Positions 1 through 64,000 of a stretch of DNA of 64,000 nt are shown here, piece after piece. Origin of the DNA: Miltoncostaea marina (lineage in GTDB: Bacteria; Actinomycetota; Thermoleophilia; Miltoncostaeales; Miltoncostaeaceae). Position numbers and translations under genes: made by a program. How positions within the stretch are numbered: position 1 is the first letter of the stretch; each line of letters starts with the position of its first letter. The DNA is taken from positions 1,488,001 to 1,552,000 of the forward strand of contig NZ_CP064655.1 of assembly GCF_018141525.1 (NCBI RefSeq), given 5' to 3'. The notes beneath the pieces were generated by a model that saw only the letters and a list, made by a program, of their open reading frames with translations, searched no databases and had not been told where the DNA came from.

Positions 1-9
1 CCGATCCGC

Positions 10-882
10 TCATCCGCTGATCCTCCGCGCGTAGGCGCCCGGGAACTCCGGGCGCAGGCGCGACGCCTGGCCGACGGCGGCGCCGCGGTCGTCGTACACG
101 CCCGAGAACACGACCCAGTAGCCGGGCCGCAGGCCGGTGAAGTCCGACGACCACAGCACGCCCGCCTCGTCGCCGCCGTCGCGCACCCGCGCCTTCGCGG
201 CGCGGGCGTCGGCCTCGTCGCGCACCGACGACAGCACCGCGGTCCAGGCGGCGCGGCCGGGCGGCCAGTCCGACGCGCCGTCCCCCGGATCGGGCTCCGG
301 ACCGGGCTGCGGCCGGGGCTCCGGCTGGGGCTCCGGGACGTCGTCGGTGGTCGGCGCCGTGGGGCCGGTCGCGGGCGGCCCGGTGACGGTGGGAAAGCCC
401 GGGGTGGTCGGCTGCCCCGGCACCGTCGGCATCGTCGGCGTCGTGAACGAGGTGTCCGGCGGCAGGCCGCCGGTGGTCGGCGCGCTGGGCGGCAGCGGCG
501 TGAACGGCCCCGTCGCCGTGAGCGTCGACGCGGTGGTCGTCCCGCCCCCGTCGTCGTCGGTGGCGACGGCGTACGCCAGGGCGCCGGCGCCCACGCCGAG
601 CAGCGCGATCGCGCCCGCCAGCAGCGCCACGCCGCGGCCGCCGCGGCGCAGGCGGGGCGCGAGCGGGGTGGGGGAGCCGCACTCGAGGCAGTAGGTCTGG
701 TCGGGCTCGAGCTCGGCCCCGCAGACCTCGCAGCGCGGCGGCCCGGCGGGCTCCGGCGGCGCGCCGTCACCCGGGGGCGGGGGCCCGTCCGGGGGGTCGA
801 CCGCCGGCGGCTCGCGGCCGGCGGCGCCCGGGCCGGCGACGGGATCGGCCTCCTCCCGGCCGGTCGGCCGCTCCTCGCTCAC
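10..882 (-). CDS. Membrane-anchored zinc-ribbon protein with SPOR-like C-terminus
   Basis: 290 aa from a GTG start that overlaps the upstream stop as GTGA, so it is probably translationally coupled to the gene at 879-1480. Visible parts in order: a Pro/Gly-rich N-terminus, a zinc ribbon (CxxC near residue 51 and a second CxxC near 66), one membrane segment (about residues 84-108), a long Thr/Pro/Gly-rich linker (110-200), and a C-terminal domain of about 80 residues. That domain holds a WxxxxSS-type repeat and the pattern GLRPGYWVVFSG, which resembles SPOR/peptidoglycan-binding folds. Topology suggests a cytoplasmic zinc ribbon and an extracytoplasmic SPOR-like domain, perhaps at the cell wall or division site. 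The function is inferred; the domain order is seen. Confidence 0.75.
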   Translation of the reverse strand: MSEERPTGREEADPVAGPGAAGREPPAVDPPDGPPPPGDGAPPEPAGPPRCEVCGAELEPDQTYCLECGSPTPLAPRLRRGGRGVALLAGAIALLGVGAGALAYAVATDDDGGGTTTASTLTATGPFTPLPPSAPTTGGLPPDTSFTTPTMPTVPGQPTTPGFPTVTGPPATGPTAPTTDDVPEPQPEPRPQPGPEPDPGDGASDWPPGRAAWTAVLSSVRDEADARAAKARVRDGGDEAGVLWSSDFTGLRPGYWVVFSGVYDDRGAAVGQASRLRPEFPGAYARRISG

Positions 883-1480
883 GTGCCCCGCGGGACGTCG
901 ATGACGGCGGTCGCCTGCTCGTCGCCCTCGGCCGAGACCGGCACGAGGCGGGCGCCGCAGCTCCAGCAGAAGCGGGCCCCGGCGTGAAAGGGCGAGCGGC
1001 AGGCCACGCAGCAGCCGACCGAGGGGTCGGCCGGCGCCCGGGAGCGCCGCTCGCGCCGCAGCTGATCGATCTCGGCCAGCCGCACGTCGATGTCGCGCAC
1101 CGTGTCGTCGATCTCGGCCACCTCGCCGGCGCGGCGGCGGGCCACGTCCTCGCCCAGCATGTCGCGGCGGTAGAGCTCGAAGGCGAGGCCGCCCAGGTGG
1201 TAGACGGTCTCCTCGCGGCGGGCCAGCAGGCGCCGCCGCTCCCGGCGCAGCCGGCGCGCGCTGGGCGCCCGCCCGGGCGCGATGGCGGGATCGTCGGCTT
1301 CGGGCACGGCCGGCTGCGCCGCGGCCGGCTCGTCGGCGGCCGGCGGCTCGGGGGCGGCGGCGGGGGCGTGATGGCCTCCGGGGCCAGGCGCCGCCGCCGC
1401 GGCAGCCAGCGCCGGCGGCCCTCCGGCGGGCCGTCCACGGCCGGCGTCGTGCGGTCGTCGGGGTCGGCGGGCGTCGTCAT
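879..1480 (-). CDS. Zinc-ribbon coiled-coil protein, probable frameshift
   Basis: The C-terminal two thirds read as a charged helical segment (about 1050-1280) followed by a zinc ribbon with two CxxC pairs (about 935-1010), next to another zinc-ribbon protein. The natural N-terminus, beginning MTTPADPDD at the ATG 1480-1478, lies in a different frame from this C-terminal part. Adding one base to the G5 run at 1350-1354 or the one at 1362-1366 joins the two frames smoothly. The region is therefore given as one gene with a probable single-base deletion, either a sequence error or a real mutation. Function unknown; coupled by GTGA overlap to the downstream SPOR-like protein. Confidence 0.55.
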
Positions 1481-1492
1481 CGGGCTGCGTGC

Positions 1493-1498
1493 ATCGTA
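1493..1498 (-). promoter_or_regulatory. Candidate -10 for the zinc-ribbon operon
   Basis: On the minus strand this reads TACGAT, 12 nt before the ATG at 1480. It matches the TANNNT hexamers seen before many genes in this window. No clear -35 was seen. Confidence 0.4.
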
Positions 1499-1542
1499 CC
1501 GGGCAGGTTCGTCGGCGCCCGGCGGGCCCCTGCGCCGGCATG

Positions 1543-1572
1543 TTGACCGCCGTCCGCGTGGCTCCCTATACT
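1543..1572 (+). promoter_or_regulatory. Sigma-A type promoter for the SAM riboswitch transcript
   Basis: TTGACC at 1543-1548 and TATACT at 1567-1572 are separated by 18 bp. This is the best consensus promoter in the window. It ends just ahead of the SAM-I aptamer, so it should drive the riboswitch and the downstream PLP enzyme/carrier genes. Confidence 0.75.
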
Positions 1573-1578
1573 CGCCTC

Positions 1579-1679
1579 CGCATCAAGAGCGGTGGAGGGA
1601 CTGGCCCTGTGAAGCCGCGGCAACCAGCGCGATACGCGCCAGGTGCCAATTCCATCAGGCGGATCGCCTGGGAGATGCG
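1579..1679 (+). promoter_or_regulatory. SAM-I (S-box) riboswitch aptamer
   Basis: The conserved S-box blocks are present in order: ATCAAGAG followed by GGTGGAGGGACTGGCCC, then GTGAAGCC, GGCAACC, GGTGCCAATTCC, and a closing GAGATGCG. P1 forms from CGCATC (1579-1584) and GATGCG (1674-1679). SAM-I riboswitches bind S-adenosylmethionine and usually switch off methionine/cysteine genes when SAM is high. Here the regulated genes are a threonine-synthase-like enzyme and a ThiS/MoaD-like carrier, which points to sulfur or methionine metabolism rather than plain threonine synthesis. Confidence 0.95.
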
Positions 1680-1710
1680 AGCGTCCGACCGGTGCACCGC
1701 CCGTCGCCCT

Positions 1711-1739
1711 CGCCCCTCCCAGGGAGTGGGCGTTTCGTT
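1711..1739 (+). terminator. Riboswitch expression-platform terminator
   Basis: CGCCC at 1711-1715 pairs with GGGCG at 1728-1732, with further pairing inside (CTC/GAG), and is followed by TTTCGTT. It sits between the SAM-I aptamer and the GTG start at 1764, the expected place for a ligand-controlled transcription terminator. The T-tract is imperfect. Confidence 0.55.
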
Positions 1740-1763
1740 CGTGGCGAGGACCGGGAGGACGGG

Positions 1764-3014
1764 GTGACACGGCATCAGACGGCGGCGACCGCGCTCCGAT
1801 GTAAGGAATGCGAGCGGACTGGCGAGCTCACCGCCGCCTACGTCTGCGAGTACTGCTTCGGCCCGCTCGAGGTGGTGTACGACACCGAGCGCATCGCGAG
1901 CGTCGTGAGCCGCGAACGCATCGCGTCGGGCCCCCCCTCGCTGTGGCGCTACAGCGACTTCCTGCCCTGCGCGCCCGATGACCCCTACGCCGGCCTGCCG
2001 ACCGGCATGACGCCGCTCGTGCGCGCGCCGCGCCTGGCCGAGGCGCTGGGCCTCGGGGAGGTGTGGGTCAAGAACGACACGGCCAACCCGACGCACAGCT
2101 TCAAGGACCGGGTGGTCTCGGTGGCGCTCGAGAAGGCCAAGCAGCTCGGCTACGAGGTGATGGCCTGCGCGTCGACCGGCAACCTCGCGAACTCCGTCGC
2201 GGCGCACTCCTCCGCGCACGGGCTCGCCAGCTACGTGTTCGTGCCGGCCGACCTCGAGGAGCAGAAGATCGTCGCGACCGCCGTCTACGGCACGACGCTG
2301 CTGGCCGTCGAGGGCAACTACGACGACGTCAACCGGCTGTGCATGGAGCTCGCCTCCGAGCGCCCGTGGGCGTTCGTCAACGTCAACGTGCGCCCGTACT
2401 ACAGCGAGGGCTCGAAGACGCTGGCCTACGAGGTCGCCGAGCAGCTCGGCTGGAGCCTTCCGGACCGCTGCGTGGTGCCGATCGCGTCCGGGTCGCTCTA
2501 CACCAAGATCAGCCGGGGCTTCCGCGATCTCATCGAGACCGGCCTCGTCGATGGCGAGGTGCCCAGGCTGAACGGCGCCCAGTCGGCCGGCTGCGGCCCG
2601 GTGGCCGCCGCCTGGGACGCGGGGCTCGACTTCGTCGCCCCGGTCAAGCCGGACACGATCGCCAAGAGCCTGGCGATCGGCAACCCGGCCGACGGCGTGT
2701 TCGCGCTCGACGTGGCGCGCGCGACCGGCGGCTCCATCTCGGCCGTGACCGAGGAGGAGATCGTCGAGGGCATCGAGCTGCTCGCCCGGACGACCGGCAT
2801 CTTCGCCGAGACGGCGGGCGGCGTGACCACCGCGACGCTGGCCAAGCTCGCCCGCGCCGGCGAGATCGGCCGCGACGAGCGGGTGGTCCTCTACATCACC
2901 GGCGACGGCCTCAAGACGCTCGACGCCGTGGCCTCCCGGGTCGAGCGCCACCCCATCCAGCCGACCGTCGCGAGCTTCGAGCAGGCCGTCGGCGAGGCCC
3001 GCCTCATCGCATGA
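1764..3014 (+). CDS. Threonine-synthase-like PLP enzyme under SAM riboswitch control
   Basis: 416 aa from GTG at 1764, with GGGAGGA at 1753-1759 as ribosome binding site. The N-terminus carries a zinc ribbon (Cys13, Cys16, Cys28, Cys31), followed by a fold-type II PLP enzyme: PTHSFKDR with Lys114 as the expected Schiff-base lysine, an ASTGN phosphate/substrate loop near 137-141, and a GDGLK-type C-terminal motif. This is the architecture of threonine synthase (O-phosphohomoserine to threonine). The SAM-I riboswitch upstream and the GG-ending sulfur-carrier gene 31 bp downstream are odd for threonine synthesis. An alternative is use of O-phosphohomoserine plus a protein thiocarboxylate to make homocysteine. 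The family call is firm; the substrate is inferred. Confidence 0.85.
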   Translation: MTRHQTAATALRCKECERTGELTAAYVCEYCFGPLEVVYDTERIASVVSRERIASGPPSLWRYSDFLPCAPDDPYAGLPTGMTPLVRAPRLAEALGLGEVWVKNDTANPTHSFKDRVVSVALEKAKQLGYEVMACASTGNLANSVAAHSSAHGLASYVFVPADLEEQKIVATAVYGTTLLAVEGNYDDVNRLCMELASERPWAFVNVNVRPYYSEGSKTLAYEVAEQLGWSLPDRCVVPIASGSLYTKISRGFRDLIETGLVDGEVPRLNGAQSAGCGPVAAAWDAGLDFVAPVKPDTIAKSLAIGNPADGVFALDVARATGGSISAVTEEEIVEGIELLARTTGIFAETAGGVTTATLAKLARAGEIGRDERVVLYITGDGLKTLDAVASRVERHPIQPTVASFEQAVGEARLIA

Positions 3015-3045
3015 CCACCACCACCGACCGAACCGAGGAGCACAC

Positions 3046-3318
3046 ATGCCCGTGACCGTCCGCATCCCGGCCCCGCTGCGCCCCGTCGTGGGCGGGGCGT
3101 CCGCGGTCGAGTGCGAGCCGGGGACGGTGCGCGCGCTGATCGAGCAGCTCGACGCCCGCCACCCCGGCTTCCGCGAGCGGGTGATGGACGGCGACTCGCT
3201 GCGGCGCTTCGTCAACGTCTTCGTGGCCGGCGACGACGTCCGCTTCGGCGACGGCATCGAGACCGCGGTCGCCGACGGCCAGGACGTGACCATCCTCCCG
3301 GCCGTCGCGGGCGGCTGA
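3046..3318 (+). CDS. ThiS/MoaD-family sulfur carrier protein
   Basis: 90 aa from ATG at 3046 with GAGGAG at 3035-3040 as ribosome binding site. It has the size, the beta-grasp pattern (MPVTVRIP start, FVNVFVAGDDV, a DVTILPAVAGG end) and the terminal Gly-Gly of ThiS/MoaD/CysO-type carriers, in which an E1-like enzyme adenylates the last glycine and converts it to a thiocarboxylate. It lies directly after the SAM-riboswitch-controlled PLP gene, as CysO pairs with CysM in mycobacteria and HcyS with homocysteine synthesis in Wolinella. No E1 enzyme or JAMM peptidase gene is in this window. A molybdopterin role is less likely because no moa genes are near. Confidence 0.85.
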   Translation: MPVTVRIPAPLRPVVGGASAVECEPGTVRALIEQLDARHPGFRERVMDGDSLRRFVNVFVAGDDVRFGDGIETAVADGQDVTILPAVAGG

Positions 3319-4220
3319 GCCCCGCGCCGCAGACCGCGCTCGTCACGGGCGCGACCGGGCTGGTGGGGCAGGCCCTCCTCGCGCGGCTGCGCGAGGAGGG
3401 CCTGCGTGTGCTCGCCACCGCGCGCACCCGCGAGGCCGCGGCCGCCGTCGTGGCGGCGGGGGCGGAGCCGCTGCACACCGACGTCGCGAACATCGGCGCC
3501 TGGGCCCGCGAGGCGGAGGCCGCCGACGCGGTGTTCCACCTGGCGCTGCCGCGGCTCGACCCGCCCGTGCGCCGGCTCGCCGCCCGCCGGCGGGCGCGCG
3601 GGGCGGCGGCCGCGGCCGCCGCGCTCGCCGAGGTGGCGGCGGGCCGGCCGACCGTGATGCTCTCGAGCGCGCTGGTCTACGGCGAGACCGCCGCCCCGGC
3701 GGCCGACGACGACCCGGCGCCGGCCCGGCTGGCCCTGGCCCGCCCCGCGGCGGCCGCCGAGGGCGCGCTCGCCGGCCCCGCCCTGCGCGTGGTGCGGGTG
3801 CCGTGGGTGGTGGGCCCCGGCGGCCTGCTGCGCGACGTCGTGGTGGGCCTGCGCGTGCGCCGCTACCGGATGGTCGGGGGCGGCGGCAACCGCTGGCCGC
3901 TGATCGCCGACGACGACGCCGCCGCGGCGCTGCTGGCCGCGCTCGACGCGCCGCCGGGCGTCTACAGCGCGGCGTGCGCGGAGATCCCCACCCAGGAGGA
4001 GGTGGTGGGCGCCATCTGCACCGTGCCGGGCCACCGCCACCCCGACCGGCTGCCGCCGGCCCTCGCCGCGCTGGTGATGGGCGGCGCCGTGAGCGAGGCG
4101 CTCGGCGCGGACCTGGCGGTGCGCACCGGCCGGCTGGGCGACCTGGGCTGGTCGCCGCGCCGCGGCTGGCGCGACGAGGTGCTCAGGCTCGCGGAGGGTC
4201 CCCTGCCGCTTCCGGCGTGA
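3315..4220 (+). CDS. NAD-dependent epimerase/short-chain reductase family protein
   Basis: 301 aa if started at the CTG that overlaps the preceding stop (CTGA, 3315-3318). No ATG, GTG or TTG lies in this frame before the Rossmann motif TGATGLVGQ near residues 12-20. Later parts include a VMLSSALVYGE strand (the usual Ser/Tyr active-site region, with no classical YxxxK visible), a RVPWVVGPGG segment and a C-terminal helix rich in Ala/Leu. This fits the atypical SDR/epimerase superfamily acting on a nucleotide-linked or lipid substrate. It ends inside the convergent gene at 4183-4500 (38 bp overlap). The substrate cannot be read from sequence. Confidence 0.7.
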   Translation: MSPAPQTALVTGATGLVGQALLARLREEGLRVLATARTREAAAAVVAAGAEPLHTDVANIGAWAREAEAADAVFHLALPRLDPPVRRLAARRRARGAAAAAAALAEVAAGRPTVMLSSALVYGETAAPAADDDPAPARLALARPAAAAEGALAGPALRVVRVPWVVGPGGLLRDVVVGLRVRRYRMVGGGGNRWPLIADDDAAAALLAALDAPPGVYSAACAEIPTQEEVVGAICTVPGHRHPDRLPPALAALVMGGAVSEALGADLAVRTGRLGDLGWSPRRGWRDEVLRLAEGPLPLPA

Positions 4221-4500
4221 GCCGGACGGGCGTCATGCGGGTGCGCCCGCCCTCCTGGTACTGCAGGTCGAGCGTGTCGCCCTTCAGGTAGCCGTACACG
4301 CCGATCCCCATCGCGAGCATGATCTTGCGCCCCATGCCGAGCGGCGGCTGGGCGCGCAGCATCCGCGAGAAGTGGATGCGGTCGCCCTCCACGCGGAAGT
4401 CGCGGCCCTCGGTCCACTCCTCGCCGTTGACGTAGACGCGGATCGGCGGCTCCGCGCCGGCGGGGAGGGGGAGCGAGTGGACCTGCGTGTCGACCGTCAC
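4183..4500 (-). CDS. Conserved-looking small protein of unknown function
   Basis: 105 aa from GTG at 4500. The start is supported by TAGGCT 7 nt upstream. The sequence alternates beta-like stretches (IRVYVNGEEW, DRIHFSRML) with a glycine-rich hydrophobic stretch (LGMGRKIMLAMGIGVYGYLKGD) and a charged tail. No signal peptide or catalytic motif is obvious. Its 3' end overlaps the convergent reductase gene by 38 bp. I do not recognise the family. Confidence 0.65.
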   Translation of the reverse strand: MTVDTQVHSLPLPAGAEPPIRVYVNGEEWTEGRDFRVEGDRIHFSRMLRAQPPLGMGRKIMLAMGIGVYGYLKGDTLDLQYQEGGRTRMTPVRLTPEAAGDPPRA

Positions 4501-4507
4501 GCGGCCG

Positions 4508-4513
4508 AGCCTA
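4508..4513 (-). promoter_or_regulatory. Candidate -10 TAGGCT (leaderless start)
   Basis: TAGGCT on the minus strand, 7 nt before the GTG at 4500, which would make the mRNA start at or next to the start codon. Confidence 0.5.
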
Positions 4514-4608
4514 CCGCAGCGTTCCTGTACCGTGATCGCACTATATTTACGTGACGGTGATGTGACGCAACCCTCAAGGGGCGCCCGCGCGGGTCGATCC
4601 ACCGGGCC

Positions 4609-4668
4609 ATGACCGCCTCCATCCCGCGCCGCCGCCTCATGGCCGCCTCCAGCCCGCGCCGCCGCCTC
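4609..4668 (+). repeat. Two tandem 30-bp copies at the 5' end of the TED gene
   Basis: 4609-4638 and 4639-4668 are near-identical 30-bp units, each beginning ATG and ending in codons for PRRRL. The duplication repeats the positively charged start of the signal peptide and creates two extra possible start codons. Confidence 0.85.
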
Positions 4669-6111
4669 ATGGCCGCCGCCGCCCTCGTGCTCGTCGCCGT
4701 CGCCTGCCTGCCGGCGATGGCCGCCGCCGCCCAGCCGGGCACCGTCCGCCTGCTCGGCATCGACCGCTACGACGCCGTGACCGTCACCACGCCGGCCGGC
4801 GCCCGCGTCACCACCGTCCCCGGCCGCCTGACCCTGCGCGTGAGCGCGACGGGCGGCGGCAGCCTCGAGACCGGGGCCTTCTGCGCGGACATCCACCACC
4901 CGATCGGCACCGGCACCGACTACGCCGTCTCGCTGCGCACCGCCGCCGACGACCCGGCGCTGGCGACGCCGCGCGCCCTCGAGGCCGCCTGGCTCGCCGG
5001 GCGGGCCGAGGCGCTGATCGCCGCCGCCCCGCCGGCCGCCCGGGCGCTCGAGTCCGGCGCCCTCCAGATCGCGGTCTGGCAGCTGACCGGCCAGGCCCGC
5101 GAGACGTCGCCCACGGGCGACGCCGCGCTCGACGCCCGCGCCGCGGCCATCCGCGCCCTGGCCGCCGGGCGGGCGCCCGGCGGGGCCGTCGCGATCACGG
5201 CCGCCACCCCGCGCGGCTGCGCCGGCGGCACGGTCGCCCTCGCCCTGACCGGCGTGCCGGGCAGCAGCGCGTCGCTCTCCGCGACGGGCGGCGCCACCGT
5301 GACCCCGCTCCGGGTGCGCTTCGACGCCCAGGGGCGCGCCTCGGCGAGCGTCGCCTCGGGCGCCCCCGGCGCGGTCACCGTCACCGCCCGCGCGGAGGAC
5401 GCCGGCACGCTCGTGCGCGCCGCCCGGGCGAGCGCCGCCGCCTCCACGCCCCAGCAGACCGTCTTCCTCGCGCCGGTCGCGGCCGGCGCGGCCTCGGTGG
5501 CCGTGACCTTCGGCGACTGCCCGCTGGCGCCGTTCGACGGCGGCGGCGGGCAGTCGGGGCCGGCGGGGCGGCCCGGCCCGGACGCGCCCCCGTCGCCCTC
5601 CGCGTCCGCCCCCCGCGAGGAGACGAGCGCGACGACCGGCGACGGCCCGCTCCGCCCGTCCGGCGCCCCCGCCGCGCCGGCCCGGCCGGCAGACCGGTCC
5701 GCCCGGCGCCCGGGCGCCGGGCGGACGCCGGCCCGCGCGCTGCGCGTGGCCAAGTCGGCTCCGCGGCGCGTCCGCGCGGGCGCCGTCCTGCGCTACGTCG
5801 TCCGGGTGGCCAACCGCGGCCGGGCGGCGCTGCGCGCGGTCGAGGTGGCCGACCGGCTGCCCGCCGGCATGTCGCTGGCGGCGATGCCGCGGGGCGCGTC
5901 CCTGCGCGCCGGCCGCGTGGTCTGGACGCTGCCCGTCCTGCGGCCCGGCGCGACGCGCGTGCTGCGCCTGGCCGCGCGCATCGACCGCGACGCCGCCGGG
6001 CGGCTCTGCAACCGGGTCGTCGCCGGGGCCGCGGGCGTCCCGGCCGCCACGGCGACGGCGTGCACGTCCGTGCGGTCCGTCCGGCGCTCCACGGCGGCCG
6101 TCACGGCGTGA
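4609..6111 (+). CDS. Secreted thioester-domain (TED) protein with DUF11-type repeat domain
   Basis: 500 aa. An N-terminal signal segment (hydrophobic about 21-40, ending AMAAAAQ) is followed by a domain with the two hallmarks of thioester domains: FCAD with Cys92, and LQIAVW with Gln153, the pair that forms the internal Cys-Gln thioester in Gram-positive adhesins. Next comes an Ig-like region with three cysteines (about 200-310), a Pro/Ala-rich linker (about 310-370) and a DUF11-type beta domain (about 375-480, with the VRVANRG and DRLPAGM patterns). No LPXTG or terminal membrane anchor is seen. Covalent attachment to a surface amine is the known TED role; the target is unknown. Three in-frame ATGs (4609, 4639, 4669) make the start uncertain. 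Confidence 0.75.
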   Translation: MTASIPRRRLMAASSPRRRLMAAAALVLVAVACLPAMAAAAQPGTVRLLGIDRYDAVTVTTPAGARVTTVPGRLTLRVSATGGGSLETGAFCADIHHPIGTGTDYAVSLRTAADDPALATPRALEAAWLAGRAEALIAAAPPAARALESGALQIAVWQLTGQARETSPTGDAALDARAAAIRALAAGRAPGGAVAITAATPRGCAGGTVALALTGVPGSSASLSATGGATVTPLRVRFDAQGRASASVASGAPGAVTVTARAEDAGTLVRAARASAAASTPQQTVFLAPVAAGAASVAVTFGDCPLAPFDGGGGQSGPAGRPGPDAPPSPSASAPREETSATTGDGPLRPSGAPAAPARPADRSARRPGAGRTPARALRVAKSAPRRVRAGAVLRYVVRVANRGRAALRAVEVADRLPAGMSLAAMPRGASLRAGRVVWTLPVLRPGATRVLRLAARIDRDAAGRLCNRVVAGAAGVPAATATACTSVRSVRRSTAAVTA

Positions 6112-9100
6112 GCGCGGCGCGCGCCCGCCCCAGGCGCGCGCGGCTCATGGCGGCCGCCCGCGTGGCGCCGATCCGCTCGGCCTCGCGGACCGCCGCCTCC
6201 AGGTGCGCGGCGGCCGCGGCCGGGTCGCCCGCGGTCAGGGCGAGCAGCCCCAGGTGGTGGTCGAGCGGGCCGTAGCAGAGCGCCGCCCGCCCCACGACGG
6301 GCACGAGCCCCGCGTGGGGGGCCAGGATCTCGCGCAGGCGGGCCGCCCGGGCCGCGTCGCCGACGGCCGCGACCGCCTCGGCGAGCTCCGCCGCCGCGTG
6401 CCAGTTGGCGTCCAGGCGCACGGCCGCGAAGTCGTCCGCCGCGATCGCCGCGACGGTGGCGCGTGCCGACTCGGTGCGGCCCGCGGCCGCGTCGATCGAG
6501 GCGAGCCAGGCGCGCCAGGCCCAGGCCGCCGGGGAGCCGGAGGCGGCGTGGTCCTCCACGAAGGCGCGGTCGATGCGGTCGAGCTCGCCGCGCTGGATGA
6601 GGCACTCGGCGCGCTGGATCGCGACGAACAGGGCGGCGTTGCGATCGTCGGCCCTGCGGCCCAGCGCGAGCGCCTCGCGGCCGTGGGCCTCGGCGCGCTC
6701 GGGGTCGCCCGCCATCAGCGCCAGGCACCCGCGCCACAGGTGCGGCCACCAGCGGTGGTGGGGCAGGCCGAGGCGCCCGGCGAGCGCCTCGTGGCGCGCG
6801 ACCTCCTCCCGCATCTCGTCGGCGCGGCCCAGCTCGAGCAGGTCCAGCACCCGCCATGAGCGCGCCTGCAGGACCACCTCGTCGTCGCCGGCGCGCTCGG
6901 CGGCGGCGACCATCTCGTCGGCCGTCGCCAGGCGCTCCGCGGCATGGTCGATGTCCCAGATCGCCACCCGGCGGGCGTTGAGCGCGGCGGCGAGCGCGCC
7001 GGGGTCGCGGCTCGCCCGGGCCAGCTCGACCGCCTCCAGCGACAGCGCGTCCGCGCCGCGCCGGTCCGCGTAGTAGCGCTCGATCGCCAGGCGCGACAGC
7101 AGGCGCGCGCGGATGCACACGTCGGCTCCGCCCACGGCGGCGAGCGCACGCTCCAGGCCGGCGGCGACCGCCTCGTCGCACGGCGCGATCGTCACCCCGA
7201 TGCCCCCGGCTCCGATGGCGGCCCGGGCCTGGAGCGGCGCGTCGCCGGCGGCCGCGGCCAGCGCGCCCGCGCGGGCGAAGGCGTCCCGCGCGGCGGCCCC
7301 GGAGCCCGCCCGGGTCAGCGCGTCGCCGAGGTCGGCGAGCAGGCCGGCCTCGCGCCGGTCGCCGGGCGGGAGGGCGTCGAGGGCGTGCCGCAGGTGCGTG
7401 GCCGCCTCGGCGTCGTCGAGCAGGGCGGCGGCGCGCGCGGCGGCGAGCGCGGACCATCGCACCACCTCCTCCGGGTCGCCGTCGGGCTGGGCCGCGCGGA
7501 AGTGGCGCGCCGCGTCGGCGGCGTGCGGCGCCGGGTCGCGCCCGGCCCGCCGCGCGATCTCGCGGCCGAGCGCCAGGTGGCGCCGGCGCCGGCGCACCGC
7601 GGGCAGCCGGGCGGCCACGGCCTCCGCCACGAGCGCGTGCGCCACCGCGACGTGCCCCGGCGCCCCCCGGTCCTCCACGAGCAGGCCGGCGGCGAGCGCG
7701 CGCTCCACGGCGTCGAGCGCCGCCTCGCCGTGGACGCCCTCGAGCAGCCCAACGGCGACCTCCCCGCCGGCCAGCGCGGCCGTGGTGAGCACGTCGGCGG
7801 CGGCCGCGCCGAGGCGGTCGACCCGGCGGGCGATCACCTCGGCCACCCCCTCGGGGAGGGCGCCGCCGCCGCCCTCGGCCAGGTGGCGGGCCAGCTCGCC
7901 CAGGAAGAGCGGGTTGCCGCCCGTGCGCGCCACCAGCTCGGCGGCCGCGCCCGCCCGGGGCCCGGCCAGCGCCGCGGCCTCGTCGGGCCCGAGGCCCTCG
8001 AGGCGGATCGTCACGACGGGCTGCTCGCGGCGCAGGTCCGCGAGCGCGGCCGCCAGCGGGTGGCCGCGGCCCAGCTCGGTGTCGCGGTAGGTGCCGGCGA
8101 CCATCACCCGCGCGCCGCCGGCGGTGCGGCCGATGTGGCGCAGCAGGCGGAGGGTCGCCACGTCAGCCCAGTGCAGGTCGTCCAGCACCAGCAGCGCGGG
8201 CCGGCGGCGGGCGAGCGCCTCGATCAGGCCGCGGACCGCCTCGAACGCCAGCCAGCGGCCGGTCGCCACGTCGCCGGCCCCGGGGGCGTCATCGCCCGCC
8301 CCGAGGGCGGGCAGCACCCGCGCCAGCGCCCCCCGCCGCGGGCCGGCCAGCTGGTCGCGCTCGGGCGCCGGCAACGCGGCGAGGTGCCGCTCGAGCGCCT
8401 CCACGAAGGGCTGGTGGGGCACGAGCAGGTCCTCGTCGCAGCGGCCGTAGAGCACGTGGGCCCCGGCGGCGTGCACGCCCGCCGCGAACGCCGCGACGAG
8501 GCTGGTCTTGCCGATGCCCGGCTCGCCGGTCACCAGCATGACGCGCAGGGCGCCGCGGCGGGCGTCGCGCCAGGCGGCGCCCAGCCGCGCGAGCGGCCCC
8601 GCGCGGCCCACGAAGCCGCCGCGCGGGGCCAGCGGCCCGGGCAGCGGCGGCTGGGCGCCGCCCTCGGGCGGCCCGGGGGCCGCCGGCCGGCCCCCGCGGA
8701 CCTCGGCGAGCAGCTCGCGCGACTCGGCCGACGGCACGACGCCCAGGTCGCGCCCCAGGCGCTCCCGCAGCGCCTCGAACGCCGCCACCGCCCCGGCCCG
8801 GTCCCCGGCGCGGGCCAGGCGCGCGATGAGCGCCCGGGCCGCGATCTCGTCGTGGGGCTCGTCGGCGACCAGCCGGCGCGACCAGGCGATCGCCGCGGCC
8901 AGGTCGCCGCGCGCCTCCGCGGCGCCGGCCGCGGCCGCGAGCAGGCGCGCCACCTCGCCCCGGTGCGCCCGGCGCAGCTCGTCGGCCCACTCCTCGTCGA
9001 GCCCGGCCAGGAGGGGGCCGCGTGCGAGCGCGAGGGCCGCCTCGTGGTCGCCGGCGGCCGCGTGGGCCCGCATCCGGACGAGGTCGACGTCGACGAGCGC

Positions 9101-9382
9101 CGCGTCGCCGGCGAGGCCGAGGGCGTCCCGGCCGCCGACCAGGTAGCGGTCGTCCCCGAGCGCGCCGCGCAGCGCCCAGGCCGCCTGGCGCAGGCTCTTG
9201 CGGGCGCCCTCCTCGCCGACGTCGGGCCGCAGCCGCCCGGCGAGCGCGCCGCGCGCGTGGGGGCCGGGGTGCACGGCCAGCCAGCCGAGCAGCCCGCGCG
9301 CCCGCGCCCCCGCCGCCGCCAGGTCCACGGGGCGGCCGTCGACGTCGGCCTCGAGGCGGCCGAGGACCGCGATGCGCAGCAC
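6101..9382 (-). CDS. SARP-type BTAD / AAA ATPase / TPR transcriptional regulator
   Basis: 1093 aa from GTG at 9382, which lies 6 nt behind a TACGCT hexamer. Order: winged-helix DNA-binding region (about 1-90), bacterial transcriptional activator (BTAD) helices (about 95-235), then an AAA/STAND ATPase with Walker A GEPGIGKT (about 286-293) and Walker B LLVLDDLHWAD (about 397-407), then TPR-like helical repeats to the end. This is the AfsR/SARP-large layout that activates nearby pathways after nucleotide- or ligand-dependent assembly. It is divergent from a methyltransferase gene that it may control. The last 11 bp overlap the convergent TED gene. No C-terminal LuxR helix-turn-helix is evident. 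Confidence 0.85.
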   Translation of the reverse strand: MLRIAVLGRLEADVDGRPVDLAAAGARARGLLGWLAVHPGPHARGALAGRLRPDVGEEGARKSLRQAAWALRGALGDDRYLVGGRDALGLAGDAALVDVDLVRMRAHAAAGDHEAALALARGPLLAGLDEEWADELRRAHRGEVARLLAAAAGAAEARGDLAAAIAWSRRLVADEPHDEIAARALIARLARAGDRAGAVAAFEALRERLGRDLGVVPSAESRELLAEVRGGRPAAPGPPEGGAQPPLPGPLAPRGGFVGRAGPLARLGAAWRDARRGALRVMLVTGEPGIGKTSLVAAFAAGVHAAGAHVLYGRCDEDLLVPHQPFVEALERHLAALPAPERDQLAGPRRGALARVLPALGAGDDAPGAGDVATGRWLAFEAVRGLIEALARRRPALLVLDDLHWADVATLRLLRHIGRTAGGARVMVAGTYRDTELGRGHPLAAALADLRREQPVVTIRLEGLGPDEAAALAGPRAGAAAELVARTGGNPLFLGELARHLAEGGGGALPEGVAEVIARRVDRLGAAAADVLTTAALAGGEVAVGLLEGVHGEAALDAVERALAAGLLVEDRGAPGHVAVAHALVAEAVAARLPAVRRRRRHLALGREIARRAGRDPAPHAADAARHFRAAQPDGDPEEVVRWSALAAARAAALLDDAEAATHLRHALDALPPGDRREAGLLADLGDALTRAGSGAAARDAFARAGALAAAAGDAPLQARAAIGAGGIGVTIAPCDEAVAAGLERALAAVGGADVCIRARLLSRLAIERYYADRRGADALSLEAVELARASRDPGALAAALNARRVAIWDIDHAAERLATADEMVAAAERAGDDEVVLQARSWRVLDLLELGRADEMREEVARHEALAGRLGLPHHRWWPHLWRGCLALMAGDPERAEAHGREALALGRRADDRNAALFVAIQRAECLIQRGELDRIDRAFVEDHAASGSPAAWAWRAWLASIDAAAGRTESARATVAAIAADDFAAVRLDANWHAAAELAEAVAAVGDAARAARLREILAPHAGLVPVVGRAALCYGPLDHHLGLLALTAGDPAAAAAHLEAAVREAERIGATRAAAMSRARLGRARAALTP

Positions 9383-9388
9383 GGGGTC

Positions 9389-9394
9389 AGCGTA
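9389..9394 (-). promoter_or_regulatory. Candidate -10 TACGCT for the SARP regulator
   Basis: TACGCT on the minus strand, 6 nt before the GTG start at 9382, implying a leaderless transcript. Confidence 0.5.
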
Positions 9395-9507
9395 TGCGCC
9401 CGCGCGACGCGGCCGCGACCCCCGCGAGACGCCCGGCGGGACGCTGCCGAGACGCGCGGCCAGGAGCCTCCTCCCCACACCGCATCGCACACAGGAGGAC
9501 AGGGACA

Positions 9508-10593
9508 GTGGCCACGATCGCACCCACCCACAGCTCCGAGGCGCTCGCCGAGCGGCTCTTCGGCGCGCTCGTCGCCTCGATGGAGCTCGCCTGCGTCCAC
9601 GTCGGCCACCGGGCGGGCCTCTACGCCGCGCTCGACGCCGGCCCGGCCACGAGCGCCGAGCTCGCCCGGCGCGCGGGCGCCGACGAGCGCTACGTGCGCG
9701 AGTGGCTCGAGCAGCAGGCCGTGGCCGGCGTGATCGAGGCCGACGGCGGCGACGACCCCGCGGCGCGGCGGTACGCGCTGCCCGCCGGCCACCGCGAGGC
9801 GCTGCTCGAGCGCGACAGCCTGCGCTACGCCGGCGCGATGGCGCAGCTCGGCGTCGGCGTGCTGGCGCCGATCGACCGGCTGGTCGAGGCGTTCCGTACC
9901 GGCGAGGGCGTCCCGTACGCCGACTACGGCGCCGACACCCGCGACGGCATCGCCGCCTTCAACCGGCCGATGTTCGTCAACCAGCTCGCCCAGGAGTGGA
10001 TCCCCGCGATCCCCGACGTGCAGGAGCGCCTCACGGCGGGCGCGGCCCCGCGGGTGGCGGACGTCGCCTGCGGCGGGGGCTGGTCGAGCGTCGCGCTGGC
10101 CGCCGGGTACCCGCGGGTGCGCGTCGACGGCTTCGACAGCGACGCGCCGTCGGTCGACGCCGCCCGGCGGCTGGCCGACGCGCGCGGGGTGGCCGACCGG
10201 GTGCGCTTCTTCGTGCAGGACGCGAGCGACGACGGCATCGGCGGCGAGTACGACCTCGTGACGATCTTCGAGGCCCTGCACGACATGGCCCACCCGGTGG
10301 AGGCCCTGCGCACCGCGCGCGGCCTGCTCGCCCCCGGGGGCGCCGTGCTCGTGGCCGACGAGCGGGTGGCGGAGTCGTTCGGCGCCCCCGGTGACGAGAT
10401 CGAGCGGCTCAACTACGGATTCAGCGTGCTCCACTGCCTGGCGGTCGGGCGCGAGGACGACCACGCGGCCTGCACGGGCACCGTCATCCGGCCCCACGTG
10501 GTCGAGGGCTACGCGCGCGAGGCCGGCTTCGGCACGGTCGAGGTCGCGCCGGTCGAGCACGACTTCTGGCGCTTCTACGTCCTGCGGCCGTAG
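9508..10593 (+). CDS. SAM-dependent methyltransferase with winged-helix N-terminus
   Basis: 361 aa from GTG at 9508 with AGGAGGA at about 9493-9499. The N-terminal part (about 1-120) reads as a winged-helix dimerisation domain (ELARRAGADERYVREWLEQQ), as in small-molecule methyltransferases. The catalytic part has VADVACGGGWSS as motif I (about 182-193, with ACGGG for the usual GxGxG), FDSDAPSV as motif II and an ALHDMAHP stretch as motif IV/post-I. Substrate is unknown. It faces away from the SARP regulator, so regulation by that protein is plausible. Confidence 0.85.
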   Translation: MATIAPTHSSEALAERLFGALVASMELACVHVGHRAGLYAALDAGPATSAELARRAGADERYVREWLEQQAVAGVIEADGGDDPAARRYALPAGHREALLERDSLRYAGAMAQLGVGVLAPIDRLVEAFRTGEGVPYADYGADTRDGIAAFNRPMFVNQLAQEWIPAIPDVQERLTAGAAPRVADVACGGGWSSVALAAGYPRVRVDGFDSDAPSVDAARRLADARGVADRVRFFVQDASDDGIGGEYDLVTIFEALHDMAHPVEALRTARGLLAPGGAVLVADERVAESFGAPGDEIERLNYGFSVLHCLAVGREDDHAACTGTVIRPHVVEGYAREAGFGTVEVAPVEHDFWRFYVLRP

Positions 10594-10634
10594 GCCGGGC
10601 GGCGGCGTCCGGGCGCGCGTGGGATCATGCGCCC

Positions 10635-10991
10635 GTGACGCCGCCGACCCCGCAGGAGCCCTCCGCCGCCGTCGAGGACGCGTGGTGGCGCGACGAGGGT
10701 CGCGAGGGGCTCGAGCAACTCCTGTACTGGGTCTGGGACCCGATCGGCGTCAGCAGCGCCTACCCCGACGCGCGCGACGAGTACGCCACGTACGCCGCCC
10801 GGCTGGAGCCGCTGCTGCGCGCCGGCGCGGGCGCCGACGAGGTCGAGCGCAGCCTCCGGGAGGCCGAGGAGCGGGACATCGAGGCGTCGGCCGGCGACGC
10901 CCGGCGGCGCGACGCCGCCGAGCGGGTGGTCGACTGGTACGGCGCGGCCGCGATCCGGCTGGCCGCGGAGGAGCGCGCCGGCTGGCGATGA
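10635..10991 (+). CDS. Small hypothetical acidic protein
   Basis: 118 aa from GTG at 10635. Acidic and mostly helical, with a WVWDPIGV segment near residues 36-43 and a DEYATYAARL segment near 52-61, a pattern that recalls small DUF1871-like proteins. There is no signal peptide or membrane helix. It follows the methyltransferase by 41 bp and ends 8 bp from the convergent MFS gene. A weak GATCAT lies 6 nt before the start. Function unknown. Confidence 0.65.
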   Translation: MTPPTPQEPSAAVEDAWWRDEGREGLEQLLYWVWDPIGVSSAYPDARDEYATYAARLEPLLRAGAGADEVERSLREAEERDIEASAGDARRRDAAERVVDWYGAAAIRLAAEERAGWR

Positions 10992-10998
10992 GGCCGAC

Positions 10999-12252
10999 TC
11001 AGCCGGCCGTGCGCGCCTGCGCCCGCTCGACGGTGTCCGCGGCGGCGCCCTGGCGGCCCGACAGGGCAAGGAACGGCACGGCGAGGATCGCGATGGCGGC
11101 GCCGATGACGTACGAGGGCCCGTAGCCCCAGACGTCGGCGGAGCGGCCGAGCACCGGCTGGGCCCAGACGCCGCCGCCCGAGCTCATCATGGAGTCGAAC
11201 GAGAGCACGGTCGCCCGCTGGCGCGAGGGGATGAGGCCGTTGATGTAGGCCTGGCGGATCGGCGTCGAGGCGGCGAACAGCAGCCCCCACACGACGATGA
11301 GGGCCACGACCGCCCAGAGCACCTCCACGAGGCCGATCGCCGCCAGGGTGACCGCGCCGAGCGCCGTCGCGGCCATGAGCGCCGAGGTGCGGCGGCGGAA
11401 CACGCGGCGGATCGGCGACGCGGCCAGCCCGCCGAGGATCTGCGCGCCCGCGACGATCGCCGCCACCAGGCCGGCGATCTGGTACGCGTCGGGGTCGCCG
11501 TAGAGCTCCAGCAGGTAGGGCTGGAGGGCGTAGAAGGCGTAGATCCCGACGCCGCCGGTGACGAGCGACTGGACCATGAGCCACTTGACCGCCGGCACGC
11601 GCCAGCCGTGGTCGAGCGACGCCGCGGCGATGCGCCGCATCTCGGCGAGCGGCCGCCCCCGCCGCTCCGGGGTGAAGCCGATGTCGTGCATCAGGCGGAA
11701 GGCCACCGCGAACATCACCAGCAGCACCAGCCCGCGGATGACGAAGGGCACGCCGAGGCTGGTGTGCTGGGCGATGAACCCGCCGGCGACCGAGCCGGCG
11801 AGCATCGCCACCCCGCCGACCACCTGGCCGCGGCCGAACACCGACTCCATCCGGCCGGTGAAGCCGGTGGCGACGAGGGCGTCGACCAGCCACGCCTCGA
11901 CGGCGCCGGAGAAGAAGGTGAACCCCAGGCCGAGCAGCGCCGAGGCGACGGCCCACTGCCAGAACGGCGCCTCGATGCGCCAGAGCAGCACGTAGAGCAG
12001 CGTGGAGGCCGCGAGCGTCGTCGTGCCGAGCAGGTAGGACGCGCGGCGCCCGATGGTGTCGGCGACCACGCCGGTCGGCACCTCGAACAGCACCATCCCC
12101 GCCGTGAAGAAGGCGTTGGCCGCGAAGGCCTCCAGGTTCGACAGCCCGGCGTCGAGCAGGAAGATCGTGTTGATCCCCCAGATCAGCGACGCCGCGAGCG
12201 TGTTGCCGAGCATCAGCAGCAGGTAGGTCCGCTGGACGGCGCGCGCGGTCAG
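10999..12252 (-). CDS. Major facilitator superfamily transporter
   Basis: 417 aa if started at the CTG that overlaps the upstream stop (CTGA at 12252-12249). The next ATG would cut into the first membrane helix. About 12 hydrophobic helices are visible. The loop after helix 2 has the MFS signature GVVADTIGRR (the G-x-x-x-D-x-x-G-R-R form). A cytoplasmic loop near the middle is basic. It probably exports or imports a small molecule by cation coupling; the substrate is unknown. It is coupled to the thioredoxin-like gene. Confidence 0.85.
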   Translation of the reverse strand: MTARAVQRTYLLLMLGNTLAASLIWGINTIFLLDAGLSNLEAFAANAFFTAGMVLFEVPTGVVADTIGRRASYLLGTTTLAASTLLYVLLWRIEAPFWQWAVASALLGLGFTFFSGAVEAWLVDALVATGFTGRMESVFGRGQVVGGVAMLAGSVAGGFIAQHTSLGVPFVIRGLVLLVMFAVAFRLMHDIGFTPERRGRPLAEMRRIAAASLDHGWRVPAVKWLMVQSLVTGGVGIYAFYALQPYLLELYGDPDAYQIAGLVAAIVAGAQILGGLAASPIRRVFRRRTSALMAATALGAVTLAAIGLVEVLWAVVALIVVWGLLFAASTPIRQAYINGLIPSRQRATVLSFDSMMSSGGGVWAQPVLGRSADVWGYGPSYVIGAAIAILAVPFLALSGRQGAAADTVERAQARTAG

Positions 12253-12743
12253 GGGGCGTGGCCCTCCCCGCCGAGGCCCGCGCGGGCCCGCTTGGCGTGG
12301 CGCTGGGCGGCGATGCGGCCGGCGAGCGCGTCGAGGGCCGCCGCCTCGGCGGCGGTGGGGCCGTCCTCGATCGGCCGCTCCGCCGGCCCCAGCAGCGAGG
12401 CGATCCAGCGGTCGATGAGCGCGGCCGGGCCGCCGCCCGGGCGGCTCGCGACCACCTCGCCGTCCACCAACAGGGCGAGCGCCGGCACCGACGAGCGGCT
12501 CACGTGGATGCCGCGCGGCCACAGCAGCCGCTCGCGCTCGCGCCAGTCCTCCGGCGAGGCGAACTCGCCGATCGCCACCACCAGGCCGGGGCGGGCGCGG
12601 CGCAGCTCGGCGAGGGAGGCGGGCAGCAGCATGCAGGCGCCGCAGCCCGGGATGGTCAGCGCCAGCAGGCCGGCGTGCGCCCGGGCGACGGCCGCCAGCG
12701 CGTCGGCGACCGGGGCGGGGGCGGGGTGCGCGACGGCGGGCAT
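12249..12743 (-). CDS. Thioredoxin-like thiol protein
   Basis: 164 aa from ATG at 12743. A thioredoxin-type redox motif CGAC (Cys34 and Cys37, preceded by IPG) opens a helix. The later strand ALALLVDGEVVASRPGG with its preceding proline fits the cis-Pro region of the fold. There is no signal peptide, so it is likely cytoplasmic. The C-terminal 50 residues are Ala/Arg-rich helix beyond the minimal fold. It shares an operon with the MFS gene through a CTGA overlap. Confidence 0.7.
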   Translation of the reverse strand: MPAVAHPAPAPVADALAAVARAHAGLLALTIPGCGACMLLPASLAELRRARPGLVVAIGEFASPEDWRERERLLWPRGIHVSRSSVPALALLVDGEVVASRPGGGPAALIDRWIASLLGPAERPIEDGPTAAEAAALDALAGRIAAQRHAKRARAGLGGEGHAP

Positions 12744-12832
12744 GCCGCGATGCAAGCAGACCGCGGCGCCAGCGTCAGCGGGCGGCCCGCCGGCGGGCCG
12801 AGCCCGGCTGGCCGCCCGCGCCCCGGCCGGGG

Positions 12833-12838
12833 TACGCT
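12833..12838 (+). promoter_or_regulatory. Candidate -10 TACGCT for the HAD gene
   Basis: TACGCT lies 7 nt before the ATG at 12846 and implies a leaderless mRNA. No good -35 is seen. Confidence 0.5.
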
Positions 12839-12845
12839 CGCGGCG

Positions 12846-13541
12846 ATGGGCGAGTGGCCGCACCCGGCGACGGGCGGAGGGCGGGCCGTCGTCGTGCTCG
12901 ACGTCAACGAGACCCTGTCCGACATGGCGCCGCTCGGCCGGCGCTTCGCGGACCTCGGTCTCGACCCCGCGCTCGCGCGGGCCTGGTTCGCCGGGGTGCT
13001 GCGCGACGGCTTCGCGCTCACGGCGGCCGGCGGCGACGCGCGCTTCGCGGCGATCGCCGAGGCGGAGCTGCGGCGCCTGCTGGACGCCGCAGCTCCGGGG
13101 CACGACGCCGGCGCGGCGGTCGCGCACGTGCTCGGCGGGTTCGCCACCCTCGGCGTGCACCCGGATGTGCCGGGCGGCATCGCGGCCCTCGCCGACGCGG
13201 GGCACCGGGTCGTCACCCTCTCCAACGGGGCCGCCGCCGTCGCCGAGCGGCTGCTGGCCGAGGCCGGCGTGCGCGACCGGGTGGAGGCCTGCCTGTCGGT
13301 CGAGGCGGCCGGCGCCTGGAAGCCCGCCCGCGCGGCATACCTGCACGCGGCCCGGGCCTGCGGCGTCGCGCCGGGCGACATGACGATGGTCGCCGTGCAC
13401 CCGTGGGACATCGACGGCGCCGTGCGCGCCGGGCTGCGCACCGTCTGGATCAGCCGCGACGGGGCGGCGTACCCGCCGCACTTCCGTCCACCCGGTCGCA
13501 CGGCGCGCGGGCTCGACGCCCTTGCCCCGCTCGAGTCGTAG
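12846..13541 (+). CDS. HAD-superfamily hydrolase, haloacid dehalogenase type II like
   Basis: 231 aa. HAD motif I reads VVLDVNETL with Asp19 as nucleophile; the DVNET form is typical of L-2-haloacid dehalogenases. Motif II is TLSNG, motif III has the Lys of AGAWKP, and motif IV is the HPWDIDGA region. These enzymes hydrolyse C-halogen bonds of 2-haloacids or act as small phosphatases; sequence alone does not separate the two. It is followed within 11 bp by a DoxX-type membrane gene. Confidence 0.85.
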   Translation: MGEWPHPATGGGRAVVVLDVNETLSDMAPLGRRFADLGLDPALARAWFAGVLRDGFALTAAGGDARFAAIAEAELRRLLDAAAPGHDAGAAVAHVLGGFATLGVHPDVPGGIAALADAGHRVVTLSNGAAAVAERLLAEAGVRDRVEACLSVEAAGAWKPARAAYLHAARACGVAPGDMTMVAVHPWDIDGAVRAGLRTVWISRDGAAYPPHFRPPGRTARGLDALAPLES

Positions 13542-13551
13542 CCGCCGCGCG

Positions 13552-13983
13552 GTGCGCCGGCTGCTCGCGTGGCTCGCCGACCCCGGGCCGCCGCTGTGGG
13601 GGACGCTCGTGGCGCGGGTCGCGCTCGCGGCCGTGTTCGTTGCGGCGGGCCTCGGGAAGTTCGCGAACCACGGGACGTACACCGAGCGGTTCGAGCGCTG
13701 GGGCTTCGGCGCCGCGGCCGGCGAGGTGGCGCTCCTCGTGGGCGTCGTGGAGGTCGTGTGCGGCCTCATGCTGCTGCTCGGCCTCGCGCCGCGCGCGGCC
13801 GCGCTCACGCTCATCGGCGACATGGCGGGCGCGATCGCCACGGCCGGCAGGATCGACGGCGGCCAGGACGTGTGGCTGCCGTCGATCCTGCTCGTCGTGC
13901 TCGCCGTGGTCGTCGCCAGGGGGGGCGGGCGCTGGGCCGTGCGCCCGCCGGTCCGGCTGCGCGCGGGAGCAGACCCCCCCTGA
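13552..13983 (+). CDS. DoxX-family membrane protein
   Basis: 143 aa from GTG at 13552; a TTG at 13522 would overlap the HAD gene by 20 bp. Four membrane helices are visible, with the DoxX-type pattern ALAAVFVAAGLGKFANH in helix 1 and GVVEVVCGLMLLLGL in helix 2-3. DoxX proteins are linked to thiol or oxidative-stress redox complexes or quinone oxidation. It probably sits in one operon with the HAD gene. Confidence 0.8.
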   Translation: MRRLLAWLADPGPPLWGTLVARVALAAVFVAAGLGKFANHGTYTERFERWGFGAAAGEVALLVGVVEVVCGLMLLLGLAPRAAALTLIGDMAGAIATAGRIDGGQDVWLPSILLVVLAVVVARGGGRWAVRPPVRLRAGADPP

Positions 13984-14114
13984 GCGACGGGCACGCCCGG
14001 CGTCCGGCGACCGGCATCGCTTGACGAGCCGTTGACGCGGGCGCCGCCGGTTGTGAGGCCCCGTTGAGCCGCCCCCGGGCACGCTGGGACGGTCGCCGTG
14101 AGAAAGGGGGCTCC

Positions 14115-14477
14115 ATGACCTCATCCGCGCGGTCGGCGCGCGCGTCGCTGAAGTCGTTCCTCGTGCGGACGGGCGTCGCCGTGGGGTGGGCCGGCGTCGC
14201 CCTGGCCGCCTGGCTGTGCGCCGAGATCGTCGCCGGGCCGGCGCCGCTGCGCGCGCCGTGGGGCGAGATCGAGGCCACCATGCCGGCGGCGCTCGCCGTG
14301 TTCGTGGCCCTCGCCGCGCTCGGGGCCGCGTTCGCGCGGCGCAGCCCGGTCTCGGCGATGGCGCCCTTCTACGTCACCGGCAGCGTGGGGTTCGCCTTCG
14401 TGGGCGCCGCCTGGCTGCTGCCCGGCCTGCTGCTGCTGGTGGCCTCCTTCGCGATCATGGCCGGCCTGGACGCCTGA
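14115..14477 (+). CDS. Four-helix membrane protein of unknown function
   Basis: 120 aa from ATG at 14115, preceded by AAAGGGGG. A short basic N-terminus is followed by four hydrophobic helices (about 18-40, 54-73, 80-98, 99-118). No conserved polar motif is seen within the helices. I do not recognise the family. Upstream of it (13984-14114) lies a 131-bp non-coding stretch with two TTGACG hexamers but no convincing -10. Confidence 0.75.
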   Translation: MTSSARSARASLKSFLVRTGVAVGWAGVALAAWLCAEIVAGPAPLRAPWGEIEATMPAALAVFVALAALGAAFARRSPVSAMAPFYVTGSVGFAFVGAAWLLPGLLLLVASFAIMAGLDA

Positions 14478-14596
14478 CGGCCCCGGGCCCGGGTCCTGCG
14501 GCGTTCCCGCTCCCCGGGGACGGGATCACGCGGATGCGGGCCGCGCGCCCGCCTGCGAGGCTCCGTGCACGGCGAAGCGAGGTCAGGAGGCCGGCG

Positions 14597-14770
14597 ATGC
14601 CGGAGCCGCAGGACACCCAGGGGACGACCAGCGCCACGTGCGCCGCGTGCGGCGCGGTCGCCGCGCCCGCGCCGGAGGCCGCCGAGCCGATCACGCACTG
14701 CGAGTGGTGCGGCGCCGAGTACCCCGTGCCGGCCGACGCGCCCGCCGGGCAGGGGGACGACGCCGGCTAG
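14597..14770 (+). CDS. 57-residue zinc-ribbon miniprotein
   Basis: 57 aa from ATG at 14597 with a perfect CAGGAGG at 14584-14590. It has two CxxC pairs (CAAC near residue 15 and CEWC near 37) separated by 18 residues, ending about 10 residues before an acidic tail. This is a treble-clef/zinc-ribbon miniprotein, probably a protein or nucleic-acid binding adaptor. It ends 1 bp before the convergent arsC stop. Confidence 0.7.
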   Translation: MPEPQDTQGTTSATCAACGAVAAPAPEAAEPITHCEWCGAEYPVPADAPAGQGDDAG

Positions 14771-14771
14771 C

Positions 14772-15164
14772 TCAGCGCTCCAGCTGCTCCAGCAGGGCGG
14801 CCACGCGGCGGGCGATCTCGTCCCGCGTGGCGCGCACCGCCGCGATCGGCCGCCCGTGCGGGTCGTCCAGCTCCCAGTCGATGTAGCGCCTGCCCGGGAT
14901 GTAGGGGCAGGCGTCGCCGCAGCCCATGGTCACGACCACGTCGGCCCACCGCGCGTGCTCCTCGGTGAGCCGCTGCGGCACCTGCGCCGAGAGGTCGATG
15001 CCCAGCTCCGCCATCACCTCGACGACCTCGGGGTGGACGCGGTCGGCGGGCGTCGTGCCGGCCGAGCGCGCCGCGTGGCGGTCGCCGGCGGCCCGTGCGA
15101 AGAGCGCGCGGCTCATCTGCGAGCGGCCGGCGTTCTGGCGGCAGACGAACAGGACGTTGGCCAT
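14772..15164 (-). CDS. arsC: Arsenate reductase, low-molecular-weight phosphatase type
   Basis: 130 aa from ATG at 15164. The P-loop VCRQNAGRSQ gives catalytic Cys8 and Arg14, with redox cysteines in the MGCGDACPYI segment and the IDWELDDPHG region supplying the general acid. It reduces arsenate to arsenite, using thioredoxin- or mycothiol-type thiols in this family. It is divergent from arsR, with overlapping promoters between them. Confidence 0.92.
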   Translation of the reverse strand: MANVLFVCRQNAGRSQMSRALFARAAGDRHAARSAGTTPADRVHPEVVEVMAELGIDLSAQVPQRLTEEHARWADVVVTMGCGDACPYIPGRRYIDWELDDPHGRPIAAVRATRDEIARRVAALLEQLER

Positions 15165-15199
15165 GGCGCGGCGGGCTCCCGTGATCGGTGTCCCCGACG

Positions 15200-15250
15200 A
15201 CGCTACTCCATTGACGTCCATCGTCTCAATCGATAAGAGTAGATCGATGG
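15200..15250. promoter_or_regulatory. Divergent arsC/arsR promoters with ArsR operator
   Basis: The minus-strand promoter for arsC reads TTGAGA (15224-15229) and TAGCGT (15200-15205), spaced 18. The plus-strand promoter for arsR reads TTGACG (15211-15216) and TAAGAG (15234-15239), spaced 17, with the ATG only 7 nt after that hexamer. An inverted repeat CCATCG (15218-15223) / CGATGG (15245-15250), with inner CTC/GAG, overlaps both promoters and the arsR start, the expected ArsR operator position. Confidence 0.7.
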
Positions 15251-15624
15251 CGGTCGATCTCCAGCTCACGCCGAAGACGAAGCGCCCGGCCGGCCAGCCG
15301 TGCTGTGAGCCGCTGGCCTATCCGGACATCGACCGCGCGCGCGCCGAGCGCCTCGCCCGGCTGGCGAAGGCCCTCGGCGACCCTGTCCGCATGCAGCTGG
15401 TCGATGTGCTGCGCAGGCACGCGGGCAGGGTGTGCGTCTGCGAGCTGACGCCGCTCTTCGAGGTGGGCCAGTCGACCGTCTCGCACCACCTCAAGGTGCT
15501 GCGCGAGGCCGGGCTGGTCGACTCGGAGCGCCGCGGCTTGTGGGCCTACTACTACGTCGTGCCCGAGGCGCTCGGGGAGCTGGCCGGCTGGGCGTGCGGC
15601 CCGGCCGGCGGTGACGACGGATGA
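15247..15624 (+). CDS. arsR: ArsR-family arsenic-sensing repressor
   Basis: 125 aa from ATG at 15247. A winged helix-turn-helix with the metal-binding CVCEL motif (two Cys near residues 63 and 65) at the start of the recognition region, and the DNA helix GQSTVSHHLKVLREAGLV. An N-terminal Cys-Cys pair (about 20-21) could supply the third thiol for As(III). In this family DNA binding is lost when As(III) or Sb(III) is bound by the thiols. It heads arsM and probably the ABC exporter genes. Confidence 0.93.
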   Translation: MAVDLQLTPKTKRPAGQPCCEPLAYPDIDRARAERLARLAKALGDPVRMQLVDVLRRHAGRVCVCELTPLFEVGQSTVSHHLKVLREAGLVDSERRGLWAYYYVVPEALGELAGWACGPAGGDDG

Positions 15625-15634
15625 GGAGGATGCG

Positions 15635-16450
15635 ATGAGCGCGACCGGCGATGTGCGCGACGAGGTCCGCGCCCGCTACGCCGCGGCGGCGCGGCGGGCG
15701 GCGTCCGGGGGCGGCTGCGACGAGGGCGCCTGCTGCGGCGATCCGGCGGAGGCGGCGTTCGGCGGCGCGCTGTACGGCGCGGACGAGCGCGACGCCCTTC
15801 CCGGGGCGGCGGTGCTGGCGAGCCTCGGCTGCGGGAACCCGACGGCGGTGGCGGAGCTGCGCGAGGGCGAGACGGTCCTCGACCTGGGATCGGGCGGCGG
15901 CATCGACGTGCTGCTCTCGGCGCGCCGCGTCGGTCCCGCGGGCCGGGTCTACGGCCTCGACATGACCGAGGAGATGCTCGCGCTGGCGCGGCGCGCCGCG
16001 GCCGACGCGGGCGCGGCGAACATCGTGTTCCTGAAGGGGCACATCGAGCAGATCCCGCTGCCCGCCGAGACGGTCGACGTGGTGATCTCGAACTGCGTCG
16101 TCAACCTGTCGCCCGACAAGCCCGCCGTGCTGGCCGAGGCGTTCCGTGTGCTGCGGCCCGGCGGGCGCGTCGGCATCGCGGACGTGGTCGCCGAGGACGG
16201 GCTGTCCGCGGCCGAGCGGGTCCGGCGCGGCTCGTGGGCGGGCTGCATCGCGGGCGCCCTGGGCAGGGGGGAGTACGAGCGGCTGCTGGCCGCGTCGGGC
16301 TTCGAGGCGGCGTCGGTGGAGTTCACCCACGCGGTCGCCGACGGCCTGCACGGCGCGATCGTGCGCGCCCGCAAGCCGGCCGCGGCGCCCTCGGTCCTCG
16401 CGGGCGCCGGCGCCGCGCCCGGGGGCGCCGGGGAGGGGTGCTGCGCGTGA
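15635..16450 (+). CDS. arsM: Arsenite S-adenosylmethionine methyltransferase
   Basis: 271 aa from ATG at 15635 (GAGGA at 15623-15629). It has the ArsM-specific cysteine motifs LGCGNP, ISNCVVNL and GCIAGAL, plus a DLGSGGGID SAM-binding motif. The N-terminus adds a Cys-rich GGGCDEGACCGD segment and the C-terminus ends in a Cys-Cys. The family converts As(III) to mono-, di- and trimethylated arsenicals. Its last 4 bp overlap the next gene (GTGA), which encodes an ABC ATPase, tying methylation to export. Confidence 0.93.
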   Translation: MSATGDVRDEVRARYAAAARRAASGGGCDEGACCGDPAEAAFGGALYGADERDALPGAAVLASLGCGNPTAVAELREGETVLDLGSGGGIDVLLSARRVGPAGRVYGLDMTEEMLALARRAAADAGAANIVFLKGHIEQIPLPAETVDVVISNCVVNLSPDKPAVLAEAFRVLRPGGRVGIADVVAEDGLSAAERVRRGSWAGCIAGALGRGEYERLLAASGFEAASVEFTHAVADGLHGAIVRARKPAAAPSVLAGAGAAPGGAGEGCCA

Positions 16451-17247
16451 CGGCCGACGCCGCGCTCGCCCCGGGGGCCGACGGCGCCCCGGCGGCCCAC
16501 CCGGCCACCGGGGCCGCGGCCCCGCCGGCGCTGGAGGTCGTCGGCCTCGAGAAGACCTACGACGACGGCACGGCCGCCCTGCGGGGGCTCGACCTGCGGG
16601 TGCCCGCCGGCGCCTTCTACGGGCTGCTGGGCCCGAACGGCTCGGGCAAGAGCACGCTGATCGGCATGATCACCGGGCTGGTGCGTGCCCCGGCGGGGCG
16701 CATCGCCGTCTTCGGCCGCGACGCGGTGGCCGACGCCCGGCGGGCCCGCCTGCGGGTGGGGCTCGCGCCGCAGGAGGTGCACCTCGATCGCTTCCTGACC
16801 GTGCGTCAGGTGCTGAGCTACCACGGGCGCTACTTCGGCATGGCCGCCGCGGAGGCCGACGCCCGAGCCGACGAGCTGCTCGCGGCGTTCGACCTCGCGT
16901 CGAAGGCCGGCGCGCGCCCCAACCGGCTGTCCGGCGGAATGCGCCGGCGCCTGCTGATCGCGCGGGCCCTCATGCACCGGCCCTCGCTGGCGATCCTCGA
17001 CGAGCCGACGGCCGGGGTCGATCTCGAGCTGCGCCACGAGCTGTGGCGCTACCTGCGCCGGCTGCAGCGCGACGAGGGCACGACCGTGCTGCTCACGACC
17101 CACTACCTCGAGGAGGCCGAGGCGCTCTGCGAGCGCATCGCGTTCATCCGCGCCGGGCGCATCATCGCCGAGGGCACCGCGGACGAGCTGCGCGAGCGGT
17201 TCGGCGGCAGCCGCCTGGAGGACGCCTACGTGGCGGCGATGCGCTGA
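16447..17247 (+). CDS. ABC transporter ATP-binding protein in the ars operon
   Basis: 266 aa from GTG at 16447 in a GTGA overlap with arsM. Walker A GPNGSGKST, signature LSGGM, Walker B LAILDEPTAGVD and a switch His in LLTTHYLEEAE are all present, so the ATPase should be active. This is the ABC-2/DrrA-type exporter class. An Ala/Pro-rich N-terminal extension of about 30 residues precedes the domain. The operon position suggests export of methylated arsenicals or arsenic-thiol conjugates, which is inference. Confidence 0.9.
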   Translation: MTADAALAPGADGAPAAHPATGAAAPPALEVVGLEKTYDDGTAALRGLDLRVPAGAFYGLLGPNGSGKSTLIGMITGLVRAPAGRIAVFGRDAVADARRARLRVGLAPQEVHLDRFLTVRQVLSYHGRYFGMAAAEADARADELLAAFDLASKAGARPNRLSGGMRRRLLIARALMHRPSLAILDEPTAGVDLELRHELWRYLRRLQRDEGTTVLLTTHYLEEAEALCERIAFIRAGRIIAEGTADELRERFGGSRLEDAYVAAMR

Positions 17248-18044
17248 TGGCGGGCCCGGCGCACGAGCCCGACCTGCGCACGCTGTCGATCCGTGGGACC
17301 CTCGCCCTCTCCGGCCGCGAGACCCTGCGCGTCCTGCGGCTGTGGAGCCAGACGCTGATGCCCCCCGTCGTGACGGCGGTGCTGTTCCTCGCGATCTTCG
17401 GGGGCGCGCTCGGCGACCGCCTGCGGCAGGTCGAGGGCCTGTCCTACCTGGCGTTCATCCTGCCGGGGCTGCTCGTGATGACGGTCGCCGGCCAGGCGTT
17501 CGCGAACGCCTCGACCAGCCTCTTCCAGGCGAAGAACGAGGGCTACCTCGACGACATCCTCTCCAGCCCGCTGCGCCCGGCCGAGATCGCGCTCAGCTAC
17601 ATGGCCGGCGGGCTCGTGCGGGGCTGGCTCGCCGCGGCGGCCGTCGCGGCGGTCGCCCTGCCGTTCGCCGACGCCGGGGTGCACCGGCCCGCCGTCGCCG
17701 TCCTCACCCTGGCGCTGACGGGCGTGATCTTCAGCGCGCTCGGCGTGATCACGGGCCTGTCGGCCGACAGCTTCGACCACCTCTCGTTCGTCGCCAACCT
17801 CGTGATCGCGCCGCTCGCGCTGGTGGGCGGCGTCTTCTACTCGGTCGAGCGGCTGTCCGAGCCGTGGGCGACCCTCACCCGCATCGACCCGATCTACTAC
17901 CTGGTGGACGCCACCCGGTCGGGTCTCGCCGGGGCGCAGGAGACCACGATCGCCGCCTCCCTGCCCGTGGCGGCGGCGGCCGCAGCGCTCGCCACGCTGG
18001 CCGCGATCGTCCTCCTCGCACGGGGGTGGCGCCTGAAGCCCTGA
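17247..18044 (+). CDS. ABC-2 type transporter permease in the ars operon
   Basis: 265 aa from ATG at 17247, overlapping the ATPase stop by one base. Six hydrophobic helices are visible with the ABC-2 features: a SLFQAKNEGYLDD amphipathic segment and a GVFYSVERLSEPW stretch before the last helices. It should form the membrane half of the exporter with the preceding ATPase. The operon appears to end here; sequence composition changes soon after the stop. Confidence 0.9.
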   Translation: MAGPAHEPDLRTLSIRGTLALSGRETLRVLRLWSQTLMPPVVTAVLFLAIFGGALGDRLRQVEGLSYLAFILPGLLVMTVAGQAFANASTSLFQAKNEGYLDDILSSPLRPAEIALSYMAGGLVRGWLAAAAVAAVALPFADAGVHRPAVAVLTLALTGVIFSALGVITGLSADSFDHLSFVANLVIAPLALVGGVFYSVERLSEPWATLTRIDPIYYLVDATRSGLAGAQETTIAASLPVAAAAAALATLAAIVLLARGWRLKP

Positions 18045-18193
18045 GCGGTGCACGCCTGGCCGGCCCGGCGTGCACCGGGGGGCTGCGGCCGCCGGCGCGG
18101 AGCTCGACGAGCGCGGCTTCGCGCGATGAGGAGAACCGGCGGGCCGCCTGGAAGGCAACGCCAGCCGTAGACCTGCGCCGTGGCGGTGTCGTC

Positions 18194-18722
18194 GTGAAGT
18201 GGGCTCGGCACCCCGACGAGTTCAGGAGCCGCCGCTCGGCACGGGGCCTGGCCGACGACGCCTGCGCCGCGTCGAACTCGCTCGCCCATCTCGATCTGCG
18301 CTACGCCATGCGCCTGGTGAACGTCGGCACGGTCGCCTACATGGCGGCCAACATCGCCTCCGCCACCAGCGGAGTGGTCACGGCCGGCCACTCTCCCGTT
18401 GGCGAGTCCCGCTCGCCGGCGTTCTCACCGGCCGGTCGCTGGGCCGACGTGCGCGACGCCTACCTGCGCCGGCTGCACACCCACGGCTCTGCGGCGCTCA
18501 CGGCGTTGCTCGAGGGCGCCCCTCTCGGCCCCTTCGCCGCGACGCGTGGCGGCCACACGGCCTCGCGCACCGCATCTTCGCCCGCTCCCAGCCCTCGCCG
18601 AGCGCCGCACTCTCGACCCGTTCCTCGGCGCCTGCCGTGCCGCTCGCGAGGCCGACTCGCTCGTGCCCGCGTTCGAGCTCGGCTCCGAGGAGGACTTCCT
18701 CACCGCCGACGTCGCCGCCTGA
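18194..18722 (+). pseudogene. Frame-disrupted hypothetical ORF in lower-GC region
   Basis: Coding-like sequence runs through three frames: GTG 18194 to about 18545 in one frame (with a WADVRDAYLRRLHTHG helix), a short piece near 18555-18590 in a second, and 18595-18722 in a third, ending SEEDFLTADVAA. The pieces join sensibly if two single-base indels are assumed. I do not recognise the product. The stretch 18045-18193 before it holds no gene that I can see. It marks the left part of a compositionally different island. Confidence 0.35.
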
Positions 18723-18783
18723 ACAGCTGGGCGTCCGAGCAATGCGCCACCCTGGATGAGGACTAGGCCCCAAGGAGGCTCAC

Positions 18784-19113
18784 ATGGATGGTTTCTCACC
18801 CTCTGGCAGCTCTGCCCACTTGGCCACCGCGGTGACCATCTCGACCACCGGCACCGTGGTGGCGGCAGCGGCAATCTCGGGCACCTCTGCGGTCGTCGCC
18901 GGGACCGTCACGACTCACGCCTGGCTTGAGCAGATCCCCGGCTTCGTTGGCGCGGCGGCTGGGGCAGTCGCTGAGGACGCCGTCTGGAACATGGCTGATC
19001 GCATCTTTCCGCTCGAGCCGGTGCCCGCCTCTGTGTTCACCGTCGCCCTCGGCGCAGCCGCTTGGCACGGCATCAAGAAGCGCCGCTCCGACGAGGGCCA
19101 GCCCGGTGGATGA
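18784..19113 (+). CDS. Small membrane-associated protein, first gene of island cassette
   Basis: 109 aa from ATG at 18784 with a strong AAGGAGG at 18772-18778. A Ser/Thr-rich N-terminus is followed by a hydrophobic segment (about 12-42), a second one around the GFVGAAAGAVAED stretch and a third near SVFTVALGAAAW, ending in a basic tail KKRRSDEGQ. Base composition is lower in GC than the flanks. No family recognised. It overlaps the next gene by 8 bp, so the two are probably co-translated. Confidence 0.6.
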   Translation: MDGFSPSGSSAHLATAVTISTTGTVVAAAAISGTSAVVAGTVTTHAWLEQIPGFVGAAAGAVAEDAVWNMADRIFPLEPVPASVFTVALGAAAWHGIKKRRSDEGQPGG

Positions 19114-19381
19114 CGACCTGGAGAGCCTGCTCGCAGGGCTGCCCGACGACGTGAAGCGCAACCTGCCGGCGGCGTCCAAGGTGGAGCTCGCCGAAGCAGT
19201 GCGCCGCCTGCGCGACCGCGTCGCCGGCCACTCGATCCCCGACGAAGCGGTGCTCGCCTTCGGCGAGGCGATGGCCGCCTTCCTCAACATCGGCTGGCGG
19301 GCGGGCGCAGTAGACGCCGCGGCTCAGGCGATCGACCAGGGCGTCGACGTGCGGGTCCAAGACCTCGAGGGGCCCCCATGA
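19106..19381 (+). CDS. Small acidic helical protein, second gene of island cassette
   Basis: 91 aa from GTG at 19106 (GAGGG just upstream). Mostly helical and acidic, with a VKRNLPAASKVELAEAVRRL segment and no membrane helix. It overlaps the preceding gene by 8 bp and the following one by 4 bp (ATGA). The linkage suggests a soluble partner of the membrane proteins on either side. Function unknown. Confidence 0.6.
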   Translation: MDDDLESLLAGLPDDVKRNLPAASKVELAEAVRRLRDRVAGHSIPDEAVLAFGEAMAAFLNIGWRAGAVDAAAQAIDQGVDVRVQDLEGPP

Positions 19382-19671
19382 GCGGCGTCGCTCACCTTCC
19401 CGTGATGGAGCTCTCCGGCCACGCGACGCTCACCTTCACCGCCACGGCCGACCTCACCGTCGTAGAGGCGGTCGCCGCGGCCGTCGAGCAGCTGCCGCGC
19501 CAGGAGTGGCCCGCACTCGCCAGCCTCGCCGAGGAGCTCGGCAAGACCCTCGTCACGACCGCAGCCACCTACGCGCTCGACATCACCGACCCCGGCTACC
19601 AGCTGATGGTCGTCCTCGTCACCTGGATGCTTCTGCGGCTCGCGGCGAAGATGGCCCGACCGGCAGCCTGA
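19378..19671 (+). CDS. Small C-terminally anchored membrane protein, third gene of island cassette (paralog of 19782)
   Basis: 97 aa from ATG at 19378 in an ATGA overlap. A beta-like N-terminal part (HATLTFTATADLTV) is followed by a helix with LASLAEELGKTLV and a C-terminal hydrophobic helix YQLMVVLVTWMLLRLAAKMA. It is clearly related to the protein at 19782-20003, sharing the V-E-x-L-P, L-A-E-x-L, A-T-x-A-L-D and Q-L-x-x-x-L-V blocks in the same order. The pair looks like a duplication that has diverged. Function unknown. Confidence 0.6.
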   Translation: MSGVAHLPVMELSGHATLTFTATADLTVVEAVAAAVEQLPRQEWPALASLAEELGKTLVTTAATYALDITDPGYQLMVVLVTWMLLRLAAKMARPAA

Positions 19672-19727
19672 TGCCGGACCTCGGGTCGGCCGCCGAGCGT
19701 GACGAGGCTCTCGTCATCACCGCCCAA

Positions 19728-19733
19728 TAGACT
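19728..19733 (+). promoter_or_regulatory. Candidate -10 TAGACT before the paralogous small gene
   Basis: TAGACT is followed after 6 nt by ATC at 19740, in frame with the gene annotated from 19782. The N-terminal match to the paralog extends upstream of the GTG at 19782, so a leaderless mRNA with a non-standard start (ATC 19740 or CTG 19746) is possible. Confidence 0.35.
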
Positions 19734-19781
19734 CGCCGGATCGGGCTGACACTCGAGCGGGACGAGGCGCTGGGGATCGCT

Positions 19782-20003
19782 GTGATCACGACGGCTGTGG
19801 CGACCGTCGAGCCGCTGCCGCCCGACGCGCAGCTGACGCTCACCAATCTCGCTGAGGACCTGGTGGGCGAGCTCATCGAGGTGGCCACAGCGGGTGCGCT
19901 CGACCTCAGCGATGCCGGCGGCCAGCTGCAGGCGGCGCTCGTCGTCGCCGTGCTGATCCGGCTCGTCTGCTCGCGCACCACTCGCCGGCTGCCAGCGACG
20001 TAG
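19782..20003 (+). CDS. Small C-terminally anchored membrane protein, paralog of the 19378 gene
   Basis: 73 aa from GTG at 19782; similarity to the 19378 protein continues upstream to about 19746, so the true start may be a CTG or ATC there. A helix with LTNLAEDLVGELIEVATAGALD precedes a C-terminal hydrophobic helix (LQAALVVAVLIRLV) and a basic end. It is separated from the cassette by 110 bp and may have its own promoter. No family recognised. Confidence 0.5.
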   Translation: MITTAVATVEPLPPDAQLTLTNLAEDLVGELIEVATAGALDLSDAGGQLQAALVVAVLIRLVCSRTTRRLPAT

Positions 20004-20068
20004 ACCCACGGAGTCGAACCTCCGTCAACGGCTTGGAAGGCCGCCGCTCCGCCGTTGAGCCCCGCTCG
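20001..20068 (-). pseudogene. tRNA-Gly(UCC)-like remnant
   Basis: Minus strand: a D-arm GCTC/GAGC, an anticodon arm with 7-nt loop CTTCCAA (anticodon UCC) and a T-arm-like hairpin with GTTCGA are in the right order. The T-loop is one base short, the variable loop is too short and no acceptor stem can pair (the 3' GGGTCTA has no partner). I read it as a decayed or tRNA-like element, not a working tRNA. Confidence 0.4.
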
Positions 20069-20122
20069 ACCTTCTGCATGGCGAGCAGACGCTCTACGGC
20101 CCGTGGTACCGGAAGCGCCTGA

Positions 20123-20168
20123 GCCGAAGTAGCTCGCTTCGTAGAGCGTCGGCTTCCCAAGCCGAAGG
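20123..20168 (+). pseudogene. 5' fragment of a tRNA-Gly(CCC)-like sequence
   Basis: GCCGAAG (5' acceptor strand), TA, a D-arm GCTC/GAGC with loop GCTTCGTA, and a perfect 5-bp anticodon arm TCGGC/GCCGA around TTCCCAA (anticodon CCC). The T-arm and 3' acceptor strand (CTTCGGC) are missing; an unrelated hairpin follows. This is what remains when a tRNA gene is split, for example at an integration site. Confidence 0.45.
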
Positions 20169-20178
20169 GTCTGCGGCT

Positions 20179-20205
20179 GACCACCAGCTCGACAAGCTGG
20201 TGGTC
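20179..20205 (+). terminator. 11-bp perfect hairpin after the tRNA-like fragment
   Basis: GACCACCAGCT (20179-20189) and AGCTGGTGGTC (20195-20205) form a perfect 11-bp stem with a 5-nt loop. No T-tract follows. It may end transcription of the island genes or be a structural end of the element. Confidence 0.5.
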
Positions 20206-20227
20206 GCGTCGCGGCCGCTTTGGGCCA

Positions 20228-20233
20228 TACGCT
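20228..20233 (+). promoter_or_regulatory. Candidate -10 TACGCT before 20241 gene
   Basis: TACGCT lies 7 nt before the GTG at 20241 and favours that start over the TTG at 20220. Confidence 0.45.
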
Positions 20234-20240
20234 CGCCCTC

Positions 20241-20576
20241 GTGGCCTGGCGCATCGCCCTCATCGTCGGCGCGGTGGTGGCGATCGCCTGCGCCAGCCTC
20301 GCGCTCTACGCCGACGCTCGGCCATCTGAGCGCCGCTGCAAGGAGACGCGCCCACTGCGGCCCGGCGAGGCCGGCTACGTCGACGCCACGACCCCCGGCG
20401 CAGATCCCGAGATTGCGGAGCTTCGCAACGAGCTCGCCGGCGTCTGCGTTGGCTACGACGATGCCCTGCTGCCCATCCTGCGGTCGGGCACGACGGCATG
20501 GTGGTGGTTCGCCTCGGCGGCCGTCGCCGTGTTGACGCTCGCCTCGATTCCGCTTCTGCGCCGAGCCCGACCCTGA
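20241..20576 (+). CDS. Two-helix membrane protein of unknown function
   Basis: 111 aa from GTG at 20241. Membrane helix 1 (about 4-24) and helix 2 (about 84-104) flank a 55-residue extracytoplasmic or cytoplasmic segment with two cysteines (near 34 and 69) that could form a disulfide. The end is basic (RRARP). It is the last gene of the lower-GC island. No family recognised. Confidence 0.6.
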   Translation: MAWRIALIVGAVVAIACASLALYADARPSERRCKETRPLRPGEAGYVDATTPGADPEIAELRNELAGVCVGYDDALLPILRSGTTAWWWFASAAVAVLTLASIPLLRRARP

Positions 20577-20814
20577 GCGACCACCGGCCGACGCTACTTT
20601 CGCCGCAGCGCCGTCTCACGCATCGGCGGCAACAACGTCCGCAGCTCGGCGCGTTCCCACGTCGCCAAGCCCACACGCGGACCCCGTGCCCACGCACCGG
20701 CCACGGCCGAGGGCCTCGACCAGCTCGCCGCCGACGCCGGACCCTGACGGGGGCGTACCGTGGCGGCGTCCGGGGAACAGGTGCTCTGCCGGCGACCGAG
20801 CGGGAGCTGCACCG

Positions 20815-20895
20815 ATGAGCGACCTCGTGACCACCGCGTGTCCGGACCGGGCGACAGCTGAGGAGGCCCTCGCCGGGACGGGCGGGCCGTCATGA
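20815..20895 (+). CDS. Possible 26-codon ORF coupled to the ferritin-like gene
   Basis: ATG at 20815 to TGA at 20895, overlapping the next start by 4 bp (ATGA). The ribosome binding site is weak and the codon use is not distinctive. It could be a small leader gene or the 3' remnant of a lost gene. Apart from this, 20577-20891 shows no gene; a TACCGT at about 20757 may be a promoter hexamer. Confidence 0.25.
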   Translation: MSDLVTTACPDRATAEEALAGTGGPS

Positions 20896-21458
20896 CCGCG
20901 CGCGTCGGCCAGGACGTCCTCGACCTCCTCAGCGAGCTGCGCGTCCTCGAGCGGGAGGGCGCCCGCCAGTACGCCGCCCTCGCCGACGAGGCGCCGGCGT
21001 GGATGCGCCCCAAGCTGCTCGAGTACGCCGAGCAGGCCCGCCGGGGCGCGCTCGTCATCGAGACGGCGATGGAGCGACTCGGTGGCGACCCGGCGTACGT
21101 GTCGCCCGCCGCGGAGGCGGTGGCGCGGCTGTCCGCCGAGACGGCCGTGCTGGCCGCGGGCGCGCCGGTGCACCCCCCGATGAACCGCCTGCTGTGGCTG
21201 CTCGGCCACGAGGACCGCGACCTGATCACCTGGCAGGTGATCGACGCGCTCGGCCACCGCGAGGGCGGCGAGGCGGGCGAGGTGCTCCGGACCGCCGCGG
21301 GCGCGGTGCTGACCCAGGAGACGGCCGGCGCGCGCGGGGCCGACCGCAACGTCGAGCGCCGGGAGTGGCTGCGCCACATCGTCCGGCGCGTGCTCGCGGC
21401 CGAGTACGGGCTCCCCGACCCGGCGAGCCGCGAGGGCAGGCGCATCGGCCGCCGCTGA
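20892..21458 (+). CDS. Ferritin-like domain protein
   Basis: 188 aa from ATG at 20892. Four amphipathic helices carry acidic/His residues in ferritin-like spacing: LEREGARQYAALADEA, LLEYAEQARRGALVIE, WLLGHEDRDLITW and a C-terminal WLRHIVRRVL helix. This resembles rubrerythrin/bacterioferritin-type di-iron helical bundles, but not every canonical ExxH ligand pair is evident, so metal binding is inferred. A basic C-terminal tail follows. It ends at a strong hairpin shared with the convergent gene. Confidence 0.6.
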   Translation: MTARVGQDVLDLLSELRVLEREGARQYAALADEAPAWMRPKLLEYAEQARRGALVIETAMERLGGDPAYVSPAAEAVARLSAETAVLAAGAPVHPPMNRLLWLLGHEDRDLITWQVIDALGHREGGEAGEVLRTAAGAVLTQETAGARGADRNVERREWLRHIVRRVLAAEYGLPDPASREGRRIGRR

Positions 21459-21468
21459 GCGGCGCCCG

Positions 21469-21509
21469 CCCGCTCCGCCCCGCGCGCGACGCGCGCGGGG
21501 CGGAGCGGG
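21469..21509. terminator. 19-bp perfect hairpin between convergent genes
   Basis: 21469-21487 and 21491-21509 are exact reverse complements with a 3-nt loop (GAC). It lies between the ferritin-like gene and the convergent dehydrogenase remnant, so it can serve both strands as a terminator. There is no T-tract. Confidence 0.75.
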
Positions 21510-21516
21510 GGCGGGG

Positions 21517-22952
21517 TCAGCGGGGCGGCCCCGGGTACCGGAAGGCCATGATCGAGCCGGGGTCCTCGAGCTCGGCCGTCGGCGTGCCCGCCTCGTCGGC
21601 GGCGAGCCCCGAGCTGTCGGTGGCGATGTGGATCGTCCCGCCGTCCGGCGCGATCGCGGTGTCGCGGAGCCGGTTGACGCTCGACCACAGCGGCGGCTGG
21701 CCCGTCGACGGCCGTGCCGGCGCGGCCGCGCAGCGGCAGCCGGGAAGAGCGTGCCGGTCTTCAGGGGGATCGGCAGCGAGTCGCGCCAGCCCCGGATGCG
21801 CCGCTGGGTGTACGCGTCGATGCTCGACGGCGCGATCGTCGGGTGGCAGATGAAGAACAGCCCGGAGGGCGCGCAGGTCGGGCTCCGGAAGTCGAAGTCC
21901 GGCGGCACGGTGGAGAAGGTGCGCAGCGGCGGCACGAGGTCCGGCGCGCCGAACGCCGACTCCGCGACCTGGGGCACGTCGGGCGGGATCTCGAAGGCGC
22001 TGGAGACCTCGGGCGAGCAGTCGGGCTTCGCCGACCGGTTCCCGTACACGCAGGCGCCGTCGTCCTGGTGGCCCGCGATGTCCGGCCAGCCGTAGTTGCC
22101 GCCGGGCAGCAGCAGGTTGAGCTCGTCGTCGCGCTTCGGCCCCTGCTCCGAGGAGCGCAGGCGCCCGCCGGGCCCGAACACGATGCCCCGCGCGTTGCGG
22201 TGGCCGGAGGTGTCGACGTGGCTGCGCACGCCGCCGACGACCGGGTTGTCGCGCGGGTTCGAGCCGTCGCGGTCCAGGCGCAGGGTCGTGCCCCTGTACG
22301 CGGTCCAGTCGCGGGCCCGCACCTCGGCCGCCGTCGGCAGGCGCTGGGCCTCGTTCAGCCGGCAGGCGTTGAGGTCCTGGTTGTTCCCGCGGTCGCCGAT
22401 CGTGTGGTGGAGCCTGCGGTCGGGCCCGAGGATCAGCCGCCCGGAGTCGTGGTCGTCGCTCGCCAGCAGGTTCTCGATCAGGACGCGCGGCCTGACCAGC
22501 GTGCCGCTGCGCCGGTCGTGGGTGTAGCGGGCGATCCGCTGCCGGCGGTCGAGCGTCGCCGGGTCCGGGTCGTCGTCGTGGGGGAGGAGAGGTCGACGTG
22601 CAGCCGGTGCCCGGCGCGTCCCGTCGCCGGGCCCGGGTCGAGCGCCATGCCCAGCAGGCCGTCCTGCTCGGTCGGCGTGGTCAGCACGTCGGGGAGGGTC
22701 AGCACGGTGCGCTTCGCGCCGCTCGAGGGATCCACGCCCGTGACACGGGCGGGCGGTCCGCTCGCTGGTCCAGATCATCCCGTCGGGCCCGAAGGTGATC
22801 TCGAGCGGGTCGGAGAGGCCCGTCGCGAGCACGCGCTCGGAGAGGTCGGCGACGGACGCCGGCGGTGGCCCCTGGGCCGCGGCCGGTACGGCCGCCGCGA
22901 GTGCCGGTGTGATCGCGAGCACGCTGACGCGCGCCGGCATCGAGATCCTCAT
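21517..22952 (-). pseudogene. Glucose/sorbosone dehydrogenase-type protein, three frameshifts
   Basis: A secreted beta-propeller of the PQQ-dependent sugar dehydrogenase superfamily is recognisable: signal peptide from ATG 22952, LSDPLEITFGPDGMIWTSER, a QDGLLGMALDPG blade, IGDRGNNQDLNACR, GHRNARGIVFGPGGRL, GGNYGWPDIAG and a C-terminal IAPDGGTIHIATDSSG ending at TGA 21517-21519. Frame changes are needed near 22750 (one extra base), near 22585 (one missing base in a C run) and near 21740. The enzyme family oxidises soluble aldoses in the periplasm or outside the cell. Either a recent pseudogene or assembly errors in GC tracts. Confidence 0.75.
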
Positions 22953-23198
22953 GACGACCCCCGGCTCCGGCGCAGGACGCCGCGGGGGAGGATGGAGGAG
23001 GACGCGAGGGCGCCGTCACCGGCGTCTGCTCGCGCCTGTGGTCCCCGCGAGCACGACGACCCCCCGCAGGCGCGGGAGCCGTGTCAAGCGGGCCGGCCCG
23101 CCGGCCCGGGGCGTCCCCCGATCCCGCCCGCGGTGCGCGCCCCGGTCCCCCGGCCGGGGTGTCGGCCGATCGGGGACGCGTCGGCGCGGGGTGGGCCC

Positions 23199-24047
23199 CT
23201 ACGCGGCGTCCCCCCGTCCGAGGCCGGTTCCGGGCCGGCGGGCGATCGCGTAGAGCTTGCAGTAGTCGTAGGCGAACCCGTCGGGGCCGGCCGCGTCGTG
23301 CAGCGCCCGCTCGATGCGCCGGTCCAGCTCGCTGAAGCCGCCCGGCGGGTTGCCGAGCAGGTGGGCGGCGACGGCGCGCGTGCGGGCCATGAACGCGTCC
23401 GGGTCGGTGTGCCGCCGCCGCCGCTCCATCCAGACGTCGAGGGGCTCGAGGCCGGCGGCGCGCAGGTCGGCCGCGATCTCGTCGACGTCCCGCTGGTTGG
23501 CGGCGAACCAGCCGGTCCAGTCCGCCGGCGCGCCGACCCGCTCGAGCAGCTCGCGCCAGGCGTCCTCGCCGCCGCGGCCCGCCGTCAGGACGCCCATCAC
23601 CCCACCCGGCCGCAGGGCGCGGGCCATCCGGGCCACGGCCCCGGGCGTGTCGGGGAACCAGTGCAGCGCCATGGCGCACAGCACCGCGTCGAAGCCGCCG
23701 TCGGGGACGCCCATCGCCATGACGTCCTCGTGGCGCAGCTCGACGCGGACGTCCGGGAACTCGCTCCCCAGCTTGGCGGCGAACCGCTCGAGCATCCCCT
23801 CCGAGGCGTCCACGCCGACGATCTCCTCGACGGGGAACCGCCGCACCATGGCCGCCGAGGTCCAGCCGGTCCCGCAGCCGACGTCCAGCACCCGCCGGTG
23901 GTCGCCGTCCGGCAGCGACATGACCAGCCGGTCGGAGCCGGCGATGTTGTGCCGCACGGCCTCGTCGTAGGTGACGGCGCCCTCCGTGAACCCCTGCGGC
24001 GCGGTGGCGCCGCCGGCCGCCGACGTCGTGCGCCCCCGGCCGCTCAC
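23199..24047 (-). CDS. Class I SAM-dependent methyltransferase
   Basis: 282 aa from GTG at 24047 in a GTGA overlap with the upstream glyoxalase-like gene. Motif I VLDVGCGTGWTS (about 53-64), motif II VGVDASEGML, motif IV FDAVLCAMALHWF and motif V ALRPGGVMGVL are all clear, so it should bind SAM. The C-terminal half holds the substrate lid. It resembles trans-aconitate or ubiquinone-type small-molecule methyltransferases, but the substrate is not evident. About 246 bp of GC-rich non-coding DNA with self-complementary GGGCC/GGCCC tracts (22953-23198) separates it from the next gene. Confidence 0.88.
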   Translation of the reverse strand: MSGRGRTTSAAGGATAPQGFTEGAVTYDEAVRHNIAGSDRLVMSLPDGDHRRVLDVGCGTGWTSAAMVRRFPVEEIVGVDASEGMLERFAAKLGSEFPDVRVELRHEDVMAMGVPDGGFDAVLCAMALHWFPDTPGAVARMARALRPGGVMGVLTAGRGGEDAWRELLERVGAPADWTGWFAANQRDVDEIAADLRAAGLEPLDVWMERRRRHTDPDAFMARTRAVAAHLLGNPPGGFSELDRRIERALHDAAGPDGFAYDYCKLYAIARRPGTGLGRGDAA

Positions 24048-24676
24048 CGGAGCGCGATCTCGCCGTCGGAGGTCGCGATGCCGCAGGCGTGGATGCCGGG
24101 GCCGGTGCCGGGCGCGTACCGCACGGGCAGGCCGTGGTCGGGCCCGAGCCAGCCCTCGAGCACGGGCTGGTGGTCGCCGACCTCCACCCAGGTGAAGCCG
24201 GTCGGCGCGCACGCGTGGCCGGCGGCGGCGTAGCGCTCGGCCTGGATCCGATGGCGCCGCTCCGGCTCCTCGATGAGCTCGAGGAAGAAGGGCAGCGGGT
24301 ACTGCGGCATGCCGGCGCTGCGGAAGGTGAGGGTGTCGCTGTCCGCGTTCCTCGCCTGGCCGACCCGGATGGGCAGCCCCCGCCGGGCCGCCGTGTCGTC
24401 GAGGTCGCGGACCCCGAGGCACCACCACAGCACCCGGTCCTCGCCCCGCAGCGTGGCCTCGAGCCAGCGGCCGTCGTCCTTCGAGGTGTCCTCGATGCCG
24501 AGCAGCTCCAGGAAGCACTCGGGGCCGAGCGGCACGATGCGGTTGCTGGTGCCGCCGAGGTGCATGCTGCCGGGGACCGATCCGAGGCCGTGCTCCTCGC
24601 GCAGGCGCTCGGACGCCGCGTCGATGTCGACCACGCCGAGGATGACGTGGTCGATGACGAACCCCTCGTCGCTCAT
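24044..24676 (-). CDS. Glyoxalase-like (VOC superfamily) protein
   Basis: 210 aa from ATG at 24676 with GGGAGGGAG upstream. It starts with the VOC pattern IDHVILGVVDIDAASERLREEHGL, followed by NRIVPLGPECFLELLGIED, and ends with a GIHACGIATSDGEI stretch, matching Glyoxalase_3-like single-chain proteins. His in IDHV and Glu in ECFLELLGI are candidate metal ligands. It is translationally coupled to the methyltransferase, so the two may act on one substrate. Confidence 0.8.
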   Translation of the reverse strand: MSDEGFVIDHVILGVVDIDAASERLREEHGLGSVPGSMHLGGTSNRIVPLGPECFLELLGIEDTSKDDGRWLEATLRGEDRVLWWCLGVRDLDDTAARRGLPIRVGQARNADSDTLTFRSAGMPQYPLPFFLELIEEPERRHRIQAERYAAAGHACAPTGFTWVEVGDHQPVLEGWLGPDHGLPVRYAPGTGPGIHACGIATSDGEIALR

Positions 24677-24805
24677 GTCGCGCTCCCTCCCGGCCGGCTG
24701 GCAGAACCCGGCGAGGCCCGCCGGCGCCCGGCCGGAGGCCTGCCGTCGGCGCCGGCGGGGCGGGCCGGGCGGCGGGCGCCCGCGCGTCGGCGGGTCCTCG
24801 GCAAG

Positions 24806-24878
24806 CACGCGCGGCAGGATTCGAACCTGCGACCTCTGGCTCCGGAGGCCAGCGCTCTATCCACTGAGCTACGCGCGC
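24806..24878 (-). tRNA. tRNA-Arg (anticodon CCG)
   Basis: Complete cloverleaf on the minus strand: acceptor GCGCGCG/CGCGCGT (G-U at one end), D-arm GCTC/GAGC, anticodon arm CTGGC/GCCAG around CTCCGGA (CCG), T-arm GCAGG-TTCGAAT-CCTGC. The CCA end is not encoded. 73 nt. Confidence 0.95.
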
Positions 24879-24961
24879 TCGGCCGACAGGTTAGCTGTCT
24901 GCGGCGCCGAAGTCGCATCGGATCGCGCGACGGCGGCCCGCCGGCCGGGCAATCTCCCCGC

Positions 24962-25534
24962 ATGGCGCGGGTCGCCCTCATCTCGGACACCCACATGCCG
25001 CGGCGGGGGAGGGCCCTGCCGCCGGCCTGCCTCGAGCGCCTGCGGGCGGCCGACCTGATCGTGCACGCGGGCGACTGGTCGGACATGGCGGCGGTCGAGC
25101 TGGTGCGCGCGGTGGGGCCGCCGGTGGTCGGCGTGCGCGGCAACGTGGAGGACGCCGCGGTGCGCGCGGCGCTGCCCGAGACCGCCGAGGTCGAGCTCGC
25201 GCCGGGGGTGCGGCTGGGGGTGGTGCACGACGCCGGCCCCGAGGCGGGGCGGCTCGCGCGCCTGCGCCGGCGCTTCCCGGGGGCGGCGGCGGTCGTGTTC
25301 GGGCACTCGCACATCCCGCTGTGGGAGGTCGCCGCCGACGGCTTCGCGATCGTCAACCCCGGGAGCCCCACCGACCGCCGCCGCCAGCCGCGCTGCACGA
25401 TGGCCGAGCTGGAGGCCGGGCCGGCCGCCGGCGGCGGGGGCGCCGCGCCGCGGGTGCGCTTCCTCGCGGTGGACGCGCCGGCCGGGCCGCTGGCGGACGG
25501 GCTCGTGCGCGGGCGGCGCCCCGCGCGGGGGTAG
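24962..25534 (+). CDS. YfcE/MJ0936-type metallophosphoesterase
   Basis: 190 aa from ATG at 24962. The calcineurin-like metal motifs are complete: ISDTH, HAGDW, GVRGNVED, VVHD and GHSHIP. The NPGSPTDRR segment near the end is typical of the YfcE phosphodiesterase group. It should be a cytosolic Mn2+-dependent phosphodiesterase of unknown natural substrate. It lies 10 bp before the RNase Z gene, whose promoter hexamer overlaps the end of this gene. Confidence 0.88.
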   Translation: MARVALISDTHMPRRGRALPPACLERLRAADLIVHAGDWSDMAAVELVRAVGPPVVGVRGNVEDAAVRAALPETAEVELAPGVRLGVVHDAGPEAGRLARLRRRFPGAAAVVFGHSHIPLWEVAADGFAIVNPGSPTDRRRQPRCTMAELEAGPAAGGGGAAPRVRFLAVDAPAGPLADGLVRGRRPARG

Positions 25535-25537
25535 GTT
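25532..25537 (+). promoter_or_regulatory. Candidate -10 TAGGTT for RNase Z gene
   Basis: TAGGTT begins with the stop codon of the phosphodiesterase gene and lies 7 nt before the GTG at 25545. Confidence 0.5.
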
Positions 25538-25544
25538 TCGGGCC

Positions 25545-26576
25545 GTGGACCTCTCCGTGACGTTCATCGGCACGGCGGCCTCCGTGCCGACCGCGGCGCG
25601 CGGCGTGGCCGCGACGCTGGTCGCCCGCGGGGGCGAGCGCTGGCTCGTGGACTGCGGCGAGGGCACCCAGCGGCAGCTGCTGCGCGCGGGGATCGGCCTG
25701 GTCGACGTCGATCTGATCCTGCTCACCCACATGCACGCCGACCACGTGCTGGGCCTGCCCGGGCTGCTCAAGACGTACGGCCTGCGGGGGCGCGACCGCC
25801 CGCTGCACCTGGTGGGGCCGGCCGGGCTCGACCGGCTGATGGAGGTGCTGCGGCCGGTGGTCGGGCGGCTGCCCTTCGACGTGGTGCTGGAGGAGATCGA
25901 GCGGGGCGACAGCGACCCCGCCTGGGAGGGGGACGGCTACCGGATCGACCCGGTGCCGACCCGTCACTCGGTGGCCTCGCTCGGCTACGCGCTCGTGGAG
26001 GCGGAGCGGCCGGGCTCGTTCGACGTGGCCGCGGCGACGGCGCTCGGGGTGGCGCCGGGCCCGGACTTCGGCGTGCTGCAGCGCGGCGGCGAGGTGACCG
26101 CCGCCGGGGGCCGCACCGTGCGGCCGGCCGACGTGCTGGGGCCGCCCCGGGCGGGACGGACCGTGGTGATCACGGGCGACACGGAGCCGTGCGACGCCGT
26201 GCTGGAGGCCTCGCGCGGCGCGGCCCTGCTCGTGCACGAGGCGACGTTCCTCCACGCCGACCGCGACCGGGCGCGGGAGACGCGCCACACGACCGCCCGC
26301 GAGGCCGCCGAGCTGGCCCGCGAGGCCGACGTGGCCCTGCTGGCGCTGACCCACCTGTCGAGCCGGTACGCGCCGCGCGACCTGCGCGCCGAGGCCACCG
26401 CCGCCTTCGCGCGCACGGTCGTGCCGCGCGACTTCGACGCGGTCGAGGTGCCGCTGCCCGAGCGCGGCCCGCCGGTGCTGCACCCGGCCCGCGACCGCGC
26501 GCGGCCGCCCGCGCCCGAGGCGCAGGTCGCGGCGGCCCCGGCGGGGGGTGCCGAGGAGGCCGTCGAGGGCACCTGA
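25545..26576 (+). CDS. rnz: Ribonuclease Z (tRNA 3'-processing endonuclease)
   Basis: 343 aa from GTG at 25545. The MBL signature THMHADHVLG (His-x-His-x-Asp-His), an ITGDTEP strand and a late LTHLSSRY (HxS/T) motif identify the RNase Z group, with the FIGTAASVPT N-terminus typical of the family. The enzyme cuts tRNA precursors after the discriminator base; the tRNA-Arg here lacks an encoded CCA, which fits that route. A Pro/Ala-rich tail of about 35 residues is extra. It is followed by the pyr leader. Confidence 0.87.
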   Translation: MDLSVTFIGTAASVPTAARGVAATLVARGGERWLVDCGEGTQRQLLRAGIGLVDVDLILLTHMHADHVLGLPGLLKTYGLRGRDRPLHLVGPAGLDRLMEVLRPVVGRLPFDVVLEEIERGDSDPAWEGDGYRIDPVPTRHSVASLGYALVEAERPGSFDVAAATALGVAPGPDFGVLQRGGEVTAAGGRTVRPADVLGPPRAGRTVVITGDTEPCDAVLEASRGAALLVHEATFLHADRDRARETRHTTAREAAELAREADVALLALTHLSSRYAPRDLRAEATAAFARTVVPRDFDAVEVPLPERGPPVLHPARDRARPPAPEAQVAAAPAGGAEEAVEGT

Positions 26577-26626
26577 TACGGTGCACGAGGTCCACCCTTT
26601 AACCCGGTCCGAGAGGCCGAGAAGGA
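26577..26626 (+). promoter_or_regulatory. pyr operon leader: -10 and PyrR-binding loop
   Basis: TACGGT at 26577-26582 is a candidate -10. The RNA then contains CCCTTTAACCCGGTCCGAGAGG and a following GCCGAGAAGGAG: the loop GTCCGAGAGG matches the PyrR-binding consensus and its stem covers the AAGGAG ribosome binding site of the leader ORF at 26633. UMP/UTP-bound PyrR would stabilise the stem and block that site. Comparable PyrR-dependent translational repression is known in mycobacteria. Confidence 0.8.
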
Positions 26627-26632
26627 GCGACG

Positions 26633-26677
26633 ATGAACTCACGCTGCGCCCGCGCCCCGTTCGCTGAGCGCACCTAG
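26633..26677 (+). CDS. 14-codon pyr leader peptide
   Basis: ATG at 26633 to TAG at 26677 encodes MNSRCARAPFAERT. The AAGGAG at 26622-26627 sits at ideal distance and is embedded in the PyrR-binding stem. The stop is only 4 nt before the pyrR GTG (26682), close enough for translational coupling. The reading frame itself has no obvious function, so its translation is probably the regulated event. Confidence 0.6.
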   Translation: MNSRCARAPFAERT

Positions 26678-26681
26678 CGCC

Positions 26682-27245
26682 GTGGCGGGCAAGATCCTGG
26701 TCGACGAGGACCAGGTCCGCCGCACGGTCGCGCGCATCGCCCACGAGATCGTGGAGCGCCACGCGGAGCCCGACCGCCTCGCGCTGGTCGGCATCCACAC
26801 CCGCGGGGTGCCCCTGGCCGACCGCCTCGCCCGGCTGATCGGCGAGTTCGCCGGCGCCGAGCCGGCCGTCGGCACCGTGGACATCGCGCTCTACCGCGAC
26901 GACGTCGGCCTCGACGCGCGCCGCGGCGCGCTGCCGGTGGTGGGCGACACGGTCCTCGACTTCGACGTCTCCAGCCGCGCGGTCGTGCTGGTGGACGACG
27001 TCCTGTTCACCGGCCGCACCATCCGCGCCGCGATCGACGCGGTCTTCGACTACGGCCGCCCGGCGATGGTGCAGCTCGCCGTGCTGGTGGACCGCGGCCA
27101 CCGCGAGCTGCCGATCCGCCCGGACTACGTCGGCAAGAACCTGCCGACCTCGCGCGACGAGCGCATCGCCGTGCACCTGAGCGAGATCGACGGGGTGGAC
27201 GAGGTGGTGCTCGAGACCCCCGCGGGCGTCAGGGGCACGCCGTGA
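26682..27245 (+). CDS. pyrR: PyrR bifunctional pyr regulator / uracil phosphoribosyltransferase
   Basis: 187 aa from GTG at 26682. The PRPP-binding motif AVVLVDDVLFTGRTIRAA (about 103-120) and the C-terminal REL(P)IRPDYVGKN(L)PTS signature are those of PyrR. It binds the leader RNA when UMP/UTP is high and can have UPRTase activity. Overlaps pyrB by 4 bp (GTGA). Confidence 0.95.
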   Translation: MAGKILVDEDQVRRTVARIAHEIVERHAEPDRLALVGIHTRGVPLADRLARLIGEFAGAEPAVGTVDIALYRDDVGLDARRGALPVVGDTVLDFDVSSRAVVLVDDVLFTGRTIRAAIDAVFDYGRPAMVQLAVLVDRGHRELPIRPDYVGKNLPTSRDERIAVHLSEIDGVDEVVLETPAGVRGTP

Positions 27246-28198
27246 GCCGCCGCTCGCTGCTCACCATCGCCGACCTCGACCGGGCCGAGATCGCGCGCAT
27301 CCTGCGGGTCGGCAACCGCTTCGCCGAGGTCATGGAGCGCGACATCAAGAAGGTGCCGACGCTCCGCGGCCGCACGATCATCAACATGTTCTTCGAGGCC
27401 TCCACGCGCACCTCCACGTCGTTCGAGCTGGCCGGCAAGCGCCTGTCGGCGGACGTGGTCAACGTGAAGGGCTCCGGCTCGAGCGTCGAGAAGGGCGAGA
27501 CGCTGAAGGACACGGTGATCACGCTCTCGTCGTACCTGCCCGACGTGATCGTGATCCGCCATCAGTCGGTGGGGGCCTGCCAGATGGCCGCCCGCTACAC
27601 CGACGCGGCGGTCATCAACGCCGGCGACGGCAAGCACGAGCACCCCACCCAGACGCTGCTCGACCTCTACACGATCGAGCGGGAGGTGGGGCCGCTCGAC
27701 GGCCTGCACGTCGCCTTCGTGGGCGACGTGGCCCACTCGCGGGTGGCGCGCTCCGGCGTGCGCGGGTTCCAGACCATGGGCGCCCGGGTCTCGCTGATCG
27801 GCCCGCCCACCCTGCTGCCGCGCGACGCCGAGGCCGCGCTCGGCGTGACGACCTCGACCGACGTGCGCGACATCGCGGACGCCGACGTCGTCTACGTGCT
27901 GCGCATGCAGCTCGAGCGGATGGGCCCCGGCGGCTTCGTGCCGTCGCTGCGCGAGTACGCGATGACCTACGGGATCAACCACGCGCGGCTGCGCCCCGGC
28001 CAGCGCGTCATGCACGCCGGCCCGATCAACCGCGGCGTGGAGATCTCGGGCGAGCTGGCAGACGACCCCGCCACGCTCATCGAGCGCCAGGCGGCCAACG
28101 GGATGGTGGTGAGGATGGCGGTGCTCTACGACCTGCTCGCCGGGCCCGCCGGCAGCACCGAGCCGGCCGGCGCGCCCATCGGCGCGGTGGCCGTCTGA
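27242..28198 (+). CDS. pyrB: Aspartate carbamoyltransferase catalytic subunit
   Basis: 318 aa from GTG at 27242. The carbamoyl-phosphate loop FEASTRTSTSFE, the SSVEKGET segment (active-site Ser/Lys from the neighbouring subunit) and HPTQ (aspartate/carbamoyl-phosphate site) are intact. It joins carbamoyl phosphate and aspartate, the committed step of pyrimidine synthesis. No pyrI regulatory chain gene follows. It overlaps pyrC by one base. Confidence 0.96.
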   Translation: MSRRSLLTIADLDRAEIARILRVGNRFAEVMERDIKKVPTLRGRTIINMFFEASTRTSTSFELAGKRLSADVVNVKGSGSSVEKGETLKDTVITLSSYLPDVIVIRHQSVGACQMAARYTDAAVINAGDGKHEHPTQTLLDLYTIEREVGPLDGLHVAFVGDVAHSRVARSGVRGFQTMGARVSLIGPPTLLPRDAEAALGVTTSTDVRDIADADVVYVLRMQLERMGPGGFVPSLREYAMTYGINHARLRPGQRVMHAGPINRGVEISGELADDPATLIERQAANGMVVRMAVLYDLLAGPAGSTEPAGAPIGAVAV

Positions 28199-29496
28199 TG
28201 GCGGTCCGGCTGGTGCAGCGCCCGGGACCGGCGGCCTCGCTGGTCATCCGCGGCGCCCGCGTGCTCGACCCGCTCGCCGGCATCGACGAGGTGCGCGACC
28301 TCGTCGTCCGCGACGGCGTCATCGGCGGCGACCCGGACGGCCTGGAGGTGGTCGAGGCCGAGGGGCGGCTCGTCGTGCCCGGCTTCGTGGACCCCCACGT
28401 GCACCTGCGCACGCCGGGCCGCGAGGACCTGGAGGACATCGCCACCGGCACGCGGGCGGCCGCCGCGGGGGGCTTCGTCACGATCGTGGCCATGCCCAAC
28501 ACCTCGCCGGTGGTCGACACGGCCGCCGTGCTCGGCGCGCTGCTGGAGCGCGGGGAGCAGGAGGCCGCCGTGCGGGTGGGCTTCCTGGCGGCGATCACCG
28601 TCGGCCAGGAGGGGCGGGAGCTGACCGAGCAGGCCGAGCTGGCCGAGCTCGGCGCGGTGGGCTTCAGCGACGACGGCCACCCGGTGGCCGACGCCGAGGT
28701 CATGCGCCGGGCCTTGCAGTACCAGCGCATCACGGGGCTGCCGCTGGTGCTGCACGAGGAGGACCCGAGCCTGTCGGGCCGCGGCGTCGCCCACGAGGGC
28801 GCGGTCGCCAGCCGCCTGGGCCTGCAGGGCATCCCCTCCATCTCCGAGAGCGTCGCGGTGGCGCGCGACGCCGCCCTTGCCGAGTACGAGGGCGGCTGGA
28901 TCCACATCTGCCACGTGTCCGCGTCCGAGACGGTCGAGGAGATCCGCCGGGCCCGCGCGCGCGGGGTGCGCGTCACCGGCGAGGCGTCGCCGCACCACCT
29001 CACGCTGACCGACGAGGCGATCGCCTCGCTCGACCCGGCGCGGCACAAGATGAACCCGCCGCTGCGCGAGGAGTCCGACCGGCTGGCGCTGGTGGCCGCG
29101 CTCGCCGACGGCACGATCGACTGCGTGGCCACCGACCACGCCCCGCACGACGCCGACGAGAAGGAGGTGCCGTTCGAGGAGGCGCCGTTCGGCATCACGG
29201 GGCTCGAGACGGCGTTCGCCGTCTGCAACACCCACCTCGTGGAGACCGGCGCCCTGCCGCTCGCGACGCTCGTGCGCCGCATGGGCGCCGACGCGGCGGG
29301 CGTGCTCGGCCTGCCGGCGCCCTCGCTGGCCGACGGCGCGGTGGCCGACGTCGCGCTGATCGACCCGGCGGCGCGGGTGGTGGTGGGGCACGAGCCGTTC
29401 CAGAGCAAGTCGCGCAACTCGGCGTGGCTCGGCGAGGAGCTGCGCGGACGGGTGGAGCTCACGATCGCGGGAGGTCGGATCGCATGGCGGAGGTAG
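28198..29496 (+). CDS. pyrC: Dihydroorotase
   Basis: 432 aa from ATG at 28198. The metal motif DPHVHLR near residue 64-70, metal His residues further on, and TDHAPH near 316-321 are the class I dihydroorotase pattern. It cyclises carbamoyl-aspartate to dihydroorotate. Class I enzymes often act with aspartate carbamoyltransferase, encoded just upstream. The last 13 bp overlap the isochorismatase-like gene. Confidence 0.95.
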   Translation: MAVRLVQRPGPAASLVIRGARVLDPLAGIDEVRDLVVRDGVIGGDPDGLEVVEAEGRLVVPGFVDPHVHLRTPGREDLEDIATGTRAAAAGGFVTIVAMPNTSPVVDTAAVLGALLERGEQEAAVRVGFLAAITVGQEGRELTEQAELAELGAVGFSDDGHPVADAEVMRRALQYQRITGLPLVLHEEDPSLSGRGVAHEGAVASRLGLQGIPSISESVAVARDAALAEYEGGWIHICHVSASETVEEIRRARARGVRVTGEASPHHLTLTDEAIASLDPARHKMNPPLREESDRLALVAALADGTIDCVATDHAPHDADEKEVPFEEAPFGITGLETAFAVCNTHLVETGALPLATLVRRMGADAAGVLGLPAPSLADGAVADVALIDPAARVVVGHEPFQSKSRNSAWLGEELRGRVELTIAGGRIAWRR

Positions 29497-30059
29497 TCAT
29501 CCAGCGGCACCCGGCGCTGCTGCGCCGCGAGCGGACCGGCCTGATCGTCGTGGACGTCCAGGAGGGCTTCCGGCCGGTGATCGACCGCTTCGACCGGACG
29601 GCCGCCGCGTGCGGCCTGCTGGCCGAGGGCTTCGGCATCCTCGGCCGCCCGGTGGTCGCGAGCGAGCAGTACCCCAAGGGCCTCGGCGCCACGGTGCCCG
29701 AGGTCGCCGGGCGGCTGCCCGAGGGGACGATCCCGGTCGAGAAGGTCCGCTTCTCGGCCTGCGGCGTGCAGGGCATCGACGAGGCGGTCGAGGCCGCGGG
29801 CTGCCCCGCGTGGGTGGTGGCCGGCATCGAGGCCCACGTCTGCGTCAACCAGACGGTGCTGGACCTGCTCGACCGCGGGTTCGAGGTGCACGTGGCCGCC
29901 GACGCCACCTCGTCGCGGGACCCCGAGAACGCGCGGCTGGCGCTGGAGCGCATGGCGACGGCCGGCGCGCACGTCACCTCCAGCGAGATGGCCCTCTTCG
30001 AGATGCTCGAGGAGGCCGGCACGGCGGAGTTCAAGGCGATCTCGAAGCTGGTGCGGTGA
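29484..30059 (+). CDS. Isochorismatase-family cysteine hydrolase inside the pyr operon
   Basis: 191 aa from ATG at 29484. Triad positions are visible: Asp in [10 protein letters not shown] (about residue 25), Lys in PVEKVRFSA and Cys in AHVCVNQT, the YcaC/nicotinamidase-like layout. It overlaps pyrC (13 bp) and carA (4 bp, GTGA), so it is translated with the pathway enzymes. Members hydrolyse amides or act on small carbonyl compounds. A role in clearing a pyrimidine-pathway by-product is only inference; no standard pyrimidine step is missing that it would supply. Confidence 0.88.
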
Positions 30060-31122
30060 GCGGGGCGATCGTCGCCCTCGAGGACGGCCTCGTCCTCGAG
30101 GGGCGCAGCGTGGGCGCGCCGGGCACCGGCCTGGGGGAGATGGTCTTCACGACCGGCATGACCGGCTACCAGGAGGCGGTCACCGACCCGTCCTACCTCG
30201 GCCAGATCCTCGCCTTCACGGCCCCGATGATCGGCAACTACGGCACGGGGCCCGCCAACGACGAGAGCGACCGCCCGTGGGCCGGCGCCGTCGTGATGGC
30301 GAGCGCGGGCGACGCCCCCGGCGCCGCCGGCCCGGTCGGCTGGTGCACCTGGCTGCGCGAGCGCGGCGTGGTGGCGGTGGACGACTGCGACACCCGCCGG
30401 CTGGTGCGCCGGCTGCGCGACGCGGGCGCGATGCGCGGCGGCGTCTCCACCGAGCTCGGCGCGGAGGAGCTGCTGGCGCGCGTGCGCGAGCACCCCCCGC
30501 TCGACGGCCGCGACCTCGCGGGCGAGGCCGCCGGCCCGGCCCGCCTGCTGGGCGAGGACGGCCCGCGCGTGGTCGCGATCGACTGCGGCATGAAGCGCAG
30601 CATCGCGGCCGGCCTCGCCGGCGCCGGCTGCCGGCTGGACGTGGTGCCGGCGGGCACATCGGCGGACGACGTGCTGGCGCGCGACCCCGACGGCGTGTTC
30701 GTCTCCAACGGGCCCGGCGACCCGGCGGCGGTGGAGGGGGTGGTCGGCGCGGTGCGCGACCTGCTCGGCCAGGTGCCGGTGTTCGGCATCTGCCTGGGCC
30801 ACCAGATGCTGGCCCGGGCGCTCGGCCTGGAGACGCGCAAGCTGGCCTTCGGCCACCGCGGCGCCAACCACCCGGTGCGGCGCAGCGACGACGGGCGGGT
30901 GGAGATCACGGTGCAGAACCACGGCTACGCGGTGGTCGCGGAGGGCCTGCCGGACGGGGTGCAGGTGACGCGCACGAGCCTCTTCGACGGCTCCGTGGAG
31001 GGGATCGCCGCGCCGGAGCTGCGGGCCTGGTCGGTGCAGTACCACCCCGAGGCCAGCCCGGGGCCGCGCGACGCCCGCTACATGTTCCGCGAGTTCGTCG
31101 GCGCGATCGGCGGGGGCCGCTG

Positions 31123-31123
<1 letters not shown>
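30056..31123 (+). CDS. carA: Carbamoyl-phosphate synthase small (glutaminase) subunit
   Basis: 355 aa from GTG at 30056 (GTGA overlap). The N-terminal CarA domain ([15 protein letters not shown]) is followed by a class I glutaminase with nucleophile Cys in FGICLGHQ and the HPEASPGP His/Glu pair. It supplies ammonia to CarB. Somewhat shorter than the usual 370-380 aa family length. It overlaps carB by one base. Confidence 0.96.
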
Positions 31124-34356
<3,233 letters not shown>

Positions 34357-34440
34357 GCATGAGGCGCTATGAGCCTTCTGCAGGTGTGACTCTCCCTGCT
34401 ATGAGCGTGAATTCGACGTAAAACCGCTGCAAAGACGCCC

Positions 34441-34470
34441 TTGCTTCCGCCGCGACGGCGAACCTAGAAT
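34441..34470 (+). promoter_or_regulatory. mihF promoter
   Basis: TTGCTT (34441-34446) and TAGAAT (34465-34470) are spaced 18 bp; the ATG follows 9 nt later, giving a leaderless or near-leaderless mRNA. Two direct copies of GCTATGAGC (34366-34374, 34398-34406) lie upstream in an unusually AT-rich stretch and may bind a regulator. Confidence 0.65.
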
Positions 34471-34479
34471 GGCGCCGCG

Positions 34480-34821
34480 ATGGCGACGACGACCTCGACC
34501 TCCAAGCCCGCGTCCCAGACGCCGGAGCGATCGTTGGACCAGCGCATGGAGGCCCTCCGCCGGGCGAACGAGATCCGCTCGCGCCGGGCGCAGCTCAAGA
34601 AGGACCTGAAGGCCGGGCGCGCCTCGATCACACAGGTCATCGACCAGCCGCCCGACTTCGTGATGACCGCGAAGGTCTTCGACATGCTCATGGCGGTGCC
34701 GAAGTACGGGAAGGTCAAGGCCACCCGCTTCCTCAACACCTGCCGGATCTCCCAGGGCAAGACCATCGGCGGCCTCTCAGACCGGCAGCGGTCGGAGCTC
34801 CTGGAGCTGCTGCGCCGCTAG
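34480..34821 (+). CDS. mihF: Integration host factor, actinobacterial type (mIHF)
   Basis: 113 aa from ATG at 34480. The central and C-terminal parts carry the mIHF signature: RANEIRSRRAQLKKDLKAG, VFDMLMAVPKYGKVKATRFL and the helix-two-turn-helix at the end. It is a basic nucleoid protein that bends DNA and is required for phage integration in mycobacteria. It lies 13 bp before gmk, the usual actinobacterial neighbour. Confidence 0.95.
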   Translation: MATTTSTSKPASQTPERSLDQRMEALRRANEIRSRRAQLKKDLKAGRASITQVIDQPPDFVMTAKVFDMLMAVPKYGKVKATRFLNTCRISQGKTIGGLSDRQRSELLELLRR

Positions 34822-34834
34822 CGAGCAGTCGCGC

Positions 34835-35401
34835 GTGAACCGCCCGCGCGTGATCATCGTGTCGGGCCCGTCCGGCGCCGGGAAGGGCACGCTGATCGCC
34901 GGCGTGCTGCCGCGCCTGTCGTGCCTCGAGGTCGCGATCTCCGCCACCACGCGGCGCATCCGGCCGGGGGAGCGCGACGGCGTCCACTACCACTTCCTCG
35001 ACCCGGACGAGTTCGAGCGCCGGGCGCGGGCGGGCGAGTTCCTGGAGCACGTGGTCTACGCCGGCAACCGCTACGGCACGCTGCGCTCCGAGATCGACCG
35101 CATCCTCGCCGCCGGCCGGGCGCCGATCGTCGAGATCGAGCTGGCCGGGGCGCGCGCCGTGCGCGAGAGCATCCCCGGCGCGGTGTCGGTGTTCATCAGC
35201 CCGCCGTCGCTCGAGGAGCTGCACGCGCGCCTCGCGCGGCGGGCCACCGACACCGCCGAGGAGATCGCCGCGCGCCTCGAGACCAGCCGCGTCGAGCTGG
35301 CGGCGCGCGACGAGTTCGACCACACGGTCGTCAACCGGGACATCCCGACGGCGATCGACGACCTGGAGGCCGTGGTGACCCGCGCGCTGTGCGATGGCTG
35401 A
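34835..35401 (+). CDS. gmk: Guanylate kinase
   Basis: 188 aa from GTG at 34835. P-loop SGPSGAGKGT (about 10-19), the GMP-binding ATTRRIRPGERDGVHYHF block and a GEFLEH segment are canonical. It phosphorylates GMP to GDP. The end overlaps coaBC by 8 bp; rpoZ, usually between these genes, is absent. Confidence 0.96.
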   Translation: MNRPRVIIVSGPSGAGKGTLIAGVLPRLSCLEVAISATTRRIRPGERDGVHYHFLDPDEFERRARAGEFLEHVVYAGNRYGTLRSEIDRILAAGRAPIVEIELAGARAVRESIPGAVSVFISPPSLEELHARLARRATDTAEEIAARLETSRVELAARDEFDHTVVNRDIPTAIDDLEAVVTRALCDG

Positions 35402-36584
35402 GGTCCTGCTCGGCGTCTCGGGCGGCATCGCCGCGTACAAGGCGATCGACGTGATGCGCATCCTGCAGCGGCGCGGTCACGCGGTGACGGTGGTGATGAC
35501 CCGCTCCGCGCAGCGGTTCGTGGGCCCGGCCACGTTCGCCGCGCTCTCGGGCCGCCCGGTCGGCACGGACATGTTCGGCGCGGAGCGCAGCCCCGGTTAC
35601 GGCCACCTCGACCTCGCCCGGCGCGCGGACCTGCTGCTCGTGGCCCCGGCGTCGGCGAACACGCTCGCCCACATGGCGGCGGGCATGGCCGGCGGGCTGC
35701 TGGGCGCGGTGCACCTGGCGTTCGACGGCCCGGTGCTCGTGGCCCCGGCCATGAACACGCGCATGTACCTGCACGCCGCCACCGCCGACAACCTGGCCCT
35801 GCTGCGCGACCGGGGCGTGGGGGTGGTGGAGCCGGGCACCGGCCTGCTGGCCGACGGCGACGTGGGCGTCGGCCGCCTCGCCGAGCCCGGCGACATCGCC
35901 GACGCCGTGGAGGCGCGCCTGGCCGGCGCCGGCACGCTGGCCGGGCGGCGGGTGGTGGTGAGCGCCGGCGGCACGCGGGAGCCGATCGACGCGGTCCGCT
36001 ACGTCGGCAACCGCTCCAGCGGGCGCATGGGCTGGGCGATCGCGGCGGCCGCCCGCCGCCGCGGCGCGGAGGTGACGGTGCTCGCCTCGAACGTCGAGCT
36101 GCCGCGCGAGCCGGGCGTGCGCTACGTGGAGGCGCCGACCGCCGCCGACCTCCACCGGGCGACCCTCGACGCCTTCGCGGGCTGCGACGTGCTCGTCATG
36201 GCCGCCGCCGTCGCGGACTTCCGCCCGGGCGCCTCGCGCGCCGGGAAGATCGACAAGTCGGCCCAGGGCTCGTTCGCCATCGAGCTGGAGCCGACGACCG
36301 ACATCCTCGGCGACCTCGCGCCGCGGCGGGCGCAGCAGGTGGTGGTGGGCTTCGCCGCCGAGCACGGGGCGGCGGGGCTCGAGCGGGCCCGCGCCAAGCG
36401 CGTGCGCAAGCGCCTCGACCTGATCGTGCACAACGACGTCTCGGTCGACGGCATCGGCTTCGGCAGCGCCCAGAACGAGATCACGATCATCGGCGCCGAC
36501 GGCGAGGAGACCCTCCCGCGCATGAGCAAGGAGGCCTGCGCCGAGCGCATCCTCGACGCGGTGGTGCCGCTGCTGCCGGCGTAG
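35394..36584 (+). CDS. coaBC: Phosphopantothenoylcysteine decarboxylase / phosphopantothenate-cysteine ligase
   Basis: 396 aa from ATG at 35394. N-terminal flavoprotein CoaC part: GVSGGIAAYKAID, the APASANTLAHMAAGMA loop and the PAMNTRMY substrate clamp. The C-terminal CoaB part starts near 180 (VSAGGTREPIDAVRYVGNRSSGRMG) with the HNDVS strand near its end. It performs two successive steps of coenzyme A synthesis. A hairpin follows. Confidence 0.95.
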   Translation: MAEVLLGVSGGIAAYKAIDVMRILQRRGHAVTVVMTRSAQRFVGPATFAALSGRPVGTDMFGAERSPGYGHLDLARRADLLLVAPASANTLAHMAAGMAGGLLGAVHLAFDGPVLVAPAMNTRMYLHAATADNLALLRDRGVGVVEPGTGLLADGDVGVGRLAEPGDIADAVEARLAGAGTLAGRRVVVSAGGTREPIDAVRYVGNRSSGRMGWAIAAAARRRGAEVTVLASNVELPREPGVRYVEAPTAADLHRATLDAFAGCDVLVMAAAVADFRPGASRAGKIDKSAQGSFAIELEPTTDILGDLAPRRAQQVVVGFAAEHGAAGLERARAKRVRKRLDLIVHNDVSVDGIGFGSAQNEITIIGADGEETLPRMSKEACAERILDAVVPLLPA

Positions 36585-36611
36585 GGGCGCGCCGGGCCGG
36601 CGGGCGCGCCC
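36585..36611 (+). terminator. Hairpin after coaBC
   Basis: GGGCGCGCC (36585-36593) pairs with GGCGCGCCC (36603-36611) across a 9-nt loop immediately after the coaBC stop. No T-tract, as at other hairpins in this genome. Confidence 0.6.
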
Positions 36612-36659
36612 GCGGCCGTCCGCCGGGCTCCGCCCCGGGCCCGTCGCCCGCCGCGGGCG

Positions 36660-37641
<982 letters not shown>

Positions 37642-37645
<4 letters not shown>

Positions 37646-38814
37646 CCGCCGGCCCCTCCGGGCGGGCGCTCGGCCTGGCCGGGGCCGGCGCGGCGGCGAT
37701 CCTCGCCAGCCGCGGCTTCGGCACGGGGCCGCTGGCGACCCTCGGCGCCGGCATGCTCGCCCTGCCGCTGCTGGTGACGGCGCTCGTCTGGTCCGCCGCG
37801 CGCGGGCTCCGCCTGCGCCGCTCGGTCGAGCCCGCGCGCGCCCGCGCCGGCGAGCCGGTGGTGGTGCGCCTGGCGCTCGGCGGCTGGCCGGTGCGCCTGG
37901 GGCTCGACCGGCTGCTGGAGACGGGGCTCGATCCCGGGATCGGCGCCGCGGGCGGCCGGCGCGCGCCCGTCCCCCTGGGCCGGGGCGCCTGGCGGGTGCG
38001 CGGCGCGCGCGGCGACCACCGCCTGCCGGCCGCGCGCGTCCGGGTGCGCGACCCGTTCGGCCTCGCGCGCGGGGAGCGCTCGGCCGGGGAGGGGACGCCC
38101 CTGCTGGTGGTGCCGGCGGCGCCGGCGCTGGGGGGCGCCGCCGGCGGGGCCCGGGCGGCGGGCGGGGCGGGGCGCCGCCGCGCCCCGCTGGCCGGCTTCG
38201 GCGAGCTCGACCGGGTGCGCGACTACCGGGAGGGCGACCCCCTGTCGCTGGTCCACTGGGGCCAGACCGCCAAGCGCGGGCGCCTCCAGACCAAGGAGCT
38301 CCACGCACCGGAGGCCGCGCCGCGGGCCGGGCTGGTGCTGCTGGACGGCGCGGCGCCTGCCGGGGAGGCCTTCGAGACGGCGGTGGTCGCCGCCGCCGCC
38401 CTCTGCCGGCACCTCGACGCCCGCCGCGACCCCTTCGCGCTCGTCCACACGGGCGCCGCGCCGGTGCGGCTGCCGGCCGGGCGCGCGACCTGGCCCGTCG
38501 CGGAGGTGGCCCTGGCGCGCGTGGCGCCCGGCGGGGAGCGCCCCGTCGCGGTGGCCCTGGCCGCGGAGACCGGCGGGCCGGACGCGCCGGCGGCGGCGGC
38601 GGTCGTGACCGCGGGGGCCGCCCCCGGGCTCGCTGCGGCCGTGGCGCGCGCCCGGGCGCGCGGCGTGGGCGTGCTCGCGGTGCTGGTGGGCCCGGCCGCC
38701 GCCGCGGCCGACGAGCTCGCCGCCGCCGGCGCCGAGGTGGTCGTGGTGCACGGCCGCGACGACGTGGCCCGCGCGCTCGGCGCCGGCCGGGGGGCCGCCG
38801 GCCGTGCCGCCTAG
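37642..38814 (+). CDS. DUF58 (MoxR-associated, VWA-like) membrane protein
   Basis: 390 aa from GTG at 37642 (GTGA overlap). Two N-terminal membrane helices are followed by a beta region and the DUF58 core motif GFGELDRVRDYREGDPLSLVHW, then KRGRLQTKEL, then a VWA-like fold without a full MIDAS motif. It is the standard partner of MoxR and TgpA proteins in a complex of unknown function at the membrane. Confidence 0.88.
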
Positions 38815-41155
38815 CGCCCGCGCCGGGTCGGCCGCCGCCGCGGCGGTGGCGGCCGCCGTGCTGGGCGTCGCCTGGGCGGGGCTGTACCGCGGCGTGGGCG
38901 CCGGGCACCTCGTCGCGCTCTGCGCCGCGGCGGCCCTGCCGGCGTTCGCCTCGCTGCTGCCGCGCCGCCGGGCGGCGGCGGTCGCGGCCGCCGCCGCCGT
39001 GGCGGCGCTGGTCGTGCCGGCCATGGCGGCCCGCGTGTCGCCCTGGGGCCTGCTGACCTTCGACGCCGCGGCCTGGCGGCCGCTGCGCGGCCTGCTGCCC
39101 GACGGCCTGGCCGAGGGCTGGCGCTCCGGCCTGCCGGTCGAGCCCGCCGCGACCCCGGCGCTCGTCGCGCTGCTCGACGTGGGGCTCGCCGTGCTGGTGG
39201 CCGTCGCCACGTGGCAGATCCTGGCCCGGCGGCGGCCGGTGGCCGGGCTCGTGGCCGTCGGGGTCGGCCTCGCCTACCGCTGGACCGTGGAGCCGCCGGC
39301 CTCCGGCACCGCGACGGGGGCCCTGGCGCTGGCCGCGCTGACGGCGGTGCTCGCGCTGGCGGGCGCTGACGACGCGCCGGCGGGCGGCGCGCTGCGGCGG
39401 GCCGGCGGGGCGCTCGCGATCGGCGGGGCGGCGGTGGCGCTCGCCGCCGGGCTCGGGGCCGGCCCCGCGGCCGCCGGCGACGGGTGGTGGGCCTGGCGCG
39501 ACTGGGAGGTCGGCGCGCGCGCGGAGGCCGGCGCGAGCGGATTCGACCTGCGCCAGTCCTACGGCCGGCTCGACTGGCCCGAGACGCCGCGGGTCGCGAT
39601 GACGGTCGACGCCGACCGTCCCCGGCCGCTGCGCGCCGTGGGGCTCGACGAGTTCGACGGCGTCGCGTTCTCGATCGCCGATCCGTCCACCTCGCGTCCG
39701 CTCGCCTCGGGCCCCGGCCTGATCAGCGTCGACGACCACGAGGCGCCCGGCGACGAGCGCGACCACGCCACCCAGCGGGTCACGCTCGTCGGGCTGCGCA
39801 CCGCGGTGCTGCCCGTGTCGGGCCACCCGCGGTGGATCGCCGGCGACTTCGAGGGCACGGCCGACACGATCGGCGACGCCGTGCGCCTCGCCTCGCCGGT
39901 CGGCCCGGGCGCGCGCTACACCGTCCGCACCCGCGTCGCGCGGCCGACGCCGTCGGCGCTCGGCGAGGCCGGCTACGCGGGCGCCGGCGCGCCGGAGGGC
40001 GCCACCGGCCTGCGCGGCGCGCCCTGGATGCGCGAGGTGCGGGTGCCGCTCTGGGGCCCCGGGGGCCCGGCGCGGGGCGTCGGCGGCCTCGGCGACCTGG
40101 AGCGCATCCGCGCGCTCGCGCTCGAGGTCGCCGGCGACGCGCCGTCGCCGTACGCGGCCGTCAACCGCCTGGAGTCGTTCCTGCGGCGCGGAGGCTTCCG
40201 CTACGACGAGCGCCCGCCCAGCCCGCGCGACCTGGCGGCCGACGCGTACGGCGGCGCGGTCCGGAACCCCCCGCCGCTGCAGGAGTTCCTGTTCGGCAGC
40301 CGGCGCGGCTATTGCCAGCACTTCGCCGGCGCGATGGGCGTGATGCTGCGCTCGCTCGGCATCCCGGCCCGGGTGGCGGTGGGCTACACCGGCGGGCGCT
40401 GGGATCCCGGCGAGGAGCGCTACGTGGTGCTCGACCGCGACGCCCACTCGTGGGTGGAGGTCTGGTTCCCGGGCCACGGCTGGCTGGCGTTCGACCCCAC
40501 GCCGGGGCGCTCGTCGGCGAACCCTGCGTCGGTGTCGTCGCCGGACTACTCGCCGACCCCGATCGACGTCGACCTGGGCGGCATCGCCGAGACCGCCGTG
40601 GCGCCGCCGGCGGCGGACGAAGAGGACGGGTCGCCGGCGACCGCCGCCGCGCCGCAGGAGGACGCGGCGGGCGACGCCGGGGACGCCGCTGCGCCCGACG
40701 CGGCGGCCGCGCCGGCGGGCGGGGGCGGCGGGCCCTCGCCGTGGTGGTGGGCCGTCGCGGGCGCGGGGGCGCTCGGGCTGGCGCCGGCGGCCGCGCGCGG
40801 CGCCCGCCGCGCCGCCGCGCGCCGGCGCGGCGGCGAGCGCGAGCGCGTGGTGGCGGCGGCCCTGGACCTGGAGGCGGCCATCGCGCCGCTCGGGTGGGCG
40901 CCGTCGCCGGCGGCCGCCCCGAGCGAGCGCGCCGCGGCGATCCGGGCGGCCTCGGGCGTCGACCCGTCCGCCCTCTACCGGCGGGCCGCCGTCGCGCGGT
41001 TCGGCCCCGAGCCCCCGCCCGCGGGGGCGGGGGCCGCCGCGTGGCGCGAGGCGGCGCGCCTGCGGCGCGCCATCCGCCGGCGCGCGCCGCTGCGTGCGCG
41101 GCTGCTCGCCGTCGCGGGGCTCCGTCGGCACGGGCGCGCTACGGTGACCCGGTGA
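38804..41155 (+). CDS. TgpA-type membrane transglutaminase-like protein
   Basis: 783 aa from GTG at 38804, overlapping DUF58 by 11 bp. About six N-terminal membrane helices, a long extracytoplasmic region, then a transglutaminase-like core with catalytic Cys504 (RRGYCQHFAGA), His548 (DRDAHSWVEV) and Asp564 (FDPTPG). A Pro/Ala-rich linker, one more membrane helix (about 645-665) and a cytoplasmic DUF4129-like tail follow. It should modify or cleave proteins outside the membrane. It completes the MoxR-DUF58-TgpA module. Confidence 0.9.
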   Translation: MPPSARAGSAAAAAVAAAVLGVAWAGLYRGVGAGHLVALCAAAALPAFASLLPRRRAAAVAAAAAVAALVVPAMAARVSPWGLLTFDAAAWRPLRGLLPDGLAEGWRSGLPVEPAATPALVALLDVGLAVLVAVATWQILARRRPVAGLVAVGVGLAYRWTVEPPASGTATGALALAALTAVLALAGADDAPAGGALRRAGGALAIGGAAVALAAGLGAGPAAAGDGWWAWRDWEVGARAEAGASGFDLRQSYGRLDWPETPRVAMTVDADRPRPLRAVGLDEFDGVAFSIADPSTSRPLASGPGLISVDDHEAPGDERDHATQRVTLVGLRTAVLPVSGHPRWIAGDFEGTADTIGDAVRLASPVGPGARYTVRTRVARPTPSALGEAGYAGAGAPEGATGLRGAPWMREVRVPLWGPGGPARGVGGLGDLERIRALALEVAGDAPSPYAAVNRLESFLRRGGFRYDERPPSPRDLAADAYGGAVRNPPPLQEFLFGSRRGYCQHFAGAMGVMLRSLGIPARVAVGYTGGRWDPGEERYVVLDRDAHSWVEVWFPGHGWLAFDPTPGRSSANPASVSSPDYSPTPIDVDLGGIAETAVAPPAADEEDGSPATAAAPQEDAAGDAGDAAAPDAAAAPAGGGGGPSPWWWAVAGAGALGLAPAAARGARRAAARRRGGERERVVAAALDLEAAIAPLGWAPSPAAAPSERAAAIRAASGVDPSALYRRAAVARFGPEPPPAGAGAAAWREAARLRRAIRRRAPLRARLLAVAGLRRHGRATVTR
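41140..41145 (+). promoter_or_regulatory. Candidate internal -10 TACGGT before TPR gene
   Basis: TACGGT lies 6 nt before the GTG at 41152, inside the end of the transglutaminase gene. It could give the TPR gene its own leaderless transcript. Confidence 0.4.
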
Positions 41156-41505
41156 ACGGCGGCAGCGAGGCCTACGAGGCGTTCTGCAACGGCCGGTGGC
41201 TGCTGGAGGTGCGGGAGTTCCGGCAGGCGGCCGTGGCCCTCGAGCGCGCGAAGGCGCTCGAGCCGGACAAGGCCTCGATCAGGGAGGCGCTCGGCCGCGC
41301 CTACCTGGCCGCGCGCAGCTACCGGCGCGCGGCCGAGGAGTTCGGCGTCGCCGTGGAGCTGCACCCCACCGACGGCTACGCCCACTACGGGCTGGCGCGC
41401 TCGCTGTCGCGGCTGGGCGACCCCGCCGCGAAGCGCCACTACCGGCTGGCCCGCCTGTTCGGCACCGGGCTCGACGAGCCCTCGGGGCCGCCGCCGGCCG
41501 GCTAG
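41152..41505 (+). CDS. TPR-repeat protein
   Basis: 117 aa from GTG at 41152 (GTGA overlap with the upstream stop). Two to three tetratricopeptide units are visible (AFCNGRWLLEVREFRQAAVALERAKALEP, then SIREALGRAYLAARSYRRAAEEFGVAVELHP, then YAHYGLARSLSRLG). It is a protein-interaction adaptor, likely working with the MoxR-DUF58-TgpA module. It overlaps the convergent YbjN-like gene by 4 bp. Confidence 0.85.
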   Translation: MNGGSEAYEAFCNGRWLLEVREFRQAAVALERAKALEPDKASIREALGRAYLAARSYRRAAEEFGVAVELHPTDGYAHYGLARSLSRLGDPAAKRHYRLARLFGTGLDEPSGPPPAG

Positions 41506-41942
41506 TCGGTCCCCGCGCCGGGGGGCGGCCGGAACTCCGTGCCCTCGGGCACGTCGAAGCCGGTGCGCACGATGCTCTCGTAGGTCTCGTCCACCAGGGC
41601 CGAGAGGGCGCCGAGCAGCCCGTCGAGCAGGTCGCCGTCGAGCGCCGCCAGCGGCGCGTCGGCCAGCGCGTGGACGTCGCCGACGGCGTCGATCGCGAAG
41701 CGCCAGTGTCGCGTGGCGAGGTTCTTCTGCAGCAGCCGCCGGTAGACGTCCTCGTGGGCCCGGTCCGGGCCGCGCATGATGAAGGCCTGCATGGAGAGCG
41801 TGCGCTCGCGGGCCCGCAGCAGCACGCCGACCGCGCCGCGCTTGCTGCAGGGCACCTGCACCGCCCACTCGCGCGGGCCGCGCCGCTCGGCGTCGAGGCC
41901 GATCTCGGCGAGGTGCCCCGCGATGGCGTCCGCCCCGGTCAC
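41502..41942 (-). CDS. YbjN-like / sensory chaperone-fold protein
   Basis: 146 aa from GTG at 41942, with TAGCAT 6 nt upstream. The pattern of REWAVQVPCSKRGAVGVLLRARERTLSMQAFI followed by a DVYRRLLQKNLATRHWRFAID helix/strand matches YbjN-domain proteins, whose fold resembles type III secretion chaperones. Such genes are common in Actinobacteria, often near phosphoglycerate mutases. Function is not established. Confidence 0.75.
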   Translation of the reverse strand: MTGADAIAGHLAEIGLDAERRGPREWAVQVPCSKRGAVGVLLRARERTLSMQAFIMRGPDRAHEDVYRRLLQKNLATRHWRFAIDAVGDVHALADAPLAALDGDLLDGLLGALSALVDETYESIVRTGFDVPEGTEFRPPPGAGTD

Positions 41943-41948
41943 GCCGCG

Positions 41949-41975
41949 ATGCTACCCGCGCGGCGCGCGTACGAT
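41949..41975. promoter_or_regulatory. Back-to-back divergent -10 pair
   Basis: Minus-strand TAGCAT (41949-41954, 6 nt before the 41942 start) and plus-strand TACGAT (41970-41975, 6 nt before the dtd start at 41982) are separated by 15 bp, so each -10 lies where the other promoter would have its -35. Confidence 0.5.
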
Positions 41976-41981
41976 CGGCCG

Positions 41982-42467
41982 GTGCGCGTGGTGCTGCAGC
42001 GGGTGCGGTGGGCCCGGGTGGAGGTCGGCGGGGAGGAGGTCGGGGCGATCGGCGCCGGCCTGCTCGCGCTGGTCGGGGTGGCGGAGGGCGACGGGCCGGA
42101 CGACGCCCGCCGGCTCGCCGCCAAGACGGTGCGGCTGCGGCTGTTCGGCGACGGCGACCGGCCCTTCGACCGCGCCCTCGCCGACCTCCCCGGGGGCGCG
42201 CTGCTGTGCGTGAGCCAGTTCACGCTGCTGGGCGACGTGCGCCGCGGCAACCGCCCGTCGTGGTCGCGCGCCGCCGCCCCGGAGGTGGCGGCGCCGCTGG
42301 TGGAGGCGTACGCCGCCGCGGTCGCCGGCCACGGCGTGCCGGTGGCGCGCGGCCGCTTCGGGGCGGCGATGGCGGTGAGCCTGGAGAACGACGGCCCGGT
42401 CACGCTGGTGCTCGACAGCGCCGGGCTCGCGGCGCCCCGGCGGGCCGCTCCGGGGCCCGCCGCGTAG
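41982..42467 (+). CDS. dtd: D-aminoacyl-tRNA deacylase
   Basis: 161 aa from GTG at 41982. The DTD signatures are present: LQRVRWARV near the N-terminus, SQFTLLGD (about 82-89) and NDGPVT (about 138-143, with the usual GP cis-dipeptide). It removes D-amino acids from mischarged tRNAs. It is expressed from its own leaderless-type promoter and lies just before the rimP leader. Confidence 0.95.
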   Translation: MRVVLQRVRWARVEVGGEEVGAIGAGLLALVGVAEGDGPDDARRLAAKTVRLRLFGDGDRPFDRALADLPGGALLCVSQFTLLGDVRRGNRPSWSRAAAPEVAAPLVEAYAAAVAGHGVPVARGRFGAAMAVSLENDGPVTLVLDSAGLAAPRRAAPGPAA

Positions 42468-42490
42468 CGCTCCCGCGCCGTCCGGAGTGC

Positions 42491-42496
42491 TATCGT
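42491..42496 (+). promoter_or_regulatory. Candidate -10 TATCGT of the rimP-nusA-infB operon
   Basis: TATCGT about 95 nt before the rimP start. Transcription would begin near 42502-42504, placing the leader ORF and terminator inside the mRNA. No strong -35 is visible. Confidence 0.5.
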
Positions 42497-42518
42497 CATG
42501 TGCTCCGCGAGGGATTCT

Positions 42519-42545
42519 GTGACGGTGGCGACGGGAGGTGGGTGA
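42519..42545 (+). CDS. Possible 8-codon leader ORF overlapping the rimP leader terminator
   Basis: GTG at 42519 with GAGG at 42509-42512 (6 nt spacing) encodes VTVATGGG and stops at TGA 42543-42545, whose first base closes the left arm of the terminator hairpin and whose remainder is in its loop. A ribosome finishing this ORF would cover the left arm (42536-42543) and prevent the hairpin. Confidence 0.4.
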   Translation: MTVATGGG

Positions 42546-42561
42546 CGAACCCACCTTTTTT
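42536..42561 (+). terminator. Intrinsic terminator in the rimP leader
   Basis: AGGTGGGT (42536-42543) pairs perfectly with ACCCACCT (42549-42556) across a 5-nt loop and is followed by six Ts (42556-42561). It is the only textbook T-tract terminator I see in the window, and it lies between the promoter and rimP rather than at an operon end. Confidence 0.85.
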
Positions 42562-42590
42562 GTGCGCGACGTGGTCGAGGGAGGCGCATC

Positions 42591-43031
42591 GTGAAGGCGG
42601 GCGACATCGAGCGACGGGTGGAGGCGGCGCTGGCCGACGCCATGCCCGCGGTCGACCTGCTCGACTTCACCGTGCTGCCCGCGCAGGGCGGGATGATGCG
42701 CCTGGTCGTGGACCATCCCGACGGCGTCGACCACGACCTGTGCGCGGCGGTGACGGCGGCGCTCGACGACGCGGGGCTGCTCGAGGACTACGGCGCCGAG
42801 GTCTGGTCGCCGGGCCCCGAGCCGCCGCTGCGCCGGCCGGAGCACTTCCGGCGCGCGGTGGGCCGGCGGGTGCGCGTGCGCGCCGAGATCGACGGCGACG
42901 CCCGCACGGTCACGGGGACCCTGGTGGACGCGGGCGAGCAGGCGGTCCGCGTGCGCGCCGCCGAGGGGGAGGTGGAGATCCCGCTGGACCGGGTTCGCCG
43001 CGCCAACGCGCTCGAGGAGGCGGAGGCGTGA
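42591..43031 (+). CDS. rimP: Ribosome maturation factor RimP
   Basis: 146 aa from GTG at 42591 with GGGAGG 42579-42584. The N-terminal MRLVVDHPDGVDHDLCAAVTAALDD block and the EVWSPGPEPPLRRPEHFRRAVGRRVRV block match RimP (long arm with the SPG turn). It helps assemble the 30S subunit. Head of the nusA-infB operon behind the leader terminator. Confidence 0.93.
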   Translation: MKAGDIERRVEAALADAMPAVDLLDFTVLPAQGGMMRLVVDHPDGVDHDLCAAVTAALDDAGLLEDYGAEVWSPGPEPPLRRPEHFRRAVGRRVRVRAEIDGDARTVTGTLVDAGEQAVRVRAAEGEVEIPLDRVRRANALEEAEA

Positions 43032-43110
43032 CGACGAGGGTGTGCCGGGTGGTTGTGGCGGGCCGGGCGTGCGAGCCCGGCGCCGGTCAGTTCGTCTGGG
43101 GGGACGTGGC

Positions 43111-44478
<1,368 letters not shown>

Positions 44479-44503
44479 GGATCTGACGCATCGCGCCCGG
44501 CAC

Positions 44504-44761
44504 GTGCCGGAGCGCCGCTGCCTCGGCTGCGGGCTCCGGACGGCGAAGGCGTCGCTGGCCCGGTTCGCGGCCGTCCCCGACGGGACGGCCCATCGCCTGG
44601 TCCGCGACGACCGCGCGCGGCTCGGCGGCCGCGGGCTCTACACGTGCCCGAGCCGCGAGTGCTTCACCCGGGCGGCCGAGCGGCGCGCGTTCGGGCGGGG
44701 GGCGCGGATCCGCGGTGAGCTGAGGATCGATCCGGAGCTGGGCGCCGAGTTCGGCAGGTAG
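44504..44761 (+). CDS. ylxR: YlxR-family nucleic-acid-binding protein
   Basis: 85 aa from GTG at 44504, or 92 aa from CTG at 44483, which has a better placed AGGGGG. It starts PERRCLGCGLR, continues with GRGLYTCPSRECF and ends with an AAERRAFGRGAR helix: the DUF448/YlxR fold normally found between nusA and infB. Members bind RNA and have been linked to RNase P modulation and gene regulation. Confidence 0.9.
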   Translation: MPERRCLGCGLRTAKASLARFAAVPDGTAHRLVRDDRARLGGRGLYTCPSRECFTRAAERRAFGRGARIRGELRIDPELGAEFGR

Positions 44762-44781
44762 GAGGACCATTGGGGGACGTG

Positions 44782-47562
<2,781 letters not shown>

Positions 47563-47574
47563 GCGCCCGTCGCC

Positions 47575-47898
47575 ATGGGCTGCGGCTTCGTGGGCATCCT
47601 GACCGTCGACCTGCACCTGCCGGAGGGCTCCTCGCTGAAGGGTAAGCGCAAGGAGCTCCTCCGGCTGAAGCACGCCCTGGTGCGGCGGTTCGCCTGCGCC
47701 GTGGCGGAGGTCGACCACCACGAGCTGTGGCAGCGCGCCCGGCTGACCCTGGCCCTCGTGGGCCGCGAGGCGGGCGAGACGGAGGAGCGGCTGGCCGACG
47801 CGGCCCGCTGGCTGCACGCCGACGAGGCCTTCCTGGTGGTCGGCTCGGCGCACGAGCTGGTGGCCGTCGAGCCCGACGGCGCGGAGGCCTGGACCTGA
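47575..47898 (+). CDS. YlxP-like DUF503 protein
   Basis: 107 aa from ATG at 47575. The pattern [35 protein letters not shown] with [22 protein letters not shown] is the DUF503/YlxP fold, typically encoded between infB and rbfA. It is a small cytosolic alpha/beta protein of unresolved role, probably linked to translation. It overlaps rbfA by one base. Confidence 0.9.
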
Positions 47899-48263
47899 TG
47901 GCCCGCCGCCCGCGCAGCACGCGGATGCGCCGCGTCGACACGGCGCTGCGCCAGGTGCTCGCCGAGGCGGTGGGCCGGGAGCTGTCCGACCCGCGCCTCG
48001 GGTTCGTGACGATCACGCACGTCGAGGCGACCCAGGACGTGCGCGAGGCGAAGGTCTGGTTCACCACGCTGGAGGAGTCCGAGCGCGAGGCGAGCCAGGA
48101 GGCGCTCGAGTCGGCGCGCGGGGTCCTGCAGGCGCGCCTGGCCCGCGAGCTGCGCTCGCGGCACACGCCCCAGCTGACGTTCCACTACGACAGCTCCCAA
48201 CAGGACGCGGTGGCGCTGACGCGCCTCATCGACGAGGTCACGAGGCCCGAGGAGGGTGCATGA
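47898..48263 (+). CDS. rbfA: Ribosome-binding factor A
   Basis: 121 aa from ATG at 47898. Canonical KH-type RbfA sequence: TRMRRVDTALRQVLAEAV, ELSDPRLGFVTITHVEATQDVREAKVWF and a C-terminal TPQLTFHYD strand. It matures the 30S subunit in the cold-shock/assembly pathway, alongside RimP in the same operon. Overlaps the next gene by 4 bp (ATGA). Confidence 0.94.
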   Translation: MARRPRSTRMRRVDTALRQVLAEAVGRELSDPRLGFVTITHVEATQDVREAKVWFTTLEESEREASQEALESARGVLQARLARELRSRHTPQLTFHYDSSQQDAVALTRLIDEVTRPEEGA

Positions 48264-49270
48264 GGGAGCGCACGCGGCGCGACGCGTCGGCGGCCGAGGT
48301 GGCGGAGGTGCTGACGCGTCCGGGCGAGCGCTTCGTCGTGACCTCCCATCACAACCCCGATGGCGACGCGATCGGCTCCATGCTGGGGCTCGCGCGCGCC
48401 CTGCGGGCGGCGGGCGCGGACGTGGCGCTGGCCCACGCCGACGTGCCGGCCGTGCCGGGCGACCTCGCGTTCCTGCCGACGGCCGGCGAGGCGATCGCGC
48501 CGGCGCCGCCGGACGACGTGGCGGAGCGCGTGCTCGTGGCGGTCGACTGCGCCAGCGAGCTGCGCATGTGGCACGAGCCGGTCCACGAGCGCGCCCGGCT
48601 GGTGGTCAACATCGACCACCACCAGGACAACACGCGCTTCGGCGACCTCAACCTGATCGAGCCGGCGGCGTCCAGCACGGCCGAGGTGCTGTTCGGCGTG
48701 CTGGAGGAGGCCGGGCTGCCGGTGACCCGCGAGGTGGCCGAGCCGCTGTACGTCGGGCTGGTCACCGACACCGGGCGCTTCGGCTACACCAACACGAGCC
48801 CGCGGTCGCACCGGATCGCCGCGGCGATGCTGGAGGCCGGCGTCGACCCGTCGGCGATGTCCCGCCGCCTGTACGAGGAGCAGCCGCTCGACCGGCTGCT
48901 CCTGATGGGCCGGGCGCTGGAGCGGGCGCGCCCGCTGGCCGGCGGCCGCGTGCTCGCCGCCGTGCTGACCGCCGACGACTTCTCGGCCGCGGGGGGCGAC
49001 GACACCGAGGGCATCGTCGAGACCATGCGGGGCGTGCGCGGCGTGGCCGCCGCCGCCCTGGTCCGCCAGGCCGGCCCGGCCGGGAGCTGGCGCGTCTCGC
49101 TGCGCACGGTCGACCCGGCGGTCGACGTCTCGGCGATCGCCCGCGAGGAGGGCGGCGGCGGCCACCGCGCGGCGGCCGGCTTCAGCACCCGGCGCGCGCC
49201 CGAGGACCTGCTGGCGTGGCTCGACGAGCGCATGGCCCAGCGCCTGGACGCCAACGGGGCCGGTGCCTGA
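48260..49270 (+). CDS. nrnA: DHH-family phosphoesterase (NrnA/oligoribonuclease-like)
   Basis: 336 aa from ATG at 48260. DHH motifs: VTSHHNPDGDAIGS, VDCAS, NIDHHQDN (the DHH) and VTDTGRF; C-terminal DHHA1 with EGGGGHRAAAGF. The family degrades nanoRNA or pAp and cyclic dinucleotide products. In the rbfA-truB context this is the usual actinobacterial gene. It overlaps truB by 8 bp. Confidence 0.92.
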   Translation: MRERTRRDASAAEVAEVLTRPGERFVVTSHHNPDGDAIGSMLGLARALRAAGADVALAHADVPAVPGDLAFLPTAGEAIAPAPPDDVAERVLVAVDCASELRMWHEPVHERARLVVNIDHHQDNTRFGDLNLIEPAASSTAEVLFGVLEEAGLPVTREVAEPLYVGLVTDTGRFGYTNTSPRSHRIAAAMLEAGVDPSAMSRRLYEEQPLDRLLLMGRALERARPLAGGRVLAAVLTADDFSAAGGDDTEGIVETMRGVRGVAAAALVRQAGPAGSWRVSLRTVDPAVDVSAIAREEGGGGHRAAAGFSTRRAPEDLLAWLDERMAQRLDANGAGA

Positions 49271-50159
49271 GCCCGCGTCCGCCGTCCGGGTCGCGCCGGC
49301 CGTCTGGCTCGTGGACAAGCCGGCGGGGCCGACCTCGCACGACGTCGTCGCGGCCGTCCGGCGCCGTCTGCCGCGCCGCACGAAGGTCGGCCACGCCGGC
49401 ACGCTCGACCCGTTCGCCACGGGGCTGCTGGTCGTGATGACCGGCCGCGCCACGCGCCTCGCGCCCTACCTCACCGGCCTCGACAAGACGTACCTGGCCA
49501 CGATGCGCACCGGCTGGACCTCCGCCTCGGGCGACCCCGAGGGCCCGATCGAAGCGGCGGGCGAGCCCGCCACGGCCGAGGCGGTCGCCGCGGCACTGCC
49601 GGGCTTCGTCGGCGCCCAGCGCCAGCGCGTGCCGGCGCTGTCGGCGGTCAAGGTGGGCGGGGAGCGGCTCTACCGGCGCACCCGCCGCGGCGAGGAGGTC
49701 GAGGCGCCCGAGCGCGGGATCGTGGTGCACGAGCTGCGCCTGGCCGAGGACCATGGCGGGGGGCGGGTGACCGTCGAGGCACGCGTCAGCTCGGGGACGT
49801 ACATGCGCACGCTCGTGGCGGACGTGGGCGCCCGGCTCGGCTGCGGCGCCTACTGCGAGGCGCTGCGGCGCACCGCCGTCGGCGGGCTCGCGGTGGCGGA
49901 CGCGGTCGCGCCCGACGAGGTGGGCGGGGCCGGCGGCCTCGACCCCCGCGCGGCGTTGGCCCATCTGCCGGCGCGCGAGCTGTCGGGCGAGGAGGCCGCG
50001 CGCGTGCGCCACGGCGGCGCCGTGGCGGCCGGGCCCGGCGCGCCGGCGGACGGGCCCGTGGCGCTCCTGGCCGGCGGTCGGCTGGTGGCCGTGGCGCAGC
50101 CGGCGGCGGACGGCGCGCTGCGCCCCGCGGTGGTCATCGAGGACCCGGAGCCCCGGTGA
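49263..50159 (+). CDS. truB: tRNA pseudouridine-55 synthase
   Basis: 298 aa from GTG at 49263. Motif I KVGHAGTLDPFATGLL contains the catalytic Asp (about residue 48), with DKTYLATMRTG (motif II) and RVSSGTYMRTLVADVG (motif III). It makes pseudouridine 55 in the T-loop. The overlap with ribF is 4 bp (GTGA). Confidence 0.95.
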   Translation: MPEPASAVRVAPAVWLVDKPAGPTSHDVVAAVRRRLPRRTKVGHAGTLDPFATGLLVVMTGRATRLAPYLTGLDKTYLATMRTGWTSASGDPEGPIEAAGEPATAEAVAAALPGFVGAQRQRVPALSAVKVGGERLYRRTRRGEEVEAPERGIVVHELRLAEDHGGGRVTVEARVSSGTYMRTLVADVGARLGCGAYCEALRRTAVGGLAVADAVAPDEVGGAGGLDPRAALAHLPARELSGEEAARVRHGGAVAAGPGAPADGPVALLAGGRLVAVAQPAADGALRPAVVIEDPEPR

Positions 50160-51118
50160 GGCGGTACAACTCCCTCGGCGACCTGCCCCTCGGCGGCCCG
50201 CGGCGGGTGCTGGCCATCGGCACCTTCGACGGCGTGCACGTCGGCCACCAGGCGGTGATCGGCCGGGCCATGGAGCTGGCCGCGCAGCGCGGCCTGCCGT
50301 GCATGGCGATGACCTTCGAGCCGCAGCCCATCGCGGTGCTGCGCCCCGAGCTGCGGCCGGGCGTGCTGACGCACATCGGCTTCAAGAGCCAGCTCATCGA
50401 GCGCCTGGGCGTCGACGAGCTGCTGGTGGTGCCGTTCACCCGCGCGTTCGCCCGCATCCGGGCCGAGCGCTTCGCGGAGATGCTCGTCTCGCCGCCGGTC
50501 GGCGCGGACGCGGTGGTGGTGGGCGAGAACTTCCGCTTCGGCCACGGCGGCGCCGGAACCGTCGAGATGCTGGCCCAGTTCGGCCGCTCCCGGGCACTCC
50601 ACGTCGAGTGGCCGCCGATGGTGCACAGCGACGACGGCAAGCCGGTCTCATCGACCCGCATCCGCCGGCTGGTGGCGACCGGGCAGGTGGCGAAGGTGAT
50701 CCCGCTGCTCGGCCGCATGCACTCGGTCGAGGGCGTCGTGGTGCACGGCGAGGGCCGCGGCCGGGGCATGGGCATCCCGACGGCCAACCTGGACATCCCC
50801 GCGGACTCGGCGCTGCCCAGCCGGGGCGTCTACGCCTGCCGGGCCGTGCTGGCCGGCGGCCGCAGCGCCGCCGCCGTCAACATCGGCGTGGCGCCGACCT
50901 TCACGGCCGCCGACGCCCGCTCCACACTGCGCCTGGAGGCCTTCCTGCTCGACCACGACGGCGGCGACATCTACGGCCAGTCGATGCGCATCGACTTCAT
51001 CGAGCGCCTGCGCGACGAGCGCCGCTTCGACTCGCCGGACGCCCTGCTCGCCCAGGTGCGCGAGGACGTCGCCCGGGTGCGCGAGCTGGCCGGCGGGGTG
51101 ACCGCCCCCGAGGGGTAG
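50156..51118 (+). CDS. ribF: Bifunctional riboflavin kinase / FAD synthetase
   Basis: 320 aa from GTG at 50156. N-terminal nucleotidyltransferase with TFDGVHVGHQ and VSSTRIR; C-terminal riboflavin kinase with GRGRGMGIPTANL and the DFIERLRDERRF end. It converts riboflavin to FMN and FAD. It is the last gene of the rimP operon and ends inside a strong hairpin region. Confidence 0.95.
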   Translation: MRRYNSLGDLPLGGPRRVLAIGTFDGVHVGHQAVIGRAMELAAQRGLPCMAMTFEPQPIAVLRPELRPGVLTHIGFKSQLIERLGVDELLVVPFTRAFARIRAERFAEMLVSPPVGADAVVVGENFRFGHGGAGTVEMLAQFGRSRALHVEWPPMVHSDDGKPVSSTRIRRLVATGQVAKVIPLLGRMHSVEGVVVHGEGRGRGMGIPTANLDIPADSALPSRGVYACRAVLAGGRSAAAVNIGVAPTFTAADARSTLRLEAFLLDHDGGDIYGQSMRIDFIERLRDERRFDSPDALLAQVREDVARVRELAGGVTAPEG

Positions 51119-51159
51119 GGCGGACCCCTCGGGGCCGGGGCGTCCCGCCCCCGAGGGGT
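51106..51159. terminator. Three-arm bidirectional terminator after ribF
   Basis: CCCCGAGGGGT occurs at 51106-51116 and again at 51149-51159; the reverse complement ACCCCTCGGGG sits between at 51124-51134. The middle arm can pair with either side, giving one hairpin suited to each transcription direction of the convergent ribF and amidase genes. Confidence 0.75.
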
Positions 51160-52730
51160 CAACGCACCTCGAGCGCCGGGCGCAGCGTGTGGAACCCGGT
51201 GGCCATCTGGAAGCCGTGGGCCACCAGCAGGGCCAGCGCGTCGTCGCCCGGGGCGGCGGCGCACTGCATGGAGAGCGGCATCCCCTCGGCGCCGGAGATC
51301 CCGGTGGGGATCGCGATGGCCGGGGCCCCCGACAGGTTCCAGATGTTCGTCTTGCTGCCGCTCGACCGGCGCGCCGAGGGCGTGCCGCCGCCGGCGATCA
51401 GGCCGGCGATGTTGTCGGCGGGGTGGATCAGCACGTCGACCTCCTGGAAGACGCGCAGGAAGCGCTCGATCCACAGGCGCCGCACCCGCTGGGCCTGCGA
51501 GTAGGCGTGGCCGGGCATCAGCACGCCGGGCGCCACCCGGTCGATGTACGCCTGCGACATGTTCTGCGGCTGGGTGACCAGGTTGACGTGCTGGTAGGCC
51601 GCCACCTCGTGGCTGCGGATGATGTCGTAGAACGACGACACGCTGGTCAGGCCGGGCAGGAGCACCTCGGTGGTGACCGTGCGGACCGTCGCGCCCTGAG
51701 CCTTCACCACCGTCACGGCCTCCTCGAAGGCCGCGAGCTCGTCGTCGTTGGGCACACCGCGCAGGAAGTCGTCCGCCGCGGGCACGCCCACCACCACGCC
51801 GCGCAGCGGCTTGCGCGACGGCGCGGCCAGCAGGCGCTTGGCCAGCGAGTAGCGCTTCACGGGCCGGCTGAGCGGGTCCTTCGGGTCGGCGCCGCCGACG
51901 GCGTCGACCACCAGCGCGCAGTCGAGCGCCGAGTGGCACAGCGGCCCCGGGTGGTCCATCGACCAGGCCAGCGGCAGGATGCCGTGCAGGCTCACGGTGC
52001 CGTAGGTCGGCTTGAAGCCCGACAGGCCGCAGTTGGCGGCCGGGCCGCGGATGGAGCCGCCCGTGCAGGTGCCCATGCCGACCATGAACTCCGAGGCTGC
52101 CAGCCCGGCGGCCGACCCCGAGCTCGACCCGCCCGGCGTGCGCTCGAGGTCCCAGGGGTTGCGGGCGGCCGACGCGGTGGCCGTGGCCAGCTCGCTCGTG
52201 CCGACCTTGCCCATGATCGTGACGCCCGCGGCCTTCAGCCGGGCGACCGACTCGGCGTCGAAGGGCGGCACGTAGCCCGTGTAGAGCTTCGAGTTGCCCT
52301 CCGTGACGTACCCCTGCGTGAGGTAGATGTCCTTCAGGGCCACGGTGATGCCGTGCAGCGGGCCGAGGTGCCGCCCCCGGCGCAGGAGGCGCTCGGCGGC
52401 GCGCGCCTGGGCCAGGATGTCGGCGTCGGGGTAGCGGTTGACGAACGCCTGCACCCGCGGATCGACCGCCTCGATGCGCTCGAGGAACGCGAGCGCGATG
52501 TCGACCGGCGACAGCCGGCCCGACGCCACGAGCGGCGCGGCCTCGGAGATCTGGAGGTCGTGGAGGGGGCCGTCGGGCAGCTTCGGCCCCGGCTTGGGCT
52601 TCTTCACCGCGGCGCCGAGCCCCGGCACGGGCGCGGCGAGCACCGACGCCGCGGCCGCGGCGGCCGCCGCGCCCTTCACGAAGTCCCGCCGGCTGACCGA
52701 CGGCGCGGGCGCCTCGACCGGCGGCGTCAC
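51159..52730 (-). CDS. TAT-exported amidase-signature enzyme
   Basis: 523 aa from GTG at 52730. The N-terminus has a twin-arginine signal (SRRDFVKG followed by an Ala-rich hydrophobic stretch, about 10-35). The amidase-signature core is complete: Lys in VALKDI, the GGSSSGSAAG serine loop (both catalytic Ser) and GSIRGPAANCG. The family hydrolyses amides, including peptide amides and aryl amides. Export to the periplasmic side is inferred from the signal. It is coupled by GTGA to a 75-aa gene upstream. Confidence 0.88.
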   Translation of the reverse strand: MTPPVEAPAPSVSRRDFVKGAAAAAAAASVLAAPVPGLGAAVKKPKPGPKLPDGPLHDLQISEAAPLVASGRLSPVDIALAFLERIEAVDPRVQAFVNRYPDADILAQARAAERLLRRGRHLGPLHGITVALKDIYLTQGYVTEGNSKLYTGYVPPFDAESVARLKAAGVTIMGKVGTSELATATASAARNPWDLERTPGGSSSGSAAGLAASEFMVGMGTCTGGSIRGPAANCGLSGFKPTYGTVSLHGILPLAWSMDHPGPLCHSALDCALVVDAVGGADPKDPLSRPVKRYSLAKRLLAAPSRKPLRGVVVGVPAADDFLRGVPNDDELAAFEEAVTVVKAQGATVRTVTTEVLLPGLTSVSSFYDIIRSHEVAAYQHVNLVTQPQNMSQAYIDRVAPGVLMPGHAYSQAQRVRRLWIERFLRVFQEVDVLIHPADNIAGLIAGGGTPSARRSSGSKTNIWNLSGAPAIAIPTGISGAEGMPLSMQCAAAPGDDALALLVAHGFQMATGFHTLRPALEVR

Positions 52731-52954
52731 GAGCCCCAGCCCTTCGCGCCGGGCTCGACGGTGCGCACGGGCACGTACTCGACGAGCGGCGAGGGCGTGT
52801 CCTGCTGCGGCATCGCCGCGAGCACCGCCTGGCACTCCTCCAGGCCGTTCAGGATCGCGTCGAAGATGGTCGTCGGGAGCTGGTGCGGGCCGAGGCCGTG
52901 CAGCGGCCCGAGCTTCTCGGCGAGTGCGATCGCCTCCTCTGGTGTGTACGGCAC
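52727..52954 (-). CDS. 75-aa protein coupled to the exported amidase
   Basis: 75 aa from GTG at 52954, with GGAGGA 8 nt upstream. The sequence begins PYTPEEAIALAEKLGPLHGLGPHQLPTT, then a helix ILNGLEECQAVLAAM and an extended acidic/Pro C-terminus ending WGS. No signal peptide. It overlaps the amidase start by 4 bp, so stoichiometric production is likely; it may be an accessory or substrate-binding partner. Family not recognised. Confidence 0.65.
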   Translation of the reverse strand: MPYTPEEAIALAEKLGPLHGLGPHQLPTTIFDAILNGLEECQAVLAAMPQQDTPSPLVEYVPVRTVEPGAKGWGS

Positions 52955-53122
52955 CTGTGGATCCTCCCCTGGCGTGGTGGTGCGTCCGGCGCCTCCGGGA
53001 CCCCCGGGCGGGGGAGGCCGGCGCAGCCTGCCGGGCGGGCGCGGGCGCGTCCATTGGACGGCGGGCCGGGATGCGGCGCCCCCGGCTCCGCCCCCGGGCG
53101 GAAGGCGCGGGCGGGCGTTTGC

Positions 53123-53128
53123 TAGGGT
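53123..53128 (+). promoter_or_regulatory. Candidate -10 TAGGGT for rpsO
   Basis: TAGGGT about 105 nt before the rpsO ATG gives an untranslated leader of roughly 100 nt (GC-rich, self-complementary), where S15 autoregulation could act. No clear -35. Confidence 0.45.
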
Positions 53129-53233
53129 CGGCGCACGTCCGGGGTACGAGCAGCGTGCACGCACCTCCCCCGGGCGCGACGACGAGCGACCCGGTGCGGC
53201 CCAGGCTGCGCCGCGGCTGAGACAGGAGACGAG

Positions 53234-53500
53234 ATGCTGGACAAGGACGCCAAGCAGGGGGTCATCTCGACCCACCGCAGGCACGAGAGCGACACGGGTT
53301 CCCCGCAGGTCCAGGTTGCGATCCTCACCGAGCGGATCAACCAGCTGACGGAGCACCTGAAGAGCCACAAGAAGGACCACCACTCGCGACGTGGGCTGCT
53401 CCAGATGGTGGGGCGCCGCCGGCGGCTGCTGAACTACATGCAGCGGACCGACCTGGACGGGTACCGCGAGCTGACGAAGACGCTCGGGCTGCGCAGGTAG
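53234..53500 (+). CDS. rpsO: 30S ribosomal protein S15
   Basis: 88 aa from ATG at 53234 with AGGAGA upstream. Canonical S15: [51 protein letters not shown]. It binds the central domain of 16S rRNA early in 30S assembly. It lies immediately before pnp, the widespread rpsO-pnp arrangement. Confidence 0.98.
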
Positions 53501-53604
53501 ATGCCGCGCGGCCGCGCAGCGCGCGCCGACGATGAAGCCCGGCGCCGGGTGGCGCGGGCACGAGGGCCCCGGCCGAGTGGCCAGGGGCGGACAAGGGACG
53601 TGAC

Positions 53605-55788
53605 ATGGGTGTAGAGGTAGTGACCGCGCAGGTCGGCGACTCGCCGATCAGCTTCGAGACGGGCAAGCTCGCGAAGCAGGCCAACGGGGCGGTCGTCGTC
53701 CGGTCGGGCGACACGGTGGTGCTGGTGACGGCGGTCGGCGCGCAGCAGCCGCGCCCGGGGGCGGACTTCTTCCCGCTCACGGTCGACGTCGAGGAGCGGA
53801 TGTACGCCGCGGGCAAGATCCCCGGCGGCTTCATCAAGCGCGAGTCGCGCCCGAGCGACCGGGCCACGCTGACGGCGCGGATGACCGACCGGCCGATCCG
53901 GCCGCTGTGGCCGAAGGGCTACCGCAACGAGACCCAGGTCATCGCGACGGTTTTGTCCGTCGACCAGGTCAACCCGTTCGACATCCTCTGCCTCAACGGC
54001 GCCTCCGCGGCGCTGATGATCTCGGAGCTGCCGTTCGCCGGCCCGATCGGCGCCGTGCGCATCGGCCTGATCGGCGACGAGTTCATCATCAACCCGACCC
54101 TGCAGGAGACCGAGGACTCCGAGCTCGACCTGGTCGTCGCCGGCACCGCCGAGGCCATCTCGATGGTCGAGGCCGGCGCGAAGGAGGTCGACGAGGAGAC
54201 GATGCTCGAGGCGCTCCAGATCGCCCACGAGGAGATCCGGTCGCTCTGCGAGGTGCAGCTCGAGCTGGTGAAGAAGGCCGGCAAGGAGAAGTGGGACGTC
54301 GCGCCGGTGACGGTCGACGAGGCGCTCTCGGCGAAGATCGAGACGGCCGCGGGCAAGGACCTGGCCGAGGCCACCTCGGAGCAGGCCAAGCTGCTGCGCC
54401 GCGACAAGGTGGCCGCCGTGCGCGCCGCCGCCCAGGAGGCCGTGGTCGGCGCCGACGCCGACCCGGAGGAGGTCGCCGCCTTCGGCCGCGCCTTCGACGC
54501 GCTCCAGAAGAGCCTCATCCGCCGCCGCATCGCGGTCGACAAGCACCGCCCCGACGGCCGCGCCGCCGAGGAGATCCGCCCGATCGCCTGCGAGGCGGGC
54601 GTGCTGCCGCGCGTGCACGGCTCCGGCCTGTTCACCCGCGGCGAGACCCAGGTGCTCACGAGCCTCGCGCTCGGCACCACCAAGGAGGCGCAGCGCATCG
54701 ACGGCCTCGGCATCGAGACCAGCAAGCGCTACATCCACCACTACAACTTCCCGCCCTACAGCGTGGGCGAGACCGGCTTCATGCGCGGCCCCAAGCGCCG
54801 CGACATCGGCCACGGCGCGCTCGCCGAGCGGGCCCTGCTGCCGATGATCCCGGACGACGTGGAGTTCCCGTACACGCTGCGGCTCGTCTCGGAGACGCTC
54901 GAGAGCAACGGGTCCTCGTCGATGGCCTCGGTCTGCGGCTCCACGCTGGCGCTGCTCGACGCCGGCGTGCCGATCACCCGGCCGGTGGCGGGCATCGCCA
55001 TGGGCCTCATCAAGGAGGGTGACGACTACATCATCCTCTCCGACATCCAGGGCGACGAGGACCACCTCGGCGACATGGACTTCAAGGTGGCCGGCACCGA
55101 GAAGGGCATCAACGCCCTGCAGATGGACATCAAGATCACCGGCGTGACCTTCGAGATCCTGCGCGACGCGCTCGCCCAGGCGAAGGCCGGTCGCGAGCAC
55201 ATCCTCGGGATCATGTCCCAGACGCTGTCCGGCCCGCGCGAGGAGCTGTCGGCCTGGGCGCCGCGCATCACGGCGATCCAGATCGACCCCGAGCGGATCG
55301 GCACCGTCATCGGCAAGGGCGGCGAGACCATCCGCGGCCTGGAGGCCGACTACGAGGTCGAGATCTCGATCGAGGACGACGGCACGGTCAAGGTCTACGG
55401 CGTCAACGGCGAGAAGGCCGACGCCGCGGTCGAGGCCATCCGCGCCATGACGAAGGACGTCGAGGTCGGCGACACCTACATGGGCGCCAAGGTGGTCAAG
55501 ACGACCACGTTCGGCGCGTTCGTCGAGCTCACGAAGGGCGTCGACGGCCTGCTGCACATCTCCAACCTCGGCCGCGGCCGGGTGGAGAAGGTCGAGGACG
55601 TGATCAACCGCGGCGACACGGTCGACGTGACCGTCGTCGAGGTCGACAAGGCGCGCGGCCGCATCGGCCTGCGGATCGTCGGCATGGAGGACGTCGACGG
55701 CGGCGGGGGCGAGGGCGGCGACAACGGCTCCGGGGGCGACGGCGAGCGCCCGCGCCGGCGCCGGCGCCGGCTGACGGCCGCCGAGTAG
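53605..55788 (+). CDS. pnp: Polynucleotide phosphorylase
   Basis: 727 aa from ATG at 53605. Two RNase PH domains (the second with [13 protein letters not shown] near 340 and [16 protein letters not shown] near 460), a KH domain ([15 protein letters not shown] near 567) and an S1 domain ([22 protein letters not shown] near 620) are followed by a Gly- and Arg-rich tail. It degrades RNA 3' to 5' using phosphate and can add tails. It overlaps the M16 protease gene by one base. Confidence 0.98.
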
Positions 55789-57089
55789 TGCCCGCGATCC
55801 CCGCCTCCGCCGCGCCGGCGCCGGTCCTCGGCGTCACCTCGGGAGGGCTCCGTGTGGTCACGGAGTCCATCCCGGGCGTGCGCTCCGTCGCCGTCGGCGT
55901 CTGGATCGGCGTCGGCTCGCGCTTCGAGCGGCCGGCCGAGGCGGGGATCTCGCACTTCCTCGAGCACATGCTCTTCAAGGGCACGCCGACCCACTCGCCC
56001 GAGGAGATCGCCCAGGCCTTCGACGCCCTCGGCGGCGAGGTCAACGCGGCGACCGGCAAGGACTACACGGTCCTCTACTGCCGGGTGCTCGACGAGCTCC
56101 TCGACCGGGCGATGCCGCTGCTCGCCGACATGGCCCAGCGGCCGGTGATGCGCGACCTCGAGCAGGAGCGCGAGGTGGTCCTCGAGGAGATCGCGATGTA
56201 CGAGGACGACCCGCAGGACCAGATCCACGACCTCGCGAGCGAGGCCGTGTTCCCCGACCAGGCGCTCGGCCGCCCGGTGATCGGCACCGCCGAGGTCATC
56301 GGCGGCGTCACCGAGGCCGTCGTGCGCGACTACCACCGAGGCCACTACACGGCGCCGAACATGGTGGTCGCCGCGGCCGGCAACGTGGCCCACGAGCGGG
56401 TGCTGGAGCTGTCCGAGCGGCTGCTGCGCGAGGTCTCCCCGCAGCGCAGCGAGGGCGTCTTCGAGCCCGCCGCGCCGGGCCGGCCGGCCCTCGTGGTGAA
56501 GGAGAAGGCGACCGAGCAGTACCACGTCTGCCTCGGCGGGCCCGGGCTGTCGCGCAACGACCCGCGCCGGCACGCCCAGTCGGTGCTCGACACCGTGCTC
56601 GGCGGCTCCATGAGCAGCCGGCTCTTCCAGGAGGTGCGCGAGAAGCGCGGCCTCGCGTACTCCGTGGGTTCCTACGCCGTCGGCTACGCCGACGCCGGCC
56701 AGGTGGGCGTCTACCTCGGCACCCGCGAGGACAACCTCGGCGTGGCCTGCGAGATCATCGGCGCCGAGCTGCGCCGCATCGGCGAGGAGCCGCTCCCCGC
56801 CGACGAGCTGCGCCGGGCCAAGGACCACCTCAAGGGGCGCCTCGTGCTCGGCATGGAGAGCTCCAGCACCCGCATGAACCGCATCGGGCGCGCCGTGCTG
56901 ACCGACACCGAGCTGCTCACCATCGACGAGATCGTCGAGCGCGTCGAGGCCGTCACCGCCGACGACGTGATCGCGCTGGCGCGCGAGCACTGGCACCCTG
57001 ACGCGATGTCCGTCGCGGCCATCGGGCCGAAGGGCGACGCCATCCGCTCCGCGGTCGCGGCGCTCTCGCCCCAGCTCGCCGCCGCGTAG
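55788..57089 (+). CDS. M16-family zinc peptidase
   Basis: 433 aa from GTG at 55788. The inverted zinc motif HFLEH (HxxEH) near residue 62 with the downstream Glu in [28 protein letters not shown] fits the processing-peptidase family. The gene directly follows pnp, its usual actinobacterial position. It probably degrades peptides or processes proteins in the cytoplasm. Confidence 0.92.
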
Positions 57090-57212
57090 CAGCGTCCCGC
57101 GGGGCCGCCCGGCCGCCGCGCCGTCGCGCTCCGGGCCGGTGACCGCGGTCGCCGGCGCCGTCGTCCGGCCTCGTCGCGCCGGTGCCGACCATGGTCGTCC
57201 GAGGCCGCTGAG

Positions 57213-57376
57213 CCCCGGTTGCCGGGGAACGCGCGATTGGCGCGTGCGGCGTGCGCCAATTGTCGCGCCGGACGAGGGACGAGCGGACCCGTCCGTGAAC
57301 GCCCGCGTACGAAGTCGGAGGGGACCGCCGACGGCGGGTCGCGCCAATTGGCGCGACCCGGGTGCGTCAATCGCGC
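57213..57376. repeat. Cluster of GCGCCAATT palindromes between convergent genes
   Basis: The 319-bp gap 57090-57408 holds no gene. It contains a CCCCGG/CCGGGG hairpin (57213-57227); the repeat word ATTGGCGC/GCGCCAAT at 57235-57242 and 57253-57260 (inverted to each other); a perfect 26-bp palindrome at 57335-57360 centred on CCAATTGG; and a degenerate copy GCGTCAATCGCGC at 57364-57376. It lies between 3' ends, so a promoter role is not obvious. Confidence 0.8.
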
Positions 57377-57408
57377 ATGACCGCGCCCCGGGGCGCGGCG
57401 CCCGTCCC

Positions 57409-57996
57409 TCATGCGACCGGCGCCGGCGCCTCCATGCCGAAGCCGAGGAGGTGGGGGACGGGCTCGGTCTCGAGGACGGTGACGCTCGCGTTGCGGACGG
57501 GGACGAGGTGCTCCGGGTCGAGCCCCGCGAGCTCCTGGCAGGCGGCGCGGACGGGGCCGCCGTGGGTGACGGCGACGACCCGGCGCGCGCCGGAGGCGGC
57601 CAGGTCGGCGAGGGCGGCGGCCACCCGGGCGCGGGTGGCCCGCCACGGCTCGCCGCCGGGCGGCGCGCCGTGGCCCAGGCGCCAGCGGGCGAAGGCCTGG
57701 CGATCGGCGGGGCCGAGCTCGACCGGCAGGCGGGCGGTCCAGTCGCCGAGGTCGGCCTCGCGCAGGCGGGCGTCGGGCGGCAGCTCCGGCACGGCCAGGC
57801 CCAGCAGGGCGAGCGTCTCGCGCGCGCGACGCAGGTCCGAGGAGACCGCGAGGTCGGGGCGCAGCGCCGCGACGAGCGGGCGGAGGGCCTCGGCCTGCCG
57901 GCGGCCGACGCCCGAGAGCGGCGGGTCGGCCGCGCCCTGCAGGCGCCCGGCGGCGTTCCACTCCGACTGGCCGTGGCGGACGAGGATCAGGCGCAC
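57409..57996 (-). CDS. Histidine phosphatase (phosphoglycerate mutase-like)
   Basis: 195 aa from GTG at 57996, 6 nt behind TAGGCT. LVRHGQSEWN holds the phosphorylated His (residue 8), an Arg of the pocket is in SDLRRARET and the second His is in VTHGGPV. Such enzymes dephosphorylate small metabolites (GpmB, CobC-like); specificity cannot be read. It is divergent from dapB with back-to-back -10 hexamers. Confidence 0.85.
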   Translation of the reverse strand: MRLILVRHGQSEWNAAGRLQGAADPPLSGVGRRQAEALRPLVAALRPDLAVSSDLRRARETLALLGLAVPELPPDARLREADLGDWTARLPVELGPADRQAFARWRLGHGAPPGGEPWRATRARVAAALADLAASGARRVVAVTHGGPVRAACQELAGLDPEHLVPVRNASVTVLETEPVPHLLGFGMEAPAPVA

Positions 57997-58002
57997 CCGG
58001 CG

Positions 58003-58031
58003 AGCCTACGGGCCCGCCGTGGCTGTAGGGT
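58003..58031. promoter_or_regulatory. Back-to-back divergent -10 pair (phosphatase / dapB)
   Basis: Minus-strand TAGGCT (58003-58008, 6 nt from the 57996 start) and plus-strand TAGGGT (58026-58031, 7 nt from the dapB start) are 17 bp apart, so each occupies the other promoter's -35 position. Confidence 0.5.
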
Positions 58032-58038
58032 GGGCTGC

Positions 58039-58731
58039 GTGATCGAGGTCTGCGTAGCGGGCGCCGCCGGGCGCATGGGCCGCGCCGTGGTCGGTGCCGT
58101 GTCGCGCGAGGAGGACATGCGCGTGGCGATGTCGGTCGACCCGGTGCTCGAGGGCGAGCCCGACAGCTACCCCGACCTGATGAGCGCCATCGCCGCCGGC
58201 ACGCCGGACGTGATGGTGGACTTCACCGTCCCCGACAGCGTCTTCGCCAACGCGATCACCGCGCTGGGGGCGGGCGTGCACGTGGTGATCGGGACCACGG
58301 GGCTCTCCGACGAGCAGGTGGCCGAGATCCGGGCGCTCGCCGAGGGCGGCCCGGCGAACGCGCTCATCGCGCCGAACTTCGCCGTGGGCGCCGTGCTGAT
58401 GATGCGCTTCGCGGCCGAGGCGTCCCGCCACATGCCGAAGGCGGAGATCATCGAGCTGCACCACGACCGCAAGCTCGACGCCCCGTCGGGCACGGCCCTG
58501 CGCACCGCGGCGCTGATGGAGGGCGAGCCGGCCATCCACTCCGTGCGGCTGCCGGGCCTCGTGGCCCACCAGGAGGTGATCCTGGGCGGCACCGACGAGA
58601 CGCTCACGATCCGCCACGACTCGCTGTCGCGCGAGAGCTTCATGCCCGGCGTGGTGTTGGCCGTGCGGGCCGTCGAGCAGCGCCCGGGCCTCACCCTCGG
58701 CCTGGAGCCGGTCCTCTTCGGCGACCTGTGA
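58039..58731 (+). CDS. dapB: 4-hydroxy-tetrahydrodipicolinate reductase
   Basis: 230 aa from GTG at 58039. The Rossmann AGAAGRMG N-terminus, the FTVPDS strand, GTTGL, the active-site ELHHDRKLDAPSGTA block (His-His...Lys) and a C-terminal GVVLAVRAV segment are canonical. It reduces the lysine/diaminopimelate precursor with NAD(P)H. Slightly shorter than usual. It is coupled by GTGA to pyruvate carboxylase, a source of oxaloacetate-derived aspartate. Confidence 0.95.
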   Translation: MIEVCVAGAAGRMGRAVVGAVSREEDMRVAMSVDPVLEGEPDSYPDLMSAIAAGTPDVMVDFTVPDSVFANAITALGAGVHVVIGTTGLSDEQVAEIRALAEGGPANALIAPNFAVGAVLMMRFAAEASRHMPKAEIIELHHDRKLDAPSGTALRTAALMEGEPAIHSVRLPGLVAHQEVILGGTDETLTIRHDSLSRESFMPGVVLAVRAVEQRPGLTLGLEPVLFGDL

Positions 58732-61700
58732 GCGCGCCGCCGGAGCTCCGGCGGATCCGCAAGCTCCTGGTGGCGAACAGGAGCGAGATCGCAATCCGCG
58801 TCTTCCGGGCCGCGACCGAGCTCGGCCTGCGGACGGTCGCGATCTACTCGCTCGAGGACCGCTTCGCGCTGCACCGCTTCAAGGCCGACGAGGCATACCA
58901 GGTGGGGAAGGGCGCCGACCCGGTGCGGGCCTACCTCGGCATCGAGGACATCATCCGGGTGGCGCGCGACGCCGACGTGGACGCGATCCACCCGGGCTAC
59001 GGCTTCCTGGCCGAGAACCCCGACCTCGCCGAGGCCTGCGTGCGCGAGGGGATCCTCTGGGTGGGGCCGCCCCGCGGCGTGATGGAGCGCCTCGGCAACA
59101 AGGTCGAGGCGCGCGCGCTGGCCGGCCGGGCGGGGGTGCCGACCATGCCGGCCACCGGCGCGCTGCCGGACGACCCCGCCGAGGTCCGACGACTGGCCGG
59201 CGAGGTCGGCTACCCGCTGATGGTCAAGGCGAGCTGGGGCGGGGGCGGCCGCGGGATGCGCGTGGTGGCCTCGCCGGCGGAGCTCGACGACGCCGTCGCC
59301 ACCGGGCGGCGCGAGGCGCGGGCGGCCTTCGGCAACGACGAGGTCTTCCTCGAGCGCCTGGTGGAGCGCGCCTGGCACATCGAGGTCCAGGTGCTCGCCG
59401 ACGCGCACGGCGGGGTGGTGCACCTGTTCGAGCGCGACTGCACCATCCAGCGGCGCCACCAGAAGGTGGTGGAGATCGCCCCCTCGCCGCGCCTGGCGCC
59501 CGAGCGGCGCGACGCCATCTGCGACGCCGCCGTGCGCCTGATGCGCGAGGCGCGCTACCTCTGCGCCGGCACGGTCGAGTTCCTCGTCGACGCCGAGACG
59601 GGCGAGTTCTTCTTCATCGAGGTCAACCCGCGGGTGCAGGTGGAGCACACCGTGACGGAGGTCGTCACGGGCATCGACATCGTGAAGGCCCAGATCCGCC
59701 TCGCCCAGGGCGCGACGATCGGCTCGCGCGAGAGCGGCGTGCCGGCGCAGGCCGACATCGGCCTGCGCGGCTCCGCGATGCAGTGCCGCATCACCACGGA
59801 GGACCCCGAGAACCACTTCATCCCCGACTACGGGCGCATCACGGCCTACCGGGAGGCGACGGGCTTCGGCATCCGCCTCGACGGCGGCACGGCCTACTCG
59901 TCGGCGGTGATCACGCCCTTCTACGACTCGCTGCTCGAGAAGGTGACCGCGTGGGCGACCACCCACGAGGAGTCGATCCGCCGCATGGACCGCGCGCTGC
60001 GCGAGTTCCGCATCCGCGGCGTGAAGACCAACCTGCCGTTCCTCGAGGCGCTGATCTCGCACCCGCGCTTCCTGGCGGGCGACTACACCACCCGCTTCAT
60101 CGACGAGACGCCCGAGCTGTTCCGCTTCCGTCCGCGCCGCGACCGGGCCACCCGGCTGCTGTCGTTCATCGCCGAGGTCCTGGTCAACGGCAACCCGGAG
60201 GTCGCGGGCCGGCCGCGGCCCGCGCACGCCCGCCGGCCCGTGATCCCCGACGTCCCCCGCCTGCCGGACGAGCCGCGCGGCACCCGCGACCTGCTGCGCG
60301 AGCTGGGCCCCGAGCGCTTCGCGGCGTGGATGCGCGACGAGCCCCGCCTGCTGCTCACCGACACGACCTTCCGCGACGCGCACCAGTCGCTGCTCGCCAC
60401 CCGCGTGCGGACGCACGACCTGGTCGGCCCGGCCGCCTACTACGCCCGCCACCTGCCGCAGCTGTTCTCGCTCGAGGCCTGGGGCGGCGCGACCTTCGAC
60501 GTGGCGATGCGCTTCCTGCGCGAGGACCCCTGGGACCGCCTCGCCCAGCTGCGCGAGCGCGTGCCCAACGTGCTGCTGCAGATGCTGCTGCGGGCCTCCA
60601 ACGCGGTGGGCTACACGAACTACCCCGACAACGTGGTGCGCTACTTCGTGCGCCAGGCGGCGGAGGGCGGCATCGACCTGTTCCGCGTCTTCGACAGCCT
60701 CAACTGGGTGCCGAACATGCGGGTGGCCATGGAGGCGGTGCTCGAGTCGGGCGCGCTGCTGGAGGCGGCCATCTGCTACACGGGCGACCTCACCGACCCG
60801 TCGCGGACCAAGTACGACCTCGCCTACTACGTCCGCATGGCGCGCGAGCTGGAGGGCGCCGGCGCCCACGTGCTGGGCATCAAGGACATGGCCGGCCTCT
60901 GCAAGCCGGAGGCCGCCCGGCTGCTGGTGCGGGCGCTGCGCGAGGAGACCGGCCTGCCGGTCCACTTCCACACCCATGACACCAGCGGCATCGCCGCCGC
61001 GTCCGTGCTGGCCGCCGCCGAGGCCGGCGTCGACGCCGCCGACGCGGCGATGGACCCGATGAGCGGCCTCACCTCGCAGCCCAACCTCGGCGCGATCGTC
61101 GAGGCGCTGCGCGGCGGCCCGCGCGACACCGGCCTGGCGCGGGAGCCGCTGGCCCGGGTGGCGGAGTACTGGGAGGCCGTGCGCACCCACTACGCCGGGT
61201 TCGAGAGCGACATGCGGGCCGGCGCCTCCGAGGTCTACGAGCATGGGATGCCGGGCGGCCAGTACACCAACCTGCGCCAGCAGGCGCGCGCGCTCGGCAT
61301 CGAGGCCCGCTGGCGGGAGGTCGCGCGTGCCTACGCCGAGGTCAACGAGATGTTCGGCGACATCGTCAAAGTGACGCCCACCTCGAAGGTCGTCGGCGAC
61401 CTGGCCGTCTACATGGTCACCAACGGCCTCACCCGCGAGCAGGTCCTCGACCCGGACCACGAGGTCGCCTTTCCCGAGTCGGTGGTCGAGTACTTCCACG
61501 GCGACCTCGGGCAGCCGTACGGCGGCTTCCCCGAGGCGCTGCAGCGCAAGGTGCTGCGCGGGCGCGAGCCGCTGCGCACCCGCCCCGGCGAGGTGCTGCC
61601 GCCGGTCGACCTGGGCGCCGCCCGCGCCGAGGCCGAGCGCGCCGTGCGGCGGCGCGTCTCCGACCGTGAGCTCGCGAGCTGGCTGATGTACCCGAAGGTC

Positions 61701-62213
61701 TTCACCGAGTTCGCCGAGCACGGGCGCCGCTACGGCGACGTCGGCATCCTGCCGACCCCGGTCTTCTTCCACGGCCTCGAGCGCGACGACGAGCTGTTCG
61801 TCGACATCGAGCGCGGCAAGACGCTGGTCGTCCGCTTCCTGGCCATCGGAGAGGCCGACGACGAGGGCCGGCGCACGGTCTTCTTCGAGCTCAACGGCCA
61901 GCCGCGCGAGGTGAAGGTGCTCGACCGCGCGCTCGCGCCCACCGGGCCCGGGCGGCGGATGGCCGACGACGCCGACCCGAGCCACGTGGCCGCGCCCATG
62001 CCGGGGCTCGTGGTGGCGGTCAACGCCCACGAGGGCGACCGGGTGGAGCGCGGCGACCGGCTGCTGTCGATCGAGGCGATGAAGATGGAGACGGGCGTGT
62101 TCGCCGAGCGCCCGGGGGTGGTGCGGGAGGTGCTGGTGCCCGCCGGCACCCAGGTCGAGACCAAGCAGCTGCTGATGATCGTCGGCGAGGAGGCCGGCGG
62201 CGACGAGGGGTAG
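58728..62213 (+). CDS. pyc: Pyruvate carboxylase
   Basis: 1161 aa from GTG at 58728 in a GTGA overlap with dapB. Order: biotin carboxylase (KLLVANRSEIAIRVFRA start, ATP-grasp GGGGRGMR near 165-172, EVNPRVQVEHTVTE near 300), carboxyltransferase (DTTFRDAHQSLLATRVR near 545-561, metal/Lys in GIKDMAG), and biotinyl carrier domain with EAMKMETG (Lys about 1122). It converts pyruvate and bicarbonate to oxaloacetate. Clearly distinct from acetyl-CoA carboxylase because of the carboxyltransferase domain. Confidence 0.96.
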   Translation: MSAPPELRRIRKLLVANRSEIAIRVFRAATELGLRTVAIYSLEDRFALHRFKADEAYQVGKGADPVRAYLGIEDIIRVARDADVDAIHPGYGFLAENPDLAEACVREGILWVGPPRGVMERLGNKVEARALAGRAGVPTMPATGALPDDPAEVRRLAGEVGYPLMVKASWGGGGRGMRVVASPAELDDAVATGRREARAAFGNDEVFLERLVERAWHIEVQVLADAHGGVVHLFERDCTIQRRHQKVVEIAPSPRLAPERRDAICDAAVRLMREARYLCAGTVEFLVDAETGEFFFIEVNPRVQVEHTVTEVVTGIDIVKAQIRLAQGATIGSRESGVPAQADIGLRGSAMQCRITTEDPENHFIPDYGRITAYREATGFGIRLDGGTAYSSAVITPFYDSLLEKVTAWATTHEESIRRMDRALREFRIRGVKTNLPFLEALISHPRFLAGDYTTRFIDETPELFRFRPRRDRATRLLSFIAEVLVNGNPEVAGRPRPAHARRPVIPDVPRLPDEPRGTRDLLRELGPERFAAWMRDEPRLLLTDTTFRDAHQSLLATRVRTHDLVGPAAYYARHLPQLFSLEAWGGATFDVAMRFLREDPWDRLAQLRERVPNVLLQMLLRASNAVGYTNYPDNVVRYFVRQAAEGGIDLFRVFDSLNWVPNMRVAMEAVLESGALLEAAICYTGDLTDPSRTKYDLAYYVRMARELEGAGAHVLGIKDMAGLCKPEAARLLVRALREETGLPVHFHTHDTSGIAAASVLAAAEAGVDAADAAMDPMSGLTSQPNLGAIVEALRGGPRDTGLAREPLARVAEYWEAVRTHYAGFESDMRAGASEVYEHGMPGGQYTNLRQQARALGIEARWREVARAYAEVNEMFGDIVKVTPTSKVVGDLAVYMVTNGLTREQVLDPDHEVAFPESVVEYFHGDLGQPYGGFPEALQRKVLRGREPLRTRPGEVLPPVDLGAARAEAERAVRRRVSDRELASWLMYPKVFTEFAEHGRRYGDVGILPTPVFFHGLERDDELFVDIERGKTLVVRFLAIGEADDEGRRTVFFELNGQPREVKVLDRALAPTGPGRRMADDADPSHVAAPMPGLVVAVNAHEGDRVERGDRLLSIEAMKMETGVFAERPGVVREVLVPAGTQVETKQLLMIVGEEAGGDEG

Positions 62214-62216
62214 GAT
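62211..62216 (+). promoter_or_regulatory. Candidate -10 TAGGAT before the cupin gene
   Basis: TAGGAT begins with the pyc stop codon. It is 30 nt before the cupin ATG, which has its own GGGGGAGGGGGA ribosome binding site, so this transcript would have a short leader. Confidence 0.35.
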
Positions 62217-62246
62217 CGCGGGGACGCCGAGGGGGAGGGGGAGCGG

Positions 62247-62651
62247 ATGGCCGGTTGGACGAGGATCGACCCGGGCGAGGTCGAGGAGCGGGAGCGCCGC
62301 GGCGGCGGGGCCTCGTCGCGCGACCTGGCCGGCGCGCTGGGCGCCGAGTCGATGACGGCCCGCCTCTGGCGCTACGGCCCGGGGCACGAGATGGCCTACC
62401 ACCGCCACCAGACCCAGGAGGAGCTCTACCAGCTCGTCTCGGGCGGCCCCCAGGAGATCATGGTCGACGGCGAGACCGTCACCGTGCAGGACGGCGAGTG
62501 GCTGCGCTTCCACAAGGACACGCCGCGGCGCATCCAGAACCACACCGACCGCGAGGCCGTCTGGCTCACCATCGGCGCCCCGCCCGGCGAGGGCATCAGG
62601 GACGGCATCCGGCTCGACCCCGCCACGGGCGAGGTGATCCCGCGCACGTGA
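62247..62651 (+). CDS. Cupin-domain protein
   Basis: 134 aa from ATG at 62247. Cupin motif 1 is HEMAYHRHQTQEELYQLVSGG (two His, one Glu) and motif 2 is the GEWLRFHKDTPRRIQNHTD stretch with its His. It is a single-domain metal-binding beta-barrel of the kind found in small isomerases, dioxygenases or storage/regulatory proteins. The ligand is unknown. It precedes an unknown helical protein by 13 bp. Confidence 0.85.
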   Translation: MAGWTRIDPGEVEERERRGGGASSRDLAGALGAESMTARLWRYGPGHEMAYHRHQTQEELYQLVSGGPQEIMVDGETVTVQDGEWLRFHKDTPRRIQNHTDREAVWLTIGAPPGEGIRDGIRLDPATGEVIPRT

Positions 62652-62664
62652 GGCGGCGCGCCTG

Positions 62665-63195
62665 ATGGGCCCGCGGCTGTTCGCGCTCGCGGCCCTGCTG
62701 GCGCGCCGGCAGGGCCCGGTCGTGGCGCAGGCGCTCCTGCGCGCCGCGCGGGCCTGGCTGGAGGACCCCGCCAACGAGGAGGCCAAGCGCCGGCTGCTCG
62801 GCCGGCTGCGCCTCGCGGCCGAGACCGCCGGGGGCGCGGCCGGCCGCATGGGCGGGCGGCTCGCGCGCGAGGTGGAGCGGCGCCGCGTGTCCGTGGCGTC
62901 GTGGGAGCGCGACCTGATGGCGCTGCGCTACGAGGTGGTCGACACCGCGCACGGGCCGGTGCGCGACGCGGCGCTCGACGCCTACGCCGCCCAGGCGCGC
63001 GCGGGCGCGCGCCTGATCGCGTCGGCGCGCAACCCGGGCGAGGCACGGCTGGAGATCCTGCGCGCGCTCGAGGCGGAGGAGCGGATGCTGCGCGGCGAGC
63101 GGCTCGGCGCGGCCGAGCGCGAGCGGGCCCGTGCGGCGATCACCGAGGCGCGCGTGGCGGCGGCGGGCCGGGCGCCGGTGGCGCGGCGGCGGTGA
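62665..63195 (+). CDS. Hypothetical helical protein
   Basis: 176 aa from ATG at 62665. Almost entirely Ala/Arg/Leu/Glu helix with a REVERRRVSVASWERDLMALRYEV centre and a basic C-terminus (APVARRR). No membrane helix longer than 15 residues and no catalytic motif. It overlaps the oxidoreductase start by 4 bp (GTGA). Family not recognised. Confidence 0.6.
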   Translation: MGPRLFALAALLARRQGPVVAQALLRAARAWLEDPANEEAKRRLLGRLRLAAETAGGAAGRMGGRLAREVERRRVSVASWERDLMALRYEVVDTAHGPVRDAALDAYAAQARAGARLIASARNPGEARLEILRALEAEERMLRGERLGAAERERARAAITEARVAAAGRAPVARRR

Positions 63196-64000
63196 GCGTG
63201 GCGCGCGACTACGACGCCGTGGTGTGCGGCGGCTCGTTCGCCGGCCTCGCCGCGGCGGGCCAGATCGGCGGCAGGGTGCTCGTGATCGACTCGGGCGAGA
63301 TCGGCGACGGCGAGACGTCGGCGTCGGCCGTCCCGCTCGCCTGCCTCGAGAACATGGGCCTGACGGCGTGCATCGAGCAGGTGCACGAGGACCTCGTGCT
63401 GCACACGCGCCGGCGCACCCAGCGGATGCGCTTCTTCCCGTTCGCCACGTTCGACTACCGGCGGCTGTGCCACGAGATGCTCGAGCGCAGCGGCGCCGAC
63501 GTCCTGCGCGCGCGCATCGCGTCGGCCGGGGCGGGGGTCGTGCGGACGAGCGCCGGCACGATCGAGGCGCCGATCCTCGTGGAGGCCACCGGCTGGCGCA
63601 CCTCGGCCCCGGCGGGCGCCGCCCGGCGGCGGGCGCGGGCCGGGCGGCGCAGCTTCGGCGTGGAGGCGCGCCGGCCGTTCCGCGGCGAGGGGCTGCACTT
63701 CTACGTGGGCCCCGGCTGGGGCCGGCGGCGCTTCTGGTGGGTCTTCCCAGCCGGCGACCACGTGCGCGCGGGCCTGGCCGCGTACGACGGCCGGACGGCC
63801 CTCTCCGGTGAGCTGCGGGCGTTCCTGGAGCGCCACGGGCTCGGCGAGCCGGAGCGCCGCCACGGCGGCTACTTCACCTCGCGCTTCGGCGAGCCGGTGC
63901 GCGACGGCATGTTCGTGGCCGGCGACGCCGCCGGGCACTGCCTGCCGGTCTCGGGCGAGGGCATCCGCCCCGCGCTGGTGTTCGGCCAGGTGGCCGGGCG
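63192..64000 (+). CDS. FAD-dependent oxidoreductase, geranylgeranyl-reductase-like (truncated by window end)
   Basis: At least 269 codons from GTG at 63192, open to the window end. The FAD-binding start DAVVCGGSFAGLAAAGQI (dinucleotide-binding fold) and the GDAAGHCLPVSGEGIRPAL motif near residues 240-258 match the group containing geranylgeranyl reductases, lycopene cyclases and halogenases. RRRTQRMRFFPFATFDYRRLCHEML fits the substrate-domain entry of that group. It probably reduces or oxidises an isoprenoid lipid. The 3' part is missing. Confidence 0.8.
   Translation, partial: MSVARDYDAVVCGGSFAGLAAAGQIGGRVLVIDSGEIGDGETSASAVPLACLENMGLTACIEQVHEDLVLHTRRRTQRMRFFPFATFDYRRLCHEMLERSGADVLRARIASAGAGVVRTSAGTIEAPILVEATGWRTSAPAGAARRRARAGRRSFGVEARRPFRGEGLHFYVGPGWGRRRFWWVFPAGDHVRAGLAAYDGRTALSGELRAFLERHGLGEPERRHGGYFTSRFGEPVRDGMFVAGDAAGHCLPVSGEGIRPALVFGQVAG

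Follow-up and report, generated by a model that had tools for sequence, protein, structure and literature searches.

The rimP leader, a terminator that stands before rimP-nusA-infB, has a GGGc...gCCC stem and lacks an antiterminator, has been described as more ubiquitous than any other transcription attenuator (Naville and Gautheret 2010, PMC2965389). NusA was proposed as its regulator, with older evidence of repression of the operon by NusA in E. coli, and feedback by RimP was likewise considered; very few terminators were predicted in the Actinobacteria (PMC2965389). In Bacillus subtilis, NusA stimulates intrinsic termination within the 5' leader and so controls entry into the operon, as described in the part of a 2025 review (PMC12288461) that cites Mondal et al. 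2016. NusA-dependent terminators tend toward interruptions in the distal U tract (PMC8060035).

Judged by its sequence, an element found in the window (the whole stretch of DNA analysed, 64 kb) is a member of this known rimP-leader kind and agrees with the published motif in all of the features tested. It has the same operon, a hairpin with a G-rich 5' arm and a C-rich 3' arm, a stretch of Ts, no antiterminator, and proximity to the gene start. The rimP start lies 34 nt downstream of the terminator element, which fits the published spacing of 4-130 nt, and the leader, like those described, has no larger conserved element. The GGG/CCC core is present, but the fourth pair is U-A (GGGU...ACCC) in the window and not the C-G pair of the published core, which is found in other leaders.

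The hairpin and the operon that follows

Features of the locus are collected in Table 1. The arms of the hairpin, AGGTGGGT (42536-42543) and ACCCACCT (42549-42556), are 100% complementary and the T tract reads TTTTTTGTG; the perfect 8-bp hairpin and six Ts before rimP of the original prediction were recovered from the sequence. A G-U extension of the stem could absorb part of the T tract. The window has a GC content of 77%, and on both strands of the 64 kb this was the one site where a T tract follows a perfect stem of 7 bp or longer (mean of 0.17 in dinucleotide-shuffled windows), in agreement with the earlier claim that it was the only textbook terminator present. A looser terminator scan of the 2.5 kb around the hairpin listed one further, weaker site. 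A chance hairpin was ruled out by the single occurrence in the window and by conservation relative to shuffles (see below). Pfam domains downstream of the hairpin were ordered RimP, NusA, YlxR, IF2, DUF503, RbfA, DHH and TruB, confirming that an operon with ribosome maturation factors, NusA and IF2 follows the leader.

Table 1. Positions of features at the rimP leader and in the adjoining genes, numbered from the first letter of the window.
Feature	Position	Strand	Description and basis
dtd (D-Tyr-tRNA deacylase)	41985..42467	+	Pfam Dtd; upstream gene, outside the element
Extended -10 promoter element, TGCTATCGT	42488..42496	+	Sequence; TGnTAnnnT conserved in class leaders
8-codon ORF GTG...TGA (VTVATGGG)	42519..42545	+	Sequence; not conserved as an ORF outside the genus
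rimP-leader terminator hairpin	42536..42556	+	8-bp perfect stem, GACGA loop, GGG/CCC core; sequence and covariation
T tract	42556..42561	+	Six Ts, G interrupts from 42562; sequence; predicted 3' end of attenuated RNA
rimP	42591..43031	+	Start GTG 42591; Pfam DUF150_C; orthologue precedes nusA in relatives
nusA	43111..44478	+	Start codon near 43111; Pfam NusA_N, S1, KH; matched in 54/61 relatives
ylxR	44504..44761	+	Pfam; between nusA and infB
infB (IF2)	44785..47562	+	Pfam; start codon approximate

Conservation and covariation in relatives

Named relatives of the window's NusA, one of them deposited as Miltoncostaeaceae, placed the genome in the class Thermoleophilia and probably in the family Miltoncostaeaceae. 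NusA was located in 54/61 relatives and in 116/119 genomes across the phylum, and the sequence preceding nusA was then read in these genomes; RimP in the relatives was located by BLAST or with a home-made profile, and terminator-like hairpins were scored in the last ~150 nt before rimP. Conservation of the hairpin in relatives had been named beforehand as a test that could refute the attenuator. A hairpin with a T tract preceded rimP in 46 of the 48 leaders from the class Thermoleophilia (1.6% of shuffles), and the hairpin was found in 28/36 further leaders of the phylum and in 51/54 leaders from named genomes (1.1-1.7% of shuffles across the sets), the opposite-strand control giving 2-4 leaders per set. 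Beyond the Thermoleophilia it was present in most other families of the phylum. Phylum matches that were not of the GTGGG type (L089, L098, L099, L111 and L118) were excluded from later counts. Six phylum families (L097, L098, L106, L111, L115 and L119) had the rimP-nusA pair and no rimP-leader hairpin, so that rimP-leader control is dispensable in some lineages.

The spacing from terminator to rimP start in relatives was 19-141 nt. The share of Ts dropped along the tract from 100% at position 1 to 63% at position 7 (65 leaders), and distal interruptions were common across the class. The motif GTGGGYN{3,6}RCCCACNTTT occurred once in the 3.37 Mb genome, at the rimP leader in the window; the 61 genomes of the relatives set gave 13 matches, at most one per genome, with 12 at rimP leaders and 1 within another coding frame.

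Thirty-two class hairpins were aligned with MAFFT for analysis of covariation. Standard pairs made up 99.3% of stem cells, and pairing fell to 34-64% when the partner was slid along the alignment as a control. The proposed check for compensatory changes in related genomes came out in favor of the hairpin, with both-sided changes in 32 stem cells vs 7.8 in shuffles. Outer stem pairs alternated between A-U and G-C and the pairs flanking the core between U-A and C-G, and the three G-C pairs of the GGG/CCC core were unchanged in 32/32 hairpins. A wider core-anchored set (80 class leaders and 40 others), which was fitted to the structure, agreed, core changes being rare and compensated. In one class family (L046, L047, L052, L040 and L041) the first core G-C has become C-G (GTCGG/CCGAC, GCCGG/CCGGC), a natural compensatory change.

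From this conservation, attenuation at the hairpin is very probably a conserved function. The strong conservation of sequence within the stem also suggests recognition by a protein, as would be expected if an attenuator of the same kind responded to a sensor other than NusA; the GGG/CCC stem might then be recognised by RimP, YlxR, NusG or a protein of ribosome assembly, and RimP feedback is among the possibilities considered by Naville and Gautheret (PMC2965389). Such a sensor is nevertheless unlikely, NusA autoregulation at the rimP operon having been reported in two distant bacteria.

Promoter, upstream genes and the short reading frame

An extended -10 box upstream of the hairpin (Table 1) was overlooked in the original prediction, and from its position we infer a transcription start near 42503-42504. 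TGnTAnnnT was found 15-70 nt upstream of the hairpin in 65/78 class leaders (1.8 expected). The same box was used to search for a promoter downstream of the hairpin, a finding that would speak against attenuation, and was present between hairpin and rimP in 0/78 class leaders. The distance from inferred start to hairpin was 17-54 nt among class leaders (median 29), and several families had 17-22 nt only.

A CTTTC/ATTTC-like element was also observed ~10-15 nt past the -10 box (e.g. in L158, L160 and L042), mostly in families other than that of the window. TTTC lay between inferred start and hairpin in 29/77 leaders (5 in shuffles), and a CTTTC-like element stood a few bases past the inferred start in 17/77 leaders and was absent from the window's genus. 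It could be a boxA-like site or reflect common ancestry.

In the window, dtd lies on the same strand and ends 68 nt upstream of the hairpin, which would also block read-through from dtd and could be read as its ordinary terminator, insulating the rimP operon. The hairpin, however, remains next to rimP in genomes in which dtd is missing or distant and in those with a divergent upstream gene: a divergent glyoxalase-like gene is found in G002/L011, a divergent signal peptidase in L038 and unrelated genes elsewhere. The extended -10 box falls between upstream gene and hairpin in most leaders (65/78), and a near-invariant GGG/CCC core would not be expected of a plain terminator. Because the upstream genes differ and are sometimes divergent, and the hairpin accompanies rimP rather than dtd, a dtd terminator was rejected as very unlikely.

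The upstream leader paired with the hairpin's left arm hardly better than shuffled sequence did (mean z -0.4; below -2 in 4/65 leaders), and searches of Rfam gave no rimP-type family, whether at the gathering score or with E relaxed to 10. Rfam's rimP family is gammaproteobacterial, the hairpin is very small, and the published rimP-leader motif is not defined by a match to Rfam. With neither a structural signal nor an Rfam match, an antiterminator or riboswitch in the rimP leader was rejected. Elsewhere in the window, a SAM riboswitch (S-box, RF00162, 93 bits) was found at 1577-1681 (+), and a G+C-rich inverted repeat with TTTCGTT near 1710-1740, past the riboswitch, could be its expression platform.

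The original prediction had a ribosome on the 8-codon ORF melting the hairpin, so that the operon would sense translation-initiation capacity. The GTG at 42519, the GAGG before it (42509-42512) and the TGA at 42543-42545 are present as described, and GAGG with RTG stands at the equal position in 3/3 genus members (0.5 expected from shuffles, the congeners not being independent). The stop lies within the hairpin in two of the three congeners, and the spacer of the leader diverges within the genus. The third congener (G002, L011) has ATG ACG GTG GCG where the window has GTG ACG GTG GCG, and its frame crosses the hairpin and joins rimP in frame. In its leader and rimP (L011 2909-3457) no stop interrupts the RimP frame through the hairpin as far as an ATG closely preceded by GAGGG, so that this species may make a RimP with an N-terminal extension.

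Across the class, the hairpin is near universal, but a Shine-Dalgarno-preceded ORF that begins past the inferred transcription start and has its stop codon within the hairpin was found in only 2/77 leaders (0.7 expected; 0.9% of shuffled leaders), both from the window's genus. The short ORF ends expected to be conserved in relatives are therefore at chance level, and a conserved leader peptide was ruled out at the class level. The 17-22 nt from start to hairpin in several families are too short for a Shine-Dalgarno sequence, a start and an ORF, and, once the GTG start region had cleared RNA polymerase, the enzyme would be within ~ten bases of the release point. Since the predicted leaders have 17-54 nt before the hairpin, there would be little room or time for sensing by a ribosome, and translation coupling through the ORF is very unlikely. 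Of the original prediction, an attenuator in the rimP-nusA-infB leader is strongly supported, whereas coupling to the ORF is not supported as its conserved mechanism. Equally doubtful is a reading in which the GAGG and RTG shared by the three species are a translation start gained by this genus alone, through which ribosomes loading on the transcript's first 20 nt would modulate the NusA attenuator or, in one of the species, pass through it into an extended RimP.

Proposed control and comparison with described systems

By analogy with the described systems, the element is probably a rimP-leader attenuator of the rimP-nusA-ylxR-infB operon, in which NusA-stimulated premature termination would act as negative feedback. 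RNA polymerase would start at the extended -10 promoter near 42503; after ~30 nt had been transcribed the conserved hairpin with its GGG/CCC core would fold, and an RNA of ~58 nt could be released near 42561, at the T tract, which is imperfect. How efficiently transcription terminates would most likely be set in trans by NusA, since the leader has no visible sensor domain or antiterminator; this analogy and the absence of any sensor in cis make NusA the likely sensor. Abundant free NusA would then give more termination, and scarce NusA would permit read-through into rimP-nusA-infB. We infer both the actual termination and the role of NusA, and dependence on NusA is not readable from the sequence because the hairpin in the window is perfect and, with a folding energy of -15.8 kcal/mol, fairly stable and not weak. 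Action of NusA on the hairpin, a side remark in the original prediction, is a better reading than translation coupling.

Although GC is very high and intrinsic terminators are scarce, the rimP-leader attenuator is carried throughout the Thermoleophilia and extends into other classes of the phylum. With a promoter, a hairpin and a T tract, the leaders are near the shortest possible form; this restricts the choice of sensor to a trans-acting factor and would make them a clean system for NusA feedback outside Bacillus and E. coli.

Like the trp and his leader-peptide attenuators, the window has a short ORF that precedes and overlaps the hairpin; unlike them, it has no conserved ORF, regulatory codon run or antiterminator. 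In the E. coli metY-rimP-nusA-infB operon (PMC6511841), terminators t1/t2 precede rimP and the operon is repressed by NusA. The placement of the terminator is shared, whereas the tRNA gene, several promoters and RNase III sites of the E. coli leader were not seen in the window leader, nor was the second upstream terminator with antiterminator of several Gammaproteobacteria. The proposed model is of the same kind as the NusA-stimulated leader termination of B. subtilis, the leader there being ~180 nt (PMC2965389) vs ~58 nt to the release point in the window. NusA-dependent terminators typically show an imperfect distal U tract, a weak hairpin or both; distal interruptions of the T tract are common in the class, yet the window hairpin is stable. 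Relative to the published survey (PMC2965389), the present comparison documents the element, with a promoter close by on its upstream side, across the Thermoleophilia and in further classes of the phylum.
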